From: Nitzschia sp. pyKryTriq1
Taxonomy: Eukaryota > Bacillariophyta > Bacillariophyceae > Bacillariales > Bacillariaceae
NCBI GenBank assembly: GCA_956465555.1
Contig: OY101119.1
Span: 1,784,629-1,848,628 of the forward strand
Direction of reading: 5' to 3'
DNA length: 64,000 nucleotides
Shown: one piece after another, positions 1-64,000 of the stretch
Layout of the letters: every line of letters begins with the position of its first letter
Numbering within the stretch: the stretch's first letter is position 1
Position numbers and translations under genes: made by a program
Notes under the pieces: generated by a model
Database searches by the model: none
Told to the model about the DNA's origin: nothing
What the model saw: only the letters and a program-made list of their open reading frames with translations

Positions 1-466
1 CCGAATCCTACTACATAACTATATCGCTTCTCAAACACTCAAGAAGGTGACCATCAAATCAACAACCAAGTGTATCCAGAACGCAAGTATCAAGACTACA
101 CTTCAGAGATCAATTCTACATCAAATAGTTGCTCCAGAAGAGCTCATAAAATAATCTATGCCACAGTCGCAAACACTCAAATACAAATACTAGTTATTTT
201 ATCACACACAAACGCCCAGTAATTCGAGGCCGTCAGCCAAAGCGCCTGTCCGTCTACTTAAATTATCACACAGGACCTTCCCGCTGTGTGATGCGGCTTG
301 CGGCTCCCCATCCCCCATCACCCATCTTCATGAACCCACCGAGGACACCATTGGATAGAGCACATTTGTAAACCTATATGAATGGTATCAGCTCTTTGTA
401 CGAGTTACGAGTTTTCGTACCGAAGTCGGCCTCAAAATTGTTGCCTTCGCTGCCCGCCAAAAGGGC
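1..466. other. Intergenic, no gene seen
   Basis: No convincing open frame or RNA gene is visible. The last part lies directly upstream of the folate cyclo-ligase gene and probably holds its promoter and leader. The gene to the left lies outside the window. Confidence 0.5.
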
Positions 467-1240
467 TTGGTAGTTCTTCCAGCCTTGTTCTGGAAAAGAG
501 CTCCGGTAGTTGAAGGGTTTTCGGGATCCTTTCGGGATAACCTTATTCCAAAGCGTCACCTTTATTTCTCTACAAGGAGTGACATGTCGGGATCACCGGG
601 TTCCTCCAACGACACTGTAGCCCAAAAGAAAGTCTTTCGAAAGAAGATTCGTGCTTCCATCAAAGAGCTGACAGTCGAAGAAACCCAAACCCAAAGTCAA
701 CAAGTGTGGGACAAAGTTTTTGAATTGCCTGTCTACCGATCAGCACAAAGGATTGGTCTGTTTCTGTCCATGCCCGAAGGGGAGATCAATACGGATCCTA
801 TCATTGAGAATGCCATCAAGAGCGGAAAGACTGTATATGTTCCTCAAGTTGGTACCAATTTTGAGAAATGCGACATGGAATTACTCAAGGTCCTTTTGGA
901 TACTCCAGATCCGTTTTTTCACAAGAGTTGGCCAAAAAACAAGTGGCAAATTCCTGAACCACCAGCTGATATGCCCACGATACCAGCGAAAGCTGGAGAC
1001 TTGGATCTTCTCATAGTCCCAGGTTTAGGATTTGACAGCAAAGCCAACCGTCTGGGGCAAGGGAAGGGGTACTACGATAGATTTATCGCACGAATGACTC
1101 TTAATAACACCAAACTTCCTCTCGTGGCCGTTGCTCTTGAAGCTCAGTTTGTGGACGAGGATATCCCAGTGGAAGACTACGACAGACAAATGGACATGGT
1201 CGTCCTTCCAAGCCGAATAATATTCCCGGATAGATTGTAG
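467..1240 (+). CDS. MTHFS: 5-formyltetrahydrofolate cyclo-ligase (MTHFS)
   Basis: The enzyme converts 5-formyl-THF to 5,10-methenyl-THF using ATP, returning folate to one-carbon metabolism. The C-terminal half holds the family signature: a hydrophobic strand LLIVPGLGFD followed by NRLGQGKGYYDRF, the glycine-rich ATP/phosphate site. The N-terminal half has the basic helix (QKKVFRKKIRASIKEL) and the GLFLSMPEGEINTDPI segment typical of the family. The first Met gives 257 residues; a second Met at 584 (MSGSPGSS) gives 218, closer to the usual core length of about 200. The 39 extra residues are basic, with Arg, Trp and Phe and no acidic run, and could be a mitochondrial presequence, so both starts may be used. 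It is intronless, and its 3' end lies 43 bp from the convergent gene on the minus strand. Confidence 0.93.
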   Translation: MVVLPALFWKRAPVVEGFSGSFRDNLIPKRHLYFSTRSDMSGSPGSSNDTVAQKKVFRKKIRASIKELTVEETQTQSQQVWDKVFELPVYRSAQRIGLFLSMPEGEINTDPIIENAIKSGKTVYVPQVGTNFEKCDMELLKVLLDTPDPFFHKSWPKNKWQIPEPPADMPTIPAKAGDLDLLIVPGLGFDSKANRLGQGKGYYDRFIARMTLNNTKLPLVAVALEAQFVDEDIPVEDYDRQMDMVVLPSRIIFPDRL

Positions 1241-1282
1241 GCCGTAAAATGTCTGGTAAAAACTTGAGCTTCGATTTTTAGT

Positions 1283-2224
1283 TTACTCATTAGACGCGCG
1301 AAAATTGTCTTGACCGAAAACGAGCATGGCAGTCTTCCATAGCAGGAGGTCAAAGGGAAGTAGCACCGCCGTGGGAAGTGATGGCACGTATACTGCCGAT
1401 CCCCCTTGTATAATGATTCCACTTTCTGTCATGGTTGCTGTGGACACAGATTTTAAGCACTGTAGAACCAATGCCAACTGTACCAAAAAGGATTTTGTAG
1501 GACAGTGAACTGCCACTCCTCCCCTCTCTGTCGTGTCGCCGACGGCTTTTTTACTTTGAACGATAAGCCCACTAACATTCTCGTTTCGAGGTGCCGATAC
1601 CTCCCATTGGCCTGTTGATGCTGTAGACGCAATATCCAAAAAGCTCGAAATGGCATCCATTCGTAAAGATTCCTTGTCCGGGTCAAGTTCCCTTTCTTCG
1701 TTTTCGAGAACAATCCATTTCCCATCTCCCAGTATTCGCATTGCCATCATCGGGTCGCCAACCGCTACAGAATTGTCGCGCGGAATAGGCATAATATTTC
1801 CAAAAGGTAGTGACAAACCTGATCGACTCGATGCCAAAAATCCATCACCATTTTCAGGTGGATACAGAATTTCGGCTGCTTCTACGAACGGATCCGATAC
1901 GTTCAACAATTTTTGAAAGCTGGAATCGGATAAGAGAACCTTTTCAATCAAGGGGTCTTCCTGAAGAAAGAGGAGTCCCTCTTGCTCCAGCTCTTTCATC
2001 AAATAATCTACAGCCGTCCGAGGATGCACTTCCGTCCCACGAAGATCCAGCCATAGTTCGGTTGATTTCGACGTGTGTGGTAACAAAGAAACTAAATCCC
2101 CCAGATCCGAGAGTGCCATTCCAAGACTTGAAGACGATTTCGTCTTCAACGAATGTATGGAAAATGACAACGCATATTGTTGCGGAAATAAAAATAAGAC
2201 AGGCAAAAGGGATGATTTTTTCAT
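1283..2224 (-). CDS. Unknown protein with N-terminal signal peptide
   Basis: I do not recognise the family. The favoured start at 2224 gives 313 residues beginning with two lysines and a hydrophobic stretch (LLPVLFLF) ending near YALSFS, which looks like a signal peptide; A-x-S-F resembles the loose ASAF-type motif at the signal/transit boundary of diatom plastid proteins. The frame is open upstream to an ATG at 2398 (371 residues), but that extension looks less natural. The mature part has LWLDLRGTEVHPRTAVDYL near its beginning, a central Gly/Pro region and a hydrophobic C-terminal block (PTAVLLPFDLLLW), without a clear membrane span. It converges on the cyclo-ligase gene. Plastid or secretory location is an inference. 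Confidence 0.6.
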   Translation of the reverse strand: MKKSSLLPVLFLFPQQYALSFSIHSLKTKSSSSLGMALSDLGDLVSLLPHTSKSTELWLDLRGTEVHPRTAVDYLMKELEQEGLLFLQEDPLIEKVLLSDSSFQKLLNVSDPFVEAAEILYPPENGDGFLASSRSGLSLPFGNIMPIPRDNSVAVGDPMMAMRILGDGKWIVLENEERELDPDKESLRMDAISSFLDIASTASTGQWEVSAPRNENVSGLIVQSKKAVGDTTERGGVAVHCPTKSFLVQLALVLQCLKSVSTATMTESGIIIQGGSAVYVPSLPTAVLLPFDLLLWKTAMLVFGQDNFRASNE

Positions 2225-3255
2225 GGCGTCGACGGATTGGTTGCAAAGATGCCCTCCAAGAATGTGCGTTGATTGATTCTTTAGTGCAAATTTTCTTCCC
2301 TCAGGAAAAATAAAAACCACTTCTGCACGATATCGCTTGGCTGTTTTCAACACTTTGGTGTGTTCGTAGAGGGGCGACGGGCCAACAGATGATAGCAACA
2401 GTCGAAAAGCTACAGTACAACGTAGCTAGACGATTGCCATTTTGTCTCGACAAGATAGTGCTACTACTAGTAGAGAGATACAAACAGTTGAATAGCCATA
2501 GAGCTGTTTTCTCTGTGCTGGATCATTATTTTTGGTCCGTCCGTTCCGCCGGTTGCCGCACGGACACGTGTCTCTGCTTGATCGGGCTAAACAGTAAACA
2601 GAGTACCAGTACTGTACCTGGTACTGTACTGTTCAGCACCAGGTACTGGTAGGTCTACCGGTAGTAGTCTCTACTCTCTACTCTACTCCCTCAGAGTAGA
2701 GAGTAGAATCTGTAATCTCTCTCTACTCTACTACTCTCTTGCTACTAGTAGAGAGTACAAATAGAGGAGAGAGAGAGAGAGTAGAGTGGTAGTGCTAGTA
2801 GTTGACTAGTGGGACTAGAAGGGTCTATGTGCCGGAATGAACTCGCGAATGCGGCCTTACTGGTCTACAGTAGCTATCTCTAGCCTGCTTGTGTCCTCCA
2901 TGCTGCAACACGGGGTATTCCTGCTGTACCCTTTTACTAATTAATATTTGTGGGAGATCGCCATGATAACCTCAAAGAGGCGTACCAAGTGAACTAAGGA
3001 ACGAAATCCAATGCTGCACCATGGGTCGCCAGAAGCAGAGTCGTCCTGAGCCTGAGCTGCTCGCTCTTGTTCCTAGCTTCAGAGCAGAAAGCTCGAGGAT
3101 CCTTCGGGGTTGTGGACTAAAATGTGCTAATAACGTATACAATGCTATATTCCCAGGTACAAACTTCTTCTGTTCCCCAAGAAACATTCAAACTTTTTTA
3201 TGTTGTCTCGCTGGAGATCTTTGTAGCCTTGGAACGGAAACACTTGGGTATTGCC
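2225..3255. other. Repeat-rich intergenic spacer
   Basis: This spacer separates two genes on the minus strand. Its middle is simple sequence: GTAC-rich DNA with CCAGGTACTGG-type palindromes near 2600-2660, one TACCGGTA at 2656-2663, then about 130 bp of CTCTACT/AGTAGAGAG units that are complementary to each other and could fold. No gene seen. The frame of the preceding gene stays open into this region to 2398. Confidence 0.5.
2665..2800. repeat. CTCTACT / AGTAGAG low-complexity inverted tract
   Basis: Alternating CTCTACT and AGTAGAGAG words fill this stretch, and because they are reverse complements they offer many hairpins. Similar AGTAGAG tracts recur near 6110, 22945 and 24115, always outside coding exons. 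Confidence 0.7.
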
Positions 3256-4494
3256 TTACAACTCGCCGTCCTTAGAGAAAACCTTCGTTTTGTGTTGAAA
3301 ATACGATAGAGGGTCGTCCATAAGTTCGGCAACTTTGACGGAGATTGTTTCCCCAGTCTTATAAAGCGCCTCGCTCCAGCCTATTGATGTAGAAGAAACT
3401 GCCTTGGCCACATTTCGAAGTCCATCCATTGAGACCTTTGCTGCCTGTGTCGGCTGTGATGCTTCAATGACCGCCTCGGAGAGGTACTTGACCGGGTCTT
3501 CCCCCAGATCGGAGAGTTCGGATGCCATCGCACCACCTGCAGAATGGAGAGAGTTCGAAAAGGCCCTGGAGGCACGAACGAGATCGTCTGTGGCATCTTC
3601 AGCCCCATTGCCTCCGGGGTTCAAGCTTGCAAACTTCTCAGAGACTGCCATGCTTGCCGACACAATGGCGTCTCCCACAATCCCTGGGAACTTGGCAAGT
3701 GTTTCCATGGCATCTTGAAAACTTTGATTTTCCTCATCTAAGTCGTCTTTAGAGCTGTCTTCCCCGAGCAATGATTGGAAAGTATCGTCAAACCACTTGC
3801 TGATGGTTTGTGTGGCGTTCTCGAAAAAAGCACCACACAAGCCATACGAGTTCTGGCTGCAGTCACCAAATTTCACATTCATTTTGGCTTTAACCCAGCA
3901 ATTGTCGAGAAGTGTGAAAAAACGACTTTCATTGGTGATCCCTTCCTCATCAATCCATGCTGGCTGAGGCATGTCCTCTCGTTCTTTTTCCAGCTGCTGG
4001 ATCTTCTCCCCCAGCTGCTGCATGGTTGAGCGATACATGAAATGCTGGCGAATAAACAGTCCTGACACTAGAGAAAACAAAGCCAAGGCCGCCAAACAAG
4101 CAACAAATACAACACGCTTACTAATCACCCATTCGTTCTCGGCGACTCTCGCCTCCTCGTTGTTCTCCCCCGTTAGGCTTCCTATGTCAGAGGGGAGTGA
4201 GTCTGTGCCCGGAACTGATAGATCCGACGAATGGTTCTCGTTGCGGCTACTGCCACTATCGAGGCCATCGAGAATCAAAATACCATTGCCTATGTATTCG
4301 CTACCACCAGTGCCAGTGGATCTTTGCTCGTATGCAACAGAAGAAGTAGTCGACACGACGCCCCAGTCCATATCCAGGACATCGTCGGTGCGGTCTACGG
4401 AATCGAGAGTGGAGGAATCAAACTCCTCGAAGGAATTGTCTGATTCAAAGCTTGGAGACGTCTTCATGGTAAAAGTACTCTTAACAATGACCAC
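3256..4494 (-). CDS. Unknown single-pass membrane protein with coiled coil
   Basis: A 412-residue protein of unknown family. The first 120 residues are acidic, Ser/Thr-rich and probably disordered, with an acidic D-M-D-W-G-V-V motif at residues 41-47. One transmembrane helix lies at about 127-148, followed by a heptad-like segment (MQQLGEKIQQLEKERED, about 158-174). A conserved-looking Cys block follows (LLDNCWVKAKMNVKFGDC, then YGLCG, about 196-221), then a long, mostly helical C-terminal half rich in Ala, Ser and Asp. A second ATG at 4467 (MKTSPSFE) is an equally good start. The shape (disordered cytosolic N-terminus, single helix, coil) resembles the next minus-strand gene at 6570-7601, although the sequences are not alignable overall. 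Confidence 0.72.
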   Translation of the reverse strand: MVIVKSTFTMKTSPSFESDNSFEEFDSSTLDSVDRTDDVLDMDWGVVSTTSSVAYEQRSTGTGGSEYIGNGILILDGLDSGSSRNENHSSDLSVPGTDSLPSDIGSLTGENNEEARVAENEWVISKRVVFVACLAALALFSLVSGLFIRQHFMYRSTMQQLGEKIQQLEKEREDMPQPAWIDEEGITNESRFFTLLDNCWVKAKMNVKFGDCSQNSYGLCGAFFENATQTISKWFDDTFQSLLGEDSSKDDLDEENQSFQDAMETLAKFPGIVGDAIVSASMAVSEKFASLNPGGNGAEDATDDLVRASRAFSNSLHSAGGAMASELSDLGEDPVKYLSEAVIEASQPTQAAKVSMDGLRNVAKAVSSTSIGWSEALYKTGETISVKVAELMDDPLSYFQHKTKVFSKDGEL

Positions 4495-4526
4495 CGTGCT
4501 AATCGAAACAATGATTGTATCTTCTG

Positions 4527-4530
<4 letters not shown>

Positions 4531-4558
<28 letters not shown>
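4531..4558. repeat. (TC)n microsatellite
   Basis: An uninterrupted CT dinucleotide run about 40-70 bp upstream of the ATG of the minus-strand membrane protein gene. On that gene's sense strand it reads as GA repeats in the leader or promoter. Confidence 0.9.
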
Positions 4559-4560
<2 letters not shown>

Positions 4561-5029
4561 GTAGAGCATACCAGTGATCTTCTCGACTGACAATGATAAC
4601 CTCGCTTCTTATTCTTCCGTTCACGGAACAAAAATTCTTTCCGAGATGTTGTGACAACCGACCGCAGGGACTTGGGGGAAATGACGTATTTTGACCTGTT
4701 GACGAGTTTTGGCAAAGTAAACCACGGCAGTGCGGAACTGTACAGTCGCTACAAGTAGGACGAGCGAAGGACGGGCGCTATTAAGTGCGCTACTGAAAGG
4801 GCTCAAAATGCCTTCAAGTGGGATTCTTTATCCCTGGAGAACAGAGAACACGAGAAGAGCACACTTGTTCTCGAGAAGAGGACATGTGTTCTTCATAATC
4901 GGAGTGGCGAAATAGGCCTTTGCCTATTTCCCAAAGGATGGGATTTCAGATTCAAATGAAAGGTTTGCGATTTGTTTAGCTTGTCTGTTCGAATGGAAAG
5001 GCATATCAATATTTTGGGGCATAGGTTCG

Positions 5030-5600
5030 CTGGGCATAGGTTCGGAGTTCATTGAACTGTATTTGAACTGTATTTGAACTGTTCATGAACCTTGTGAACT
5101 CGACCGAACCAGCACCCAAAAAACAACATTTTCCACCATGGCCGATCTTCCGTCCCCTCTCACGCAACGATTATAGCACTAATGGCAAGGTTTACTGTGA
5201 TGAACTTGTAAAGCATCTAAAGTACTAGTGGATACCCATTTACTTTGTGAAGTTTGGTCAAGTCTACGTAGAGTTCACGAGCAGTGAACCTTTTACAAAA
5301 ATCGAATATTTCGCTATTTTACTATTTTGAACTCGCGATTTCTCATCCAAAAATCGATTAAATTCAATAATTTCAATTAGTGAACTTTGAGTACTTGATC
5401 TGAGCTTTCCAAAACGGGTCTTACCTTGGTGATCCGATCATTGGAAAGGTGGATACGGTGACCGAACCATTGTCCATGCTTGTGCAACAGTTGTTGAACT
5501 GTTTTTTCATCAGTTGCACGAAATTGAACTGCATTTTGCACTGTCTGCGACTTGTGCCCCTGTATAAGCCCCATTTTATTTAGTGATTTTTTCAAATCAT
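5030..5600. repeat. GAAC/GTTC-rich block with an 11-bp tandem unit
   Basis: The words GAAC and GTTC occur about 16 times in under 600 bp. They include a short tandem array near 5053-5087, in which TGAACTGTATT repeats with a third partial copy running into GTTCATGAACC, itself an inverted repeat. It could be a decayed mobile element or a cluster of binding sites; no coding potential is evident. Confidence 0.55.
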
Positions 5601-6569
5601 GTTGTCCTCCTTTTCGTGCCGAGTTGGCCAGCTCGTAGGCCTAAAGAGATGATACCTGTTGGGCCGGAGTGGAGTTCTAGAGAGAACGAGCAGTGCCCCC
5701 AGTTGAAATCACATCACAACAATTACAGTAGTGCTAGTATAGTATTCCATATTTGTAGAGCACATAATGAATAAGGAAATTGAAATTTACTTTTGAAATC
5801 TAACTTCTCGTCGTCTACTGCAGTGCAATTCTTACTCATCTGGTACCAAACCTACCGGTACTGATACTCCACTGTACAGCGCACCACAACTGCTGTACTC
5901 GTGCACGAACCTGAAAATACCTCATTTCCCCCAAGTCCCAGTACGAACGTGGACGGACTACTGTGCTTGTACTGTACCTGGAAAATACGTAGAATGCTAC
6001 GTTGGGGTTGTACCAGATCAGAATAACAAATGAGAAGGAACGATCTTTCTGCAACGTGTCGCTGCTGTACAGTAGACTACAGTACCAGTACTCTACTACG
6101 GTATTCGTACTGTAGAGAGTAGAGCGGAATATATTCAGGTGTCGTTCGCTGAATGACTTCACACATGCATCTGCCGTGCCCAGAATGATTGCTGCGGTCA
6201 TAGTAGAAAGATGATAACAAGACATTTATTAACTCCTTGAATCTAATTGTCCTACTAGAACTAGGTCTAATATCCAAATTCTCTGTTAGTAGCTCCATGA
6301 CCGGTAGAATGATTCATATATTCACTTTCTCAGATTAATACTATAGTGCTACTACAAGACAAAGAATCAATATATTATAAGATAATATGACTTCGTCAAA
6401 TCTTCTCAATTTCAACTTCCACATTTTTTAAAACAAAAATAAGTTTCACTGCTCGCAATCCTGCTGGTGTACTGGCATTCGTTTTGCTTGCTCGAGGATG
6501 TCATCTACTGCTGTAGTCTATTTTTTCTTGAAACCCCCATGCCCGACCAACGGCTAGCCTAGTACTAGC

Positions 6570-7601
6570 TTAGACGGCCGTCATAGCGACAGACGGCGCC
6601 AGTATCAGTGCCGAGTAAGGTTTACCCCGACTCCTCATTTTCATGGACGGTTTAGGGAGCAAGCCCATGGGCTCTCGTTCGGGGAGCGCCAATTGAGGAA
6701 AAGGAATTCGCTTCGCGGGGGAAGGCTCAGGTGCACGAAGAAGAAGATCCTCCTCGTACTGGTGTTCCTCGTTGAAGGCAGTAGCGGCAATGGCTGTGAA
6801 ATTCATACGAGGAGGAGGAGCCGGAGAGACAAAGGCCACGGGTGCCAACCATTTCGACTGCTTGAGTTCATCTTCCAATCTCGCATGCGAGGAAGACAAC
6901 TCTCGCAAATCGTGGTCGCAGCTCACTGCCATGGTGCGCCAGTGATTACGGTCAAAAATTGCCATTGCCAAATCATGACTGAGCTGGCGCTTGCTTTCTT
7001 CGATTTGTTCTATTTGCTCCCTTAGTTGTTCGACCAACAGGGCATACTCAGCCTTCTCATTTCCGTCGGACATGCTCGCCTCGGGGAGAGACGACCGGAT
7101 GGCCTCCCGTTTGGAACGTTGTTGGCCAGCAGCAGGGAATTTGTTAACACAAAAGACGCCCAGCAAGAACAAAAGCGCCACTGTTTTCAAATTACGTTTG
7201 ACTAGATAGTAGCTCTTGGTCCCTTGCTCGGCGACCTGAGACAAATCGATGGATTCTAGCAGATCCTGCAGTGACACCATCGGGATGACGTCAACAGTCT
7301 TCTGGCCACTACTTGTACTCGAAGAATTAATTGGGTTGTTGACCTCTTTGACGAGAGAAGCCGACTCCTTGATACTTTTGGAATCGTCCCCTTTTCCATC
7401 CTTTCTTACCTCGCAACCGGTCTGCTCGGTCTGGGTCGAGACGTCAGCGATGCTGGCACTACCGGTAGATACCTTCGCTTGGACAGAAGTAGTGGTCGAC
7501 TTGACAACCTCCCACCCATCGTCCTCCGACTTGGTCGGGGTCATCACGTTGGCATCCGATACGCTGATGTTCACCTTGTCGTTGCGGCTTGTTCTAAACA
7601 T
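6570..7601 (-). CDS. Unknown single-pass membrane protein, coiled coil
   Basis: A 343-residue protein with no recognised family. Residues 1-130 are Ser/Thr-rich and polar, with an acidic S-E-D-D-G-W-E-V-V motif at 25-33. A single hydrophobic helix (VALLFLLGVFCV) spans about 141-152, preceded by basic residues (VKRNLK), so the N-terminus is probably cytosolic. A heptad-patterned coiled coil follows (about 183-250, with QLREQIEQIEESKRQL). The C-terminus is Pro-rich and basic. The ATG at 7601 is the first of the frame. It carries the only TACCGGTA octamer of the window lying within coding sequence (7460-7467). Layout and W-x-V-V motif resemble the gene at 3256-4494. Confidence 0.72.
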   Translation of the reverse strand: MFRTSRNDKVNISVSDANVMTPTKSEDDGWEVVKSTTTSVQAKVSTGSASIADVSTQTEQTGCEVRKDGKGDDSKSIKESASLVKEVNNPINSSSTSSGQKTVDVIPMVSLQDLLESIDLSQVAEQGTKSYYLVKRNLKTVALLFLLGVFCVNKFPAAGQQRSKREAIRSSLPEASMSDGNEKAEYALLVEQLREQIEQIEESKRQLSHDLAMAIFDRNHWRTMAVSCDHDLRELSSSHARLEDELKQSKWLAPVAFVSPAPPPRMNFTAIAATAFNEEHQYEEDLLLRAPEPSPAKRIPFPQLALPEREPMGLLPKPSMKMRSRGKPYSALILAPSVAMTAV

Positions 7602-8162
7602 GGTGCTTGATTGATGGATTGATTACCCTATTCTTTCGATAAACAGAGTATCTGGGTGGATGCCAACAGCAGTTGGAGAAGAAAGAAAGAGGTGCGGATT
7701 ATCAGTATGTGGGGGGAGGTTGAAGGCTTTTGTTCTGCGAAAAGAAGTTTCTAAAAATCTCGACATTCGCTCTTGGATTTTTTTTGACGCACGCACGACG
7801 TATCCAAAAGAGCGCGCATCATGATATGCATGCATCATCATCGTTCAAAAAAGTTCTGAGAATTGTTGCCCCTCTGTCGTAGTGTTAAATACGGATGTCG
7901 TAAGACATCTCGTGTGTCATTCGTTCATCGAGCCGTTTGAGGTTGGAGGGAGTTTTTAGATACGATCCACTTCACGTAAAATCGCTGCTAAGAGTCAAGT
8001 CACGAATTCAGTCGGATGAGTACAAGTATGACGTGTACGATTATTAGTGCGAGTTCGCCGAAACCGCGCCAGCGAGTACTCGTAACATCTTCGTACTGGT
8101 ACGTACAGTACGCACAGTATCGTACCGAGTAAATACCACTAAGAAGACACGCACGTCCGCGA
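7602..8162. other. Divergent promoter region
   Basis: This stretch lies between the divergent membrane protein and helicase genes. It contains GTAC-rich DNA around 8030-8125 (for example CTGGTACGTACAGTACG) close to the helicase start. No gene seen. Confidence 0.5.
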
Positions 8163-11100
8163 TTGCCGCGCAGCGAAACCCAAAACCCAGCTGGTCTTTT
8201 TCAATTTCGAATTCATAATAAAATATTTCTCATTCTTCTTGGTGCGGTTCTTGGCATTATTCTGTCAGTCATGCCTTCTTCTCATAGAACTGAAGTAATA
8301 CCAATGCTGTCAAGAAACCATCTCCTCGTTTTGGCCATGGCCATCCTGGTCCCTCACTCAGCGAGCCTTTCCTTGTCGTCTTATTCCAAGTTTCACGGGA
8401 CGTCGCTCGGCGAAGGCCCGCAAGCATCGAGACGACAGGAGCGCGCCATTGTTTCGTCGTCGGGTTTGTCAAGTTTGACCATGCGGAAGCAGAAGGCGTC
8501 AGATCGACGCACACGGCGGCTGCAGCGTGGTGGGGAAGAATTAGCACAAGACTTGATTCTGGAAAGTCTTCGCAACACCATTACAAGCTCTCCCATGGAA
8601 CTGACCGGTGCATGGAGCCAAAAGCGAGGCGGCTTTCCGTCTCAAACACGAGAGAAGACGGGAGGGAGAGGGAGATCGCGGAAGCGGGCAACGCTCTACA
8701 ACAGTCTATCCTCGTATCACAACAAGTTCTTTACCTTGCTCACAGCTGAGTACAGTGCCGAGGTAAGGATGGCGAAACTGCTGCCCGATATCGTGCTGGT
8801 ACCTGGTACTTGTACTGTAGAGAGCGCAGTCATTGGTCGAAGATTCGCGCCATTCTCGAGGAGCGAATCTTTTCCAATTCCTGTCCTAGTGGCATCATTT
8901 TAAGAAAAACCCAACTCAACTCTCACACAACGCATCGTTATTATCATTATCATCATCATCATCATTATAGGAACAAGAAGTACTGGGAAGAATAAAAGCC
9001 TCCCTTGAAGATCCTATTGGCCTCGAGGTAGCGGGCCACGCTGCGTTCGACTTGTACCCCGAGCGAAGAGGAAATTTATTTGCCGACGAAGTTTATCGTC
9101 TGGTCAAAGCCAAGGATGCCACTTCCGTTTACACACCAGTGAATCAAGATGCGACCAGCTATGCTGGTCCCGCCTACATGCCTCCAAACTCAAAATTCTC
9201 CAACAATGATGTCATTTTGTTGACCCTCCAACCGCAGGGCAGCGGCGACTTTTTTGATCCCAATGCCCTTCCCCTGAGCACAACGGCTACCTCAATTGAG
9301 GCCCGTGTCATTGCCACTGGACCATCTTATATTGATATTGCAGTGGCGGGAGGGACGTTTGAAGCGGCATTTGGACCAGCTCCCAACAACGAGGGACCCT
9401 CGGGCCGGGGCGATCCTAGAATGAGACTGCGCGCCGATCGCTTCTTCTCGGATGTGCCGTACACGCGCATGGTAGCAGCTCTGACCCAGTTGACGGCAAT
9501 ACCAGACCGCAACAAGGATTTATCGACGGATGGGTTCCAGGACGCCAACAACAGCAACGGAAACAACGAGAAGTCGGCGAATCCGCATTCCAACATCTGC
9601 ATGGACGATCTGCTCAAGGAAACAATCATTTCGTCACATGCTTTCACGGATCCCACCAGTCCTCTTTTTCACGATGTGGATGCCTTTGACTTGCAGCAGT
9701 TGAACAAACTGGTGTCGAAACCGCCCATGCCAAATTCGGTCAAGCTGGCGAACCAAGCCTTATCCTACATTCAAAAGGACCCTCATCATATTTTTAATCC
9801 AATGAATGGGCCACAACTGGCTGCCATTGGCGCCGCGTTGACTCGAAAGTTAACGATGATTCAGGGTCCTCCAGGTTCTGGTAAGACTTCGACTGCCAGT
9901 GCCATTGGGTTTGGTTTTACCCACCAGTGTCGCTCCATTTCGCCGAATGCCAAGGTGCTGGCTTGTGCCTTTAGCAATGTTGGAGCAGACAACTTGGCAG
10001 AGGGCTTTCTCAAGCTAGGGCTCAAGGTCGTTCGAGTAGGAAAGGCGTCGGCCGTCTCGGAACATCTATGGAACAACACATTGGATGCCGCCATTGATGC
10101 GGATCCCGAGGCTCAAAAGGCTCTTCAAAATGCCGCGCGAGCAACGGCACAACTAGCCAAGCTACAGCAGAAACGCAAGGCTGGAGGCAAAAACGCTCAT
10201 AAGAGCTTGATGCTCAGTGACAGGACAGTCAAAGATATTGCCACTGCTGCCGTGAAGCAATCCATTCAGGCCTGCAACAAGGCTGCAAGCAAGGCCTTGA
10301 GAGAAGCAGATATCATCGTGTCGACATCGACTGGAGCGGCGGATCCTCGTCTCCTGGCGGCGTGCGGTATGAATCCTGGTATGGATGAAATGGTAGAAGA
10401 CGACGGCCGTCTGGGTGCCAAAAGGCCTAGTGGACCAGTCAAGGGCGTCAAAAAGGCCGAGGCGGAGACCCAGCAAGAACGCACCAACGCTCCTGATGGC
10501 CTTCCACCTCTCTCTCTACCATTTGTGATCGTTGATGAAGCCTGTCAGAGCGTCGAACCCGCTACCTTGATACCTGTGACGGCATCGAATAGCTGTCGCT
10601 CGCTGGTACTTTTGGGAGATCCGTGCCAGCTTCCAGCTACGGTCAAGAGTGATCCCGAATCGGTGCTCACGATCTCACTGATGGAACGGTTGGCTGCAAC
10701 CATGCCTTCACCAATGGTGAATACCAAGACTGACGTAACCCAAATGGATTCCAGCTATCTCGACGGCCTTCCGATCAAACAAGCAAGATCTTTGATGCGA
10801 TCCTACGGGAGTGACCAAACCCAGCTGGTCTACCGCAAAAGATTCGCCGGGTCCTTGCTTCTTGGCGTCCAGTACCGCATGCACCCCTCCATTGCAGCAT
10901 TTTCCTCGGCTCTTTTCTACAATGGTCTGTTGGCCACTCCGGACTTCCTTGCATCTCAACGACCCTTCCCAACGCTGCTCAACGAGTTGATGCCTTGTGG
11001 CAATCCTAATATCGGTGTTCGACTTATCGATGTCGGTGGTCGATGCAACGAAAAGAGGGGCGAAGCCAGCAAGTTTACCCGCACCGTGTTTAGTCAAGCG

Positions 11101-11604
11101 GCGACGTCCTCGTCGGACGAGTCCACAACGTACAGCAACGAGGCAGAGGCTGTTCGAGTCGTCGCACTTATACGCGAAATCCTGAAGAAGAGCGACCCGG
11201 CCGACCCCTTCTCTCCCAAGAGCATCGGTGTCGTGACTCCCTATAGCGGCCAGGTGCAGTTGATCAAGAACATGATTTCTACAGATCCGGAGATCCTGGC
11301 CATGGCGTCTAATCCTACTGCCACAATCGAAGTCAAGTCAGTGGATGGATATCAAGGACGTGAACGCGATGTGATCATTTTCTCGGCAGTTCGATCAAAT
11401 CGAAGGGCAAACCTCGGTTTCTTGACTGATTGGAGACGGTTGAATGTCGCTCTTACCCGAGCACGTCAAGCGCTGCTGGTTATTGGGGATGTCGACACAC
11501 TGACCGAGGGCGACAAGCACTGGGCAGCCTTTACGAAGTGGTGCCAGGGCGTGCGATGCGTAGTGGATGATTCATTATATGCTGACGAGTGCGACTCACT
11601 ATAA
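8163..11604 (+). CDS. UPF1/SMUBP2-type SF1 helicase with N-terminal leader
   Basis: Two exons, 8163-8762 and 8971-11604, flank a 208-bp GT-AG intron in phase 0; the second exon continues in frame as EQEVLGRIKASLED and needs no start of its own. All SF1B helicase motifs are present: Walker A GPPGSGKT (9865-9888), Walker B VDEACQ (10531-10548), LLGDPCQLPAT, GVQYRMHPSI, DGYQGRERDVIIFSAVRSN and RRLNVALTRAR. The set matches the UPF1/IGHMBP2/Hcs1 group, ATP-dependent 5'-3' RNA/DNA helicases. The N-terminal part (YHNKFFTLLTAEY) aligns with the helical start of SMUBP2-like proteins. The R3H and AN1 domains of animal IGHMBP2 are absent. Three starts are possible: 8163 (1077 residues), 8271 and 8304. 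All place a hydrophobic segment near the N-terminus; the 8304 start gives a signal-peptide-like MLSRNHLLVLAMAILV. Confidence 0.9.
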
Positions 11605-11777
11605 AATGCAACTAGAGTTTTACAGTTTTGGCGACGCATACAAGTATTGAGGGTTACGACTATTCAACTCCAAAAGCGGGTCAATCGTTAGAAAGTAGTC
11701 TATAGTCTATGAGTAAAAGCTGCACGCAATGTTCGCCGGCAGCAGCAATCTCTGTGTCAAATTAAATTCAAGGCTGT

Positions 11778-12785
11778 TTATTCATCGTGGCTTTGCTGCA
11801 AAAAAGCTTCCAATGCAGTGTGAAATTTATCGGCCGACTGCATCACTTCTGTCTCGAGTTGTTTCACCATGGAAGCACTAATCTTGGCTTCAATGCTTTG
11901 TTTCGAAAGTGGTAGCATTTTGAGCAGCCGTTGCGGTAGGTTACAGGAAACTTTGACCATGCTATAGTATGACAACCTCAGCGCCTCATTGGCCCCGTGT
12001 GATCGAAATGGTTCCAAGAAGACTCGACACAACCCATGCGTGGCCACTAGACGATCCTCTACTACTTTTTTGTTCATTGTCGCCTCTCCTGTAATTTTCC
12101 GGTATAACCATACTAATGGTTTTGTTCCTTCGGCTTGGTATTGATCTTGAATTAAAGTAAATTCATACATGGGAAGGAGGGTCTGAGGATGAGGTAGCAA
12201 CTTGCAGCCCATATATGAAATAGCCTTGATGAACAAGCCGGGGACAATAGGAACTGTACTATAAATCGCCACGACCGAATGATGCTCGTCTCCGTGGCCA
12301 TACGAGCCAAATGTCATTGGAGTCGTCGTCGCCATCGTTGGCGGAGTGCTAGAAACCACGCGTGCTTGGGTCGCCCATTCTTCCATCAACTCGGGGGTCC
12401 AAGGAATTTCCTCAGTGGGATTTCCCCCGCCTTTGAGCAATAGATTTCTATGCACTCTATTTTGAAAGAATATATACAGTCGTCTCGTGGACCACATTGT
12501 CATGGGGGACCAAGTGATGTGCTGATAATGACTGAATTCCCCTTGAAAGTTGAGTATTGCATTCGTGTCATCGGCGGACTGGTTGGAGGCGTAGAACTCT
12601 TGCTCTGTCATTATTATTTGTTTCTGGTCATCTGGAACGTCCAAGAAAGTGGAATTTCGTGTCCCTCCGAATACCCGTCTTCCAAGTTCCAGGGGAAATC
12701 CCCATACTGAAGCCATGCGATGGTGAACAAGAAAGAGTACTAACAGACATAACTTGCACCACATGTTTGCACGAACTTTCGACAA
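11778..12785 (-). CDS. Unknown protein with signal peptide
   Basis: A 335-residue protein starting with a short basic stretch and a hydrophobic core (CKLCLLVLFLV) that ends near ASVWGFPLEL, a plausible signal peptide followed by an aromatic-containing plastid-type motif. The mature part has a Trp/Tyr-rich middle (WSPMTMWSTRRLYIFF) and a C-terminal helix-rich block (LPQRLLKMLPLSKQ) preceded by a beta-like run (LSYYSMVKVSC). That ending is faintly like the DUF1997/SRPBCC-type proteins of cyanobacteria and plastids, but I cannot establish it. It converges on the helicase gene, 173 bp away. Confidence 0.6.
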   Translation of the reverse strand: MSKVRANMWCKLCLLVLFLVHHRMASVWGFPLELGRRVFGGTRNSTFLDVPDDQKQIIMTEQEFYASNQSADDTNAILNFQGEFSHYQHITWSPMTMWSTRRLYIFFQNRVHRNLLLKGGGNPTEEIPWTPELMEEWATQARVVSSTPPTMATTTPMTFGSYGHGDEHHSVVAIYSTVPIVPGLFIKAISYMGCKLLPHPQTLLPMYEFTLIQDQYQAEGTKPLVWLYRKITGEATMNKKVVEDRLVATHGLCRVFLEPFRSHGANEALRLSYYSMVKVSCNLPQRLLKMLPLSKQSIEAKISASMVKQLETEVMQSADKFHTALEAFLQQSHDE

Positions 12786-13335
12786 CCAGTGATGCTGGAA
12801 AAGTCTTGCACACTCTCACGTAAACGAACCACAATGATCAACCTCACAACCAGGCGTCAGACAAGTGTCGTTGTGGTGCGTATTCGTATAAAGTGCTGCA
12901 GTCGAAGCAAAAGCCGCCGACAGATTATCGCGAGTGTTCATTAAAATTGTTCTCCCGACTGACGACTGAAAACTGAAAAGGCTGATTCGTAGCAGATGCA
13001 TAGCAGGACCTTCCGAGTGTCATTTTTGTTCGCCTGCATAAAACCTATCGGTCAAAGTAGTCGTACGCGAGAAGTAAGGTCGAATGAATGAATCAATCAA
13101 CACTGAAGAAAAGTACTTGCTACTCTAGTAGGATAGTGACGGCAAAAGACGACGACTGATGACTCCTCGCTCCTCCTCCTAATACTCGGACGACGATCGA
13201 AATTCGAAATCCAAACCCAACACCCAACATCATAATAGCATCTCGACGTCGTCTCCAGTCGTGATCCATTTTTCTCAACTCCCAACCACCACAGTCTTGT
13301 AGACTACAGACAAAGCTGGAACCTCTCCATCGACA
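12786..13335. other. Divergent promoter region
   Basis: Between the unknown secreted-type gene and the AIM24-family gene, which diverge from here. No gene, repeat or clear regulatory motif was identified. Confidence 0.45.
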
Positions 13336-14417
13336 ATGAGAAGAGTCTTGAGATCAGCTACCACTAGAGCTTTCCGGCCGCTGGTCGCTGCTTCCGCAAA
13401 TCACGTACAAGTACCGCTAGTAGTGGGGCACTCCACGACGACTCGCTGCGTTTCTCCACTGGCAGCAGTCCAGCGACGTTCCTTGTCATCTCTTGTCAAG
13501 ACAAGCAAGGATGGTGTAGTGGGACATCCTATTGACTTTGATGTCAATAGTAAAATTGAAGGAAACGAATCACAAATTGTGACTATCAATTTGGAGCCAG
13601 GGCAAGTCCTGCGTGCTGAAAGTGGTGCCATGATGTACATGACCCAGGGCGTCGAAATGAACACCACCACGGGGTAAGATACGAGTTTCATACAAGTGCA
13701 TTACTAGCTATATCGAGTGCTTATCGTTTGTTCGCTCTTTGTTGTTTCGCTTCTCCTCTTCGCTTCAGTGGTGGCATGTCAGATGGATTCAAACGAATGA
13801 TGACGGGTCAGAACTTTTTCATTAGTGACTACACCTATACTGGGGAACCCGGGACAGCAGGAACGGTCGCTCTCGGCACAGACTTTCCCTCCAAGATTCT
13901 GCGCTTGGATCTGGAAGATTACGGTGGCAAGGTCGTCTGCCAAAAGGGGGCTCTCTTGTGTGCTTCCCATACGGTGGACATTGAAATGGAATTCACTAAA
14001 AGCTTTTCAGGTGGATTCTTTGGAGGAGAGGGCTTTGTCTTGCAGGCTCTGACGGGAGATGGTGAAGTATTTCTAAAAGCCGGGGGAACGTTGATCCGAA
14101 GGGACTTGGACGAAGGTGAAGAGTTGAGAATATCCTCGGGATGCTTGGTGGGTTTTTCGCAAGGAGTCAATTATGATGTTCAAATGGTTAAGGGATTCAA
14201 AAACGTTTTTGCAGGTGGCGAAGGATTGTTCATGACCACCTTGACGGGACCGGGCGTAGTGTGGCTGCAAGGACAACCACCCCAACGGATGGTGAGCGAA
14301 ATTGCAAGACGTGTTCCTTCCGGTGGTGGTATCGGACTCGCCGTACCGATCCCAGGCATGGGAGGCGGCGGAGGAGGAGATGGTGGCGATGAAGATGTTG
14401 GAGGCGAGAAACAATAG
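13336..14417 (+). CDS. AIM24: AIM24/TIGR00266-family protein, probably mitochondrial
   Basis: Two exons, 13336-13673 and 13769-14417, join across a 95-bp GT-AG intron inside a Gly codon, giving 328 residues. The family is the AIM24 beta-barrel-like fold, known in yeast as an inner-membrane factor that stabilises MICOS; bacterial members are uncharacterised. Diagnostic stretches are LEPGQVLRAESGAMMYMTQG, then FFISDYTYTGEPGTAGTVAL, GFVLQALTGDGEVFLKAGG and FMTTLTGPGVVWLQ. The N-terminus (MRRVLRSATTRAFRPL) is Arg/Ser/Ala-rich without acidic residues, a good mitochondrial presequence. The C-terminus is a Gly-rich acidic tail. A TATCGAG-rich intron start and the pyrimidine tract before CGCTTCAG support the splice sites. 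Confidence 0.9.
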
Positions 14418-14643
14418 AAGCCCTACGGCATTAGCAATAACAAGATAGTAAAGCAAGATAGTAAAATGACAAGAAGTACTACATCAAGCCCCAAAAGATA
14501 GGCCGAGAGAATCAACACGACGGTCATCAGCTGTGCCGGCTACTATATGTTCACGAATGGCATGGCATCTCGCAGAGAAAGGCCGTCCGTGCCGATCACG
14601 TTGGCTAGAAAGTTCGAAGTGCTCCTAGAACCGCCCGAGAGAA

Positions 14644-17111
14644 TTACTCACTATCCTCGTCCGAGGATGAATCATCATCATCCCCTTGTTCTGACCCCTT
14701 TGTGCCCTTCTTGCTGCCGCGCATAAGAGTTTCATACTGATCCTTTGTGATCTTACCACGGCGCAGCTTTTTGTACAATCTTTCTTCTTTGGCCAGATCA
14801 TCCCACTCATCAACGATTTCTTGATGCCGACCACGTTTCTTGTCCGGATTCCTTCCCTTCTCTAAAGCCTGTTTCCTTTTTTCTTGCTGACGCTGTAATT
14901 GCTCCGCCTTGCGCTGTTCGGCCTTGATTTGTTTGGCGTTCTTCCCACCGGCTGCCAACTCTTCCGCCAGCCGCTTTTGTCGAGCTGCCTCTCTTGACTT
15001 GTCCAAATACGGAATGCTGAAAATATTCACTTCTGGACCCGCAGGTCTGAAGTGCTTTAGTTTGCCCTTGTCGTCTCGCAACTCGGGCATTTTGGGTAAC
15101 CGCAACAAGCAAAAGGAAGTCGCTAGCCGTCCCAAGTCCAGCGATGCAAATCTGAGAAGCGAAATAGACAAGTGTCAGGGCTCTGGGTTACTGATTATTC
15201 CTTTAAAAGATGTCGAACTACAGTGAATATAGCCCGGAAAAGACTACTGATTTCCTTTCCTTTTGTATGTGATCTTGCATTCGACGGATCAAGTCAAGAA
15301 TATCATTGAAGATATACGGAACGTTCCATGAAACGAATCGAGCTCCTTTTTGGAGCAATTCGAGTATGGACCCCCCCGCCTTCTAATCCCCGAACAACCG
15401 CCCGTGCATTAAACTTCAAAAATAAAGACGCACCAACAATGACTTACCGAAAGATAAAGGCACATAGATGTTCCTTGTATGCTCGAATGTACGATGTGAA
15501 GGCCTTGGTGCCTTTCTCCAACATATCACGGTCCTTCAAGACAAGTCCCCGAATGCCGGACAGTACGTCAGGTATTGTCCCTGTCGTAGATTCGCTCTTC
15601 GAAGCCGACTCCACCACTTCTGTTTCCTCGCTGGGTTTCTGGACGGTTCGACAACATCCTTCGCTGGCGGGAAGCTCGGTTAGGTGCACTTGACGATTCG
15701 CCAGCAAGTCCACATAGGCTTCTTCCTTTTCCGTCAAGAAAACCAAACTTGCACCCTTTCGTCCCGCCCGTGCCGATCGACCAACTCTATGGACAAACTG
15801 GGACGGATCTTGTGGGGCATCTACTTGAAGTACCCAATCGACATTGTCCACATCCAAACCTCGAGCGGCTACATCGGTACAAAACAACGCACCCCCAGAT
15901 TCGACATCTCGAAATCTCTCCATGGCTTTTTCTCTTCGCTTTTGCACCAGCTTTCCGTGCAGTAGTTCAATGTACACCTCATCTTTCTTTAGAATATCTT
16001 GCAAAGTTGTTCCATAAAAGTCCACACACGCGCACGTCAAGAAGAAGACAATGATCTTTTCGTCGCGATGGGATTTCAAGAAGGCCGCCAACCTCGAAAT
16101 CTTTTCGTCTAATTGAGTGACCAGATAGTAATTAGTCAACGTTGTTGGCGTATACGTATTTGAATCCTTACTTTGTGGTCTGGTACTCGAAGATGGCTCC
16201 TTTTCTTGGGAGGATGTACTTGACTTTGCGTCGTCATTCCTGGAGGCGATTTGGACGTTGACCAAGACGGGATTCCTCATCCCGGCTCGCTGGAGCAACG
16301 GCTTAACACTTTTATTGCTAGTAAAAGTGGTTGTAGCAGAAAAAATACCAGTTCTTCTCATTTTGGGCAACTTTGAAAGAATGGAGGCAATGGTAGGGTC
16401 CATGACAGTCTTGCCAAACAAAAGTACGTCGGCTTCGTCCAGAATCAAAATTTCCAATTCAGAAACGTCCATGACACTATACCTGGTCAATACATCTTCC
16501 ATCCGACCCGGCGTTCCAATGACAATGTCCGAAGCTTCTTTTTGAAAGGTCCTGAGATCTTCGGTGACAGGCCGATGGTTGACATTGTTGCTTCCAGAAC
16601 TGCCCCCTCCCACTAATAGAAGTGGTGGTGTCATGCTCATGGCTTCGCAAAGTTCCTTGCAAACTCGCCAGGTCTGCATTGCTAGTTCTCGTGTTGGGGA
16701 TAAAACCAATGCGCCGATTTGATTCTTGGCACATTTGTGTTGCCGAATTCGTTCGACGACTGGGATAAGAAACGCCAGGGTTTTACCACTTCCTGTCACT
16801 GCTTGGACTGCGACATCTTTGTTCTGTAAAAAGAGTGGAATCGTTGTTTCTTGGACTGGAGTCATCGTATGAAATTTTTTGCGATCTAAAAAGTCCAAGA
16901 CCCCCTGTGACAAAGGAGGTTGGATGGTTCGAAAGGAACCGGCTGCAGGAGAGGGAGCAGATGAAGAAGGAGAAGCTCCCATAGCTTGGTTGGGACCCTT
17001 CTCGACCGTCGCAGCGCTCTCGTCGCCGTGATCCCCGCCTTTCTTCTCTACTATTTTTGGGGAACCATCCCCTTCCTTGAGCTTTTGCTGCTTCTTGCTT
17101 CTCTTGCCCAT
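14644..17111 (-). CDS. DDX55: DEAD-box RNA helicase DDX55/Spb4
   Basis: Two exons on the minus strand, 17111-15448 and 15151-14644, flank a 296-bp intron (donor GTAAGT, acceptor TTCTCAG). Joining gives AFIFR-FASLDLGRLA, exactly the DDX55/Spb4 C-terminal motif, and a 723-residue protein. Helicase motifs: Q region FHTMTPVQETTIPLFL, I AVTGSGKT, Ia PTRELA, Ib TPGR, II LDEAD, III SAT, V ARGLDVD, VI HRVGRSARAG. Spb4-type proteins act in the nucleolus in 60S subunit assembly. The tail in exon 2 is Lys/Glu-rich (RQKRLAEELAAG, KQIKAEQRKAEQ) and ends in an acidic Ser/Asp cluster, as in orthologues. The N-terminus is Lys-rich and probably carries the nuclear signal. Confidence 0.95.
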
Positions 17112-17728
17112 TCTCTTCTACTTTCTCTGAATTTGGTAGATTGCGATTGTCCCTTCTCGGCACTCGTTTGGAACAACAACTTACAACAACGAAACCGATA
17201 GAAAAATAATGAGAATGATGAATAATGAATAATCGAATGAATGGCTTTCGTACCAATCACGGTAGTCGAGAATGATTCTTCCATCATTCAGAACGGATAA
17301 TGGACAGACTGATCACTCACTCGAGTAATAAAGAGTGCGAGAGAGCTCGCACTCTTTACTGTACTTCGTACAGTACACGTACTCATACGGTACGCCCCCG
17401 GGGTACATACAGACCCGCGCTGTACGCTGTGTATCATACAAGTAGTACGTTACATCTACGGTATGAGTACTCTGGTACGCTGTGGCCGAACCGGTGTATC
17501 ATACCGTACCGTATCGATTATTGATCATCCAACATCCAACATCCAACGACCAACGACGCACAAAACAAGATCTCATTGTATTGCAAATTACAACGAAGCA
17601 ACAACGATATCAAAATGCCCCAGGAAGGCGTCGAAAGCTCGAACGGTGGAAACTACAACCACCCTCTTTCTCGATACTACCAGTAAAGTCAGTCTAGAGA
17701 GAGAGAGAGAGAGCTAGTATACTCTGGG
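17112..17728. other. Divergent promoter region with hairpins
   Basis: Upstream of both the DDX55 gene and the methyltransferase gene. It includes a strong perfect inverted repeat (17329-17358) and following GTAC-rich small palindromes to about 17515, then a CCAACATCCAACATCCAACG tract and a (GA)n run just before 17714. No gene seen. Confidence 0.55.
17329..17358. repeat. Perfect 13-bp inverted repeat, 4-nt loop
   Basis: TAAAGAGTGCGAG is followed after AGAG by its exact reverse complement, CTCGCACTCTTTA. It is directly followed by a second smaller hairpin, CTGTAC-TTC-GTACAG (17359-17373). It lies between two divergent genes, so a terminator role is unlikely; a protein-binding or cruciform site is possible. 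Confidence 0.85.
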
Positions 17729-18895
17729 ATGAGTCGTCGTCGGTGTCCGGTGCCTTTCTTTCTGAGCGTCGTCTTGATACTCGTAACGCAGCTGCTGCAT
17801 CGGCGTACCAGTACCAGTACTCAAGCATTCAGTCAAATCCGATTTTTGGAACGAAGTACAAGTATTTGCCGTATTCACACGGTTCGACCATTGCAAACTC
17901 AACCAAGCGAGGACGGAGTGTCGAAAGATGACGAAGTACCAGTACACGTACGTGCACTTATTCCTTCCTCGGATTCTGTTGCAGATTCGTTGGGTGTTGC
18001 GCGAGGGTCACATGCACCTCGGTGGGTGTGGCGATATTCTTGGCGTATCCATGGCTACTGTCTTCCCATGCTTCACGCATTTGATCGAGCCCGCAGCAAG
18101 GATTTGGACTATTCTTTGAAATGCCTCTGGTGCAAGGCCCTCAGTGGTAGGGACAAGTCGTCGCCAACATTTGATGGGGGGTTGGCATACGATATGTTGC
18201 CGAGTGGGACGCGGTGGGTCCTTCGACTTCCCGGTCGCGTCTTTCCGCGTTTGATTCATTTCAACATTGAACTACGTACGGCATTTCTAGATCGAGCTCT
18301 GCTTCAGGAAATTGAGTCCTCGACGAAGAATCAAAAGAAAATGAATACCCTCTTGATCACCTTGGGCGCTGGGTACGATACTCGGTCGATTCGCTTCTTG
18401 ATATCTGGGCGAGTCCAGGAAGCGTGGGAGTTAGATGTACCACCAGTCATAGCTTCGAAAGAGATCATGCTGGAGCGGCTGAGGAACCGAAGGACACAAC
18501 GAGGATTTCCGGTCATGCTTCCGCAGATGGCTGTTCAAGATTTGAATCAAGTAGAAGCATTTCAAGAGACCGTTTCCAGCATCCTCGATTCCTTGGACGG
18601 TAACGAGAATGATGACTGGCACGTTATTTTTCTTCTCGAGGGGGTCCTCATATATTTGAACAATGGCGTTCCAAGATCGCTGCTGGCTTGTTGTTCCTCG
18701 ATGCTAAAGCGTGAAGGACTGTCAGGCAGCCTTATCTTTGCGGATCTATTTCGAGATCTTTCGAGTTTAGATGTTGAGAGTGCAGACGATTATTTTCTGT
18801 CCCAAGGTTGGAATTTGGTGCCATCGTCTTGGTGCGTCAAACCTGGTTTGGCCCGACACATGGGAATTGCTCGAATCATCAAGGAAGACAGATGA
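17729..18895 (+). CDS. LCMT-family SAM methyltransferase with leader peptide
   Basis: A 388-residue protein of the leucine carboxyl methyltransferase (LCM) superfamily. The SAM-binding motif I is LITLGAGYDTRSIRF and the acidic-hydrophobic strand is VIFLLEGVLIYLN, with WELDVPP between them at the position of motif II. Family members methylate PP2A tails, tRNA wybutosine precursors or small molecules, and the substrate here cannot be told. The N-terminus (FFLSVVLILVTQLL) is a signal peptide or anchor followed by TQAFSQIRF, resembling the diatom ASAF-type plastid cleavage motif, so an organellar or secretory location is likely. This makes it unlike cytosolic PP2A LCMT1. Intronless; the start is preceded by a GA-repeat leader. 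Confidence 0.82.
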   Translation: MSRRRCPVPFFLSVVLILVTQLLHRRTSTSTQAFSQIRFLERSTSICRIHTVRPLQTQPSEDGVSKDDEVPVHVRALIPSSDSVADSLGVARGSHAPRWVWRYSWRIHGYCLPMLHAFDRARSKDLDYSLKCLWCKALSGRDKSSPTFDGGLAYDMLPSGTRWVLRLPGRVFPRLIHFNIELRTAFLDRALLQEIESSTKNQKKMNTLLITLGAGYDTRSIRFLISGRVQEAWELDVPPVIASKEIMLERLRNRRTQRGFPVMLPQMAVQDLNQVEAFQETVSSILDSLDGNENDDWHVIFLLEGVLIYLNNGVPRSLLACCSSMLKREGLSGSLIFADLFRDLSSLDVESADDYFLSQGWNLVPSSWCVKPGLARHMGIARIIKEDR

Positions 18896-19750
18896 TGAGA
18901 CAAGCGCGAGCGTCGAGTGACAGCCTTGAGATAGTGAGGAAAGTTTTTGAAGCAGAGCCAATCTAGCCAAATGGGTTGAAATGGAAATGTCGACAACGGT
19001 AACGGTACGAGTTGAGTAGATATACTGATCGCAAGGCGGCACCTTTGGGGTGGTGAAGTTTGAACAAAAAGGAATTGAGCAGCGTGGTCAGAGGTGATGA
19101 ATACAAGTACTGGGTGGATTTGAAATCAGGTTGAACAGGTTGAGGAGTGCGTTGGAAAAAGCGAGAGAGAAACAAGAATGGTTCAGATGGGGATTCAAAT
19201 TTGTTACCGGTTTTGTTATCGCAAGGACTGGTCAAAGTCAAACACGCGAGGATTGGCACTGTTAGATTGGAACTTATCCCAACTTTTGTGTGTGCAAAAT
19301 TGCAGCAGATCTTGCCTGTCAGGCAGGAACAAACCACCCCGACGAACGATCGCTAGCTACATACGAGGAAGATGGAAGATGAGAGACTATTCACTATTCA
19401 CCACTTTCACAGTTCACAAGCAGAGGATGCACAATAACCGACAATCGCAAGAGCACCCACTGCTGCTGCAACCACATTCGATATGGGTGTGCTACTAGCC
19501 ACGCAACTTTTTTACAATGAAGGGACCGATTCGCCAATGGAGGCTCGGCGCCCGGCTGGGCTCGGAAATCGAATGTGCGAACCAGCTTCTTTTGACATCC
19601 ATTCTGGGAATATCTTGCATACCGGTACTGGTACTATCATCATCTACCGTACTGTCCTACTCGTGCCGTACGAACAGTAAGGACATTTTCTTTTATGGGA
19701 TTCGATAAATTGTAATTATTTTAAAATCTTGTTGTAAACATTCCAGTCTA
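18896..19750. other. Intergenic between convergent genes
   Basis: It separates the 3' ends of the methyltransferase and coiled-coil genes. One TACCGGTA lies at 19620-19627. Open frames here are short and unconvincing. Confidence 0.45.
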
Positions 19751-22700
19751 CTAGTTTACTAGTCTTTCACCTAAAACACGAGCTACCCGCTTCGGCTTGC
19801 CTAATGATTGAGGGGACCTGATCCTGTTCAGCTCGCTCCGTAAGCCTTTCATGCCACCAAGTTCTCGAGCCTTTTGCATTCGAAACGTTTTTGAACCACT
19901 GTTTGGTGAGATTTTGTGTGCTTGATTCTCCTTTGAAGCAGGGGTCTGGAAGCTTTTTGTGAAAGTCACAGGTCTTTTCATCGGATTGGCTTTCCAGCAC
20001 GGAGACAAGATTGGAGTCTTGTGTTCCTTTGATGGTTTATACGTCTCAAAGTCACTACGATACAGTTCATCTGCTGCGGCGTTTTCACCATCTTTCTTCT
20101 TCTCTACGTAGGTCACAAATTTCTGGTTGTATTGTTCGACCCATTCGTTGATGTCCGCGACAAGTGGAACTTCGTCCATCGGCCACGGTGACGCCATGCT
20201 CTTCGGACTAGTGGAAAGACCCGAAGGAGTTTGGAAATATATGGTCATGCCTGTCAAAGCATCGCTGTGGTGCACCGGCTGTGCTCTCTGTGGAGAAACC
20301 GATTGCTCGGTTTGGTGAGGCGATGGAACATTTACCGACAAGGGGGATGGTATGACGCTTGCCTTCAGATAAATATTTTCAACTGGGCTTAGATACTCCC
20401 GCTTCGCAGTTTCTTTATTTTTGGCGGGCGTCTTGTCTGTCATCTTCACTTCAACATGCAAGCCAGTTTGAATCTGGGAGACCGGAGTCTTTGGTTTGTT
20501 GAAAGGAGATCGAATTGGCGTACCTTGATGGGGCGAAGACTGACGCATGTCGTGCGGGTACTGGTACTTGAAGTCCGTCGACAATAGACCCTTTTCGAGA
20601 TAGTCGGTAGGCGACAGCATGAAATTCCTGGGCTGAGACTTTCGCAGGTTTGGGGTCTTTGCTGCCTCGCTGACCTTGCCTTCCTTTTCCAGAGTCGAAA
20701 CTTTCGTTTTCAAATCAACAATCTTCCTTTCAGCACTCTGAAGCTGACTTTGTGTTTTTCTACTGTCGTCCACTGCGGCTCGGTATAGCTCAAGCGATAC
20801 AGTAGAAGCCTGTTTTCGAATATGCTGCTGATACTTTCGAATCGCTGCCTGGTACTGAGCTTCTTTCTTCTCCCAGTCATTTGCCTGAGTCTCATGAGAC
20901 GTCTTGAGTAGCTTGTCGATGAGGGCACGGCTACTTGTCACCTCAGCTGAAAGTACCTCAATCTTGCTCCCCAGATTGACATTTTCTTCTTCCAGCTCTT
21001 TGTTCATCGACAGCACTTCACGGATACGCTTTTGTAGTCGATCACATTCCTGGATTATACTAGTGAGAAAACAGAACTCATCGACTTATCACACAATATT
21101 CTTTGGTCACTCTTACCTCTACTGCCTTGTTCGGTTTGGACTGCGTTTCCTGTAATTCCTCAGTAAGTCTAAAATTCTCAGCCTTCATATCGCGTACTTT
21201 TCCTGCCACTTGGACAACGAATTCAGTGTCTGAGACGTTCTTGAACTGCAGTATGAAGGAACAGAAAACTGAGTTTGCTTGTCGCGGTCCACACCTCAAC
21301 GGACTATATTATTTGTAACATACCTCTTCTTCGCTTGCCCCGATTGCTAGCAAAAGTTCCTTACGAAAAACATCCTGTGTTCGCTTAATTCGTTCCAAGT
21401 TCTCCTTTGTTTGCCGTAGCAAAAGATTTAGCTCGATATTTCGTTCCCTCTGGAGTTCCAAATCACTTTCACGCTGTAGCCGAATCGATTTCTCAGCTCC
21501 CACGACAAGCTTGGAGCGTTCGACTTCTTCTTTCAAAGCATTCTGCAGCTCGGCAATCTTGCCTTGCATTCTCTCTTCTAGAGATCGGGCCTCGCGGTCT
21601 TGCATTTGAAGCCTGCTCCTCTCTCGTAACAACTCTTCTTGCATGACCTGGTGCTTTCGTTGGATCTGTTCCATTGCCTTCACTGCTTCCTCCCTTTCGG
21701 CACTGACCACACCAACTTTTTTCTGCAACGTTTTCACAATACTCTCCGCCTCTTTCTTGGCTTCCTCCAAAGCACTCAGTTTCTCAAGAAAGTTGGTGCG
21801 TTCATGCGCTTGTGAGGCCTGCATGTCAGCAGCGTCCATGGAAAGGTTTTTGACCTCGTCAACCAAAACCTTTTGACGAGAGCTTTCCACTGCATCATCA
21901 TTTGGTTGAGACGAAGAGAGCTCTGCGATGGTGCCTAGTCGAGAGATTTCAGATTTTCGACATTGGCTAGGAGTATCCACGAGACTCAGCCCTCTCAGCA
22001 CCGACGGTGGTGAATAGGACATATTCAGAGAGTTTCTGCTCGCATCAATAGAATCGAGGGTGGTATTTCCCGCTGTTATCCGAGAAATGTTGGCAGTCGA
22101 ATCGGAGAAAATCTTGCCGGGCGAAATTTCCTCCTCGTCATCCACGGGATCATTCAACTTGACCTTCTTCTCCTTTTGATCTACTTTCGAGTTGTCAGCT
22201 ACAATGGCAACACGGTGACGGGGAGGGGGCGGCGGAGGGGGTGCTTTCAACTTCTTTCCCTGTACGTCTTGCAGTCTTTTCCGAGCCGCCTGAAGCAACT
22301 GTGGAGATCCCGATTTTTGGGCAAGCAAGCGAATGATCCTCCCTAGATCTTTTGCGCAGGTGCACTTCTTCAAAAAGTCAAAATTGAGCATATCGATGGT
22401 ATTCAAAGTTTCAAATGATGTCGAAAGTGGTGATTTATCTTCCTCAAATCGCTCTTCTTTGATTTCTTCTACCTTCCCATGCCAAGAAAACGTGCCACGA
22501 GTAGCTCCAACCACTGGAGCGGCTTCGGTGACTTCGGTAATGGCGGAAATCGGGCTCAACATTGCGATGGCAGATTGTGAGGCAAAGAATTCACCATTCT
22601 CATTATTTATAGCATTGATAAGTTTCGGAGGACTTTTCTTTGGAGTGACGCTTGATGCTTCCGACAAAACAGCCGGAGAGCTAGAATCGGTTTGAGCCTC

Positions 22701-22910
22701 TCCCGAGAAAACCGATGGCAGAGCATTTTCTTTCCTGGGAGGTGGAGGCGGTGGAACTTTTCTATTACCAGGAGCGCGAAACGACGGGACGAGCCACTGG
22801 GGCTGCGGCGGCGGCACCATCGGCCGGGCAAGGGTATCCGAAAATCGGACCCCCTTTTGCGCAATCATGGTGTCGACAGAGTGTTGACTTATTATTATTT
22901 GAGATCTCAA
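19751..22910 (-). CDS. Large coiled-coil protein with proline-rich N-terminus
   Basis: Three exons on the minus strand: 22910-21324, 21245-21117 and 21049-19751, with introns of 78 and 67 bp, all in phase 0. Joins read EEE-FKNVSDTEF and KAVE-ECDRLQKR, extending the coil without a break and supporting the model. Total 1004 residues, or 990 from the ATG at 22868. The first 250 residues are disordered, with two polyproline runs (KVPPPPPPRKE and APPPPPPPRHR) that could bind SH3, EVH1 or profilin. Residues about 370-720 form long heptad-rich coiled coil. The C-terminal third is basic and Ser/Pro-rich, with many S/T-P sites suited to cyclin-dependent kinases. I do not recognise an orthologue; a cytoskeletal or spindle scaffold is only a guess. 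Confidence 0.8.
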
Positions 22911-23732
<822 letters not shown>

Positions 23733-24690
23733 GCCAGGAACGAAGAAGGGAAGGCTGGTTTAGAGCGAGAGAAACTCGAACAAATATCAGTGTCACATCG
23801 TGCCATATTGCAGTTCTGCTAGCGCTTGGGGGTAAAGCAGTGCTCGCCAACGTGGATAGTTTGTTCCAAAATAGCCATCCATAATCAATGATCGAATTTT
23901 GTCTTTGACTGACTTTTTCTCGGCTTCCGGAATTATAATTTCTAGTAGGGAGTGCACGTAGAACCTACCGGTACGTGGTATCCCGGAACTTTCTGGTTGC
24001 GAAGGCTTCCGGCGGAAGAGAGATTCATTGCTCTCGACCGTCAAGGTAGCAACTAAATTAGACAGTGCACTTTTTCGCTGCTTTACGATATAGTCTACGA
24101 GTAGAAGAAGTAGTGGTAGTAGAGAGAGAGAAAGAGAGGAAAACGAGGCCGCTACCACACGGCAGTATTGGGCACCTTCTCTCGAGTACTGTGTCACTAC
24201 CGGTATGATGATGATTCACTTCACTGCTTTCAGTTGTTTCGATGGCCTCTACACCCCTACCTACATAGCTACAGACACTTATAATGTGTCCTCTACCCCT
24301 GCCGCCGAGATCACCCACTCGAACATGCATATGAATTACTCCGATGATCCCACCTCGCTCGAATTCATTGCATCAGTCCCACAGAGCCGTGAAAGTGAGT
24401 ACATTTCTAGCAATCGATTCATTAAGATTACACGCTCTACCTAATTCATGAGATACAAGGTAATCAGAATGTCAGGTTTCTATCGGTAATCTCCGGTCCG
24501 AGCGCCTTGGTGCGGGGAACTTGAGTCGCAACCAAAACACAAAGACAGACAAACCTCTTTCAACCACAAACGACCATCTCTGGCTTTGCTTGCAGCGTCC
24601 TTCATAGAACCTAAAAACAACTACCTTGTTCCCAGAATCGGAGATTTGTGATCTTGCCACCGGAGTGAATGATAAGTTGTGGCCAAAATA
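23733..24690. other. Intergenic; 3' flanks of H4 and the PDI-like gene
   Basis: Both flanking genes converge here. Contents: TACCGGTA at 23966-23973 and 24198-24205, a GAGAGAG tract near 24120 and a 7-bp inverted repeat ATGAATT/AATTCAT (about 24333-24369). If the neighbouring gene is a selenoprotein, its SECIS element should be on the minus strand here or beyond. I looked at the UGA-containing stems by eye and found none that fits the consensus. Confidence 0.45.
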
Positions 24691-25383
24691 CTAAAGCTCG
24701 GCCTCAACTGTACCGCCAGCAGCAATGATTTTCTTGAGGATACGCATTCTGCGCCATGCCCACTCCAACAAATCTTCTTTCATTGGTTTTTTCGTCATCG
24801 CTTCCACTCGATCCAGCTGACTCTGCACCTCGTCGAGAGGCTTATCCTTCCACTTCTCCAGATAGCCGGCCTCCTTCTCGTTGCAGTTCTTTCCATCGAG
24901 ACCACAAAGAACTGTGTTTCCGTACTGTTCAACATAATCTATCATGATCATCCGATCCAATAGTTCTTGGCACATTGGTAAGTCGGTGACCTTTTTGTAG
25001 GCGTCACCAAACTGCCCCGACTTCTTGTTGAACCAACGGATTGTGGGCCAGCCGCCCGATCCCGGATTCCCCAATTCATCGCCCTTCAACATTGGACTCT
25101 CCTGAAGATTGATGTCCGCAAAGGCGACATCCGAGTTCCCTTCAAACATGCGCGTCACGTCGTTCCATGACGGCGCCTGCTTGCGTCATCAGCCTCATCC
25201 TTCCGAGGCGATCCAACGAACAAAAACGGTCTTGTCCTTTTCGATCTGCTCATCGACGTAATCGAGGAGAAGCCCGTAGTCGGTGATTTTCTCGACACGA
25301 TCGAAATGACCTTCTGGGTAAAAGCTACCGTAAGCCACGGAGGCCAGGGCCAAGAGACCGAGGGCCAACACTCGGAATACCAT
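24691..25383 (-). CDS. PDI-like ER selenoprotein with U-G-U-U active site (three in-frame UGA)
   Basis: Read through three UGA codons, this is a 230-residue thioredoxin-fold protein ending at UAG. An ATG at 25383 starts a clear signal peptide (MVFRVLALGLLALASVAYG). The domain core KTVFVRWIASEG leads directly to UGA-GGC-UGA-UGA (25197-25186), then RKQAPSWNDV. This is the spacing of PDI (W-C-G-H-C-K-x-x-A-P-x-W), so the CGHC motif is replaced by Sec63-Gly-Sec65-Sec66. Downstream, GGWPTIRWF supplies the cis-proline loop, and the C-terminus (YLEKWKDKP to RMRILKKI) resembles the helical D domain of PDI-D/ERp29. The halves are in the same frame with no indel. Alternative: a 45-nt intron at 25221-25177 (GTTCGT...AAGCAG), which would delete the core strand and be shorter than every other intron here (64-296 bp). 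No SECIS was found by eye. Confidence 0.8.
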
Positions 25384-27519
25384 GGCAGGCTGTCTGTATT
25401 GATATTGCACCAGGTACTTCGCCTCTGCTGAAATGAAGACGACGGGCACAATGACCCTTTCTTATTCGATCTTCGAGGAGGAGGAAGGAGGAGTCGAGGT
25501 CGAGGATCGAGGAGTGAGATCGCGACACCGCTACTCGTACCTGGTACCGGTACCAGGTACTGGTACCGCAACACCACCTGCTTCTTGATTATGGTCCGCA
25601 CTACTACCGGTACTGTACTCTAGTAATAAATAACCACTGCGCTATCAGTGCGCCGGCCGATCATTAGTAAATAATGGAGCCGCAGTGGTCTTGCACCCGA
25701 AGGCAGTATCTCCACGATCCGTCCCCGCAAAGACCCCGGGCTGCACAGACAGTGTCACCGGATTGTCCTTTTTTCAATTAGTTTTTATACGTCAACGAAG
25801 CTCACGATATTTGTTGCGCTGGCAGGTACGCGTTTTCGGCGAGTAACGATATACAGACATGATATTATTGCAATGATCCCGACATGGGAATTTCAGACAT
25901 TTAACGAAGCTTCACCCGTTGAGATCGCACCGTTCGACCGCGACCGTTGAGAGATACATACAGATACTGTACCTTGTACTGTGCCGATACTCGTACCTGT
26001 ACGGTACTGTACTGGTACCGGTACAGTAGGTCAGTTGTGTCGTTGAGATGAACTCCGTTGTAATGGAAAGAACCCGGATATACAATTTTAACGAGCCCGG
26101 ATATAATTTTTTGTTAAATTAACAAAAAATTTATTCTATCTGTTAGATTATTATAATAAAACAAACAGGAAATTGCTGAAAGAGGCATTGCCTAAAATTC
26201 AAAAGCTCGTGTCTCCATACAGTGACGAGGTGTCTATTGTCCAAAATAAATTCGTTGTCCAGCCAAAAAAGGTATAAATTAAAGGCAGCTACGTATGTAA
26301 TTTTTTGTCAATTTAACAAAATATTTCATCCGATGTACAAGATTATATTTCATTTTTCCTCGTCGGTCAATGTATGCGACTAATATGACTTTCTTTCTTC
26401 TACCTTCCGCCCAAATCCGTCTTTTATTTGGCAGAGCCACCAATTATGCTACAAGAATCTCTGTCCTTCTGTCCCCACTGCGGCGTGAGGGGTGGTACCA
26501 ATGTCGGAGACACATACATCCTTCCCAGTACGTCAACCCCCACCTCTCGCGCTCAGCGACGACGCACTTTTAGTGCTACTTGTATACATGTCATATTTTT
26601 TTTCGTGCTCTGCGTGTGGCCCACCTCTATTTTGCTCCACAAAACGACTTCTTTGACTGCACTCCCCGATTGCCCAATCCAACAATCAACAATCAACAAT
26701 CAACACCAAGCAACATTGTGCATCATCATCATCATCATCACCCTCAGACCACAACGGAAAATGGGATGAATCATTACCAAAACTGTTTAGCCGGGTGATC
26801 TTTAATCGTTTGGTGTACTCGTTCGTACTCATTCCACTATGGCGTTCCCCTGTAGGTTCTTTTTGTTATAGGTTTCTTTTTAATGCCGTATTCGTTTACA
26901 AGCATTTTGGAGTCAAAAAGGGTTTTGTGACGCTGGAGGAGCGCTTCAAGCTGGTTGGCCTGTTCTCAAGTCAATCCTTTTGTATCAGTGGCCACTTGTT
27001 TCAAGTCAGCCATTTTATATTTTGTATTGGTCACTCTCTTGGCTGTTGCTTTCTTGCTTGGCGGATCGGCCGTGAGCCATTTGCGATGACTGGCAGGCGT
27101 CCGATCCTCCGGGCGACAATTCAATCTCCGTCTGTCCGTCCCATCAAGCTCGCAACGGGGACAGAAAGTAAGTAGACGGAGTTTCATGAAACAGACGTTA
27201 AGAGGACGTTGTTAAATACCCTAATACAGGCATATATGAGCGTTCTGTCTTTGACTTGTTTTATCGATGCTATCCCACAAGGTGATTCCGTTTTACGGCG
27301 ACTGGCGATAGAAAGCGAAAATACATAGGACATCCATTTCATAATTTAGGATAATACTAATATGTTCCAACCGTTGGAGCGTTGGCCATCATGATCCTCA
27401 GATTTTGTGAAGCATGAAGAATGATCCTTTCCAACTCTTCTCTCCTGCCCTTCCGTAACAGACCAGACACACTTTGTACCCTAGACTACTATAGACGCCA
27501 CTTCGTACTCTAAGCGACC
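25384..27519. other. Long intergenic region, AT-rich repeats
   Basis: Over 2 kb without a supportable gene. The first 650 bp are GTAC-rich with TACCGGTA at 25545, 25605 and 26016, upstream of the PDI-like gene. An AT-rich block (26070-26350) carries a 47-bp imperfect direct repeat. ATCAACA repeats lie at about 26686-26708, followed by CATCAT repeats. Open frames around 26430-27175 have no domain signal and are not called. Confidence 0.5.
26105..26346. repeat. AT-rich direct repeat pair (26105-26151 and 26299-26346)
   Basis: Two copies of about 47 bp share AATTTTTTGT, TTAACAAAA and GATTAT in the same order with a few substitutions, 194 bp apart. The first contains a palindrome, TTTTTTGTTAAATTAACAAA. 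Just upstream, CCCGGATATA also occurs twice (about 26074 and 26096). It may be the remnant of a small non-autonomous element. Confidence 0.6.
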
Positions 27520-29475
27520 ATGGTGGCTCCTTCCCAATCTCACGGGTCAGGTGCCTCCTCCATAGGAAGTCGGAGGATTGATTCAGCCAGAAAACGCCGC
27601 GAATTCCCCAGGAACTTGGATTCACGAAGGCACAAAACAAATGGAGCATTGATCTCATCATCTTCCAATGGATCAGCATCCAAAAGTCGTACTTCTGACA
27701 AATCCTCAACTAGACCACCTCAATATCCCAGTTCAAAGTTGAATAATGTGAGCAACGCGAAATCTCAGAGCGCTGCTGGCCATTGTGGCGGTTTAGTACA
27801 AGTAGGCTCGACCCAGAGAGCGAGATCAAGTTCGCCTTTAAACTCGGGGAGAGCCTCACTAAATGCGCAGTCACGGGGGAAACCACCCATAGCTCCTGGA
27901 GTACGTACAGTCTTATCTAATAACTCTCCAATGTCTGCCAAATCGTCGACAGTGGGGTCTATGGTTGGGCGATCCGGAACATCGATTGCGAGCTCAGCTC
28001 GTTCGAAATCTAGCAATCGCTCGCATACTTCAAAATGTAGTTCCTCGGAACAAAGACAAGATTGCGCATTTTCAAGTCGGCAGACTTTTTATGTTCGGGT
28101 GTGTCTTGACCATCTCACTGGAATGAAAATTGACGCAATCAAGAGGCGAAGGAACAAGTCGAACAATATTGTCGTTGGGTATGCCGCTCTTGCGAAGTCC
28201 GGTAGACGACTCGCACTTAGCCAGCCATTGGTTCCTACAAGTGGTGATGGATCCTCGAAACCTCTCAAACTTTTTTGGACAAATCCAAGGGAGGGAGACG
28301 ACTCGTCTCCCTCAAAATCCTCTAAACGAAAGCTACAATTTTGTTTGAAGCTCGAGAAGGAGGTAGACAGAGACTATCGCGAGGAAGACTCAGTCGGCTC
28401 AAATGCTGACTTTAGTCCCGCAGTTGTCAAAATTGTTGTTGGGTTGAAGTGTGGAGAAGAAAAATTTCCCTTGGGGATAGTAAACTTAGTGATCAATGGG
28501 AAGGAATCTCGTGATCAGATAGTTGATCTAGCACTTCGGCCGATGAACGAAGTTTCAGCAGAAGAGCTGACAGAATATCAACAGAAAGCAAGAGTCAGCT
28601 TCTTCGGGAAGAAATTGCGGGCAATCTCTTTCAAGAATCATGATCAACAATACAGACTTGCCTCAAATGCCACTCTTCGTGTGAGGATGGATGTCAGGCC
28701 AGGAGAAAGGGGTACAATCTGGGGAGATGACGACGACGACGACACGTCGTATATTACCCACTTAACATTTGATACACGTGGCACAGGAACTTCTCCTCTC
28801 GGATTCTCACCTGCAACTGAACGATTATCGTTGGCAGCTGCACATGGTGACAGTTTTGCTTCCAATCAGCTAGGTTTCCAAAATCCAGAAAACACAGACT
28901 CGTCAAACAATCATAACACCGACAACTGGAATCCCAGTAAAACGAGTTCCGAGGAAAAAATTCCCTTGAAATATGTGGTGGTCGACCAAAAGTTACAAAG
29001 AGATACGCTGTCAGTGGCGTCAAGCCTCACCACACCAGCACTTGATCTATGCTCGTGGTTGTGTCTGCCGTTGTGTGGCGGTGACTTCGAATCTGCATTT
29101 CGACAAAGGGATGATACGAATATCGTTGACAGCTTGTCGTTCGAAGTTGAATTACCAAGTTGGAACGATACTTTTGAAGATCCAAATCCATCCGAGCAAG
29201 ATGAATCTTTGCATTTTCGAAATTTTGATGATATGCCCGCACATCGAGAGGAACGGAGCGAGATTTCTGTGCATTCTTCAGAGAACGACGAAGACAATGG
29301 GGTTCAGAAACCAGGAATTCGACATTATATCCCCCCAAACGCACAATCTGATTCCGACGAAGGGGACATGTCCGTTGAAATGTACAACGATCTGAAAGAT
29401 GCCGAGGCCACGCTTCTCAGATACGCGAAAAAGATTGGAGTCGACATGTCAGATCTTCTTGATGAAGAAGAATGA
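27520..29475 (+). CDS. Unknown protein, member A of a three-copy local family
   Basis: A 651-residue protein with no family I can name. Residues 1-185 are Ser/Arg/Lys-rich and disordered. A beta-rich domain follows: TFYVRVCLDHLTGMKI (about 190), VVGYAAL, then after a gap VVKIVVGL, GIVNLVINGKE and LASNATLRVRMDVRPGE. The same ordered blocks occur in the neighbour at 29598-31022 and in the gene at 44630-45772, so the three are paralogues. The pattern of short strands ending in L-R-V-x-x-x-V is reminiscent of C2-type domains, but no calcium-binding Asp set is evident. A C-terminal Cys-containing segment (LDLCSWLCLPLCGGDFE) precedes a Ser/Glu/Asp-rich tail. It converges on its paralogue with 122 bp between stops. 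Confidence 0.75.
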   Translation: MVAPSQSHGSGASSIGSRRIDSARKRREFPRNLDSRRHKTNGALISSSSNGSASKSRTSDKSSTRPPQYPSSKLNNVSNAKSQSAAGHCGGLVQVGSTQRARSSSPLNSGRASLNAQSRGKPPIAPGVRTVLSNNSPMSAKSSTVGSMVGRSGTSIASSARSKSSNRSHTSKCSSSEQRQDCAFSSRQTFYVRVCLDHLTGMKIDAIKRRRNKSNNIVVGYAALAKSGRRLALSQPLVPTSGDGSSKPLKLFWTNPREGDDSSPSKSSKRKLQFCLKLEKEVDRDYREEDSVGSNADFSPAVVKIVVGLKCGEEKFPLGIVNLVINGKESRDQIVDLALRPMNEVSAEELTEYQQKARVSFFGKKLRAISFKNHDQQYRLASNATLRVRMDVRPGERGTIWGDDDDDDTSYITHLTFDTRGTGTSPLGFSPATERLSLAAAHGDSFASNQLGFQNPENTDSSNNHNTDNWNPSKTSSEEKIPLKYVVVDQKLQRDTLSVASSLTTPALDLCSWLCLPLCGGDFESAFRQRDDTNIVDSLSFEVELPSWNDTFEDPNPSEQDESLHFRNFDDMPAHREERSEISVHSSENDEDNGVQKPGIRHYIPPNAQSDSDEGDMSVEMYNDLKDAEATLLRYAKKIGVDMSDLLDEEE

Positions 29476-29597
29476 CGATCATTCACTCGACTAAGCAAGA
29501 ACGTGTAAAACATAATGATAACAGGAATATCGTATCATGCACAAGTAGCTCAATCACTACGTTAAAAACTGCTGAAAACAAAACATATTTTGTAGCC

Positions 29598-31022
29598 TTA
29601 TGTGAAACGTCTTAGCGTCGTAGCCATACGAAAATTGTTTATCTCGGCTTCAATATCCCCTTCGCTATAGTCAAAATCCGAACCATCAGTTGACTCCGAA
29701 ACAGAACTGATCAAAGATTGCAGTCCTAATTGCCCGTAATCTGTTGCATGGATCTCAATTGGAACGTAGTCAGGCCGTGGATCATCATGTCTCAAATTTG
29801 TTGAGCACAATGCTCCACAAAACAAGTTATGAAAAATGTTTGTAGGCTTGGGTCCATGTTCTGAAGGAGTTGCTTCTGTGAAATTGTCGCCATCAAAATG
29901 ATTCATCCTTAATTCACCATTTTGTACATTCAAATCCCCCATAGACTGTACCATCTCTTTTAAATCGCGCGAACCTAATATTTGGCGAAGATCATTCTCT
30001 TTTCGCTCTCGGTCCTCTGCAGTTTTCACGGCATTCTGAGGAAGAACCCTTATCCCTACCCGAAGAGTTGAGTTTTCATCCAAAAAGAATCTTCTCGTGA
30101 AGTCACCCGAAAAGAAGCCATACTTGTTTGGCTTAGCCTTTGCGCGTTTTTTATTCACCTTCTTATCTTGATCGATTGGCTTTGCGGGAACGAGCATTTG
30201 AATTTCGCCCTCCTCTTCACCGCTAATGACTAGTGTTGCCGTTCCCAAACGAAGGAGCTCAGTGCCTCGGCTGAGGTTGATTTTAAGCTCCAGAGTCTCA
30301 TGTACGTAACTGGAACCAATTCCAGCACCAGGCACATAAGCCTCCTGTTTCATGCATCGAGTGAGCATGAAAGAGGAACGTTCCAGTGCCGATTCATCTC
30401 TTCGCAGCGTCGACTGCTCTGAAGGCCAAGAGGCTTGATACCGATATCTTGACCCAGTCGAGCTCGTAGGATTGTTAATGGGAAGACTCGGAAGGAATGT
30501 TTCAAGTGAAGTTTGACTGCTGTACGTATTTTTGCGGTACGAGACAACTGCCGTTGTTGGTGCTCCGATGTATTCCATCAGGGCGCCCTCTTCGGATGCC
30601 GACGGTTCAAAGGATGAAATCGTAGATCCAGATATGCGACCGAAAGAGTCCTCCATTGACCTATCTCTTGAACCCAGTTTCGATTTTTTCTTGTTTTCTG
30701 CCTGTTTCTCGCACACGATGCCAGATAGACCGTAGATGACAACCGATACATTCATCAGCTCGAACTTGTCCGAGTCTTCTTCTTCGTAGTGGGGACCTTC
30801 AGAATTGTCAGATTTCGAGAAGAATATTCGCTGCGGATGCTGAGATCCATGGGAGTATTCATATGGCGTCTGGGGTGTTCGAGACGTATCTGTCAATCCA
30901 AGAGGCATCAGGGGTGGCCGGCCGGCATCATCTCTGCTCCTACTTGTACCTGCAGGAAAAGGGGGTCGTTCTGGAGTCGGCACCTTGTTTCTTCGTTTCA
31001 TTTTCACTATCGAACTTTCCAA
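29598..31022 (-). CDS. Unknown protein, member B of the local family
   Basis: A 474-residue paralogue of the gene at 27520-29475. It has the N-terminal strand block LMNVSVVIYGLSGIVCEK, the APTTAVVSYRKN segment, ETLELKINLSRG, GTATLVISGEEEG and LDENSTLRVGIRVLPQ in the same order. It then has a short Cys segment (FHNLFCGALC) and an acidic C-terminus. The N-terminal 70 residues are basic and Pro-rich. A C2-like fold is possible but unproven. The tail-to-tail arrangement with member A suggests an inverted local duplication followed by strong divergence. The start at 31022 is the first ATG; a second lies at 31001 (MKRRNKV). Confidence 0.72.
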   Translation of the reverse strand: MESSIVKMKRRNKVPTPERPPFPAGTSRSRDDAGRPPLMPLGLTDTSRTPQTPYEYSHGSQHPQRIFFSKSDNSEGPHYEEEDSDKFELMNVSVVIYGLSGIVCEKQAENKKKSKLGSRDRSMEDSFGRISGSTISSFEPSASEEGALMEYIGAPTTAVVSYRKNTYSSQTSLETFLPSLPINNPTSSTGSRYRYQASWPSEQSTLRRDESALERSSFMLTRCMKQEAYVPGAGIGSSYVHETLELKINLSRGTELLRLGTATLVISGEEEGEIQMLVPAKPIDQDKKVNKKRAKAKPNKYGFFSGDFTRRFFLDENSTLRVGIRVLPQNAVKTAEDRERKENDLRQILGSRDLKEMVQSMGDLNVQNGELRMNHFDGDNFTEATPSEHGPKPTNIFHNLFCGALCSTNLRHDDPRPDYVPIEIHATDYGQLGLQSLISSVSESTDGSDFDYSEGDIEAEINNFRMATTLRRFT

Positions 31023-32157
31023 ATTTATTCTCTCTGAGAGTTCTGTTTCTTCTTACGAACGCTATGATGCTCACAATGAAGGGGTGACTGTCTGATATTC
31101 GTATAGATTTCGCTCCATTCGCTCGCCTCAGCGGAGAAGAGAGCAGTGAGAACAACGAAAGAATGAATGAATGAACTGAAAATAATGAAGACCTTCTTGC
31201 CGGCCGGTGAAGTCACATGAGCTAAATAATTTTTGTATTTAGAATATTATTTTTGTTTTTATTCATTTATGAAGATTATTAAAACGCAACGGCCATGCTG
31301 TTCTACGTACGATGCACAGACGTTGAAGCTGACATCGAAGCAAGATCGAAGTACACTGTATGTCGTGAATTGGATTCGCGATGTACAGAGACAGTCCCAA
31401 ATGGAGATCCAATCGGATGAGTCTGCGATTCAATCGGACGGTAGTCTTGGAAGCGACGTTCTGGCGGAAACTATTGTTTACTATACATGAAGAATGAACA
31501 ATACAATCCAACCATTGTGATTCCCTAAACGGAGCGAAAGGCTGCCATAATAAGAAAGTATGTGGGATCGAGATATAGACAGTTGGGAGCGAATATTACT
31601 ATCTTCATCGCGGAAGATATGATTAATTGGATTCGGCAGTTCCTCGCGGAAGATATGATTAATTGGATTCGGCAGTTCCTCGCGGAAGATATGATTAATT
31701 GGATTCGGCAGTTCCAAGACTGATCTGCGAAAGCAAGAATCCAAATCCAACAAGTGCAGTTATCACAAGTAGAATAACATTGTCATAATCTCGAGTTTGA
31801 GACGAAAGTTTACTTCACTTGAGACAGGTTCGTGCATCGGAAGATCAGACGAACTACTAGTACTACAACACGACACGGGACTGAGGAAGTGGTTCCACGA
31901 GTCATTAGTCAGCTGACGAAGTACAGACTACGGAGATTTCAACAGAAGTACTGTACGTACAGCGTACAGGTCTCTCTCGGTAGCTAGTAGAGTACCAGGT
32001 AGAGCGAAGAACCTTCGTCTTAGGACACAAGAATTTCGGATGTGAGAAAGATGAAAGATGCTACCGGTACTACCACCAGCTACCGTAGAGTAGCTACTAC
32101 TGTACTAGTAGTAGTAGACCACTGCTGTATCTCGTAAACCGGTAGAGAGGATGATGC
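31023..32157. other. Intergenic with 36-bp minisatellite
   Basis: It contains the three-unit 36-bp tandem repeat (31609-31715), then GTAC/GTAGTAG low-complexity DNA with TACCGGTA at 32062-32069 just before the next gene. Small open frames around 31233-31753 are doubtful. Confidence 0.5.
31609..31715. repeat. 36-bp tandem repeat, three copies
   Basis: Units start at 31609, 31645 and 31681 with CGCGGAAGATATGATTAATT and end with GGCAGTTCCT; they are identical except for the last base of the third. Because 36 is a multiple of three, a minus-strand frame (31753-31481) reads a 12-residue repeat (ELPNPINHIFRE) three times. The frame has no other support as a gene. Confidence 0.95.
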
Positions 32158-33039
32158 ATGGAAGCTACACTTTCCTCTGACCAAAAGTTTCACTTCGATA
32201 CGGAGTACGGAGCTCGTTGCTCGTACCGGCACATATCTAGACTCGCGATGGAGGGGCCAGAACCACAGCTACGTGCTGCAGCCACTAGACTTTGGGAGGC
32301 TTTCCAGCACTCCCAGACAGGCAGCTGTGAGACGATTCACCCGGACTGCGTCGTTTTGATTGTTCACGACGCCAACGGTACATTCACTACTGGAAAACAC
32401 ACCACAATACAATGGCCCGATGCCATGTTAGCATGTGACCTTGAAATACAGTTCATCAAAGCCGGAAAACAGAGCAGCTCATGCATACAGATAAAGATTG
32501 GGAGAGAATTCGCAGGATTTTTTGTGTTTCTGCAAGAAAAAGATGGCGATGCAATGATCTGGAAATGCATTTCTGTGGCGGTTGGGGTCTCAAATAACGG
32601 ACAGATCCTTCCATCATCCTACGAACAGATTAATTTGTTGACCTGGGACGGCTATTGCCATGCCAATCGTATCTGTGATGGTAACCTCATGTCGCAATAT
32701 TTTCATCGAACATGCCGGCTAACATATACTGACCAAGACGACCGAATCACCATCTGCGAATCGAAGGCTTTCTGCGAGAAAGTTACTGGGAGGTACGAAA
32801 ACGAGGACCCACACAAGCCATATCGACATTTGAAAAACGATCCACGACTTGGGGATGCCAATACACTTTTAAGCATAGAATTTGCCACGCCGCAGCTGGC
32901 CATGGTGAAATTGAAGGTTGGCCACCCACCTTTTCTCTGGACCGATTTACTGACATGTGCTCGAATAACTGAGAACGAAAAAATCCAGTGGTGGATTGTC
33001 CACAAGTCTTCGGACAACGAATCACATCCTTTGTGTTGA
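32158..33039 (+). CDS. NTF2-like (lumazine-binding-like/SnoaL-type) protein, two repeats
   Basis: A 293-residue protein that appears to hold two NTF2-like alpha+beta modules. The second is clearest: WDGYCHANRICDGNLMSQYF, then HRTCRLTYT, ITICESKAFCEKV, LLSIEFATPQLAMVKLKV and a closing WWIVHKSSD. This order matches the putative lumazine-binding/SnoaL-like group, in which a helical N-terminus covers a curved sheet that binds small ligands. The first half (LRAAATRLWEAFQ, CETIHPDCVVLIVHD, IWKCISVAVGV) repeats the pattern weakly. Enzymatic role unknown. The first Met is used; TACCGGTA lies about 90 bp upstream. Its stop is 73 bp from the convergent HAD gene. Confidence 0.75.
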   Translation: MEATLSSDQKFHFDTEYGARCSYRHISRLAMEGPEPQLRAAATRLWEAFQHSQTGSCETIHPDCVVLIVHDANGTFTTGKHTTIQWPDAMLACDLEIQFIKAGKQSSSCIQIKIGREFAGFFVFLQEKDGDAMIWKCISVAVGVSNNGQILPSSYEQINLLTWDGYCHANRICDGNLMSQYFHRTCRLTYTDQDDRITICESKAFCEKVTGRYENEDPHKPYRHLKNDPRLGDANTLLSIEFATPQLAMVKLKVGHPPFLWTDLLTCARITENEKIQWWIVHKSSDNESHPLC

Positions 33040-33112
33040 CAACCTCCTCCAGCAAAAATAACTTTCCCTAAACCTATGTAGTCGACCTGTTTGTTTCTTC
33101 TGGGATTTATGT

Positions 33113-33859
33113 TCAAGAAAATTTATCTACCAACTCAGCAAAACCAGGGGATAGGATTGAATCAGCCCCACAATTTTTCATCGCGATGCAGAGTTTTGTT
33201 GAATCAAATGACTTTCCAAGATTTTTCTGCTCCTCAGCTCCTTCGGGAGTAGCGACTCCAACACCCTTACAACCCGCCGCTATCGCAGCCCGAATATCAT
33301 CAGGAGTATCACCGACCAAAACGACTGACTCAGAAGGTTCAATTCCCAACAGCCTGCAAGCTTCGTTGACTGGAAACGGGTCAGGCTTCGGAGGTCCATC
33401 CTCCATGCAGACGCAGGCATCAATCATGTGATCCAACTTGTGCAATTTCAAGAACTTATCGCAGTCGCTCCTTGGACGCCCAGTAACGATCGCGACCTTG
33501 TCGGCAAGTTTACGAAGTTCCTCCATAGTTTCTCTTGTCGGGATCAGTGTTTCCAGTTCGCACAAGCCAGGGGTGCCGTTGGTGCCTTGATAAAATTCTT
33601 CGAATGTCTCTGTTACTTCATCGAGTGTGAGGCCCTTTTTACCGTTCGGATCTTCGTTGATGAGATCCAACGAGAGCTTCCAATCATTATTACAGCCCCC
33701 TCTGGCCTTCCAGTCACCGATCAAGTCGTAATCAACTCCTGTTGCACCATATTTGTGGCATGTAGCAACAATTGATGCTCGGTAGGATTTGGAAACTTCC
33801 GCTAGGACCCCATCCATGTCCAGCAGAAGAACTCTATAAAGTGGGCCCTTCATGATCAT
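33113..33859 (-). CDS. HAD-superfamily (subfamily IA) phosphatase
   Basis: Haloacid-dehalogenase phosphohydrolase with all four catalytic motifs: I LLLDMDGVLAEV (nucleophile and acid Asp), II VTGRPRSD, III lysine in GPPKPDP and IV LVGDTPDDIRAA. A helical cap of about 100 residues between motifs I and II (GGCNNDWKLSLDLINED) is of the subfamily IA type; plant and cyanobacterial proteins of this shape are mostly uncharacterised. The substrate is unknown. The frame is open to an ATG at 34258 (381 residues), but residues before the paired ATGs at 33859/33853 are low-complexity, and TACCGGTA, otherwise almost absent from coding DNA, lies at 34126. I therefore prefer the short start (248 or 246 residues). 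Confidence 0.88.
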   Translation of the reverse strand: MIMKGPLYRVLLLDMDGVLAEVSKSYRASIVATCHKYGATGVDYDLIGDWKARGGCNNDWKLSLDLINEDPNGKKGLTLDEVTETFEEFYQGTNGTPGLCELETLIPTRETMEELRKLADKVAIVTGRPRSDCDKFLKLHKLDHMIDACVCMEDGPPKPDPFPVNEACRLLGIEPSESVVLVGDTPDDIRAAIAAGCKGVGVATPEGAEEQKNLGKSFDSTKLCIAMKNCGADSILSPGFAELVDKFS

Positions 33860-34612
33860 GAAAAATATCGCTTTTTCCAAGCGCCAGCGAAGATCCCTTG
33901 GCAGGGAATGAATAATGAGGACTTGTCGTCGGCTGTCGGCTGCATGTGATGGGTGGAATAAAATGGATGGCCGAGTTCGATCGGAAAGTCGGAAATCATC
34001 GTCCGCGCGCAACTTCGATGAATCCGACCGATTGGACCCGACCAAGCAGTCGAGCGGGCCCGTTTTCGTAATATTCAATGTCATAGGAGATCTACCTCTA
34101 AAGTGAAAGAAGGTACCAGTACTCCTACCGGTATCTGAACCATCATTTTGCCTCCCATGCAAGAGACAACAATTGTTCACCCCCCCCGTATTTGTAGAAA
34201 CGAAGGAGAGACCAAGATTTGCTGCATGCCGGTCGTTACTACAATGGTCACACTCCAACTACTCGTGTACTCGTTTGTACTTCCTAGCTACTTGCTTTGT
34301 CTCCACAAAGTCGTCGGGAATCTATCCCAGCCTTATGAATTGTTTTACGCACACGGTAAGCTACATCGCTGGAGGGAGAGGATTGGCTCCGATATGATGC
34401 TGTTGTTGTGATAAATGATACATCATAGCAATAGCTAGGTACCGCCATAGGAGCCACGCACAAAATCATATTGAATATTTAGCCCACGTTCTGGCAATTT
34501 GTACCCAGAAACCTTCTTTGGCTACCTCGAAGTATGATATAATGTCATCGGCTTGTTAGGTCAGCCATTCCAGCACGAGGAGATGAAATATCGGCAATCT
34601 TCCGAAGCAAAT
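33860..34612. other. Intergenic, promoter side of the HAD gene
   Basis: It contains GGTACCAGTACTCC followed by TACCGGTA at 34126-34133 and a CCCCCCC run near 34181. If the HAD protein had the long N-terminus, part of this (to 34258) would be coding. No other gene seen. Confidence 0.45.
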
Positions 34613-36115
34613 TCATTGTTCACCGAGAATGAGAGGTTCTCCGCCACCGCCATGCTGTTCACGGACATCATTTATCAAGTCCGGGTCAACTTTGAGCGTA
34701 TCATCGGAGTCTTTGTATAGGATATTCACAAATTGGTAGCCAACATTGATATCGACAAAATCATAGATCTTCTGAGCATAGACATCTGCCGCGCTCACGT
34801 TCGAAACGCCATTCAGTGAAACCAGGATTTGGTTGAACTGCAGACTATTTCGAACCGCTTCGTAGGAGTTCAGCCGTTCAGGCCAGTACCCTTGATTCCG
34901 ACGTATCTGACGTCGAACTTTGGGCTTTAGAATTGGTGAAGTGTCATCCAACACGTGCCGCCCAAGCCAGACTCTCTTGAAAAATGGATGTTCACTGGCT
35001 TCAATCATCATTTTTGAGAAGATACGTTTGTTCACCAACCGAGCCGAGGGATCTTCGTCTACTGCATGATGATGTTGTCGATGAAGCATTTTCGAGAGTG
35101 TCCCGGTTGAGAAGAACTTGTTGCTAAGAGCCCTGGATTCGGAGGTGGCGGAAATGCGACCAGATTCTTCACTATGTGTCTCACTCGTGGAATCTTGGGA
35201 AGAAGTCAATGTCGTATTCCTTATCCCTCTTTTTGATTTTTCCGTACTCAAGGAACCCAACACATTAGGATCGGTATCATTCGCATCTACGTTTGCAACG
35301 ACATTCAAGGTCGCATCCATAATTTCTCCCCCGACTTCTCCAAATAGTCGATTGACCACCCGGAATTCCAGCACCGGACAAGGTATCTTTTTCGGCCCGC
35401 CTTTGTCTTCTTCTTCTTCATCTTCATGTCGCCCTTGTTGGACTCCAGATCCATAACGAATCACAATCGGATCCGAAAAAATCACTTGTGCATGGCTCTG
35501 GATTCTCAACACCTTCCCAAACAAAATGGCTCCACAAAAGCCCGAGTAAAGTACACCCAGAAACGATTCCAAAGAGCAGATGAATGTAATAAAAAGGCAA
35601 TTGCTTGGATTGTGGTTTTCATGGCCCAGGGCTGGATAGGTACTTCCATAACCAACCGTTGAAAATGTGGTCCAGCTTAGTGCGAATGCATCCGCGAAGT
35701 CAGATGTGGCGTTGCCGAAGGGGACCCCGCCGATTCGAACACATTCTTCATCCATACGCCCAGCCACAACAATAAGGCCAGCGAAAGCCATGACCCACCC
35801 AAAGAAGAAAAAACACATGACAACAAAAAGGAACATAAAGCTCACTCGGAACATCCAGTGCAACGAGCCAGCCAAACGCTGATTGTGCTTCATTCCGATC
35901 CCTGAACTGCCCGATCCCGAGGCTGATCCACACAAGCACGACAGGATGCTTCCACAGACTCCACTTCGACCTCCCCTCCTAGTAGCCTCTAACCTGTATT
36001 GCGGATTGTCTATACCCTTTTCTTCGTCACTACTGTTGCCATGTGGTGACTGGCAGCAAAAAAGTCTACGACCAAGTGACTTTGATTTGATTTTGAGGCG
36101 CTGATCCCACGACAT
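34613..36115 (-). CDS. Kir-type (inward-rectifier-like) potassium channel
   Basis: A 500-residue two-helix K+ channel subunit expected to form tetramers. TM1 spans about 90-117; the pore loop (FADAFALSWTTFSTVGYGSTYP) carries the K+ selectivity filter T-V-G-Y-G at about 153-157; TM2 is about 173-202. The cytosolic Kir domain follows directly: LRIQSHAQVIFSDPIVIRYG, then VLEFRVVNRLFGEVGGEI, and a C-terminal NQILVSLNGVSNVSAADVYA with QKIYDFVDINVGYQF, matching the immunoglobulin-like Kir/KirBac fold. A Ser-rich insertion of about 100 residues (about 285-380) interrupts that domain. The N-terminus has Cys clusters (FCCQ and CGSILSCLCG) that might be lipidated. Gating ligands cannot be predicted. 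Confidence 0.92.
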   Translation of the reverse strand: MSWDQRLKIKSKSLGRRLFCCQSPHGNSSDEEKGIDNPQYRLEATRRGGRSGVCGSILSCLCGSASGSGSSGIGMKHNQRLAGSLHWMFRVSFMFLFVVMCFFFFGWVMAFAGLIVVAGRMDEECVRIGGVPFGNATSDFADAFALSWTTFSTVGYGSTYPALGHENHNPSNCLFITFICSLESFLGVLYSGFCGAILFGKVLRIQSHAQVIFSDPIVIRYGSGVQQGRHEDEEEEDKGGPKKIPCPVLEFRVVNRLFGEVGGEIMDATLNVVANVDANDTDPNVLGSLSTEKSKRGIRNTTLTSSQDSTSETHSEESGRISATSESRALSNKFFSTGTLSKMLHRQHHHAVDEDPSARLVNKRIFSKMMIEASEHPFFKRVWLGRHVLDDTSPILKPKVRRQIRRNQGYWPERLNSYEAVRNSLQFNQILVSLNGVSNVSAADVYAQKIYDFVDINVGYQFVNILYKDSDDTLKVDPDLINDVREQHGGGGEPLILGEQ

Positions 36116-37128
36116 GGCTTGTATTTCGCTTTCGGAGCGGATCTACAGTATAAGAAATCGAGAGCCATAATTATCAACAATATCACCAGGTTAGAAAACA
36201 TCCATCGCATGCAGTGAGGAGCCAATCAAAGCATCCACTATGATTTCACGTACAAAAACAGCCTGCATACGCTCAGCATTATTCAAGCTTCGACGAGAGT
36301 CATCTCTTCCAACGCCTTCGCCTCGGCCGCTACCACTTCTTTCTACAGGCATGTTTTATCTTTTTATCGATCTTTTGCTGATCTCTAACTACTCTCTCGA
36401 ACTCTTTACCGTGGAGTAGAGATGGAGAGCACAGCAGGGTCTTGCCCGAGCGAGGCCCAGTAAGTGTCTACCGGTACCAGGTAGCTGGTACAAGTACGAT
36501 GACGGATACTCGTAATACTGACTGTCTGTGTACGAGTATTTGCAGTACCTGGTACTGTTCTGGTACAGTACTGTACTTGTACCGGTAAAGTACAAGTACC
36601 AGGTGATACTATATTATTTATTCGTGACAACAATCGACAAACAACAAGCGACAAGACGGGCGGGGGCGGGGAGGCGATGGCCCCGAAACTGACCCCCAAG
36701 CCCCGAGTTCAGACGTCTGTCTGGCCGCCTGTCTTTCTGAGGTTCTCCGATTTTTTATTTTTTGGATTGGAAGGCACAATTTTTGCGACAAAACTCAACA
36801 AAAAATCAGCATGAACATATGCAGACATGAACATCTAGTTTCCGTTCAGTGGGGGCGGGAAATGGAGAATATCGCGGGAAAATGCCCATCAAGCTAAATA
36901 TCTGCCGCCGACCCCCAACCCAATTCCGTAAGAACAAGACTGATGGCGTAGTAAGTGTACCGGCGGCGCTGTAGTTGTTTACGATGCTCGATCTACCGGT
37001 ACCTGCTAAGCGAGCATGACATGTTTTAGGTTGTTAGCCGTTGCTCTTGAGAAACCAGCTCTCAGCTCTGGCATGACATTATTATCGCAGTATTTATATT
37101 ATCGTTACCAAAACATACCGACAGGACC
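36116..37128. other. Intergenic, GTAC-rich promoter region
   Basis: Between the divergent Kir channel and Ser-rich protein genes. GTAC palindromes are dense at 36460-36605, with TACCGGTA at 36469, 36580 and 36994. A G-rich stretch (GGGCGGGGGCGGGGAGG) lies at 36658-36674. No gene seen. Confidence 0.5.
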
Positions 37129-38928
37129 ATGGTGAGGTTATCAAAACCAGGAACTCAATCCCAGCCCGTCTCGTACTTGGATCAGATCGACGACGAAGAT
37201 GTGCTGAAAGCCTTGGAGGAGCTGAAACGGAGGGCTGCCCCTATGGTTGCTGCAGATCCGCAACCCACCAACACCACTCCAGTCAGCACTCCACGAAAAG
37301 CGAAACATGAAACGAGCACACCGACGACACCGAGCACAGCTTCAACCACAAGAAGCACTTCAAGTACAGGCAGTGTTCGATCCTACCCCAGAACACCAAA
37401 AAGGGACAATTCTCGGAATGCTTCAACGACCGAAGCTCCAACACAACGAAAGCCTGCAAGCCCACCAGCAATAAGAAACACGGCAACGGCTTCAAGTGTC
37501 ACTAATGAGTATGTCCCACTTTGGAAAATTGAGCCCAAACTCGAAACATCGCCAATTCCTAGATGGCAGATCGAAACGGCCGTCCAGGAACTTGCAGCCC
37601 AAGAGCGAGCCACCACAAAACAAGACGTCGGGGCGGCTGGAGATTCACGGCGTACTACTTCTCCAACGAAACAGCCCGACAGGTCGCAATACCATGACAA
37701 AAACGCGAGGGATAAAAATCATAGCAAGGCACTGACACCACCAGAACCTACGAGCCCAAAAGGTGAACATCGAAAACGTAGTCTCCTGGCCCCAATTTGG
37801 AATCCCCAGAGCGATGACCAATCAATGATCCAGCTTGCCAAATCTGCTTCCGGTATTTTCAGTCGAAGCAGTATGACTAATGACACGCACAGTTCCTCGT
37901 ACTCCATTGAAACTTTCTTGACGAATAATCAGAAATTCTCTATGGTTCTCAACAAATACGGCTGCTTCGGAGTGGTAGATCATATGTGCGAGCAAGGAGC
38001 CGATTTCGACGAGGACTTCACCTATTTTTCCGGTGCCTCCCTTACTGAGGTAGATTCATTGCCAGTGTCTGCTCATGATCCTTCCATGCTGCGCCTTGTT
38101 GAGGAATTCATCGATGATCAAGTAATGAAGGTTACAAACTTGGAAGATTCTTCGAGGCTGGCGGCAAGCCTTCTCTCCGAAGACGATACGACGCTACCAT
38201 TACGAGAGGACAGTGACTCAACTACACTTGGTGACGAAACCACTACACTATTTGATGACCGACCACCCGAGGAAGATTCGTCTCTTGTGATCCCCCAAGA
38301 CCTCTCGTATGACCGCGATTATAGGCCCCCGTCCGTGGGTGGGCCTCTGTCGCCAAATCAACCATCATCTCAAGCGACGACGGTTCGTCCCGATGCTGGG
38401 TCTCCCTCCTCATTCGCCTCGGAGTCAGAAAAGTCTGACAAGTACCCTGGAAGTATAGTAAGTCAAAGTCTGAGCAAGTCAAGCAAGTATAGTAAGGGCA
38501 GCACTCGAGATGATAAATCACAGAGGAGTTCAAAATCGAACTCGAGTCTAGCGACAGCAGTGATAAGGAACATATCAAAAGCGTTGACTCGATCGTCAAG
38601 CAAGAGAAGCAACAGAAAACATAACGCCTCTCCTAGCCCAAGCTTGGATGGTATGCTCTTTGTACCCCCACAAGGAGAACCAAAGCAAGGATTGCCACCC
38701 CTTCAGCCAAGGCCCCGGCGGGGAAGGGACACAATGCCTGCTCCTATCCATGACACTGGGGCCGCCCTCGAAGGGAAACCTCCAACTCACACCAGGAGTT
38801 TTTCTGCAGGAAGGAAGCTGTTTGAACGTCCTCGGGGCACTGCAAACAGCGAACGAAGTCGCTCACTTCGGGGAACCTTTGACGATCATAGTGCGATTTC
38901 TACATGCGGGAACAAAGTCGTTGCCTAG
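37129..38928 (+). CDS. Unknown Ser/Thr-rich, mostly disordered protein
   Basis: A 599-residue protein with no recognised family. It opens with a short predicted helix (DDEDVLKALEELKRRAA). About 200 residues of Thr/Ser/Pro low complexity follow, then SPKGEHRKRSLLAPIWNPQS. The only compact-looking part is about 257-350 (SIETFLTNNQKFSMVLNKYG, then DEDFTYFSGASLTEVDSL and LRLVEEFIDDQVMKV). The C-terminal 200 residues are Ser/Lys/Arg-rich (SSKSNSSLATAV) with several R-x-x-S phosphorylation-type sites. Codon regularity over 1.8 kb without a stop supports a real gene. Start: the first ATG, preceded by AGGACC. Confidence 0.72.
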   Translation: MVRLSKPGTQSQPVSYLDQIDDEDVLKALEELKRRAAPMVAADPQPTNTTPVSTPRKAKHETSTPTTPSTASTTRSTSSTGSVRSYPRTPKRDNSRNASTTEAPTQRKPASPPAIRNTATASSVTNEYVPLWKIEPKLETSPIPRWQIETAVQELAAQERATTKQDVGAAGDSRRTTSPTKQPDRSQYHDKNARDKNHSKALTPPEPTSPKGEHRKRSLLAPIWNPQSDDQSMIQLAKSASGIFSRSSMTNDTHSSSYSIETFLTNNQKFSMVLNKYGCFGVVDHMCEQGADFDEDFTYFSGASLTEVDSLPVSAHDPSMLRLVEEFIDDQVMKVTNLEDSSRLAASLLSEDDTTLPLREDSDSTTLGDETTTLFDDRPPEEDSSLVIPQDLSYDRDYRPPSVGGPLSPNQPSSQATTVRPDAGSPSSFASESEKSDKYPGSIVSQSLSKSSKYSKGSTRDDKSQRSSKSNSSLATAVIRNISKALTRSSSKRSNRKHNASPSPSLDGMLFVPPQGEPKQGLPPLQPRPRRGRDTMPAPIHDTGAALEGKPPTHTRSFSAGRKLFERPRGTANSERSRSLRGTFDDHSAISTCGNKVVA

Positions 38929-39392
38929 AATAGTCACCAATGATCGTGGCTTTCGCTGTCGACGCAATGGATGAAACACTGGCAGTTCACAGCAATTGCA
39001 AGCAAATCAAAAACACAGCACAAGCCAGGGACGCTTGGTGCTGGATTCCATCACAACTTGCATCGATGATAACATTATTTTGTAAACTATACCATCATCT
39101 CTACACTCATACCAAGGTTTTCAAGTCCTTCAATTGCCATGGCAGTGAAGGTTGACTAGTATTTGGTAGGAGCAGATGGAACTGATTGTACGTAGGCTTA
39201 AACCCGTGAATCACCGACATCGTTGCATCCCTAATCCATTCTTTAGTACGGACGAAAGTAGCGAAGGTAAATGGTCTAGTTTTGTCTATGGTTGGGAAAT
39301 TGGGGAATGCGTTGAGGTCAGCGCTGTGCTTTCCCAACGGGAGCTTATCAACAAGCCTGATGCAACTGCGTCGCGACGCCACAAAAATTGAT
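38929..39392. other. Intergenic between convergent genes
   Basis: No gene or repeat of note was identified between the Ser-rich protein gene and the next minus-strand gene. Confidence 0.4.
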
Positions 39393-40157
39393 TTAGATGA
39401 TCTTCAATAATCGGTCAACATGGATAGCTTCAGTGTTGCCTCCGACTTCCTGGAAGATAGTTTCCATTTCAACACGCGTTACCCTGTCGCCCATGTTGAT
39501 GTTTGCAAGTACTTTCTGCATACCGTCCAAAGCAACCCGTTCACTGTCCGCTGTCATGGCAGCTCGGACGATATCCTTCTTGAATCGCGAAGGCAAACAT
39601 TGGGCGTAACTGAAAGGAAGAAAGGCGTGAGATCAACAAGCGCGTTGAACTTGGGTCAATGATCTAAAATCAGCAGATACGTACTGTTGCATTCGGTACT
39701 CTTCCAAAGCGCCCTTCAATTTTTCCATGGCTTCTAGACCATGTGTGGACAGCGCACGCGATGTCAATGGCGTGGCGATTTTGGTCATACTGGCGAGGGG
39801 CATTCGAGAAATAATTGTTGAAATCATGGTGACTGTGTTTTTTAGTTTCGAAATGTTGCTTTGCTGATTTGCTTTGATGTGAATAGCTTTTATGTTTGAT
39901 CGCAAAATTGCCAAATTGGATTCCTCAGCGAGTTCCGCGCCGCTTTTTCTTGCATGCAACATCTCAATCACAAGGAAGGTGGAGATCAGAGAGGCGAAAC
40001 GTGCAAGCGGAGTTGTCGTTCCTTTCATAATCGTTGTCGTGTACAACCCTTTCATCGAAATATTTAACACGTGGTTTCCGGAAAGCTGTCCCAGTTGGAC
40101 AAGAGTTCTGCACATCCACGTCGACTTTCCAATCGAAATGACGTCATCAATCGCCAT
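39393..40157 (-). CDS. Unknown two-exon helical protein
   Basis: Two exons on the minus strand, 40157-39685 and 39609-39393, with a 75-bp intron (donor GTACGT, acceptor CTTTCAG); splicing inside a His codon joins EEYRMQ-H-YAQCLPSRF in frame. The 229-residue product is mainly helical and basic. The N-terminal 70 residues are hydrophobic in patches; the middle (LRSNIKAIHIKANQQSNISKLKNTV) is amphipathic. The end (RVEMETIFQEVGGNTEAIHVDRLLKII) has the helix-loop-helix look of a degenerate EF-hand without the calcium-ligand Asp residues. A distant ESCRT-III-like helical arrangement was considered and not supported. Function unknown; an additional 5' exon cannot be excluded. Confidence 0.55.
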
Positions 40158-40844
40158 TTTCCTCCCCAGAGGTAGGACAACCAGAACTCTCCTTCAAGCG
40201 TGTTTTGCGCCAATGAGACAAAAACACATCATGAAATACGATCGTTACGGAGGTTGCAGTTGAGTACCGCTCTTCGGTCCTAAAAAATCTCTGGGAAGCC
40301 CAACAAGACCTCGGTACCCGTAGCCTGTAGGACCACATTTTCCCTCCACGACCTGCTCGAAAGCAAACAAGAATTGCATTCATCATTCATTCTCTCTAGA
40401 GTAGAGTCCTGCGTGCCATGCATGCATTGTACGATTACATTATAGCACCGCTGGCGTGAGGCGTACTCCGAGGAGTTGTAAGTCTTGATGACGGCTCACT
40501 GCATTTCGCCCCCTTGAATGAACGACCCGATACAGTGCAGGCTAATACAATCAGTCCGTAGCTATCTATGTTCTTTGCCGATGCTACTAGAGTAGAGCGA
40601 AAATTAATTGCATACCAGATTTGATGGTAAAAGTATGTCGCACTATGTAGTATCAAAGGACGACGTACTCATCGGAATGAAAGAGAAAAGTTACACCAAC
40701 TATTGCTGCAAATAATGTACTCCATCGTCCACCCATTGTCCCAATCACCAAAATAAATGTAAAACAAGAGCTTTGGTGAATTTCTCAACCAAGGAAGCGC
40801 CCCCGATGACAGCCACCACAGTTGCATCTGCTTCGATTTTTAAT
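40158..40844. other. Intergenic, no gene seen
   Basis: Upstream of the helical protein gene and downstream of RNase H2A. It includes CTCTCTAGAGTAGAG-type words but no clear feature. Confidence 0.4.
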
Positions 40845-42106
40845 TTAAAAGACGTTGACCACTTGAAGCTTTTTGTTTTTGAAGTAGCTTGATCGCTTTC
40901 GCTTCTTGCCCTCTGCACTCTTGCTATTGTTGTTAGTACTAGACGCGCCCCCCAAAAAGGCCGACATGCCCTTTTGTGATTGTCGCTTTTCCAATTCTTC
41001 CTCGTCCAAATCGGCCTCAAACACAACCGAAATAGCTTTTGTCGCCGTATTATGATCCTCATCGCCGCCGGTAGGGGCCAGTCGCGACTTGCACGGCGCC
41101 CAACTAAATCGGACAAAGTCGGAATACCCAAAGACGGGATCTTGTAGGGATTGATCCATCCAGGCCTTGCATTTGGGGTCGCTGGGATAACCACTACCAA
41201 AATCATTTTCTTTATAGAGATCTTGAAGACCTGGTTCACTGAACTTCCATGCTTCCAACATTTTATCTCTCATGACCTTGGCGACTGAATGAATGAATGA
41301 ATCGGATCGGTGAGAATATCAGAATCGGCGAGAAAGTGGGTGAGACAAGGCATGATAAGAGTCTCTGTAACATGCCATCATAGTATCATCGTCCAGTCCT
41401 AGTACGTACCGACACTGGCCGCCGAACAGGGGGCATACTTGGCATCGGCCTTACTTTCCACCACAAATTCCACATTGGGGAATTCTCGCTCCAATTTGCG
41501 TTTGTAGCTCCCGGGATTCCCGACGGTATCAATGTAACAAGTTTGAATCGTATGGTGTCCCATGACTTTTCGGATCAAAGTCATGGCGGTATCATGACTT
41601 TGATCATTGAGGTTGTACGGCATCTTTCGGAGCATGTTGCGTGAAATCTCGTTGGGTAACAGTGCCTTGAGAGCGAATCCAATATCGTCATGTTGCAGGA
41701 TTTCGTTCCATAGCTTTTCTCTAGTGTCTTCTGACAGCTGTTTGGAGTCATTGAACGATTTGGGGATCCGATCCGCCGCGTCAACGCTCCAGTAGGCCAA
41801 GCCATACACCATTGGACCCAATACAGAACCGCGACCGGCTTCATCGATACCCAAGACTATCGAGCTGTTCTGGGCCGACTTGGGGGCATCCGAAACAAGG
41901 AGTGGGCCTTGCCCAAAGACATTGGAGCGTTCCGGTCGAGTGTCTTCTAAAATGTGTTGAATGGCATCCTTCGTTGCACTTTTATCGCTGCGGGGTTTGC
42001 CGCACTTGTTGCAGACGGAAGCATGCAAACAGTAGCAGAAAACGTCCGCGTGAGGACTGCTGCTGCTCTTATCGTTGTCGCTGTCGCTTGTGTCCTTGTT
42101 CGTCAT
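40845..42106 (-). CDS. RNASEH2A: Ribonuclease H2 subunit A
   Basis: Catalytic subunit of RNase H2, which removes ribonucleotides from genomic DNA and degrades RNA:DNA hybrids. Two exons, 42106-41410 and 41284-40845, have a 125-bp intron; the join restores SAASV-V-AKVMRD, matching the conserved family segment, for 378 residues. Catalytic motifs are GIDEAGRGSVLGPMVYG (metal-binding D and E of the DEAGRG signature), TCYIDTVGNP (third acid) and the SKADAKY stretch (fourth acid). The DFGSGYPSDP motif and FGYSDFVRFSW in exon 2 are characteristic of the eukaryotic A subunit. The N-terminus has an extra segment with a Cys group (FCYCLHASVCNKCGKPRSD), a possible small zinc site not usual in this family. 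The C-terminus is Lys-rich. Confidence 0.95.
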
Positions 42107-42821
42107 AGTAGTTGCGTCGCAGGTAAATGGTGAATGGGGTGATCTTTGATGGCAACTTTTTAAGTAGTGGTCGGTGGTCGGTGACTCTACAAGTACTGTC
42201 GAATAGTAAAATAAAACAATGCTGATGCTGCTGCCGGCCGTACATTATTATTTTTTGCGTGCTTCTTTTCGTTTGGCGCGAACTTTCGAGTCGAATGAAT
42301 CATCCTTCACCACTGCAGGGAGACTCTAATTACAGTATGTATGTATGTACATACAGTAGTCTGGCCTTCAGTCGAAAGGGGGGATGCATCGTCCCACAAC
42401 ATTATTTTGGAATATCCCCGTAACAGTACAGATAGCGTTGGCTTCGCCGCGGGCGTCGTTCGTTGTTCCTCCTCTGCTCCTGCCGGCCTCCTGCCTCCAT
42501 CCACCTTCGTACAGGCACGAGTGAGTAGTTCGTACCGGTACGGGTAGTCGACCATGACCATTGCCCATGATCGTCTTTCATGATCATTATTGAGGGGTTG
42601 TTGTTTGCGAAACGAAAATGCATATCCTTTGAAGTGGCCGTCACAAGATATAATATTCGTACAAGTACCTACTAGACCAAACTGTACAGTACAACTTCCC
42701 CGCCCCCCTCTCCAGCGCAACCCTTCCTCTCCTACCGTACCGGGACATTTCAACAAATCAATACATACATACTACATAGAACATAAAATCACCGACTGTC
42801 TGACGAGAAGAAAGAGGCGGA
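42107..42821. other. Divergent promoter of RNase H2A and AP-3 mu
   Basis: It holds a GTATGTATGTACATACAG palindromic stretch near 42337 and TACCGGTA at 42533-42540. No gene seen. Confidence 0.5.
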
Positions 42822-44279
42822 ATGATTCAATCCTTGTTCATTCTGAGTCCGACGGGAGAAGTCTTGATTGAGAGACATTTTCGAGGCGTCACATCTCGAA
42901 GCGTCTGTGATTACTTTTGGGATCGAGCGTCTGTCAGTGTGAATCATCATGGCGGCTTATCCACCACTACCTCGTTACTGACCAGCGAAGAGCAAGAGTT
43001 ATTCTTGCCACTTCACGACTCGGTACTGCCCGTGATGGAAGTCCCCGAAAGTCAACACGGCACGGTGTATATTGTCTCTATTTTACGGGACGGATTGTCG
43101 TATTTGGCCGTCTTGCCCGCGGAAGCGTCTCCCTTGATGATTTTGGAATTCTTGCACCGCGTCGCGGATATTTTTGTGGAGTATTTTGGAAGTCCCGCCG
43201 ATGAATCCGCCATCAAGGACAATTTTTCGACTGTCTATCAATTACTGGAAGAAATGGTCGACTACGGCTGGCCCCTTACCACCGAACCCAACGCACTCAA
43301 GGCCATGATTCGACCTCCCTCGGTAATGGCCAAATTGCAGTCGGTCGTCTTTAGTGGAACCAACGTTTCGGATGCTCTTCCAAGTGGGACCATTTCCAAT
43401 ATGCCATGGAGAGCCGCGGGAGTATCGTATTCGCAAAACGAAATTTATATGGACATTGTCGAAGAAGTCCACGCGATTGTCGATGCCGTCAATGGACATT
43501 TGATTTCTACGGATGTTTCTGGTAGTATTCAATGCCAATCGCACTTGAGTGGTATCCCTGATCTATTACTGACATTCAAGGATCCTTCTCTCATTGACGA
43601 TTGCTCCTTTCATCCCTGTGTTCGCTATCAACGCTACGAACGAGACCAAGTGGTCAGCTTTGTACCACCCGATGGCAACTTTGAATTGATGAAATATTCC
43701 ATTGATGCGCAGAAAATACTGGCCAACTTTTCCCCACCCCTCGAATGTACTTCGCAGTGGTCGTGTAGCTTGGAGGACTGTACGGCCCGGTTGGTGGTTC
43801 AGCTACGAGTCAAATCCTTGTCGAGTCTGATTCATTCGCAATCGCGCAAGGATATGCGGACCGTTATGGAGGATGTGGCATGCACAATTCCGTTTCCGAA
43901 AGAAGTCCGGACGGCGTCGTTCGATGCGAGCGTGGGGTCAGTGGCGTTTGACGAAGCCGGAAAGATTGCCAAATGGACCTTGGGAAAATTGGCCGATGAT
44001 CCAGCAAGTCTGGCTACTCGGGCCCAACTAACATGTACCCTGAAACTCAACAATACCAATATCAAGCCAGATCCTGACCAAGAGGGTCACGAGAGCGATG
44101 ATCGCCACGGCAGTAGCACTATTCGAAGTCCCAACTTGTCCCTTCATTGGAAGATTCCATTGACGTCGGTGAGTGGCCTGACGGTCAGCGGTTTGAGCCT
44201 TGCCGGTGAATCGTATCGTCCCTACAAGGGTGTTCGAAATATTACCAAGAGCGGGCTCTACCAAGTTCGGTATAGCTAA
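42822..44279 (+). CDS. AP3M: AP-3 adaptor complex mu subunit
   Basis: Medium chain of the AP-3 adaptor, which sorts membrane cargo from endosomes or trans-Golgi to lysosome/vacuole-type organelles. The 485-residue protein starts MIQSLFILSPTGEVLIERHF (longin-like domain). FLHRVADIFVEYFG and ESAIKDNFSTVYQLLEEMVD are signature stretches shared with animal AP3M. From about residue 200 the mu-homology domain begins (WRAAGVSYSQNEIYMDIVEE). LSGIPDLLLTF, FHPCVRYQRYE and FVPPDGNFELMKY match AP-3 rather than AP-1 or AP-2. Intronless, with length close to the family norm of about 420 plus small insertions. Confidence 0.95.
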   Translation: MIQSLFILSPTGEVLIERHFRGVTSRSVCDYFWDRASVSVNHHGGLSTTTSLLTSEEQELFLPLHDSVLPVMEVPESQHGTVYIVSILRDGLSYLAVLPAEASPLMILEFLHRVADIFVEYFGSPADESAIKDNFSTVYQLLEEMVDYGWPLTTEPNALKAMIRPPSVMAKLQSVVFSGTNVSDALPSGTISNMPWRAAGVSYSQNEIYMDIVEEVHAIVDAVNGHLISTDVSGSIQCQSHLSGIPDLLLTFKDPSLIDDCSFHPCVRYQRYERDQVVSFVPPDGNFELMKYSIDAQKILANFSPPLECTSQWSCSLEDCTARLVVQLRVKSLSSLIHSQSRKDMRTVMEDVACTIPFPKEVRTASFDASVGSVAFDEAGKIAKWTLGKLADDPASLATRAQLTCTLKLNNTNIKPDPDQEGHESDDRHGSSTIRSPNLSLHWKIPLTSVSGLTVSGLSLAGESYRPYKGVRNITKSGLYQVRYS

Positions 44280-44629
44280 CCAAGAAAGCAAAAAACAAGT
44301 ACAGCCATTATTCTGAAAGTCTCTAAAGCGAATGAATCAGTATCCGTATTACTGCTGTAGAATAGTGCTAGCTAGCAAAGGTCCAGAACTAGCTAGCAAA
44401 GGTCCAGAACTCTAGTAGAGTAGAGAGAAGGAAGATGCTACAACTGCGCACGATCATTTGAAGGAAGATATATCTCTATGGTTAATTGTCTAGAGGGATT
44501 CTGATTCTGATTCTGAACTTGTTGAGCATAAAAATATATTATAGGCTCACAAATGACCAAAACACTTTTGAAATTGCAAGTGGAGCCATGTCGAATATAT
44601 CAGCCACTACGACCAGGTGCGGGTGAGAA
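44280..44629. other. Short intergenic region with tandem duplication
   Basis: Between the convergent AP-3 mu gene and family member C. It holds the 21-bp tandem duplication at 44370-44411 and a GATTCTGATTCTGATTCTGA run near 44498. Confidence 0.5.
44370..44411. repeat. 21-bp direct tandem duplication
   Basis: Two exact adjacent copies, each starting AGCTAGCAAAG and ending GTCCAGAACT. Non-coding, in the 3' flank shared by two convergent genes. Confidence 0.95.
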
Positions 44630-45772
44630 TCATATCAACAAGGATTCTCGTGTCGCAATCGTAGAATCCATAGTGGAACTGGTACGAAGTATGGGCATAA
44701 AACTCTTTGTGTCCGATTGTTTCCCTCTTCGACCCTCGCATCTCGTAAAAGCGTCAATAATGGTGCGAAATGTTTCTCCAAAGTCCAACCCGCTGTTGCA
44801 AAACATTCTACGCGGCGTGTTCTTGGGAGGCTCGTCTTGATTCTGGAGACCCAGCTTGATATTCATAGCTCTAGCCGCTGCCATTTCCTCGTGCTCTTTC
44901 AGCTTGAACATGATGTTTCCAATCTTTTGTTCATCAAAGTGATCTGAAAGTCTAATCTCTTCCGGTGATGGAGCAGGACGGTCCGAAGAGGACACGTCCA
45001 CTACCACTCGAATAAAGGCATCTTCAGCAAACGAAAATGACGAATCCTCGGGAGTGTTCGAGGTAGATTCCGGAGTAAGAGGCCTCTTGTTTTTGATTCG
45101 AAGGTCCATCGTTGTGGTGCCCATCTCTCGTTGGTTTCCACCATAAAAGATGAGATGGGCCACCCCTTCTTGGCAAATGGAACGGTCTTCATTCCGTAAC
45201 ACAACGTGTAGTTCAACAATATCAGGCATAGCATCGCATTCGGCTTCCCAGTGAATACTTCCTCCACGTGAGCAGTCGTTCGAGAGTACGCTAGCATCCT
45301 CCGATAGTGACTGATTTTGTTGGATGGCGGATGCTTTATTGGCAGTTGCCAAACTTCGTTTCGGTGCATTTGGTTTTGGACCCGACAGTTTCAGCTGCAA
45401 GTGTGGTCGGTATGATGATGCATTAGAGTCAGTCGACATGGCGCAGGATGGAAGCGATCTTCGGCCTTCCATGGGATCGTTGAAAGTGGCAAACGAGAGG
45501 AACTTGGAATTGGAAGGTTGGGAGTTCCTTGCGTCGTCGCAGTCGTTGCCCGTGCTGGAATCTGGGTCCAATTCCAAGCTGTTGGACTCGATTACCAGGT
45601 TTCCAGTGTGTCCACACATGGTGAAGGAGCTCACTTGCATGCTCGAAGCGGATCCCGTAAAGGAAACAGCCGCCATCACATCACGGGGATCCTTATCACT
45701 GACGATCCCATGAATACTCTGGAGGGTCAAGTCTACTTTTGAACCCATTGCCTCCACTCGCTTTCCGGTCAT
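44630..45772 (-). CDS. Unknown protein, member C of the local family
   Basis: A 380-residue paralogue of the pair at 27520-31022. It shares the opening strand block SKVDLTLQSIHGIVSDK, a VMAAVSFTGSAS segment, DIVELHVVLRNEDRS, EGVAHLIFYGGNQ, DLRIKNKRP and FAEDAFIRVVVDVSSSD, in the same order. A Cys-containing helix (FCNSGLDFGETFRTIIDAFT) follows near the C-terminus. The centre is Ser/Asn-rich. Two in-frame ATGs (45772 and 45748, MGSKVDL) are possible starts; the second begins immediately before the first strand. Function unknown. It converges on the AP-3 mu gene. Confidence 0.72.
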   Translation of the reverse strand: MTGKRVEAMGSKVDLTLQSIHGIVSDKDPRDVMAAVSFTGSASSMQVSSFTMCGHTGNLVIESNSLELDPDSSTGNDCDDARNSQPSNSKFLSFATFNDPMEGRRSLPSCAMSTDSNASSYRPHLQLKLSGPKPNAPKRSLATANKASAIQQNQSLSEDASVLSNDCSRGGSIHWEAECDAMPDIVELHVVLRNEDRSICQEGVAHLIFYGGNQREMGTTTMDLRIKNKRPLTPESTSNTPEDSSFSFAEDAFIRVVVDVSSSDRPAPSPEEIRLSDHFDEQKIGNIMFKLKEHEEMAAARAMNIKLGLQNQDEPPKNTPRRMFCNSGLDFGETFRTIIDAFTRCEGRRGKQSDTKSFMPILRTSSTMDSTIATRESLLI

Positions 45773-47290
45773 TTTCTCTGTCGTATTGTTGTTTTAAAAA
45801 TCACAGCGAGGTTTTGAAAGAAATTAATATCGTGGAAGTAGAAAATGATGGTCGGAGCGATTGCAGTTATTTGTCGCCCGAGAGGAAGATTCTGATGATT
45901 CTTCCGTGTGAAGCCAAAGTACGAGGCGGTAAATTTGTGAAAGGGATTGATCTCCATGTCGGCGGCAAAATCGTTCGGCCGGCATGCTGAACAGTGGTTA
46001 TCTTCTTCTTCAGTATTGAAGATTGAATAAAATGGGGAGTGCCCTGAAATATTGGTGGGCGCCTTCTTTCCACATGGACAGATTTGGTTCTAGCACGATA
46101 CAACGGCAAATTACATGCGATGGAACGGCGACACTATGGCGGGAGTCAACCAAAAAACTTCGATGGGGACATAAGATTTGTCTAAGTAATCGGCTGTTCA
46201 CTATGGAGCTTGAGAAGTTCGCAACGGTCCTTCCAACAAAGGAGCGTGCTGACGAACTCTGGAGGAGTCGTCATACATACTGTAGTGAATGAATCGCCGT
46301 GTTATTTTTTTAAAATACTGTAGTACGCATTGTCCCAACGCATGTCCTTAAAAAAAAGAATTACCCGCCGGTACCGGTACAGTACCATTTCGACGGCTTC
46401 AGGTTTCAGGCTTTGAGCTTGGAATGTAGATTTTCAAGCTTGGAGCATGGAGCTTGGACAGTGGAGGTACTGTAGGCCAAGCATTCTGTCAAGTGCCACA
46501 TACTGTATTCTTGGTGCTCCCTCAGATACAAAAATACGAAAGACCTCAAGTATCATATGCTGGCAGGAGGCATCGTAGCAGGAATAACAATAGTAATGGT
46601 GAAGCTGCTCCTGATGCTTTTTCCAATGCCTTCCCAGACATCCCTATGACGCCCTACATGAACAAGTTTACTCTTTCAATTGATCTCAATTGATTACCTG
46701 TAACAACTAATCAATCTAAATCTGCCGCCCCCATATCAAATAGGCTTCCCCTGCTATTATAATACGCAGCTAGGGAAAATCCATTTGGTATTTTCTCATC
46801 GTACCTATTAACCACTACTTTCTTTACACCACCATTGTCCCGATAGAAATGCACTCATTATTGTTATTATTAATTTGTCGTGAAGCACGAGAAAAAGCAC
46901 GCATTATTTGAGGTTCCGATTTTTTCATTTTGAGTCTTCGCCCCTGTCTACATAATATTGTCACTGTAGTTACGTATTTATACGGATGACAGACAAACGG
47001 TATAAGAAGTCTTGTACTTTCCATGCTCACTCATACGTACCGGTACCGCGCGGTACCAGCTACTCCTGTACGAGTACATCCAGCGCAGGTAAAGACGCAA
47101 CGTTGGTGTTGTTGTCTCTTTGGCTCGTGAATATAGCACTTGCAATTATTGTTCGAAAGCACCCTCTCGCATTTTTCAAGTCAAGTCATTGGTGTTGGAT
47201 CCAGATTGTTGGCGGCGGCGGAGTTTCAGTTTCACTGACTAACTGACTGTCCTCTAGCCCACTGAACTTTACCGTCATCAATCATTCATC
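45773..47290. other. Intergenic, no gene called
   Basis: Upstream of member C and of EXO84, which diverge. Contents: four degenerate GAGCTTGGA words at 46409-46456, TACCGGTA at 46372 and 47038, and GTAC-rich palindromes around both. Frames of 80-90 codons at 45739-45990 and 46023-46292 lack recognisable features. Confidence 0.45.
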
Positions 47291-49913
47291 ATGTCCGGCA
47301 ATAATGATAAGGAGTTTGTGGAGGAACGAGTCGCCTTTATTGTCGACGCGAATCACATTGACCAGTATATGCCGCGCATTTCGGTGACGAAAACCAGCGA
47401 TCGGATTGGCCGCAGTGTGGAGAAGAGTTTCCGTCCCTTTTCGACCGATGACATTTCTCGCGTCTTGGACTTCGAAAATGTAGAAGATCCTCCGCCAGAC
47501 GGTCCCATGATGCACGGAGAAGGAGGACTCAATGATATGAAATTTCCAAAGCGGCACATGTGTCTGCGAGGAGGTTTCATCTTTTATTTTGATCTCAATG
47601 ATGTCAGTGGAACGGGTCAAAGTCACTACGTGCACTATCACGGTCCTCCGATTGGAGTGATTCCCATCCACGAAGTGCGAATTGAATTTCCGCCCGGTGG
47701 AAGGAGGGTTTTTCGGGAGCATGCTCAAAGTGAAGCCCGGACGGGCTACGAATTAGCCATTTTGCACGATTCGAATGAAGAGGGGGCGCGTCCTCCGGCC
47801 TTTATCGCAGCCGACAGTTTGGGGCTGCGGGACAAGTGGGCAAACGCCATTAAGGTACGGGCAGGAATCGATGATACAACTTCATTGCGAGCGCAAGTAT
47901 TTGGGCAAGAGGAAAGCTTTGGGGCGACCAAACCGGCGGAGATCCTTCGCGAAAAGGAAAGCAAAAAGAAAGAGAAACAAGAGAAGGACAGCGGGAAACG
48001 CGAGAACAACAGAAGGAAGGGTCGGCGGTCGTCAGCCGCAACTGGCAAGAAGGACGACGACGAAGAGGATAATCTCATTGGTGATGCATTGCAAGAGTTT
48101 GGAAAGAACAATTTCGTGGAAAAGACATGGATCGATAATTATTTTGAAAGCCACAATGACATTGATGCGGACCAAAGGGCCACACAGTTGGAACTGTGGC
48201 AAGAAGCCATCAAGAAAGGATTGAAAAATGCCGTCTTGGAACAGTACGAATACTTTGTGGAGGCCTCGGCTGAAATGACGAAAATGGGAAAGGAAGTTGT
48301 GGACTTGAAGACCCTCGTGGAAACGCAAGTGGAGACTATCAAAGAAATGAAAGAAATCGACTTTACGAGTGTCGTTCTCGATCCCACTGATGGAAATGGC
48401 AGCGAAGAGGAGGGTGCTGGAAATGAACGACGAAGAGGGATGCGTAGAAATCAGAGCGGAGAGCTGGTTGGCTACGACTCGGATCTTAGCAGTGTGGCCT
48501 CTTTTGATCGAGAAAACGGCGCTGCTCCAACGACCAATGGCCAGGAACCCAAGTACCGCGATCCGGAGTCGAAGGATGGGGTGATTGAAATCCCATCATT
48601 TCTGGAGGACGCAGCAGAAGAAATCATGGCATTTGCCAAAGAGAGCCGTTACACCGATGCCACAGAGTTGTGGACCAAAGCCAAGGAAGAAGTCACCGAG
48701 ATTCTCAAACAGGTATGTGGTAGAAAATTGGAGTCAATCGCGTCGATCATCAATCCAGCATTACCAAATCTCACTTTTGGATCCTTCCGTAGCATGAGCA
48801 ACCGACCGACAATTTCTTGACCAAGAAGGAATTCACTCTTGTACAAACTCTTTCTGAAGGTTTGGGGGAGTTGTCTGAGATGATCAGTAGCCGGCTGGTG
48901 GAGAATCTGAGGCGAAAAAATGAGGCACTGAAACAGGCGGCAAAGCGTGAACGATCTGATCCCATGGCGACACTAGTACCATCAGTATCACCTACGTGCC
49001 TAAACGATGATTCGGTTTCCTTGCGATTGCTGGTGAAACTGGGAAAGACGCAAGAGGCGGCTATTGCATATTCGGCAAGGCGATCACTTTTGTTGCTGGA
49101 AAGGTACGTTTTGCATCCTTTTTTCGAACGTTACTACTGTACGGTATGGAGTCACTTGTTTCTCAAGTTTTGTCATTCTCTTGCTATAGTCTTCACGAAC
49201 GACCGCTTTCGGGAACGGGAAATGTGGATTTGGTCATTTATGCGGCACAATTGAGTCAATCCTTCTTCTCTTGCTTGGCCACTTCGATTGAAGGTTTCCT
49301 CGATCTCTTTTTGGCTTCCGCACCTGCCGATAGTAAGCAAGGAGACGAGGATACCCTCCACACGGAGATGCAAGGTACGAGGGATCTACCGGCAGGTGCG
49401 CTTGCTTCCATTGTCTTGTGGTGCGACGCCGAGCTCTCCAAATTCTCGGCAGCCTTTGGTGGAACACGGATTTTAGGAAACTTGGCGCTATCCCCACCAC
49501 CAAGAGACTCGCCGCAGAAGAAGGGTCCCCGCGTGTTGGGGCAATCCAATGATTTGAACGGAAGCAAGGATCGACAGGTAAGCAATCTTTTGATCGATGA
49601 GGAGATGAATGAGATCAACAAGTTGAGGGTGAAGCTAACTTTCTATTCTATTCTATTACACCACACTAATTAGAGCGCCATTGAAGTGGCCGCCCAGTGT
49701 GTTGGTCAAGCCTTCCAATATGCGTCGGAGAACCTCGACACGGTGGGTCTTCCCCTGACTCCTCGATTGGCAGAATCCCTACGGAAACGTTTGAAGGGTT
49801 GCGAGGCAGAAGTTGCTGCCTTGCTAGATGAGCAATGGAGACCGATTGTACTGGAATGGGAAATCCTAATGGATGACGAAGATGCACCTTTGGATGAACG
49901 ACGAGGCATTTAG
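47291..49913 (+). CDS. EXO84: Exocyst complex component EXO84
   Basis: Subunit of the exocyst, which tethers secretory vesicles to the plasma membrane. Four exons, 47291-48712, 48793-49103, 49190-49577 and 49674-49913, have introns of 80, 86 and 96 bp and join in frame to 786 residues. The N-terminal 190 residues contain a PH-like strand pattern (CLRGGFIFYFDLND to GLRDKWANAIKV). A highly charged Lys/Glu linker (about 217-258) and a coiled coil (QYEYFVEASAEMTKMGKEVV) follow. The Exo84 C-terminal helical region is recognisable by IPSFLEDAAEEIMAFAKESR, LRLLVKLGKTQEAAIAYSAR, VDLVIYAAQLSQ, ASIVLWCDAELSKF and AIEVAAQCVGQAFQYA, as in plant EXO84. Splice joins (QHEQPTDNF and RSLHERPL) are smooth. Confidence 0.88.
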
Positions 49914-50154
49914 CCATGCCGCTAGTACTGTAGTACTCGTAGTTCCAATAGCGTTTTACTCAATCCTAACAATAGAACTTTGTAGTACTGTATTAGCCAT
50001 GCTTTCAAACAACAACCTTCATGAATACGTAGTTGTTACGTATCTACAACTACAACTACGGTATATATACTTGAGAATTGAAAAGAATGCAATTTTGGGA
50101 TCCTGTCACGTACAAAAACAAGGACAAATTACGAAGAGGAACAGTTCTATTCTT

Positions 50155-50909
50155 CTATAGCAGTTCTGGGTCATCGTCATCGTATTCATCATTCGGAACC
50201 ATCTTGAGAGAGAAGCATTCAGCAAAAAGGAAACGAAACACGCAGAAAATTAGAAACAAATCCAAATACTGTATTCCAAATTCCAAATCATCAAAAGTTC
50301 GATCTGATATACCGGTATAATCGGACGGACAGAGCGGAGCAGCGCACACCCAAAACATACCTGCATATCACCCAAGACGGCATCGGCGCGATTGCTTTGT
50401 ACCTGCAGCATGTATCGTTCCCTTCTCAGTTTCCAGAATTTGAATGATCTCCAGCCAACAAACGCCAGAATGACTAGAAACGCCGCGAGAAATACAATTC
50501 CAAATCGCATGACCCCTTCCTTTTCCGAAAGCAGACTATCATTGTCTGTAGTGACGTCTTCGTCAGATGTGCCACCACCCCCGCCACTACCACTGCCACC
50601 GCTGTTGCCTGAATTGGACGAAGCCACTGGAGCGCTCGTCGGGGCCGTGGTAGAATTGTCCGGGTCTTGGAGTAACCGATCATGTAAGATCCATGCTTGC
50701 TGCGCCGCGACCGAAATCCCGTAATTCATGTTTGTCGCTGTTGGTATGAGTGAATGAATGGATCCTGGGAGATAGGGAGGCAGAGTCAGTCCAGAAACAG
50801 ACGTGGAGATCGAAAAAATTTGTTGTGTAGGGTAAGACTGTCGGGGATCGGGGATCGTCTCCAAGAATGAATCATTAGTGACCTTCTCACGTGCCGTACC
50901 GTACACCAT
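50155..50909 (-). CDS. Unknown single-pass membrane protein, acidic dileucine tail
   Basis: Two exons, 50909-50361 and a 48-nt last exon 50202-50155, flank a 158-bp intron (donor GTATGT, acceptor CTCTCAAG) in phase 0, giving 198 residues. The N-terminal half is extracytosolic-looking, with NSTT and a long Gly/Ser linker (about 95-113). One transmembrane helix lies at about 135-152 (RFGIVFLAAFLVILAF), followed by basic residues (KFWKLRRER), so type I-like topology is likely. The tail NRADAVLGDMQ-MVPNDEY ends in an acidic run and ELL; D-D-P-E-L-L fits the [DE]xxxL[LI] signal read by AP complexes. No family recognised. TACCGGTA lies inside the intron (50310-50317). The end of EXO84 is 241 bp away, tail to tail. 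Confidence 0.72.
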
Positions 50910-51476
50910 TGTCGATGGTCAGTGGTCAGAAGTCAGAAAGCTGAGCTGAGCTGATGAGAGCAGAAACCAGAATGGTCGTCGTCGAAAAACCGTTATACAA
51001 CAAGATTTGAAATTTGACCCATCGGACTACTTTTAAAGGTACGTACGATATGTACGTATGAACGAACTCCTCAAATCCATTGTTGTCGATGAAATTAGCT
51101 GCCTGGCCGTTGGAGTGAATTGCTCCGAGGTAGAATTCCACGACAATATTGTACCAGGCGCCTTGCTAGCTTGACCGGCCTGCTCTCCCCCCCCTTTGAG
51201 CTTGCTTTGAGCGCGGAGCGAGCAGGGAGCGTTTCAAAAATCACGCCGCCGGCGTCTCTCTCTCTTCTTCTCGTTGTTGCGCGGTGGGAGCCCCGCCATC
51301 GACCCATGTTATGACGATGATTCTTCTCGATCTCCTCATAAAAGTCTCAAAAGGAGTTGCCTGTACTGTTACTGTACTCGTAGTCTATTCCAAGTCTTGC
51401 GACGAGTTAAAAGCTCATTCGACTGAAGAGACAAGTTACAGTATTATTGTTTCATCACGCTTTATTAATTTCCATC
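50910..51476. other. Divergent promoter region
   Basis: Between the small membrane protein gene and the next plus-strand gene. It contains repeated GCTGAGCTGA words at 50940 and a GTACGTACGATATGTACGTATG near-palindrome at about 51040. No gene seen. Confidence 0.45.
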
Positions 51477-53600
51477 ATGAATGTTCGAAACCAAGCGCAA
51501 GATGCTGCAAGTTGGTACTTTGCACATGTGGATCCTTTCGTTCCGAATTACGAGAATGTGCAACGATATCTTCGCGGTCCACTGATCGCCCTGACGGTAA
51601 ACAATGTTTTGCCTTCCACTTCAATGGCGACCAGTAAAGTTGCTGCCATGCCTGCTTCTGCTGCAAGAGAAGAGGAGGAAGAGAAAAAGTCTGGCTCGAA
51701 CTGCGAAGATTGGCGCGATTATTTGGCGTCACCGACCGCTTCCACTTTGGGCGGGCGGAAAGTACCCGACACACCCGAGAGCTCGTCCACTCACGCCAAT
51801 GAGAAAGCTCGAGAAGCGTATCAGAGTCTTTCGAGGCGCACGCAGGCTCGAATGGAAGCCTTCTTGGCGGGCTGCGCTCTGGCAGCACCCATTGAAATTG
51901 CCCCGAACTCCAACAAAAGGGCGGACCAGCAGCCTAGCGACATTGTTTCTTTGCAGGAAGGGCTTTCGGGATTCGGAATCACTTCGTCTTCCAGTACTAA
52001 GGCTTCGAAAATGGGAGTTCCATCCTCGATCTTGACTCGGAATATTTCGACGGGAAGCAGCCCTCCGCAGAACCATCCTCAAATTCAAGTGGAGGATTTA
52101 GTCATGAGGTTAGAGTTGTACATTCGCACTCTTCAACGAGTGAAGAATCTCGGAGAGGACTGTGTCATCGCCATGGAACCTGTCAAGGCCATCAAAGCTC
52201 GTGCCCAAGTCATCACTTATGCATTTGTAGTGACGGCGGGTACGGTTCGAAACTTGCGCCATGTGTTGACGCGCCTGCTGAATTGCTTGACCATGGAGGT
52301 GCTGGCGGTGGAAGTTTTGTCAGAAGACGTCACCAAAGTGATTCGCCGGATTGTGTCGGAGTACGAACACGGAACCTCCTTTGCATCTTTGGCGTTTTTG
52401 TCGACGCCAGAAGTCAACGCTGATTCACTTTTGACGCCCTTGGTTGTAAAATACCTTCGATATCTCCAAACCAACTGGGAACAAGTCGTTTCGGCCTGCG
52501 AATTGGAACGCATGTTGACCCGTGCTTTGAATCCGGAGATGCGCAAATTATTCAAGACCATTGAATTTCGATCCATTGGTCACTTGCTGGAGGTCTGTCA
52601 TGAACAACGTGCAAAGCTGCTCCAGATCGAACTGGCGCCAAACGTTTGTGCGGTAGCAGACAATATCAACAGCTTGATCCACAGTAAGGAGGCGCTGCGG
52701 CAAGCTCTGCGTGATTTGCAACGAGAGGTCATTACAGTCAATGGTCACGTCCTGCCGCCGGTGTCGAGTCGCAAGGAGCTCTTGAACATTTTGAGCCAAA
52801 CCTTGAACTCGAGAACTTTGACGGCAGCCGAACGTACACCTCGCCGCCGCTCGGGAGAGAAGAAGAGTCGCCATAAAAGCAAAAACAAAGCGAACGTGGC
52901 GACACTTGGTCAAAATAACCCACCCGCCAATGGCGTAGCGACCCCCATGTCGAAAGAGAACAATGTCCACACGCCAACAAGTTCTAAATCCACGGATGAC
53001 AATGAGAATTTCTTTTCTTCGGAAGTGGATGATTCCGAGGATGTTTCTTCTCTCTCGGGGGGTGATGCTTCTCCGGCTCCCGGAACAAAGATTCGCCGTC
53101 GCAATTTCCATCTATCGACGATTGATCTATTGACAAGACGTCTGTTGATCGCAGCCAGTCGCACTGGCAACGGGGGAGATGCCTACTTTGTCGTTCGTGA
53201 CCTATTTGGTGGCGAGGATGTTGAGGTGGTTCCCACCAATAACTTACCGCACCTAGGACGCACTGCTCTCCGACCAGGCACGATCGATATTTTGGTACGC
53301 CTGGCTTCGGTTACCATCAAGTGCCACCAATCCTTTGACATTTACCCAAAGTCGTTGGTCGGAGAGTGTGAACCATTGATTCAATTCCATACTACCACCA
53401 CAGAAACAATTTCCTTGCAAGAAATTCGCTCGAGTGACAGTGGGGAGGACGAAGACGACTTCATTAGGACTCCCGATCGACCAGCGGTGGGCAGTGCCAT
53501 GCTTGTTCTTCAGGAACAAGAAAGTTCCAGGACGGGATGGAGAACGATTTCTATTCGGCCGGCTATTTATGAAAAAGTTGATGTGTCGAATTATCTCTAG
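51477..53600 (+). CDS. Unknown 707-residue protein
   Basis: I do not recognise this protein. From the ATG at 51477 (preferred; another at 51447 adds ten residues) it begins MNVRNQAQDAASWYFAHVDP. A 140-residue variable region is followed by a long helical domain at about 205-440 (EDLVMRLELYIRTLQRVKNL, NLRHVLTRLLNCLTMEVLAV, LTPLVVKYLRYLQTNWEQV). A Lys/Ser-rich disordered linker lies at about 450-535 (GEKKSRHKSKNKAN). A C-terminal beta-rich domain at about 540-705 includes AYFVVRDLFGGEDVEVVP, GTIDILVRLASVTIKCHQ and a closing WRTISIRPAIYEKVDV. The C-terminal strands resemble a carbohydrate- or membrane-binding sandwich only in general pattern. Intronless. Confidence 0.75.
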   Translation: MNVRNQAQDAASWYFAHVDPFVPNYENVQRYLRGPLIALTVNNVLPSTSMATSKVAAMPASAAREEEEEKKSGSNCEDWRDYLASPTASTLGGRKVPDTPESSSTHANEKAREAYQSLSRRTQARMEAFLAGCALAAPIEIAPNSNKRADQQPSDIVSLQEGLSGFGITSSSSTKASKMGVPSSILTRNISTGSSPPQNHPQIQVEDLVMRLELYIRTLQRVKNLGEDCVIAMEPVKAIKARAQVITYAFVVTAGTVRNLRHVLTRLLNCLTMEVLAVEVLSEDVTKVIRRIVSEYEHGTSFASLAFLSTPEVNADSLLTPLVVKYLRYLQTNWEQVVSACELERMLTRALNPEMRKLFKTIEFRSIGHLLEVCHEQRAKLLQIELAPNVCAVADNINSLIHSKEALRQALRDLQREVITVNGHVLPPVSSRKELLNILSQTLNSRTLTAAERTPRRRSGEKKSRHKSKNKANVATLGQNNPPANGVATPMSKENNVHTPTSSKSTDDNENFFSSEVDDSEDVSSLSGGDASPAPGTKIRRRNFHLSTIDLLTRRLLIAASRTGNGGDAYFVVRDLFGGEDVEVVPTNNLPHLGRTALRPGTIDILVRLASVTIKCHQSFDIYPKSLVGECEPLIQFHTTTTETISLQEIRSSDSGEDEDDFIRTPDRPAVGSAMLVLQEQESSRTGWRTISIRPAIYEKVDVSNYL

Positions 53601-53980
53601 TCGATGCTTGAAGAATGGTAGTCACTGTTTTTTAAAAGTAGAGTACGAGTATAGCAACAATATTTTAGTCTGGATACAGTTGAAACAACTTGTTCAAGTA
53701 CTACTTGCTTGGGCGTGTGCAAGCTACGGCAATACATGGTTGTATTTGACAGCAAGCAAGGATGCAATAGCAACGGCCTTCAGGTCAATGTCAGAGCACT
53801 ATACCGTGCGAGTACAAAAGTGCAGCGAAACATTTTCGTCTCATATCGTACCGTGCGTTTTTAAGTTGGCGCCTGGGATCTGTGATGATTTGCGAGGACT
53901 CTTGGCAGCATGGTCTCATCTAGCGAGGATCCTTGATAATTTGCTTCTGGCCACATATCACTTCGTACCATATCACATCA
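53601..53980. other. Intergenic between convergent genes
   Basis: No gene or notable repeat. The frame of the preceding gene does not continue past its stop. Confidence 0.4.
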
Positions 53981-54502
53981 TCAGGTATATACTCCCAAAT
54001 AGTCTTCCTTGACAATTGCGGAATTGATTTGAATCATGACATGATTTCCTTTCAACATGGCCTGGGCGTCCAATTGCATTCCTTCCAAGGCTTTGATCAG
54101 AGTCGCGTCGTTTTTAAATTTCTGTTTGGCTTGATCTAAAATCAATAGTGCAGCCTTGGGATTTTTCTGAATATAAATTTCATGGGCAGCGATACTGAGA
54201 TGAGATGGGCCGTGCCTCTCCATCTTCTTCCATTCGTCCAAGGCATCTTTTGTAAGGCCTAGTCGGTATGCAGCCTTGGCTTCCTGGTAGCGGATAGGAT
54301 CGGGGGGAGGGAAGAGATGCCGCAGTACCTTTCTTAGAAGCTGAATACTTCCTCCCGTGACTGCCAATGCGACCGCGAGAGGGACCAATACGTCTCGCGC
54401 AAAGGAGTGGGCGAATCGAAGGATATCCTCCATGGGATCTTCGCCTTCGAAGTACTCCCTCAGAGTGGCGACCAAGGACGACGATAATGTTGGAACCTCC
54501 AT
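53981..54502 (-). CDS. Small membrane-anchored TPR-like protein
   Basis: A 173-residue protein. Residues about 36-55 (ARDVLVPLAVALAVTGGSIQ) form one likely transmembrane helix. The remainder is helical repeats: YQEAKAAYRLGLTKDALDEW, SHLSIAAHEIYIQKNPKAAL, LILDQAKQKFKNDATLIKAL. The spacing of Ala/Gly/Tyr suggests about two or three tetratricopeptide-type repeats, usually protein-binding. It may be an organellar or ER adaptor; the family is not recognised. Confidence 0.65.
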   Translation of the reverse strand: MEVPTLSSSLVATLREYFEGEDPMEDILRFAHSFARDVLVPLAVALAVTGGSIQLLRKVLRHLFPPPDPIRYQEAKAAYRLGLTKDALDEWKKMERHGPSHLSIAAHEIYIQKNPKAALLILDQAKQKFKNDATLIKALEGMQLDAQAMLKGNHVMIQINSAIVKEDYLGVYT

Positions 54503-54769
54503 ATTTTATTGTGTTTTGTGTTGTCTAATTTCCGTGAAGTAGATAATAGTGTTGATCCAACTCTAGCATCCAGCACACGGGAGACAGCCAGACCATCGTC
54601 CTTTGGCGCGCCCGGCTCGCAAAAAGCCGGCCAACTTCGCCAACTCGCATTCGAAACGACGACTCCAATCTCACCAACCAAATAATGCTCATTATTTAGT
54701 AATCTCACCTTTCTCGTCAGCTTTTTCTCACATCGACATTAGCAGAGATTACTAAATCTTCTCCCAACC

Positions 54770-55571
54770 ATGTCCCTCACCCTCAAACCAACTAGTGTGG
54801 ACGACTTCATCCAGGATTTTCCAGAATCCTGCAACAAAATCCCCCCGGGCCAGCCCGACTATGAAGCGCTGAAAGAGCAGACTTCGTTAAGTCTCGAGAG
54901 CCATCCACGCAAGGCGCATATCCCCCCAATCCAGACCCGTACCGAACTCCGAGGAACCCCAAACGGTGCACACACAACTTCAACTTCAACTAACAAACTC
55001 TTCCGAGGAGTTGTGGTGGAGGAGGTGAAGTCACGGGCATCTCCGTGGTTTTGCCCTCGTGTTTCCAATCTCCTTTCTGTGCCACTCATTCTTTCCAGTC
55101 ACAAGGATGGAATCCTCTCTGAGCCCACTATCATAGGATTGGCTTTTCCGGGAATTTGACCAACTCGCTGACCTTCCAACGTGTGTGGATCTTCGGGGCA
55201 GGCCTATTACGACGTGCAGGTGCCTTCTGGATTTACTTCGAGGACCAGAGAAAAGGAAGTGGTGGATTCCCTTGATCGTGGACTTTGTTGATCACTTCTA
55301 CAGGCACCGGAGTGACAGTCAACAACGTAGGTTCATGTTTGAAATTGCCAAAAAGGTGGAACACAGCCGTAAAGGCAGCTTTGAAATACCAGTTTTGGAA
55401 CCAGGAGAGATTACAATTCCCAAAGTATGCAAGAATTCATACCTTAATCTACTGGGTGTGCGTGAACGTCGTTATGAGACACAAGTCAGATCTCTCAAGA
55501 GAAGCAATTGTGCGGCAGTCCACAAGGCTATTGGTAAACCCAGCAATAATGCCTTAGGATGCAAGAAATGA
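54770..55571 (+). pseudogene. Possible fragments of a transposable-element-type gene
   Basis: Two frames lie in succession. The first, 54770-55159, starts MSLTLKPTSVDDFIQDFP and runs into the first copy of a 150-bp repeat. The second, 55185-55571, has no clear ATG start and reads IPKVCKNSYLNLLGVRERRY, a C-x(2-3)-[FY]-L-x-L-L-G pattern similar to the cysteine-leucine segment found in many transposon-derived proteins of animals and stramenopiles. Stops separate the two, and no splice joining them was found, so I read them as decayed pieces. Confidence is low for the first frame and modest for the second. Confidence 0.4.
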
Positions 55572-55742
55572 TGAATAATGGCGATTCTTCCGAGGAGTTG
55601 TGGTGGAGGAGGTGAAGTCACGGGCAGGCATCTCTGTGGTTTTGCCCTCGTGTTCCAATCTCCTTTCTGTGCCACTTATTCTTTCCAGTCACAAGGATGG
55701 AATCCTCTTGTCCAAGCCCACTATCATAGGATTGGCTTTTCC
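54999..55742. repeat. Direct repeat pair of about 150 bp (54999-55149, 55586-55742)
   Basis: Both copies start TCTTCCGAGGAGTTGTGG and end ATAGGATTGGCTTTTCC, and are nearly identical apart from small indels (for example an added GGCA and TGTCCA in the second). They are separated by 436 bp containing the frame with the Cys-Leu motif. This is compatible with long terminal direct repeats of a small element or with a local duplication. Confidence 0.9.
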
Positions 55743-56136
55743 AAAGTTGCAGGAGATTTGTCTCCTTCAACGGCCTGTCAAAATCAATTGCATCTAACCC
55801 AGGTGTAAAGTACTGGTACCAGGTACTGTAAGTATTTCCAGCTTGTAGGTAGCTTTTACCCCCTTTTTGGATTTGGGGGCAAAAACCTTTTTTTCATGGT
55901 CTGTCCGCCATACAGTACTACTCGTAGCCAAAAACCGAAGCCGCCTTCCGGCTTGTCTGCCAAGGAACTTTGAAAGTGCGAAGCCAAAAGCAGCAGTGAT
56001 GGTTTTCCATGGCATTCTTCGGTCGGTCGGTCCATTGTTCTCGTTCTCACGCACTATTCTTCACAATAATTATCACGACTACTACTTTCTCCTCTATTAT
56101 TATTCATATATTGAATAATCCATCGTTCTCGTTACA

Positions 56137-56877
56137 ATGACTGGTGGTGCAGATAATACTTTCTCGATTTGCCTTCATGTTGGAAGTGCTACCAGCAGTG
56201 ATGCTGCCGCCTTTTCGAAAATCATGACTGCCTCGAACGCCGCCGACGTAGCTGCGGCTCGTCAGAACGTGGCTCCTTCCTCTGTGGATGCTCTCTTGCT
56301 GGTAGTCTCTGCGGCTGATCTCGCCAAGACAGATGTGTTTAACCCGATGGAATTGGCAAACTGGGTGTCGGTATTGAATTCGGAAGCGAGCGTCGCGATT
56401 CAAGTCGTCGGAGAATGCCAGGACTTGCAGCCCGTCCATACGTCGTTTCTGTTGGCAGGTTTGGCCTCGGCCTCGGAACGGCGGACGGCAGATGGAAGTC
56501 GGATCTTGACAGCCAAGCGCAAGCCTGCAGCGAGTGCTGCTGCTATGCCTCTCAAGAAAGTCACAGTCGCCTTGGAAGATGAAGACATGATCAATGAAGA
56601 CGACTTGTTGGAAGATGATGTTTTGGCACCTCCGCCCGCCATGGGGGCTCGAACGGCCGGAGACGACTGCGACGGACGAAAACCCTGTGACAACTGCACT
56701 TGCGGAAGAGCTGACGAGCAAGATGGTCCCAAGAAAATGGAGAATGCGCCGTCTAGTTCGTGCGGAAAATGTCATTTAGGCGATGCTTTTCGCTGTGCTT
56801 CTTGCCCCTACCTTGGCAAGCCTGCTTTCAAGACTGGAGAGGAGCATTTGGTTCTAGAGCTAGCGGACGACTTTTAG
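56137..56877 (+). CDS. CIAPIN1: Anamorsin/DRE2 (CIAPIN1), cytosolic Fe-S assembly
   Basis: Electron-transfer component of the cytosolic iron-sulfur assembly (CIA) pathway; it accepts electrons from the diflavin reductase Tah18/NDOR1. The 246-residue protein has a SAM-methyltransferase-like N-terminal domain lacking a clear SAM site (about 1-125) and an acidic linker (EDEDMINEDDLLEDD). The CIAPIN1 C-terminal domain follows: CDGRKPCDNCTCG (C-x5-C-x2-C-x-C, the [2Fe-2S] motif) and CGKCHLGDAFRCASC (twin C-x2-C, separated by seven residues). All eight cluster cysteines are present, and the length is close to the family norm. Intronless. Confidence 0.97.
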   Translation: MTGGADNTFSICLHVGSATSSDAAAFSKIMTASNAADVAAARQNVAPSSVDALLLVVSAADLAKTDVFNPMELANWVSVLNSEASVAIQVVGECQDLQPVHTSFLLAGLASASERRTADGSRILTAKRKPAASAAAMPLKKVTVALEDEDMINEDDLLEDDVLAPPPAMGARTAGDDCDGRKPCDNCTCGRADEQDGPKKMENAPSSSCGKCHLGDAFRCASCPYLGKPAFKTGEEHLVLELADDF

Positions 56878-57033
56878 AGTAGGCGGTCGAATAGCCAACT
56901 ATCAATCTTAGTAAAGAGCACGCTCATCGGTTCATTGAAAATATCGCATGATTCAAAGTCGGTATACTGGTACGTGTACGTGTGTACCATGCTGTAGTTT
57001 ACAGCAGCCAGGCCCGTGCCATAATTGCCGTCG

Positions 57034-60000
57034 TTAGACGTAGCCATCCATGAACGAACTGACCTTATCGGCGACAGCTGGAGATTCAGGGCCCTGTTCT
57101 CCGTCCTCGACGCTGCTGTCAAAGACGATTCCTTCAGCCCCAAAGAGCAAGTCAAACTCCTCGGTCATGATCTGTACCTTGTCCCTGCTGACATTGCCCA
57201 CGAGACCAACGTCTACAGGAGCCGCTGCGACCTTTTTGTCCGAAGAGTCGTGGTCTTTGTCATCGTTATCATTGTTGTTCCCAGTCGCGGTGCCTTTGGT
57301 TTCCTTCTCACTTGATTTCCCATACTTCTTCTCCAAAAACTTCAACATGCGGCTTTCAACACTGTCCTTGTGAATCAATCGAACGATGTCGACCTCACGT
57401 TTTTGTCCCAGGCGATGAACCCGGCCAATCGCTTGATTCTCAAGGGCCGGGTTGAAACAAGGCTCCATGAGGAACACTCGGTTGGCCTGGGTCAAGTTGA
57501 TACCCACCGCACCCGCTCTGCATTTCAGACCACAATGATCAGTTGCATGCATCGTGAAATAGCATCTTCAACACAGATGACAAATTGGAACGTACCTCAT
57601 GCTCAACAAGAAGATAGTCGTGGGAGGATCGGACTGAAAGTCGTGGAGCGCCTTGGCGCGCTGAGACATCGTCATATCGCCTTTCAAAGTACGGTATTGA
57701 AATCCGTGCTTTGGTAATTCCTGTTGGAGCCACTCGAGGGTCGAACCAAACTGAGAAAAGACCAAACTCTTGCCTGTGCGAATGAATCCAAGAGAAACAA
57801 TTGTTAGCAGATCATTCCCGACTTCATGCAACAGCAAAGGCACCTCCAAGTTCGACTTACTCGACGGATCAGAGTCACGAATACGTTCGAGTTCCTTGAG
57901 CAGCACTCGGAGCTTGCTCGTAAAAGCAAAATTTGAAAACTTCACCGGCTTCATCTTCTTGTCGTTGTCCTCACATTTTTCGCCCACGCTTTCGGGGAGA
58001 GGATATTTGCCACCGGCGCATGCCACGCGAAGAGGCATGAGCTTTTGGGTGAGCTTAAGGTAGTGCTTTGTGATTGCATGTCCTTCTTTCTTGCGGAAAC
58101 CAACATAGAAATCATGGGCCGTCTTCTCGATCTTCTCATACTCTGTCTTCTCGGTACCAGCAAAAGGGATGGTGATCGTACGCTCGGTCTACAAAGGGCG
58201 AAGTAAGATTCTGAAACTATGATGCCAAAATACGCTCAACGATGGAAACGTGCAACTTACTTTTTTGGGCAAAGACATCAACGTGGTTTCCGTTCCTCGA
58301 TACTTTTGTTTCTGGGAATGACGCATCATGATACCACCAAGGAGAAATTGGATGAGCTCGGGATTGGGGTCTACTGGGTTCCTTCCCCCTCGTCCATCTA
58401 CCGAACGAATCAATTCATCGGCATACTCGATGCCAAGAAACTTGAACTGGTTGGCCAAATCATTCATGGATGTATTCATCGGAGTGCCTGATGGAAGAGG
58501 TGAGAATCATCGTCCATAACCAGAGAGCATCCGTCTATAAAATCAACTTACCCGAAACGAGCCATTTGTGATCAGCGACAAGCGACAGTACGGCGTGAGA
58601 TCGACTGGTCCCTCCACCCCGCAGCGAATGACCCTCGTCACAAATGACGCGCCACCATCGCACCTGCTCCAAAGGCGGACAGTAGTCTTCTCCGCCCCTT
58701 GCCGCATGATACGTCGCATCAGATGCCAACACCTGATAGGTTGTCACTACAATGGAATTCTTACAAAGAATATGGGCGTTGCGTTTCCGATTTTGCCCGT
58801 GGTAAGGATACACCAGACCGGGATCCTCAAGCTTTGACTTGGCTTCTTCGATCCATTGTCCGACCAACGATACGGGACACTATTAGGCAGAAAACAATCG
58901 AAGAGCGAGAAAAGTGTAAGATTCGACGAAAGGCATTGTTCCTTTAGGCAGAATTCAACCAACAGCACTTACAATGACGAGGGTCCCTCGAGAAAGTATG
59001 CTTCCTCGTTTATTGTTCGTGGTCGAGGTTGACTTGTAGAGGTTTTTATCCCATGACGCAGGCGCAGTTTCCTTCTCAAGATCTAAAACCGAGCTCCCAG
59101 AAATAGGAACTGCCGGGGCCGGATTCTTCAGAAATAGTGCCAGACTGATGACAGTTTTTCCCAAACCCATTTCCTCTGCGATGAAGCCACCACGGACGAG
59201 TTTCGGCGCTTCTCGACGGAATCCCCCGAGGATAGGGTTGTAGTAAACTTCTTTGTCTTGTCTGGTAGGGTCGTCCGGAAGCTTCCCCCAGAGCAACCTC
59301 TGAATTCCACCTTCCATAGTTTCGCGTTCGAGGGCCCACTTGAGAGTTTGGCGTTGAAATCCAAGAAGCTCAACGTTCAGACCTTCGACGAATTCCCCGG
59401 CTTCATGACCGATATTCTCAAGTCGTGTCATTACTGCCCGGATCGAACAATTCCTCGAAGGATTTTGATTTGTAGATAGACCGTGGAATACACTCGCTGT
59501 TGTACCGAGGACTTGATCCCCGCGGTCTTTGTGATAAATCTTTCCTTCCTCGAATAGAGCAAGTTTGGTGGCAGTCTGCATTTGTCCATCGTACTTCCGA
59601 TATTTCAAAATCTCACTGTAAAAGCGTCGGAAAAGTCCAGAGAACGACAAGTCATCCGTGCAGAAATGCCCTTCGGAGGGCTTTCCACTGCTGCAGAGCA
59701 ACGTGAGTAGTTTACCTTGCTCGTCATCTCGAGCCGTCTTGTATCCGGCACCCACGCTAGACAAATCCGATTTCATTTTGTTGATGGCATCGTCGCTAAG
59801 ACCGCGAGACGACAAGCTGTTGAGGAAATTGATATTTCCAGTCATCCAGGATAGATCTGGGCTTGCATGAGGAGTCATGACATCAGATAATTTCAACGGA
59901 AAAATCCCATACCAAAGACCGAGAAAGTGTGTCCAGGAATCGTTGCTCCAATGACTTGAATTTTGGAACATCGAATTTGAGAAGTAGTAGTCGATTTTCA

Positions 60001-61357
60001 GAGCCTATAATGGATGAGCGCCGTGAGTTTGAGTGATATCCTTCTAGGTAAGAAAGAAAAGAAAACTTACACCATTTTGAGCAGTCTTGTCCCAAGAAGC
60101 TTCAATGTTGCATGAAGACTCGGCGCCGATTCGATAAAGCAAAGAAAGAAGATCAACATCTTGCTCCGACTCGACCAAGATATGGTCAGAACGCCGTGAG
60201 AGAGCAGAAGCTTTGTCTTTCAAGGCAAGAATTTCGACCATGTGGCGCAGACTCCTAGGGCGTGATCCAATCCTGTGATGGAAGACATCCTCCTTCATGT
60301 CTGCTTTGGAGTACTGCCATTCGGGGAGACTAGTGTCGGCCCTACGCCAGGTGGGCGAATACTTTGGGTCCTTCCTAGGATCGCGCGCTTTCATTCGAAA
60401 CTTGATTTTTCTGGTTCCGAACAAAACCTTTCCTTCTTTTTTGAATTCCTTTCTTTGCTGTTTTCCAAGATCGTTAGCCAGGGCCACGCGCCCGCAATGA
60501 CTGCAAAAGTCTGCTTCGTTGGGAAGATGACGGATCTGTTGTGAGAAAAAATGTGATTGTTCATACCCACATTTGCGGCACTTGTGTCTCTGAATAAGGG
60601 CGAAGTCATCGTGTCGCAATGCAGAGGAGGTAGAAATGTTAGTTCTCTGTGCAGTCGCTGGAGCAGCCGTCGGCAAGCTAGCCTTCCCCGTTGCCTTGAA
60701 GGTTTTTCTTTCCCTGGTCCAGAAAGGGACAGTGTTGTTGGCGCAGCAGTGATTGGCGCCACATGTGGTAGAGACTTCCGAGCACCATGTCTTACAGTCC
60801 TTGGCAGGACAGTCACACACGTAACAGTAACAAAGATCGCACGTCTTGGAATTGCTGTCCACAGTGGAACGGCTGTAGGTCCGGTACTGGTAGCCGTGCT
60901 GGGACGCAGGATCAAACTTGAATTGAGTACAGTCTTGGCGAAGATGCGGCAGACGAAGTTCGTTCTTGGCTCCGATAATCTCAATGTCATCATCCGTCTT
61001 GGTGGCAGAAGTATCAGCAGCAGGCACCCGTGCCACCGGAACGATAGGTGGCGCTGCAACGGCAGCGTCCACAACTTCAATGCCGTCGACGTGCAGAGCA
61101 AGCTTCGCGGTCTCAGCGATTGCTTTCTGTCGGCGCTCTTGCTTGATTTTGGCTCGCTTGCTGGTCAGCGTGGTGTCTGCAGGGTTCAACGACCTACGAA
61201 CGTCGCCAAGGCGCTGGTTCTGTTCATCGTCGGAATCTTCCGTCAGATCGATGCAGAGGACGCTGTCGGGGGAGGGACGTTTCTTCGACATGCTGTTGAT
61301 TATTCTTGATGGAGCGGCTTTCTTGGTGCTTGGACTTGGAGGGTCAACGCAAATCAA
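57034..61357 (-). CDS. SNF2-family ATPase/helicase with N-terminal Cys-rich modules
   Basis: Six exons on the minus strand: 61357-60071, 60004-58973, 58879-58552, 58487-58261, 58188-57596 and 57517-57034, with introns of 66, 93, 64, 72 and 78 bp, all GT-AG, giving 1316 residues. Each join restores a motif: TLVI-CPVSLVGQW, the SGTPMNTS box, and LLSMR-AGAVGINLT. The SNF2 motifs are EEMGLGKTVISLAL (I), RVICDEGHSLRG (II), SGTPMN (III), VFSQFGSTLEWLQ (IV), RAGAVGINLT (V) and IGRVHRLGQKREVDI (VI). The type is Rad5/Rad16-like, but no RING lies between III and IV. Upstream are two Cys groups: CDLCYCYVCDCPAKDC (with HCCA) and a four-Cys knuckle (CRKCGYEQ to CSHCG), probably zinc sites. An alternative start is ATG 61291. 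Role in chromatin or DNA repair is inferred. Confidence 0.92.
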
Positions 61358-61938
61358 GGAGGATCCAACGACTGAAGGAGGGTCAATTGAAAGTATATGA
61401 TGTACCTTAGGCAGCGAGAGGAGATGCTACAATACAGTCGGTACAGGTGAAATCTTCAATGCAATGACATCGATCAACAGAAAATGAGCTTTTCGCTTGC
61501 CAGTTGCCAGCAGTCGTTGCGGGGTTTGCGTGTTGCATGCCGGTGGGAGTTGGCAACCGCCGCCAGCCGCTCGTTCGCCATAGATAGGCTGCGTTTTTCC
61601 TGTAGAACCCATTTTAAAATGTAGTCTACACTACCGGTACGTAGTACTCGTACGTTCTGTACCAAGTTCGCGTAGCTCTGCTTTTTCACTGCTTTTTTGG
61701 CGCGCTTTTTTTCCTTGCGGTCCTGTCCTTCTGCCTGTCTGCCTGTCCGTTCTCTCGCCGTCCGTGCTTCTCCCCCCGAGCTTTCGTAAAAGCCATCCAT
61801 CGCAATAAAATAAGAGATATGCGAAAGTCGAAGGTCTCCGAAAAAATCGTATCGGTATCCATCTGCTAAGCCTAACAATCGCCGCCAAGACAAACAACAA
61901 CAACAACAACAACATCTGCTACCTCTTCTTGATCGATC
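61358..61938. other. Divergent promoter of SNF2 and purine genes
   Basis: TACCGGTA lies at 61632-61639, and a (CAA)n run (about 61896-61912) lies just before the purine gene's ATG. A minus-strand frame at 61474-61893 is Lys/Arg-rich but judged spurious. Confidence 0.45.
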
Positions 61939-64000
61939 ATGAGGAAGTCAACTGTGCTTGGGTTTGGAGCCAGAGCTCCATCGGTGGTAGGTGTTAATAT
62001 TATTTGGAGGAGGCCACAGATCTTCTGTCTGGATACCTTTCATGGTGTCGTCGCTCCTTCCATCGTTGATGATGTGTCCTAGCATGACTTTTTTCTCATT
62101 GCTTGCTCATTGCTCGTTGCTGCGTGTGTTCCGCAGGTCCTGGATCTATTGAGCAAGAGTGTCGAAAAATGTGGGATTCAGGAAATTCGCCCCAGCCGAT
62201 CTCAGTCCATCCCTCTGGCCTTGCTGGAGGCTCCGTATCGATCGTTCCTCCGCAGAGATGCGAACGAGAAGACAGAACTGTATTCGTCGTCGCTCTTGGT
62301 GTACTGTCTTCCCACGACGGTGACTGAGTACACTGGGTTTTCTTCCGAGGCAGCCTCTGTGCGATCTCAAATCCTCTCGGGGGACGACAATACTGTCGTT
62401 GTAGTTTATAATGTCTCGACGGACTCGTTGGTGGGAGGTACGACAGAAGATGCGGTCGCGGCGTTGACCGGTGATTCAGAGAAGAAGGCGGCTCTGGCGG
62501 CCGCTGCTCTAAAGGCAGTGTCCGATCTGGACACTGACGCTGTTGCACAAGTCGTAGGGCCCTCCAAGCGAAAGGATGTGGTTATTGTCGTCGGATCAGG
62601 TGGACGGGAGCACGCCTTGGCAGTGGCTCTTGCCAAGTCTCCGTTGGTGTCGGAAGTTTTGTGCTGCCCTGGGAATGGTGGAACTGCGGCTGAGAGCAAC
62701 CCTAAAATCAAAAATCGTGGGGCTGATCAGAACAATGCCACAGTGATTGAGCTCGTCAAGGAGGTCGGGGCAAACATGGTAGTCGTCGGTCCTGAAGCAC
62801 CGTTGGTAGCAGGCTTGGTCGATGAAATGAAAATTGCATGTCCCGATGTTCTGTGCTTCGGTCCAAGCAAGGCTGCCGCTGAGTTGGAAGCTAGTAAGGC
62901 ATTTTCGAAAGATTTTCTACAAGAAAACGATATTCCTACAGCAAAGTACCGAAACTTTACCGATCCGGATGAAGCCATCAAGTATGTTGAATCACTCGGT
63001 GACAACGACCGCCAAGTGGTCAAGGCATCTGGGCTGGCTGCCGGCAAAGGAGTTTTGCTACCCACGACGAAGCAAGAGACGATCGAGGCGGTCAAAGAGA
63101 TCATGTCTGATAAAGCTTTTGGAAGCGCTGGAGACACTTGTGTTATTGAATCCTTCTTGACTGGACCGGAAGCGTCGTGTTTTGCCCTCTGTGATGGAAA
63201 GACAGCCGTGCTGATGCCAGCAGCTCAGGATCATAAGCGTGCACTTGATAACGACGAGGGCCTCAACACTGGAGGTATGGGAGCATATTCGCCAGCTCCC
63301 TGTGTTACTCCAGACTTGCAAAAGCAAATCTTGGAGATGTGCATCAAGACAGTCGAGAAAATGGCAGAGCGAGGTACTCCATACATTGGTTTACTTTACG
63401 CTGGTATGATGTGAGTATTTGTACGACGCTGTCTCTAGTCTCGAAGCTTTTCTTCTTTTACTGATTATCGTGTCTTGCTTCAGGCTGACCCCAGACGGGC
63501 CCTATGTACTGGAGTTCAACTGTCGATTCGGAGACCCTGAGACGCAAGTTGTTCTGCCACTCTTGGAAACTGACTTGTATGAGGTTATGACAGCGTGCTG
63601 CACGGGCACTTTGGATAGCATTGATGTTCGTTTCAAGGAAGGCGTTGCAGCCGCAACCGTCGTTTGCGCAGCTAAGGGGTACCCGGAAACATATCCCAAA
63701 GGTATGGAGATTGTGGGTCTTGCCGAGGAGAAGAGCCTTGACAATGTAAAAATTTACCACGCGGGAACAAATCTTGACGATAGGGGTGTAACACGTTGTA
63801 CAGGAGGGCGAGTACTCGCTGTTACAGGCCTTGGTTCTGACCTGAAGTCCGCTCTTCAGGCTGCCTATAAATGTGTCGGCAAGTTGGATTTTGTAAATGA
63901 CGAGGGAAAGCATTTAATGCATTATCGAACAGACATTGGAAGAAAGGCCATCCAGAAGAAACTTCGCATTGGTGTTATGGGCTCAACACGCGGGAGTGCT
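61939..64000 (+). CDS. Phosphoribosylamine-glycine ligase (GARS), with start of a fused domain; 3' end outside window
   Basis: GARS makes glycinamide ribonucleotide in purine synthesis. Exons 61939-61986, 62137-63410 and 63484-64000 (open at the edge) are joined across 150- and 73-bp introns. Exon 1 supplies MRKSTVLGFGARAPSV; exon 2 has no ATG near its start, so the first exon is inferred from frame and splice sites. After an extension of about 165 residues, the ATP-grasp enzyme begins at VVIVVGSGGREHALAVALA. Key stretches: VVVGPEAPLVAGLVDE, VVKASGLAAGKGV, ESFLTGPEASCFALCDG, LNTGGMGAYSP and EFNCRFGDPETQ. The GARS C-lobe ends near DIGRKAI, and after KKLRIGV the text MGSTRGSA looks like the start of a GART (PurN) domain. 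Thus GARS appears to run straight into GART with no AIRS. Localisation unknown. Confidence 0.9.

Follow-up and report, generated by a model that had tools for sequence, protein, structure and literature searches.

We find that a gene on the minus strand of a 64,000-nucleotide stretch of Nitzschia sp. pyKryTriq1 DNA (contig OY101119.1; hereafter the window) is, in all likelihood, a PDI_e selenoprotein with a Sec-Gly-Sec-Sec active site, in which three UGA codons would be read by the ordinary selenocysteine (Sec) machinery with the help of an RNA stem-loop behind them (Table 1). The tri-Sec family itself is already known: in the parts of the original description used here (Jiang et al. 2020, BMC Genomics 21:699, PMC7539508), PDI_e comprises 12 genes from 10 algae, mainly haptophytes and members of the SAR group, carries three neighbouring Sec residues as GUGUU, is documented by EST alignments and predicted SECIS elements in several organisms, and is presented as the first case of a selenoprotein in which two Sec stand side by side; it was the only paper naming PDI_e as a selenoprotein in the open-access literature covered. 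Our addition is a predicted strong hairpin behind the UGAs, of a kind that recurs in Sec genes of the same genome. A preliminary description of the locus expected such a density of Sec to be unusual, whereas the 2020 publication gives it a precedent; its central reading of a tri-Sec PDI-like protein is very probably right, given the motif shared with PDI_e (PMC7539508) and the presence in this genome of tRNA-Sec, SepSecS and other UGA-containing genes.

Table 1. Features of the PDI_e locus and of other loci discussed in the text. Positions without a locus handle are those of the window.
Feature	Locus	Position	Strand	Basis or remark
PDI_e coding sequence		24691..25383	-	230 codons + TAG
UGA-Gly-UGA-UGA (codons 63-66), where PDI has its CGHC active site		25186..25197	-	frame; alignment with UGHC and CGHS paralogues
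16-bp RNA stem-loop, SRE-like, starting 2 nt after the last UGA		25143..25183	-	predicted folding
Weak SECIS candidate, +86 after the stop: ATGA, stem, AAA bulge, 4-bp mini-stem, TGAA		24559..24605	-	
Paper intron, 45 nt, GT..AG, frame kept		25177..25221	-	judged not real; donor GTTCGT 4/6, active site lost
Histone H4 frame		23421-23732	+	by eye
Frame recalling a retrotransposon polyprotein		26837-27187	-	by eye only
UGHC PDI paralogue	L003	genome C2:991.6-992.4 kb	-	UGA at Sec place
FKBP-like frame adjoining a piece of PDI_e-type C-terminal domain, end TNEL	L004	1468-2286	-	FKBP-like frame by eye
Tandem pair of tRNA-Sec genes	L006	1501-1748	+	
UGYC PDI	L069	1983-1033	-	UGA at Sec place
SELENOT type	L018			UGA at Sec place
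GPX	L021, L022, L023			UGA at Sec place
SELENOM/SELENOF type	L024			UGA at Sec place
SELENOU types	L056, L057, L058			UGA at Sec place
MsrA	L072, L073			UGA at Sec place

The PDI_e frame begins with an ATG at 25383 and ends with a TAG at 24693-24691, and the only in-frame stops before this terminator are exactly three TGAs (25197-25195, 25191-25189 and 25188-25186; codons 63, 65 and 66), after which the frame stays open for 164 codons; in each of the remaining five frames, these 693 nt contain 3 to 11 stops, and no intron is needed within the gene. The frame check confirms two earlier statements about the locus, that two same-frame halves are split only by the three UGAs and that the terminator is UAG with no indel to be invoked. 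With UGA read as U, the protein runs SEG-U-G-U-U-RKQAPSW at the position of the PDI motif CGHC, and the flanks, likewise proposed at the outset to align with PDI, do so both with TXNDC5/PDI domains and, ungapped across the motif, with two paralogues. The alignment to TXNDC5 (8eky_M) crosses the motif with a whole-sequence E-value of 6.6e-11, summed over domains, the best single-domain i-Evalue being 0.015; the Pfam Thioredoxin model scores 22.7 bits, just below its cut-off of 23.5; and a W-P-T downstream of the motif resembles the cis-proline loop in the alignment with the paralogues. The domain order is an N-terminal hydrophobic stretch, a thioredoxin-like domain and a C-terminal domain of about 60 residues ending in EAEL, where we take the N-terminus to be signal-peptide-like and the terminus to be of the xxEL type, as judged by eye from general rules. 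The product is probably a secreted or ER-resident oxidoreductase, a compartment and a redox function that these features suggest, and all three UGAs are probably decoded as Sec. The gene lies tail to tail with the histone H4 frame of the window, with about 960 bp between the two stop codons.

Compared by motif and description, the Nitzschia protein and published PDI_e are both algal and PDI-like, with a thioredoxin-like fold, recognized here by sequence only, and three neighbouring UGAs that yield GUGUU at the PDI active site (PMC7539508). The match in motif and domain makes the Nitzschia gene a good member of the known family, with a new testable element in addition; it differs in having a weak SECIS candidate and a post-UGA stem-loop, which we did not find described in the consulted parts of that paper. 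Scans of IMG/VR, phage records and GTDB contigs returned no relatives.

When the genome (40.65 Mb, 20 contigs) was searched with the PDI_e protein, three further places were found (L002, L003 and L004); we joined the exons of L002 and L003 at GT-AG sites. The active-site motifs of PDI_e, L003 and L002 align as UGUU, UGHC and CGHS with no gap inside: L003 reads W-U-G-H-C-K across an intron (its two introns measure 126 and 85 nt), while the L002 sequence is W-C-G-H-S and its only assigned intron has 69 nt. In L003 the end of the first intron directly precedes the Sec codon. All three proteins have the C-terminal domain in common, and it occurs again in L004; C160, C167, K170, K177, K179, R192, M201, L205, W208, R212 and I215 are invariant in the four-sequence alignment, and against Pfam the domain reached no family at cut-off, with a sub-threshold match of L003 to DUF2497 (E 0.0064). 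On these sequence grounds, the UGUU, UGHC and CGHS members and their common C-terminal domain make PDI_e part of a local family whose members carry no Sec, one Sec or three. The L004 piece adjoins an FKBP-like frame, so that the domain may be common to different folding enzymes. As a query, the L003 protein gave 22 genome matches, many of them thioredoxin-domain genes. The UGHC paralogue recalls EhSEP2 of Emiliania huxleyi, a PDI-like selenoprotein whose single thioredoxin domain carries Sec in a UGHC motif (PMC6254913), and thus one Sec as opposed to the three of Nitzschia PDI_e.

The genome holds the apparatus for Sec incorporation, with a SepSecS gene and three tRNA-Sec genes above the Rfam cut-off, all with anticodon tca; two of these form a tandem pair whose starts lie 161 nt apart, and the third is on another contig. 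Besides PDI_e, the genome search yielded twelve frames in which a UGA occupies the Sec position of a known family (Table 1), and for these the names given to single loci are our assignments from a Pfam match and known motifs. One of them, the UGYC PDI L069, ends in HVEL; a strong stem-loop follows its UGA, and at +83 it has a SECIS-like stem, with no GAATGA. Eight silicon-transporter matches were also recorded in the genome, as befits a diatom.

The 60 nt after the UGAs of PDI_e fold with a predicted energy of -22.7 kcal/mol, against a mean of -10.9 (sd 2.5) for synonymous-codon shuffles, none of 1000 being as stable; over 90 nt, 2 of 1000 such shuffles were as stable, and dinucleotide shuffles of the 90-nt stretch gave z -2.36 (5/200). 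The post-UGA window is, moreover, the most extreme of 42 in the frame. A predicted stable stem-loop thus lies a few nucleotides downstream of UGA-Sec with a stability beyond coding constraint, as in the selenocysteine redefinition elements (SREs) of the SELENON and SELENOT mRNAs, which in the portion of PMC8704476 used here are likewise RNA structures shortly downstream of UGA-Sec. The PDI_e stem-loop probably acts as such an element. In the open-access papers searched, no title or abstract reports SREs or UGA-adjacent stem-loops in diatoms.

The same 60-nt test with synonymous shuffles was applied to 13 Sec sites, and z fell below -1.9 at eight of them (PDI_e, L069, L022, L023, L056, L057, L058 and L073), the remaining five (L003, L018, L021, L024 and L072) lying between -0.5 and +0.6 with no post-UGA stem-loop. 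A first control on ten Cys sites, chosen by loose motif search and including one in the wrong frame (L050), gave none below -1.9 (Mann-Whitney p 3.6e-4); a better one, restricted to sites inside the family match of thioredoxin and MsrA genes (9 of 38 loci without the motif there were left out), gave 1 of 29 (L033, z -1.93; its near-duplicate L034, -1.89; p 1.4e-3). Windows were also ranked within the 11 genes whose coding sequence is unbroken, a set without L003 and L018. The one immediately following Sec comes first in seven of them and second in L073, and stands at 25/35 in L021, 44/70 in L024 and 14/26 in L072; 0.35 first ranks are expected, and the chance of at least seven is 7e-9 under independence of the windows, an assumption that their overlap slightly violates. 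Averaged over 9-12 genes, the profile is lowest at the codon after Sec (-2.43) and runs from +0.31 to -0.81 beyond four codons from it. This excess of unusually stable stem-loops at Sec over Cys sites suggests that SREs are common in this diatom; compared with those of SELENON and SELENOT, as far as the text used describes them (PMC8704476), the present elements are predicted only, occur in a diatom and at eight of 13 Sec sites, and in PDI_e follow three UGAs. Low values also appear in windows that reach the UGA from upstream in L024 (-4.1, at -16 codons) and L018 (-2.5, at -8 codons), and in these two genes the structure may lie on the other side of the UGA.

The SECIS question is less clear-cut. 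Among 12 Sec genes including PDI_e (L072, whose stop was not located, was left out), ten have a GAATGA 36-134 nt after the stop, the exceptions being PDI_e, with none in the first 1068 nt after its stop, and L069, where a strong ATGAC stem stands at +83 (1/200 shuffles as good). Each of the ten has its best-folding ATGA inside GAATGA; the stem there clearly beats shuffles in L018, L022, L024, L056, L057, L058 and L073 (at most 11/200 as good) and is less distinct in L003 (33/200), L021 (36/200) and L023 (30/200). The downstream DNA examined of four related non-Sec genes, L002, L020 (stop not fixed), L059 and L060, has no GAATGA. A downstream minus-strand SECIS search, as proposed at the outset, yielded the weak +86 candidate of Table 1 and nothing convincing. 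The strictest scan found nothing in PDI_e and, when run on six other Sec genes, gave matches in two, in one case at a distance of 983 nt; a second found nothing in PDI_e and recovered five of the six; and a stem-rule scan found nothing in PDI_e and at least one match in all six. Rfam SECIS_1 matched neither the PDI_e region nor the six Sec loci nor anything else in the whole genome, and its silence on those loci makes it uninformative. In the SECISearch pattern, as given in the part of PMC2375036 used (NTGA, AA/CC and GA, with 10-13 nt from quartet to AA), the spacing is shorter than the 14-15 nt of the PDI_e candidate; patterns of this type are a poor guide here, because four of the six other Sec genes have no match.

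The candidate emerged only with looser scans and was chosen because it has an AAA and a 3' core and lies at the usual distance from the stop. Its fold is equalled by 33 of 200 shuffles, no worse than in the GAATGA genes L003, L021 and L023, the surrounding 86 nt give a fold z of -0.92, and on energy alone it is surpassed at five other positions of the 950-nt 3' region; under the AA rule, something as good arises in 62 of 200 shuffles of the 950 nt and, when only the first 250 nt are shuffled, in 26 of 400. Its 3' arm differs from that of the SECIS-like stem of L069 at 2 of 13 positions (0 of 1500 shuffles as close, five with three differences), a likeness spotted before it was tested and, being post hoc, weak evidence. 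It is possible that this element is the PDI_e SECIS.

The lack of a typical SECIS in the 3' region bears on a different reading, that of a decaying or silent gene whose frame is still open but whose SECIS has degenerated, leaving only a truncated product of 62 residues; the case of Fistulifera solaris, where GUGUU is reported to have been lost (PMC7539508), points the same way. We regard such decay as improbable, since the 164 codons past the UGAs are open, the W-P-T and the C-terminal domain are conserved, and the post-UGA stem-loop is far from chance. That stem-loop could itself stimulate readthrough by near-cognate tRNAs without selenium, as RNA structures beside stop codons do in known cases (PMC8704476, in the part used); yet the UGAs occupy redox positions, the genome has many Sec genes, and the stem-loop is mostly missing at Cys sites of related families, all of which makes this explanation highly improbable. 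Removal of the UGAs by a short intron, of 45 nt or another length, hardly deserves belief: on paper, 59 GT-AG pairs of 40-300 nt would keep the frame, but the best donor among them matches GTAAGT at only four of six positions, whereas the three introns assigned in the paralogues match at 6, 6 and 5 of 6 and are 69-126 nt long, and each of the 59 pairs would delete the active site. The window also contains, by eye only, the retrotransposon-like frame of Table 1.

In the tri-Sec PDI_e reading that we favor, tRNA-Sec and a 3' UTR SECIS, the ordinary eukaryotic machinery, would decode the three UGAs as Sec, and the stem-loop beginning 2 nt after the last of them probably hinders termination, as the SRE of SELENON mRNA does; the resulting protein would attach the C-terminal domain common to the single-Sec and Cys paralogues to one thioredoxin-like domain. 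Tentatively, and as a conjecture that may equally fail, we propose that Sec decoding in this diatom commonly relies on a pair of elements, one being the SECIS of the 3' UTR and the other a stem-loop directly behind the UGA, and that PDI_e, whose SECIS is atypical and whose three UGAs fall within four codons, would depend most on the local stem-loop, a mixed layout that joins the eukaryotic arrangement to the UGA-adjacent one of bacteria.

The chromosome-scale genomic copy of PDI_e, together with its UGHC and CGHS paralogues, offers a setting for studying the step from one to three Sec. The post-UGA stem-loops provide an explanation, open to testing, of how translation could pass three UGAs within four codons without terminating, and the new element may explain how the cluster is read; they also suggest that SREs, described for SELENON and SELENOT in the text used (PMC8704476), are common in a diatom.
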